A stretch of 9,713 bases of DNA from NCBI GenBank assembly GCA_021790615.1, contig JAJYGW010000075.1, positions 1-9,713 on the forward strand. The letters run 5' to 3'. Of this stretch, positions 1 through 9,713 are shown in pieces. The stretch's first letter is position 1; the number at the start of each line of letters is the position of its first letter. A model generated the notes under the pieces. The model saw nothing but the letters and a program-made list of their open reading frames with translations, ran no database searches and was not told the DNA's origin. The position numbers and the translations under genes were made by a program. This DNA is from Actinomycetes bacterium. GTDB taxonomy: Bacteria; Actinomycetota; Acidimicrobiia; Acidimicrobiales; JAKAOS01.

Positions 1-24
1 GACCCCGGCGTGCTCGCCGGGGTC
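1..24. repeat. Perfect 10-bp inverted repeat with 4-base loop
   Basis: GACCCCGGCG at 1-10 and CGCCGGGGTC at 15-24 are exact reverse complements around TGCT. The repeat sits inside the partial reading frame at the window edge, so it may be a chance result of a GC-rich coding sequence. There is no T-run after it. Confidence 0.4.
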
Positions 25-117
25 CTCCTCGACAATGCGGTCCGCGCCTTCGGTGGCCGGCTGGTGCCGCTCGAGGCGACCGGGCCGCCACCGGCGTCAG
101 GCAGCGAGCCTGCGTAG
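1..117 (+). CDS. C-terminal end of an unidentified protein, possibly amidohydrolase-like
   Basis: An open frame enters from the left edge and ends at TAG 115-117, giving 38 residues. The first part, with a DNAVRAFG segment at about residues 11-18, resembles the final helix of amidohydrolase-2 or TatD-like metal hydrolases, which often end in a pattern like DNAxRLFGL. It is followed by a Pro/Gly/Ser-rich tail. TatD genes often lie upstream of rsmA in other bacteria, which would fit, but the fragment is too short to name. It converges on hsp20, whose stop codon lies 9 bases beyond this stop. That the frame is coding is supported only by GC-rich third positions and the convergent fit. Confidence 0.4.
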   Translation, partial: DPGVLAGVLLDNAVRAFGGRLVPLEATGPPPASGSEPA

Positions 118-126
118 GGCGTCCGG

Positions 127-588
127 TCAGCCGGCCTGGAGGGCGGGCTCACGCACCTCGACGCTCTTCGCGTCGAGCGACGCCGGACCGGTCTCACCCG
201 AGGTCACCGACAGCTTGCGGGCCTTTGCCTGCTCCGCCACGGGGATGACCAGCCGCAGGACACCGTCGGTGTAGTCGGCGCGGATGTGCTCGGTGTCCAG
301 GCTCTCCCCGAGGAAGAGCCGCCGGGTCACCGTCCCCTGGGGCCGTTCGGCGATCACGACCTCGTCCTCGGCTCCGGGCGTCCAGCCGCGCTCGGCCTTG
401 ATGGTGAGGACGTTCCGCTCCACCGTCAGGTCGAGCGAGCTCCGGTCCACGCCGGGCAGGTCCACGTCGACGTGCAACTCCTCCCCATGACGGTACGCGT
501 CCATCGGGGCGGCCGACTGCAGGGTGTGGGTCGTCAGCGTCTCGGAGAGCCGGTCGAGCTCCCGGAACGGGTCAAAGCGCAGCAGCAT
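127..588 (-). CDS. Hsp20/alpha-crystallin family small heat-shock protein
   Basis: This is an ATP-independent holdase chaperone that binds unfolding cytoplasmic proteins and keeps them ready for refolding by DnaK or ClpB-type machines. The protein is 153 residues, normal for bacterial Hsp20. The N-terminus has the FDPFREL motif (residues 5-11 of this start). The alpha-crystallin domain runs from about 28 to 128 and ends with the diagnostic GVLRLVIPV strand (about 109-117, A-x-x-x-G-V-L signature). The last 25 residues are a polar tail. I start at the ATG at 588, because AGGAGG lies exactly 6 bases upstream and homologues begin MLxRFDPF. An in-frame ATG at 594 abuts that same AGGAGG and would depend on a second AGGAGG 10 bases upstream. 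The gene is divergent from rsmA and has its own promoter with an operator-like repeat. Confidence 0.93.
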   Translation of the reverse strand: MLLRFDPFRELDRLSETLTTHTLQSAAPMDAYRHGEELHVDVDLPGVDRSSLDLTVERNVLTIKAERGWTPGAEDEVVIAERPQGTVTRRLFLGESLDTEHIRADYTDGVLRLVIPVAEQAKARKLSVTSGETGPASLDAKSVEVREPALQAG

Positions 589-594
589 CGACAT

Positions 595-610
595 CCTCCT
601 TGTTCCTCCT
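595..610 (-). promoter_or_regulatory. Duplicated Shine-Dalgarno of hsp20
   Basis: The + strand reads CCTCCT at 595-600 and again at 605-610, so the hsp20 mRNA carries two perfect AGGAGG boxes. The proximal box is spaced 6 bases from the ATG at 588. The distal box is spaced 10 bases from the ATG at 594. This strong, doubled site fits rapid synthesis under stress. Confidence 0.7.
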
Positions 611-638
611 GGTCTCTTCAGGCCAGCGCCTATCGCTC

Positions 639-661
639 AGCACTATTGACAGTATAGCGCT
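639..661. promoter_or_regulatory. Candidate heat-shock operator overlapping the hsp20 promoter
   Basis: AGCACTAT (639-646) and ATAGCGCT (654-661) form an 8-7-8 inverted repeat with one mismatch. It covers the -10 box on the hsp20 strand. A CGCTCAG direct repeat (634-640 and 658-664) spans most of the same segment. The 7-base spacing equals that of the HspR HAIR element (CTTGAGT-N7-ACTCAAG), but the arms do not match the HAIR or CIRCE consensus. A repressor site for a heat-shock regulator is an inference from position and symmetry. Confidence 0.5.
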
Positions 662-678
662 CAGATTTATTCCGTCAA
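651..678 (-). promoter_or_regulatory. hsp20 promoter
   Basis: On the minus strand a -35 box TTGACG (673-678) is followed after 16 bases by a -10 box TATACT (651-656). This is the best sigma-70-type promoter in the window. Transcription would start near 644, leaving a leader of about 55 bases before the ATG at 588. The surrounding DNA (about 640-675) is clearly richer in A and T than anything nearby. Confidence 0.7.
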
Positions 679-710
679 CCGTGTGGCGGGTGGGGGAGCG
701 GATGACGGAG

Positions 711-729
711 GGCGTGCCCGAGGCACGCC
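711..729. repeat. 8-bp GC-rich stem-loop upstream of rsmA
   Basis: GGCGTGCC (711-718) and GGCACGCC (722-729) pair perfectly around a CGA loop. It lies in the gap between the divergent hsp20 and rsmA promoters, with no T-run, so it is not a clear terminator. It could be an operator or a chance palindrome in GC-rich DNA. The rest of the 235-base gap (595-829) holds only the promoter elements listed separately. Confidence 0.4.
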
Positions 730-785
730 GGGGAGGCGGATCCGGCGGTCGGCGCGCTCGGGGCGGCTCGGCGTTGCCGACGACC

Positions 786-791
786 TACCGT
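786..791 (+). promoter_or_regulatory. Candidate -10 box for rsmA-ispE
   Basis: TACCGT fits the actinobacterial TANNNT -10 pattern and would start transcription near 798, about 32 bases before the rsmA ATG. No -35 box at suitable spacing is recognisable. Single hexamers of this kind arise by chance, so support comes mainly from position. Confidence 0.35.
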
Positions 792-829
792 GCAGCAGCG
801 GTGCTCTCCTCCGTTCCTCGACTGCTGCC

Positions 830-1675
830 ATGACCCTCACTCGAGCAGAGGTTCGAGAGCGCCTCGACGCCGCGGGACTGACCCCCCGCCGTGCACTCGG
901 TCAGAACTTCCTCGTCGACCCGAACCTGGCGCGTCGGATCGCCCGGGAGTGCGAAGTCGGGACCGGTGATCCCGTGGTCGAGGTCGGAGCGGGTCTCGGG
1001 TCGCTCACGCTGGCGCTCGCCGAGACCGGCGCGCGCATCCGAGCGATCGAAGTGGACGCCCGGCTCGTCGAGGTGCTCGTGCGGGCGGTTTCCCCTCTCG
1101 GTGTCGAGGTCGTGCTCGCCGACGCGCTGCGCGTCGACTGGGCAGTGGCGACGCCGGGCGAGGGGCCGTGGGTACTTGCCGGCAACCTCCCCTACAACGT
1201 CGCGACGCCGCTCATCCTCTCCGTCCTCGAGCAGGCCCCTGCGGTCGATCGGCTCGTGGTCATGGTGCAGGCGGAGGTTGGTGAGCGTCTGCTCGCCGGA
1301 CCTGCTAGCGGAGCAGCGTACGGCGCGGTGTCGGTGCGCGTCGCCTACTGGGCCACGGGCGAGATCATCACCCGCGTGCCGCCAGCGGTGTTCCTGCCTC
1401 GGCCCCGGGTCGGCTCGGCCCTGGTCCGTCTCCGGCGTCGCCCGGCGCTGCCGATCGGGCCCGACGTTCCCTACGCCACGCTCTGTGCGGTCGTCCGAGC
1501 CGGTTTTGCGCACCGGCGCAAGATGCTTCGCAGTGCGCTCGCTGGACTCGTGGATCCCACCGGGCTCGAGGCGTGTGGGGTGCGGCCGGAGGCTCGAGCG
1601 GAGGAGCTGGACCTGGACGCGTGGGGCAGGATCGCCGGTTGGGTGTCTGCTCAGAGTGGCGAGGGTGCCGCCTGA
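830..1675 (+). CDS. rsmA: 16S rRNA (adenine1518-N6/adenine1519-N6)-dimethyltransferase
   Basis: RsmA (KsgA) transfers four methyl groups from S-adenosylmethionine to two adjacent adenines in helix 45 of 16S rRNA, late in 30S assembly in the cytoplasm. The protein is 281 residues, close to the E. coli length of about 273. Family motifs appear in order: LGQNFLVD (23-30), the SAM-binding VVEVGAGLG (49-57), the catalytic NLPYN (119-123) and FLPRPRVGS (188-196). The frame is open to 683, but the ATG at 830 places LGQNFL at the usual distance from the N-terminus, and the extra upstream residues would be low-complexity. There is no clear Shine-Dalgarno before 830; the leader is pyrimidine-rich. The stop overlaps the ispE start in TGATG, so the two genes should be translationally coupled. 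Confidence in the identity is very high, in the start good. Confidence 0.96.
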   Translation: MTLTRAEVRERLDAAGLTPRRALGQNFLVDPNLARRIARECEVGTGDPVVEVGAGLGSLTLALAETGARIRAIEVDARLVEVLVRAVSPLGVEVVLADALRVDWAVATPGEGPWVLAGNLPYNVATPLILSVLEQAPAVDRLVVMVQAEVGERLLAGPASGAAYGAVSVRVAYWATGEIITRVPPAVFLPRPRVGSALVRLRRRPALPIGPDVPYATLCAVVRAGFAHRRKMLRSALAGLVDPTGLEACGVRPEARAEELDLDAWGRIAGWVSAQSGEGAA

Positions 1676-2670
1676 TGGTCGGACGGGCTGCTCGCCGAGC
1701 GCCCGGCTCGACCCCTGCCGAGGGTCGCGCCGAGGCTGACGTCGACGCCGAGCTCGGTTCGAACGGTCCGGACGGCTGGCGGGTGCTCCTCGCACCAGCG
1801 AAGCTGACCCGCTCGCTCCGCGTCGTCGGACGACGACGCGACGGGTACCACCTGCTGGAGGCGGAGATGGTGAGCATCAGCCTCGCCGACCGGCTCCTCC
1901 TCCGGCCGGGGCACGGGCTCGTGGTTCGTCCCGCGGACGCCGGGGTGCCCGCAGACGCAACCAACCTGGTCGCCCGGGCGCTGGCCGCCGTCGGGAGGGA
2001 GGCGGAGGTCGTCGTGCAGAAGCGGATCCCTGCCGGGGCGGGCCTCGGGGGGGGTTCTGCCGACGCAGCGGCCGTGCTGCGCTGGGCGGGCCTCGGCGGG
2101 CGCGCAGTTCACGAGCCCGCACTGGCTCTCGCCGCACGGCTGGGTGCCGACGTCCCATTCTGCCTCGTCGGGGGGCGGGCGCTCGTCGGCGGGGTGGGAG
2201 AGATCGTCGAGCCATTGCCCTTCGAGGACCGACTGTTCCTTGTCCTCTGCCCGCCGCTCGCGGTCTCGACACCTGCGGTGTACGCCGCCTGGGACGACCT
2301 CGGCGGCCCGAGCGGGCGGAACGGGAACGACCTGGAGGACGCCGCAGTTGCGGTCTGTCCGGCGCTCGAGACGTGGCGGGCGCTGCTGGCCGAGCGCAGC
2401 GGTCTCGCCCCGAAACTGGCGGGCAGCGGCTCGAGCTGGTTCGTGGAGCTCGGGCGAGCGCCGCGGGGCGGCGAGCCGGCGGGACCGGGGGTGCCACCGG
2501 GGTCGGAGTGCACGACGGGTACGGCGGCACCCGCGCACTGGTCCGGGACCGGAGTGGGCGTCGGCGACGCAGCACCAGTCGACGCTGCGCCTCCGGAGGA
2601 GATCGAGGGCCCAGGGGGAGTCGGACGTCTGTTCGCCGTCCGGACCGTTCCCGCCTCTGCGGGTTGGTGA
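1675..2670 (+). CDS. ispE: 4-diphosphocytidyl-2-C-methyl-D-erythritol kinase
   Basis: IspE, a GHMP kinase, phosphorylates 4-diphosphocytidyl-methylerythritol with ATP in the MEP pathway to isoprenoid precursors. Visible motifs are PAKLTRSL with the catalytic-type Lys 43 (PAKxNL box), DGYHLLEAEM, the phosphate loop GLGGGSADA (123-131), GADVPF with catalytic-type Asp 159, and AGSGSSWFV near 249. The protein is 331 residues, longer than the usual 280-310. There are about 33 extra N-terminal residues rich in Arg and Ala. About 57 Gly/Pro/Ala-rich residues (about 261-317) are inserted between the GSGSSWFVE strand and a final GRLFAVRTVP strand. The ATG at 1675 shares its A with the rsmA TGA. A GTG at 1783 is an alternative start that would remove the N-terminal extension. 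It is the second gene of the rsmA-ispE operon. Confidence 0.94.
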   Translation: MVGRAARRAPGSTPAEGRAEADVDAELGSNGPDGWRVLLAPAKLTRSLRVVGRRRDGYHLLEAEMVSISLADRLLLRPGHGLVVRPADAGVPADATNLVARALAAVGREAEVVVQKRIPAGAGLGGGSADAAAVLRWAGLGGRAVHEPALALAARLGADVPFCLVGGRALVGGVGEIVEPLPFEDRLFLVLCPPLAVSTPAVYAAWDDLGGPSGRNGNDLEDAAVAVCPALETWRALLAERSGLAPKLAGSGSSWFVELGRAPRGGEPAGPGVPPGSECTTGTAAPAHWSGTGVGVGDAAPVDAAPPEEIEGPGGVGRLFAVRTVPASAGW

Positions 2671-2714
2671 GCGCGGTCGGATGGGTCTGGTGCCTCCCTA
2701 TGCAGAGAGACGGC

Positions 2715-2755
2715 GGCGGAGCCTCACCCTTGCACCGCTGAGGAGTGGCTCCGCC
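2715..2755. terminator. Candidate bidirectional terminator stem-loop
   Basis: GGCGGAGCC (2715-2723) and GGCTCCGCC (2747-2755) pair perfectly over 9 bp. Inside, CTC and GAG can extend the pairing. It lies midway between the convergent ends of ispE (2670) and the bS22 gene (2781), where a shared terminator is expected. Neither side has a T-run, as is common for terminators in GC-rich actinobacteria. Confidence 0.5.
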
Positions 2756-2767
2756 TGTGGCGTCCCC

Positions 2768-2797
2768 ACCTCCCGGCGCGTCACTTCCCGGCGCGTC
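2768..2797. repeat. 15-bp imperfect tandem duplication at the 3' end of the bS22 gene
   Basis: The 15-base unit at 2768-2782 is repeated at 2783-2797 with one mismatch; TCCCGGCGCGTC is identical in both. On the minus strand the unit closer to the bS22 start codes for the last residues of the protein, and the junction with the second unit contains the TGA stop. The second copy lies just downstream of the gene. Confidence 0.6.
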
Positions 2798-2879
2798 GCT
2801 GCCAGCGCGTGGCCTTCAGCATCTTCTTGTGCTTCTTCTTGCGCATGCGCTTCCGGCGCTTCTTGATGAGGGATCCCAC
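2781..2879 (-). CDS. Small ribosomal protein bS22 (AURKAIP1/COX24 domain), 32 residues
   Basis: The minus strand from GTG 2877-2879 to TGA 2781-2783 encodes a 32-residue, extremely basic peptide starting MGSLIKKRRKRMRKKKHKK. This closely matches, from memory, the actinobacterial family annotated as AURKAIP1/COX24 domain protein (MGSVIKKRRKRM...KKKH), seen in mycobacterial ribosome structures as bS22 of the 30S subunit. The C-terminal half (LKATRWQRRAGK) fits the family's Arg/Gln-rich end. The start is supported by homologue length and a TAGGGT -10 box 9 bases upstream, which would give a leader of only 2-3 bases. There is no good Shine-Dalgarno, and an in-frame GTG at 2888 is less likely. The gene stands alone, convergent with ispE and divergent from tRNA-Gln. 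Confidence 0.88.
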   Translation of the reverse strand: MGSLIKKRRKRMRKKKHKKMLKATRWQRRAGK

Positions 2880-2888
2880 GAGGCTCAC

Positions 2889-2894
2889 ACCCTA
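2889..2894 (-). promoter_or_regulatory. -10 box of the bS22 gene
   Basis: On the minus strand TAGGGT lies 9 bases before the GTG at 2879. A start site 6-7 bases downstream of the box leaves an almost leaderless mRNA. The identical hexamer precedes tRNA-Gln and the nucleoside hydrolase in this window. Confidence 0.55.
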
Positions 2895-3024
2895 GCGAGC
2901 CCACCTGCGTCGCTCCGCCTGAGCGGGCAGCCGTCGCGGCCGGTCGGTGCCGACATCGGGCGTCGTGCACGAATGGCGTGCGCGCTGCCTGACTGGAGCC
3001 AGGGCCACGCGAAGTCCTCCTTGG

Positions 3025-3030
3025 TAGGGT
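3025..3030 (+). promoter_or_regulatory. -10 box of tRNA-Gln
   Basis: TAGGGT lies 11 bases upstream of the first tRNA base, which predicts a 5' leader of about 4-5 bases for RNase P. No convincing -35 box stands 16-18 bases upstream. The rest of the divergent gap from 2880 to 3041 shows nothing else that I can support. Confidence 0.55.
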
Positions 3031-3041
3031 CGACCCCGCAC

Positions 3042-3113
3042 TCGGGGGTCGTCCAAGCGGCAGGACAGCAGACTTTGGATCTGCGAATCGAGGTTCGAGT
3101 CCTCGCCCCCGAG
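3042..3113 (+). tRNA. tRNA-Gln (anticodon UUG)
   Basis: The 72-base cloverleaf folds completely. The acceptor stem is TCGGGGG with CCCCCGA (7 bp) and the D stem is GTCC with GGAC. The anticodon stem is GCAGA with TCTGC around loop CTTTGGA, which places TTG at positions 34-36. The variable region has 4 bases. The T stem is CGAGG with CCTCG around TTCGAGT. The discriminator is G73, as in glutamine tRNAs. CCA is not encoded, so the 3' end must be added by CCA nucleotidyltransferase. UUG reads CAA, and CAG by wobble. A tRNA-Gln in the ispE-glmU-mfd neighbourhood also occurs in other actinobacteria. Confidence 0.96.
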
Positions 3114-3120
3114 CGAGCCG

Positions 3121-3155
3121 GTCCCCGCCCCGGAGCGGGCCCAGCGTTCGGGGAC
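3121..3155 (+). terminator. Candidate tRNA-Gln terminator stem-loop
   Basis: GTCCCCG (3121-3127) pairs with CGGGGAC (3149-3155), and GCCC/GGGC can form an inner stem. It begins 8 bases after the tRNA. There is no T-run, so it is a weak call. The rest of the gap up to 3278 is GC-rich and shows no other recognisable element. Confidence 0.35.
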
Positions 3156-3278
3156 GCCGGATGGGCGCGCCCCGACCCCGGCGCCCCAGCGGGTCTGTCC
3201 TCCGCCCGCCCGGTTTCCGTATCCGCAGGCTCCCCGCAAGGATGGGGACATGCAACGGACAGTGCGAAGGCCGGGCCG

Positions 3279-4412
3279 GTGGTCGGCGTGACCGAGCTCG
3301 GAGACGGAGCTGGAGGGGAGACCCGAGCCAAGGATCTCGCAGGCCCGAGTGAGCGCGGCGGGCTGGCCTACGACGCGATCCTGGTGCTGTCCTTCGGGGG
3401 CCCCGAGGGGCCCGACGACGTGATGCCCTTCCTCGAGCGCGTGACGGGCGGGCGGGGCGTGCCGCGGGAGCGTCTCGAGGAGGTGGCACAGCACTACCTG
3501 CACTTCGGTGGCGTCAGCCCGATCAACGCCCAGACCGCGACCTTTCTCGATGCCCTCCGCCGTGCACTCGAGGCGCGGGGTATCGGCGTCCCGGTCTACT
3601 GGGGAAACCGGAACTGGCACCCCCTGCTCGAGGACACGGTGGCGGCCATGGAACGCGACGGCGTCGGTCGCGCGATCGCCTATGCCACGTCGACCTTCAG
3701 CTCCTACCCCGGGTGCCGGCAGTACCTCGAGGACCTGGAGCGAGCTCGGCTCGTCGTGGGCCCGTCGGCCCCGATCGTCGACAAGCTCGTGCCGTGCTGG
3801 GACCAACGCGGGTTCCTCGAAGCCGTCCGCGACCGCGCGCTCGAGGGGCTCGACGCACTCCCCGCCGACGCGCGAGACAGGGTCGAGCTCGTCTTCACGG
3901 CGCACTCCATCCCGCTCTCGATGGCCAGCACCTCGGACTACGAGGCGGAGCTGGCCGAGGCCAGTGCGTGGGTGGCCGCCGCCGTGGACGAGGCGAGGCG
4001 GGCGAGGGGTCTCGCGGGCGAGCTCGAGTGGTCTCGAGCCTGGCAGAGCCGCTCGGGGCCGCCGGCGCAACCCTGGCTCGAGCCGGACATCTGCGACCAC
4101 CTCCGCGAAGTGGCGAAGCGGGCGACCGGCGTCGTGGTGGTACCGATCGGTTTCGTCTCGGACCACATGGAAGTCGCCTACGACCTCGACCTCGAGGCGG
4201 CCGCCGTGGCGGAGTCGATCGGCCTGCCCATGGTGCGCGCCGGAACGGTTGGCGTCGCGAGCGCGTTCCTCGACGCGGTGGCCGACCTCCTCGCGGCCAA
4301 GGTGGAGGGTCGACCGGTGCCCGCTGGGATCGCGAAGGGGGGCGCTCGCCCGGACCCCTGCTCGCCCGGGTGCTGCCCCCGTCCCCCGCGGCCGGCTCCG
4401 ACTCGGCCATGA
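3279..4412 (+). CDS. hemH: Ferrochelatase (coproporphyrin III ferrochelatase, CpfC-type)
   Basis: This enzyme inserts Fe2+ into a porphyrin. In actinobacteria the physiological substrate is coproporphyrin III (CpfC, coproporphyrin-dependent heme route). The domain starts near YDAILVLSFGGPEGPDD (about residues 29-45). It carries the catalytic-type His 209 in FTAHSIPLSM, a WQSRSGPP...PWLEPD segment, and Glu 298 in GFVSDHMEVAYD. The tail has Cys 361, Cys 365 and Cys 366 (C-x3-CC), with further internal Cys such as Cys 173. One internal plus three C-terminal Cys is the arrangement known for [2Fe-2S]-containing actinobacterial ferrochelatases, though I cannot verify the spacing. The GTG at 3279 has GAAGG 8 bases upstream; a GTG at 3288 is the alternative. 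At 377 residues it is slightly long. The stop overlaps the glmU start. Confidence 0.93.
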   Translation: MVGVTELGDGAGGETRAKDLAGPSERGGLAYDAILVLSFGGPEGPDDVMPFLERVTGGRGVPRERLEEVAQHYLHFGGVSPINAQTATFLDALRRALEARGIGVPVYWGNRNWHPLLEDTVAAMERDGVGRAIAYATSTFSSYPGCRQYLEDLERARLVVGPSAPIVDKLVPCWDQRGFLEAVRDRALEGLDALPADARDRVELVFTAHSIPLSMASTSDYEAELAEASAWVAAAVDEARRARGLAGELEWSRAWQSRSGPPAQPWLEPDICDHLREVAKRATGVVVVPIGFVSDHMEVAYDLDLEAAAVAESIGLPMVRAGTVGVASAFLDAVADLLAAKVEGRPVPAGIAKGGARPDPCSPGCCPRPPRPAPTRP

Positions 4413-5596
4413 TGGAAGCGATGTCCCGTCCACTCTCCGCAATCGTGCTCGCCGCCGGCGCAGGGACTCGGATGCGGTCGACGCTTCCGAAGCCACTCCA
4501 CCGGTTGTGCGGCCGCCCGATGGTGCTGCACGTGCTCGACGCGCTCGCCGAGCTCGCGGTCGGCGAGGTCGTCGTGGTCGTCGGTCGATCTGCCGACCGC
4601 GTGGCCGAGACCGTGACCGACGGCGTGCCGGACGGCATGAAGGTCCGCTTCGTCGAGCAGGGTGTCCCCCGGGGGACGGGCGACGCGGTCGCAGTGGGAC
4701 TGACGGGACTCGAGGACGACTTCGACGGTGGGGACGTGGTCGTCCTCCCGGGTGACACGCCGCTGCTACGGCCGTCGACCCTCGCAGGCCTGGTTGCACA
4801 CCACCGCGAGCGTGACGCTGCCGCAACGCTGCTCGTGGCGGAGGTCGTCGATCCGACGGGCTACGGCCGAGTCCTCCGGGGCAAGGACGGGGCGATCCGC
4901 GAGGTGGTCGAGGAGGGTGACGCCACCCCCGAGCAGCGAGGGATCCGTGAGGTCAACACGTCCGTCTACTGCTTCACGAGGAGTGTGCTGGCACCGAGCC
5001 TCCGGCGTCTCGACCCGCTGAACGCGCAGCGCGAGTACTACTTGACCGACACCGTCGCCGTCCTCGCATCGGCCGGCTACCGCGTCGAGGGATTCGTCTC
5101 GACCGACCCGGTGGAGCCGATGGGGGTCAACGATCGTGCTCAGCTCGCCGTGGCGGAGGCGGAGCTGCGGGCGCGCCTCGCGGCGCGGTGGATGCGTGCG
5201 GGCGTCACGATCGTCGACCCGGCGTCGACCTACCTGGACGTCTCGGTCGAGCTCGAGAACGACGTGACCCTCTTCCCGTCGGTGGTCCTCGCTGGCCGAA
5301 CCCGTGTCGAGCGGGGTGCGCGCATCGGCCCCGGCTCTCGCCTGGTGGACACGTCGGTCGGCGCGGGGGCGACCGTTCAGTCGACCGACGCAAACGGCGC
5401 GGTGATCGGCCTGGGCGCTGTGGTCGGGCCGTTCGCGGTGCTCGGCCCGGGGGCCGCCGTCGAGCCGGGCAGTGTGACGGGTCCCTTCTTCGTGGCGCCC
5501 GAGGGGGTCGACCAGGTCGGGCGCGGGTCCGGCTCTCGCAACGGAGGCCCGCGCGAGGGAGCAGTGCACCGGACGCCCGAGCCACCTGAGGCCTAG
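4409..5596 (+). CDS. glmU: GlmU-type N-acetylglucosamine-1-phosphate uridyltransferase with truncated acetyltransferase domain
   Basis: GlmU normally acetylates glucosamine-1-P and then couples it to UTP to give UDP-GlcNAc for peptidoglycan. The uridyltransferase half looks intact: LAAGAGTRMRS (14-24), LPKPLH with Lys 28, GDTP with metal-binding-type Asp 116, EVNTSVY (181-187), EYYLTD (209-214) and GVNDRAQLA with Asn 241. A helical linker and the first left-handed beta-helix turns follow (about 265-365). The protein then ends at residue 395 in a Gly/Arg/Pro tail, whereas normal GlmU has about 450-480 residues. The beta-helix coils that hold the acetyltransferase residues (E. coli Lys351, His363, Asn377, Asn386) are absent, and the Arg333 position (LRPG) reads LGPG. 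Of three candidate ATGs (4409, 4412, 4421), the first two overlap the hemH TGA. So UTP transfer is expected, acetylation is not. Confidence 0.88.
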   Translation: MMEAMSRPLSAIVLAAGAGTRMRSTLPKPLHRLCGRPMVLHVLDALAELAVGEVVVVVGRSADRVAETVTDGVPDGMKVRFVEQGVPRGTGDAVAVGLTGLEDDFDGGDVVVLPGDTPLLRPSTLAGLVAHHRERDAAATLLVAEVVDPTGYGRVLRGKDGAIREVVEEGDATPEQRGIREVNTSVYCFTRSVLAPSLRRLDPLNAQREYYLTDTVAVLASAGYRVEGFVSTDPVEPMGVNDRAQLAVAEAELRARLAARWMRAGVTIVDPASTYLDVSVELENDVTLFPSVVLAGRTRVERGARIGPGSRLVDTSVGAGATVQSTDANGAVIGLGAVVGPFAVLGPGAAVEPGSVTGPFFVAPEGVDQVGRGSGSRNGGPREGAVHRTPEPPEA

Positions 5597-5651
5597 GCCC
5601 AAGCCTGCGCGTTCGCGGCCGGCCCCGGGCGCTGCCCGGAGCGAGAGGGGA

Positions 5652-5668
5652 CTGCCCTTGGTGGGCAG
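5652..5668. repeat. Stem-loop between glmU and prs
   Basis: CTGCCC (5652-5657) and GGGCAG (5663-5668) pair perfectly around TTGGT. It lies 55 bases after the glmU stop and just before a TACGCT box. It may be a weak terminator for hemH-glmU or an operator for prs. There is no T-run. GAGAGGGG at 5643-5650 resembles a ribosome-binding site for an in-frame TTG at 5658, noted under prs. Confidence 0.4.
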
Positions 5669-5677
5669 ATCGAGGGC

Positions 5678-5683
5678 TACGCT
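5678..5683 (+). promoter_or_regulatory. Candidate -10 box of prs
   Basis: TACGCT fits TANNNT and predicts a transcript start near 5690, which leaves a leader of about 80 bases before the GTG at 5772. No -35 box at standard spacing is visible (TTGGTG is 14 bases upstream, too close). Confidence 0.35.
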
Positions 5684-5771
5684 CGGTCACTCGGGCGGGG
5701 CGCCTGGTGGAGCTGGTCCACGTCGGCGTGCCTCGGGCCCGAGCGGTGCGCCGGCGGCCGACGAGCGTGGG

Positions 5772-6752
5772 GTGACGAACGTGGAACTGGTGGCAAGGAA
5801 GCGGCTCGAGCTGTTCAGCGGCCGGGCTCACCCGACCCTCGCCGCAGAGGTCGCCCGCCACCTCGGCGTGTCGCTCGGCGAGGTGTCGCTGCGCGAGTTC
5901 GCAGACGGCGAGTGCAAGTGCCGCTTCGCCGGGTCGCTCAGGGGGAAGGACGTCTTCATCCTCCAGCCCCACGCCCGCCCGGTGAACGACTCGCTGATGG
6001 AGCAGCTCATCATGATCGACGCGGCCAAGCGCGCCTCCGCCAGCAGGATCACCGCGGTCTGTCCCTACTACGGCTACTCCCGCCAGGACCGAAAGGCGAC
6101 TGGTCGCGAGCCGATCACCGCGAAGCTCGTCGCCGACATGCTCGCCACCGCCGGTGCCGAGCGAATCGTCTCGATCGACCTGCACTCCGGCCAGATCCAG
6201 GGCTTCTTCGACGGCCCGGTCGATCACCTCACGGCGATGCCTGTCCTGGAGGCCTACCTCGAGACGCATGCACCGCCAGGGACCGTGATCGTCGCACCCG
6301 ACGCCGGCCGGGTGCGAGTCGCGGAGCGCTACAGCCAGCACCTTGGTGCCGATCTCGCCTTCGTCCACAAGCGCCGCCCGAAGGGGAGCGTCAACGTCGT
6401 CGAGGCATTGGACGTCGTCGGCGAGGTCGAGGGTCGCTGCTGCGTGATCGTGGACGACATGATCGACACCGCGGGGACCGTCGTCGCTGCGAGCGAGCTC
6501 CTACTCGAGCGAGGTGCCACCGAGGTCTGGGCGATGGCCACCCACGGGGTGCTCTCCGATCCGGCCACGGACCGGCTCAAGGCGTCGCGGATCTCGCGTG
6601 TCGTGGTCACCGACACACTCCCCGTGTCCGAGTCGCGGGGACCCGAGATCCTGGAGGTCCTGTCGGTAGCGGGGATCCTCGCCCGGGCCATCGACGCCGT
6701 CTTCGAGGGCACCTCGGTGTCGGAGATCTTCAACGGTGAGAACCTGACCTAA
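5772..6752 (+). CDS. prs: Ribose-phosphate pyrophosphokinase (PRPP synthetase)
   Basis: Prs makes 5-phosphoribosyl 1-pyrophosphate from ribose-5-phosphate and ATP, feeding purine, pyrimidine, His, Trp and NAD synthesis. The sequence is unmistakable: LELFSGRAHP (12-21), NDSLMEQLIMIDAAKRASA, YSRQDRKATGREPI with Arg 104 and Lys 108 of the ATP-site flexible loop, DLHSGQIQGFFDGPVDH from 136, and the PRPP loop VDDMIDTAGT (227-236). At 326 residues it has the normal length. The GTG at 5772 gives an N-terminus like that of homologues. The frame is open back to a TTG at 5658 and a GTG at 5661, preceded by a good GAGAGGGG. That start would add about 38 Gly/Arg/Ala-rich residues and is less likely on family length, although the candidate start site near 5690 also argues against it. 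It precedes rplY, the classic order. Confidence 0.95.
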   Translation: MTNVELVARKRLELFSGRAHPTLAAEVARHLGVSLGEVSLREFADGECKCRFAGSLRGKDVFILQPHARPVNDSLMEQLIMIDAAKRASASRITAVCPYYGYSRQDRKATGREPITAKLVADMLATAGAERIVSIDLHSGQIQGFFDGPVDHLTAMPVLEAYLETHAPPGTVIVAPDAGRVRVAERYSQHLGADLAFVHKRRPKGSVNVVEALDVVGEVEGRCCVIVDDMIDTAGTVVAASELLLERGATEVWAMATHGVLSDPATDRLKASRISRVVVTDTLPVSESRGPEILEVLSVAGILARAIDAVFEGTSVSEIFNGENLT

Positions 6753-6754
6753 GA

Positions 6755-6776
6755 GGCGCGCCCGGGGTGACGCGCC
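6755..6776 (+). terminator. Weak stem-loop after prs
   Basis: GGCGCG (6755-6760) pairs with CGCGCC (6771-6776) across a 10-base loop, 3 bases after the prs stop. The stem is short, has no T-run, and could be chance in this composition. Confidence 0.25.
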
Positions 6777-6819
6777 GGTCGCCCGGCGGCCGCTCGCATT
6801 CCGGTCGACCTCGCGCGGG

Positions 6820-6825
6820 TAAGCT
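6820..6825 (+). promoter_or_regulatory. Candidate -10 box of rplY
   Basis: TAAGCT fits TANNNT and would start a transcript near 6832 with a leader of about 75 bases. If real, rplY-pth can be transcribed apart from prs, in keeping with the stress role of Ctc-type bL25 in other Gram-positives. The -35 region is not recognisable. Confidence 0.35.
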
Positions 6826-6891
6826 TCCCGCCTCGGCCGCCGGGGCGAAGCGGGGCAGTTCGCCCGTAGAGACCACCCGAGCCGGCGCAAC

Positions 6892-6904
6892 GAGAGGAGA
6901 GAGG
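6892..6904 (+). promoter_or_regulatory. Strong ribosome-binding site of rplY
   Basis: A 13-base all-purine run, GAGAGGAGAGAGG, ends 2 bases before the ATG at 6907. Its AGAGGAG part is spaced 7 bases from the start. It is the strongest Shine-Dalgarno on the + strand here and fixes the rplY start. Confidence 0.75.
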
Positions 6905-6906
6905 CG

Positions 6907-7521
6907 ATGGCGGAGATCACGCTGACTGCGAGCGCGCGGCGACGGGTTGGCTCGAGCGTTGCCCGGCGGCTGCGGGTCGCGGGGAAGGTCCCCGGCGTCC
7001 TCTACGGGCACGGTATCGACCCGGTTGCGTTGAGTGTCGACGCGCGTGAGCTCCGTCACGTCCTCTCCTCGAAGGCCGGCGCGAACGTTCTGGTCTCCCT
7101 GGACCTCGACGGCCAGAGCTACCTCGCGATCCCCAAGGCGGTCCAGCGCAACGCGCTGCGCCAGGAGATCGACCATGTGGACTTCCAGATCGTCCGGCGG
7201 GACGAGCGCATGTCGGTAGAGGTACCGCTGGTCCTCACGGGCGAGGCCGAAGCGGTGCGCCTGGCGGGTGGCGCCGTCGAGCAGTCGATCTTCGCGATCC
7301 ACGTGATGGCCGCAGTGGACGCCATCCCCTCGTCGATCCCCGTCGACGTGAGCGGCCTCGCGGTCGGGGGCTCCATCCGAGTCGGCGATCTCCCGCTCCC
7401 CCCGGGCGTCGAGCCGGAGGGGGATGCGGAGCTGACGATCCTCGTCGCACACGGCCCAGCGGCGGAAGAGGAGGCGGCCGAGACGGGGGACGCCCCAGCC
7501 GACGGCTCGGGCGAGGGCTAG
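6907..7521 (+). CDS. rplY: Large-subunit ribosomal protein bL25, long Ctc/TL5 form
   Basis: bL25 binds 5S rRNA in the central protuberance of the 50S subunit. The long form has a second beta-rich domain and is known as TL5 or, in Bacillus, the general stress protein Ctc. The protein has 204 residues. The N-terminal 5S-binding domain (about 1-93) shows RRLRVAGKVPGVLYG (20-34) and ends in DHVDFQIV (89-96). The C-terminal domain (about 97-182) includes VPLVLTGEAEAVRLAGG and SSIPVDVSGLAVGGSIRVGDL. The last 22 residues are an acidic Ala/Glu/Gly tail. The start is fixed by the purine-rich ribosome-binding site. The gene lies between prs and pth, as in Bacillus. The TAG stop is in the same frame as pth, which follows immediately. 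Confidence 0.95.
   Translation: MAEITLTASARRRVGSSVARRLRVAGKVPGVLYGHGIDPVALSVDARELRHVLSSKAGANVLVSLDLDGQSYLAIPKAVQRNALRQEIDHVDFQIVRRDERMSVEVPLVLTGEAEAVRLAGGAVEQSIFAIHVMAAVDAIPSSIPVDVSGLAVGGSIRVGDLPLPPGVEPEGDAELTILVAHGPAAEEEAAETGDAPADGSGEG
7513..7517 (+). promoter_or_regulatory. Shine-Dalgarno supporting a CTG start for pth
   Basis: GAGGG within the last rplY codons lies exactly 7 bases before an in-frame CTG at 7525. The next candidate, GGGAG at 7543-7547, lies 10 bases before a CTG at 7558. No other initiation codon exists in this stretch of the frame, so these sites decide the start. Confidence 0.45.
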
Positions 7522-7524
7522 CCG

Positions 7525-8124
7525 CTGCCGCGTCCTCGCACCGGGAGCTCGGCGGACCTGCTCGCCGTCGGGCTCGGAAACCCCGGTTCGGAGTACGAGC
7601 AGACCCGCCACAACCTTGGTGCGGCGACCGTCGACCTCCTCGCCCGTCGGCACGGCGCCCCGCTCCGACGCTCGCGAGCGCTGAGCGCGCTCGCGAGCGA
7701 GGCGACCGTCGACGGCCACTCCCTCGCCCTTGCCTTTCCGCAGACGTTCATGAACGACTCGGGTCGGGCGGTCCGGGCGCTCATCCGGCGCTACGGCATC
7801 CTCGAGCTTGCCCGGTTGGTCGTCGTCCACGACGAGCTCGACCTGCCCGTTGGCACGGTGCGGGTGAAGCTCGGCGGTGGGACCGCCGGCCACAACGGGC
7901 TCCGGTCCATCGAGGCGCACGTCGGAGGGGCCGGTTTCGCACGCGTGCGCATCGGGATCGGTCACCCACCGGGCCGTGGCGACGGCGCACGCTACGTCCT
8001 GAGCGCGCCGCGTGGCACGGAGCGCGAGGCCCTCGCTGTCTCGGTCGAGGAGGCGGCAGACGCCGTCGAGCTGGTCCTCCGGCACGGGGTCGACGCGGCG
8101 ATGAACGCCGTCAACGGCCGCTGA
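7525..8124 (+). CDS. pth: Peptidyl-tRNA hydrolase with non-canonical start
   Basis: Pth cleaves the ester bond of peptidyl-tRNAs released by stalled ribosomes, recycling tRNA. The Pth fold signature is complete. Counting from the CTG at 7558, the active-site residues are Asn 8 in VGLGNPG, His 18 in TRHNLG, Asn 66 in TFMNDSG, Asp 92 in HDELDLP and Asn 113 in AGHNGL, matching E. coli Asn10, His20, Asn68, Asp93 and Asn114. Between the rplY TAG (7519-7521) and GLGNPG the frame contains no ATG, GTG or TTG. The only candidates are CTG 7525 (199 residues, GAGGG 7 bases upstream) and CTG 7558 (188 residues, N-terminus MLAVGLGNPG as in many homologues). The first canonical start, ATG 7750, would delete the Asn and His of the active site. 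Coupling to, or read-through from, rplY is possible. The function is near certain, the start uncertain. Confidence 0.9.
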   Translation: MPRPRTGSSADLLAVGLGNPGSEYEQTRHNLGAATVDLLARRHGAPLRRSRALSALASEATVDGHSLALAFPQTFMNDSGRAVRALIRRYGILELARLVVVHDELDLPVGTVRVKLGGGTAGHNGLRSIEAHVGGAGFARVRIGIGHPPGRGDGARYVLSAPRGTEREALAVSVEEAADAVELVLRHGVDAAMNAVNGR

Positions 8125-8219
8125 CCGGCTCGGTCCTGCGTTGCCCCTCTCGTGGACACCTTGGGCGGCCCGAGCAGCCGGGCTCCGGAGCGGTCCCGAC
8201 CCCCGCTCGTGCGGTGCCG

Positions 8220-8247
8220 CGCTGCACCCATTCGATAGGGTGCAGCG
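8220..8247 (+). promoter_or_regulatory. Promoter and perfect palindromic operator candidate of the nucleoside hydrolase gene
   Basis: CGCTGCACCC (8220-8229) and GGGTGCAGCG (8238-8247) are exact 10-base inverted arms around an 8-base AT-rich centre. The -10 box TAGGGT (8236-8241) spans the centre and right arm. Six bases then separate it from the GTG start, so transcription should begin at or next to the start codon (leaderless). A protein bound to this repeat would block RNA polymerase. No recognisable -35 box is present. The remainder of the gap (8125-8219) holds only a GCTCCGGAGC palindrome at 8182-8191. Confidence 0.6.
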
Positions 8248-9303
8248 GTGCGGATCCTCGCAGACTGTGACACCGGGATCGACGACGCACTCGCGCTCGC
8301 CTACCTCGCGAGCCGTGCGGGGGCGGAGCTGGTCGGAGTCGGGAGCGTGCACGGGAACGTCGCTGCGGAGCAGGCAGCGGACAACTCCCTCGAGGTCCTC
8401 GAACGCTGTGGGCTCGGGACCGTGCCCGTCGCCGTCGGCGCCCGGCGCCCGCTCGTCGGGGATGCGCGCTTCGCCGAGGAGTGGCACGGTCGCGACGGTC
8501 TCGGAGACGTGGCGCGCCCCGGGCCCCGGGGCCTCCCGACCGAGGAGCCGGCAGCGGTCCAGCTCGTTCGCCGGGCGCGAGAGGCTGCCTTCCAGGGAGA
8601 GCCGCTCACGCTGCTCGCAACCGGGCCCTGCACGAACCTGGCGCTTGCGCTGCTGCTCGAGCCCGAGCTCACCAGCTGGGTTGATCGGGTGGTGGTCATG
8701 GGTGGCGCGCTACGCGTGCCGGGCAACGTCGGTCTGCTGTCCGAGGCGAACATCGCCGCGGATCCCGAGGCGGCGGCGATCGTGGTGAGCGCACCCTGGC
8801 GGGTGGTGCTCGTCAGCCTCGACGTGACCATGCAGGCGATCCTGGAGCACGAAGCCGTCGAGCGGCTCGCTCGCGCCGGTGGACTTCCCGCCTGGTGCGC
8901 AGCAGTCACGCAGCTCTACCTGGACCGCTACCAGGCCGTGCTCGGCCGCCGGGCCTGCCCACTTCACGACCCGCTGGCCGCAGCCGTCGCATGCGCGCCG
9001 GAGATCGTCCGTCTGGAGACGCTGCCGGTGGTGGTCGAGCTCCGCGGCGAGTGGACTCGGGGCGCGACCGTCGCCGATCATCGACGGGGAGCAGATCCGG
9101 CCACTGGCGGGCATGTCCGAGCGGGGCCGAACGAGGCCACCGAGCCCCTTGCGTCCGGATCGGAGCTCTCCCCCGTGGGGGTCGTGGAGGCGGCCGTCGA
9201 CGTCGACGGCCCCGCCTTCGTCGAGCACTTCGTCTCGCTCCTTCTCGAACCCGAAGCGGGCTCAGCGAGGTTGGCGGGGGAAGCGGGCGGCGAGCGGCGC
9301 TAG
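8248..9303 (+). CDS. Inosine/uridine-preferring-type nucleoside hydrolase
   Basis: The enzyme hydrolyses the N-glycosidic bond of ribonucleosides to base and ribose; the base preference cannot be read from sequence. Ca2+-site motif DCDTGIDD occupies 6-13. Next come TGPCTNLALAL, MGGALRVPGN from 151, EANIAADPEAA (166-176), and CPLHDPLAAA with the catalytic-type His 240 and Asp 241. At 351 residues it is longer than the usual 310-330. The excess is a Gly/Pro/Glu/Ser-rich stretch at about 282-311, before the last strand and helix (VDVDGPAFVEHF). The GTG start at 8248 lies 6 bases after a TAGGGT box and has no Shine-Dalgarno, which fits a leaderless mRNA. It sits between pth and mfd, which are usually closer neighbours, and is probably a monocistronic salvage gene. 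Confidence 0.92.
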   Translation: MRILADCDTGIDDALALAYLASRAGAELVGVGSVHGNVAAEQAADNSLEVLERCGLGTVPVAVGARRPLVGDARFAEEWHGRDGLGDVARPGPRGLPTEEPAAVQLVRRAREAAFQGEPLTLLATGPCTNLALALLLEPELTSWVDRVVVMGGALRVPGNVGLLSEANIAADPEAAAIVVSAPWRVVLVSLDVTMQAILEHEAVERLARAGGLPAWCAAVTQLYLDRYQAVLGRRACPLHDPLAAAVACAPEIVRLETLPVVVELRGEWTRGATVADHRRGADPATGGHVRAGPNEATEPLASGSELSPVGVVEAAVDVDGPAFVEHFVSLLLEPEAGSARLAGEAGGERR

Positions 9304-9345
9304 CCCCTGGCCCCTGGCCCCTGGCCCCCGGCCCCCGGCCCCCGA
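9304..9345. repeat. Six tandem 7-bp units after the nucleoside hydrolase stop
   Basis: Three copies of CCCCTGG (9304-9324), two of CCCCCGG (9325-9338) and one of CCCCCGA (9339-9345) follow the TAG directly. The T-to-C change part-way through divides the array into two blocks, as expected from stepwise slippage. It is non-coding. Confidence 0.85.
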
Positions 9346-9346
9346 C

Positions 9347-9359
9347 CGGGGTAGCCCCG
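9347..9359 (+). terminator. Candidate terminator hairpin between the nucleoside hydrolase gene and mfd
   Basis: CGGGG (9347-9351) pairs with CCCCG (9355-9359) around TAG. Alternatively CCCCGG (9333-9338) in the tandem array can pair with CCGGGG (9346-9351). A GC-rich hairpin without a T-run fits a weak terminator, but composition alone could give it. Confidence 0.3.
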
Positions 9360-9390
9360 CGGTCTCCGATGCGCCGTCACGACCTCCACC

Positions 9391-9396
9391 TATCGT
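9391..9396 (+). promoter_or_regulatory. -10 box of mfd
   Basis: TATCGT fits TANNNT and lies exactly 6 bases before the GTG at 9403, the same geometry as at the nucleoside hydrolase gene. It predicts a leaderless mfd transcript. No Shine-Dalgarno is present before the start. Confidence 0.55.
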
Positions 9397-9402
9397 GGTC
9401 TC

Positions 9403-9713
9403 GTGCCCCTCGAAGGACTGCCTCAGCTGCTGCGCGAGGAACCTGCGTTCCTGGAGTTCGTCTCCCGGGGACGGGGCAGCCTCGCGGTCGCCGAGACAGC
9501 CAGAGCCTTCCTCCTCGCCGGGATGGTCTTGCGGTCGGAGCGGTCGCCGATCCTCGTCGTCACGCCGACCGGGCAGGAGGCCGACCGGCTCGCGCACGAC
9601 CTTCGCGCGTTCCTCGGTGCCCGAGCCGTGTGTCTCTTCCCCGCGTGGGAGACCCTGCCCTTCGAGCGGGTGAGCCCGACGGTGGAGACCATGGGTCGCC
9701 GGCTCGAGGTGCT
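9403..9713 (+). CDS. mfd: Transcription-repair coupling factor, N-terminal part
   Basis: Mfd is a DNA translocase that removes RNA polymerase stalled at lesions and recruits UvrA for nucleotide excision repair. Only the first 103 codons are in the window; the frame is open to the right edge. The fragment matches the start of the UvrB-like domain 1: LPQLLREEPAF (6-16), VAETARAFLLAGM (29-41), ILVVTPTGQEADRL (50-63) and FPAWETLPFERVSP (79-92). The last of these is the Mfd/UvrB-homology box (FPxWExLPxExxSP). The GTG at 9403 is chosen because it gives the usual N-terminus and lies 6 bases after a TATCGT box. The position after pth completes the conserved glmU-prs-ctc-pth-mfd order. A full-length protein would have about 1150 residues. 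Confidence 0.9.
   Translation, partial: MPLEGLPQLLREEPAFLEFVSRGRGSLAVAETARAFLLAGMVLRSERSPILVVTPTGQEADRLAHDLRAFLGARAVCLFPAWETLPFERVSPTVETMGRRLEV

Follow-up and report, generated by a model that had tools for sequence, protein, structure and literature searches.

Among described bacterial genes, infC of E. coli is one of the close parallels to the locus reported here. It encodes IF3 and has an AUU start, and as with pth, a translation-related gene carries a weak, non-canonical start codon that is thought to limit expression. The two differ in that pth has CUG in place of AUU and that Pth is no initiation factor, and autocontrol is hypothetical for pth. A second parallel lies in the rare annotated CUG starts of bacteria, where the codon is the same and initiation presumably proceeds through the same mismatched fMet-tRNA. 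Bacteria rarely keep CTG starts, and CUG is treated as negligible. CUG opens 20 annotated ORFs in 69 genomes, or 0.024% of annotated ORFs (PMC9845219), changes to CUG number 4 among about 68,900 reconstructed starts (2/61,358, 1/5,080 and 1/2,468; PMC5622118), start codons selected in a mycobacterium showed no enrichment of CTG (0.03%; PMC4633059), and E. coli CUG complexes are less stable (PMC11497404). Those annotated starts are scattered, whereas the orthologues of a single gene keep CUG within a clade here. A third parallel is provided by the ATGA and GTGA overlaps of termination-reinitiation, since CTG overlaps the rplY TGA in 23 of the CTG-only loci described below; the overlapping codon is nevertheless CTG, and in the locus we analyzed the stop and the CTG stand three bases apart. 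Among the titles and abstract openings of open-licence PMC articles we found no report of CUG or CTG starts for pth or in Acidimicrobiia, and no precedent for a single gene that retains CUG as its start throughout a clade. The pth gene, which encodes the housekeeping enzyme peptidyl-tRNA hydrolase, appears from genome comparison to start in just this way in this bacterium and in many of its uncultured relatives.

The window, by which we mean the whole stretch of DNA analyzed, is a contig of 9,713 nt with 72% GC. Its forward strand carries ksgA, ispE, hemH, glmU, prs, rplY and pth, followed by a gene for a probable nucleoside hydrolase and by the beginning of mfd; the names rplY and pth are backed by profile models, and the other names come from reading the translations. 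The probable nucleoside hydrolase, between pth and mfd, occupies 8248-9303. The pth frame scores 187 bits against TIGR00447, above the curated cut-off of 100, and aligns with 36 distinct PDB sequences of Pth or the related CRS2; HDELDLP and GGTAGHNG stretches lie together with GLGNPG and TRHN in this one frame, all aligned with solved Pth chains. Judged by model and structure alignment, the product is an ordinary bacterial Pth and a predicted hydrolase. The gene, which is held to be essential, gave one match in 10 of 12 genomes searched and two adjoining pieces in the other 2. At L015 and L018 (genomes G010 and G011) the Pth match is split into residues 1-80 and 85-188, as from a mid-gene insertion.

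An initial annotation of this DNA had described a pth frame closed upstream by the rplY TAG, with only two CTG codons able to open it before the first motif, and these coordinates hold (Table 1). The TAG is in frame, the 16 codons between it and GLGNPG include CTG 7525 and CTG 7558 as their sole NTG codons, and ATT, ATC and ATA are likewise absent from this part of the frame. The GAGGG said to lie seven bases before the first CTG is indeed there, with a duplex energy of -6.1 at that spacing. The first canonical codon follows both GLGNPG and TRHN, whose Asn and His we take to be the residues regarded as catalytic in Pth; a start there would thus remove two active-site residues, as had been noted. 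The reading that we consider highly probable, on comparative grounds, is that pth is translated from CTG 7525.

Table 1. Features of the rplY-pth region, in window positions
Feature	Position	Strand	Remark
rplY (bL25)	6907..7521	+	ATG start; TAG stop 7519-7521 in frame with pth
GAGGG, Shine-Dalgarno-like	7513..7517	+	within rplY 3' end; 7 nt before CTG 7525
pth as proposed	7525..8124	+	199 codons from CTG, then TGA
CTG, proposed pth start codon	7525..7527	+	comparison with relatives and homologue start positions
RTGSSADL, N-terminal segment common to homologues	7537..7560	+	upstream of GLGNPG
Second CTG, rival start	7558..7560	+	four codons before GLGNPG
GLGNPG to TRHN	7570..7614	+	GLGNPG 7570-7587; TRHN 7603-7614
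First ATG/GTG/TTG of pth frame	7750..7752	+	start here would remove both Asn and His motifs

The position of the start can be read from homologous proteins. A set of 5.8 billion proteins was searched twice. From each search the best 120 of about 8000 scored matches were listed, which together make up 217 different homologues, and a GLGNPG-like motif lies near the N-terminus in 210 of these 217 listed. Of the listed homologues, 54 have their first residue exactly four positions ahead of an R[TS]G-like motif, which is the distance found for CTG 7525; this first letter is M in 39, L in 9 and V in 6, and an initial V probably reflects a GTG, and an initial L a TTG or CTG, translated at face value. 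P0003 is one example, with MLRPRTGTAADLL to be set against (CTG)PRPRTGSSADLL in the window. At the DNA level, the canonical loci L169, L194 and L195 read TAG CCG GTG CTG CGG where the window reads TAG CCG CTG CCG CGT. Because the start distances of homologues match and these three loci have GTG at the same place, CTG 7525 lies at a start site that relatives use; what speaks against this site is that further homologues begin at different points, 44 of the 217 listed doing so ten residues ahead of the motif. The refuting observation named in the initial annotation, a canonical start in relatives at this place, was made in part: some do have ATG, GTG or TTG there, which tells where the start of pth lies, while the locus nearest in the tree has CTG. 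A start at CTG 7558, the only other NTG before the motif, would keep both GLGNPG and TRHN. It would, however, omit the RTGxxAD segment common to homologues and leave an N-terminus shorter than in Pth proteins known from other bacteria, and we regard it as very unlikely.

The codon itself was surveyed in a start region running from the rplY stop, with a one-base overlap allowed, to five codons before GLG. Of the 171 rows, one is the window, 30 belong to the G004 family (in which 34 of 35 genomes matched), 128 were taken from a class list (375 of 395 genomes matched; the loci come from near the top among the matches listed, with some rows passed over) and 12 are among the 80 loci of another search. 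Five of those 80 (L001, L004, L006, L008 and L010) were dropped before the count, four repeating genomes already counted and L008, which has ATG, closely resembling L009. Among these 171 Acidimicrobiia-type pth genes, 127 have ATG, GTG or TTG (126, and one without a located rplY), 38 have CTG only (the window and 37 other loci) and 6 have neither, shares that are valid for the higher-scoring set examined and not for the class Acidimicrobiia. Two entries, L003 and P0045, are titled Acidobacteriota and Sphingomicrobium yet carry an Acidimicrobiia-type pth, perhaps because of wrong labels or mixed bins. In 23 of the CTG-only loci the CTG overlaps the rplY TGA as CTGA, and in the other 15 it lies downstream, 3 to 16 nt from the stop's first base. 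A further CTG is present in the region in 12 of the 23 CTGA loci and absent in 11, and in those 12 more than one CTG is a candidate for the start. The 18 non-overlapping loci without a canonical start, a set that excludes L136, L167 and L232, were shuffled on condition that neither a canonical start nor a stop arose. CTG occurs in 15 of the 18 where 4.25 would be expected, and in 13 it falls among the first four codons where 1.45 would be expected, figures that overstate the independent evidence because the 18 loci are kin. The missing canonical start together with the CTG goes beyond chance, since the pattern recurs in 37 other loci and the CTG stands at the homologue start position.

Loci with neither kind of codon bear on whether some other codon, such as ATC or ACG, or entry from another frame, might serve in place of CTG. 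The 6 of 171 in this group count against a CTG start. Three of them (L136, L167 and L232) have an in-frame ATG inside rplY, and the others (L096 of genome G030, L233 and L005) have no CTG or canonical start in or near the region and no in-frame ATG, GTG or TTG inside rplY; L115 and L085 also carry an in-frame ATC. Set against this, the window has none of the ATH codons before the motif, and by eye no other codon recurs where CTG does among the rows compared; we regard such a start as very unlikely. Outside the surveyed set, 63 further loci from the search that gave 80, mostly of other classes or phyla by title, gave 61 canonical starts and 2 unscored cases, and a phylum-wide draw of 56 loci gave 45 canonical, 3 without a canonical start and 8 unscored; these two counts did not take the rplY stop as the limit of the region, and unscored loci are those whose motif missed the pattern. 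One of the three, L282, is a clean case with an in-frame TAG followed by CTG GCC GAC nine codons before GLG, and L304 and L316 are less clear.

A first tree was built from Pth (GLGNPG onward) and bL25, and a second under a mixture model on 75 rows. In the first the window groups with L111 and L120, both of which have CTG. CTG clusters on the tree, requiring 13 changes on the first against a shuffled mean of 34.8, and 12 on the second against 25.4. One clade of 54 rows, with a support of 93 in the first tree and 95 in the second, holds 35 CTG, 18 canonical and 1 neither; parsimony places CTG at the base of 53 of these 54 rows, with canonical starts arising later inside, and the remaining CTG loci (L131, L247 and L257) fall outside. 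As the backbone forks have supports of 81-95 and some smaller forks are weak, the number of CTG origins is not fixed. The start position, its CTG and the recurrence of that codon in a clade are supported by comparison among relatives.

Use of CTG does not extend to the surrounding genes that were scored. Neighbors of pth were anchored in 20 CTG-pth genomes and the window, in this one neighborhood and under a lenient rule that accepted any start up to 60 codons upstream, and all 89 had a canonical start (KsgA 5, IspE 5, HemH 1, GlmU 18, Prs 19, RplY 21 and Mfd 20, one Mfd row being skipped); Pth lacks one in all 21, which follows from the way these genomes were chosen. These anchored genes were used in place of a control over all ORFs, which was noisy in that shadow ORFs and conserved upstream DNA were counted; it gave 16 of 197 genes without a canonical start in CTG genomes, 10 of them pth, and 13 of 249 in canonical genomes, none pth. 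One other gene deserves mention, a MazG-like ORF on the reverse strand of L208 (from 15093 in reverse-complement coordinates), in which the only NTG before the conserved part is CTG; the orthologues found in other loci have a canonical codon at that place in 21 of 21. No support emerged for a relaxed initiator tRNA, M1-like with an altered GGG/CCC stem of tRNAfMet; the standard initiator anticodon stem GGGCTCATAACCC was found in 30 of 37 CTG-type genomes, and the other 7 and the extra genome G030 gave no match. Since neighbors are canonical and the standard stem is present in 30 of the 37, CTG is not a general start codon among the genes examined.

Signals at the rplY-pth junction depend on its type. 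Shine-Dalgarno-like pairing, scored 4-9 nt upstream of the start against shifted controls, averaged -5.38 before the 15 non-overlapping CTGs (controls -3.03), -3.68 in the 23 CTGA loci (-3.84), where enrichment is thus absent, and -3.18 in 102 canonical loci (-2.75). The signal is therefore clear for the junction type of the window and absent for the overlapping type, the latter counting against a CTG start. The phase of the junction bears on a bL25-Pth fusion, supplied by read-through of the rplY TAG or, in relatives, by a frameshift at the rplY stop; TAG read-through was among the options listed in the initial annotation. In the window the TAG is in frame and the frame is open through to pth, and in 27 of 32 G004-family loci a C stands before the rplY TGA while pth occupies the -1-shift frame. 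That C says little, because among the 170 loci with a located rplY stop it is also frequent before TGA in the other two phases (13 of 17 and 7 of 9, beside 49 of 55 in the 2-mod-3 phase); GTGA occurs in the same phase as CTGA in 6 canonical loci. The gap from the rplY stop to GLG is 2 mod 3 in 28 of 32 G004-family loci, canonical ones included, with 12 lengths from 62 to 140 nt. Frame conservation as an argument within the CTGA group is weaker than it looks, for membership itself forces this phase. Against a fusion stand the 15 non-overlapping CTG loci, where the gap is divisible by 3 in 12, leaves 2 in L111 and L257 and leaves 1 in L120, so that no one mechanism of read-through or -1 shift can serve all; read-through cannot explain the out-of-frame rplY stops of these three and of the 23 CTGA loci. 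The rplY stops themselves vary between TAG, TGA and TAA, and a fusion leaves both the CTG near the stop and its match to homologous start positions unexplained. We regard this option as very unlikely.

The initial annotation had also predicted that automatic annotation would truncate pth, and this is confirmed for the nearest locus. L111 (70% identity to the window) has no canonical start farther upstream in the region examined, and protein P0044 (MGLGNPG...) is its gene read from the GTG directly before GLGNPG, differing only in the first letter. Among the 210 listed homologues with a GLGNPG-like motif, 29 begin no more than 3 residues from GLG and look cut short. The closest protein among the matches listed, P0001, is 150 aa long, covers 69% of the query at 94% identity and has its first residue within the gene, as would be expected if a canonical start were missing, although a contig end is an alternative. 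Finally, if the CTG were an error of sequencing or assembly, a single-base change to GTG, ATG or TTG would restore an ordinary start, but the same feature in many independent assemblies, namely the 37 other CTG loci without a canonical start (L111, the nearest in the tree, among them), and the internal start of P0001, subject to that alternative, make this reading very unlikely.

Initiation at CTG 7525, possibly coupled to rplY termination, is thus the best supported of the four options first put forward, relatives sharing the CTG and the CTG itself standing at the homologous start position. Ribosomes finishing bL25 would terminate at the TAG, and the GAGGG would hold or recruit a 30S subunit such that CUG 7525 comes to lie in the P site. 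There fMet-tRNA would initiate despite a mismatch at the first codon position, and the product would begin fMet-PRPRTGSSADLLAVGLGNPG. Use of the Shine-Dalgarno-like element and coupling to rplY termination are what we infer from the arrangement. A weak CUG start would hold Pth below the level of the ribosomal protein on the same mRNA, and its purpose may be attenuation, with an enzyme needed in few copies sharing its message with a ribosomal protein. The lower stability of CUG complexes in E. coli and the lack of CTG enrichment in the mycobacterial selection agree with a start of low output, and they are also the main ground for doubt. More tentatively, and with the balance of probability against it, selection may have kept CUG as the pth start across the Acidimicrobiia clade as a built-in valve, low-gain or self-regulating, by which the dosage of Pth is set against that of bL25 on one mRNA.

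For genomes of this kind, gene finders can cut the catalytic N-terminus off Pth. The presence of CTG, GTG, TTG and ATG orthologues in one context offers a natural series for testing the purpose of start-codon strength, and if CUG does act as a valve, the output of Pth would track how stringently start codons are selected. If the CTG start is true, a clade that keeps CUG on a presumed essential gene would mean that initiation at CUG can persist stably through long periods of evolution.
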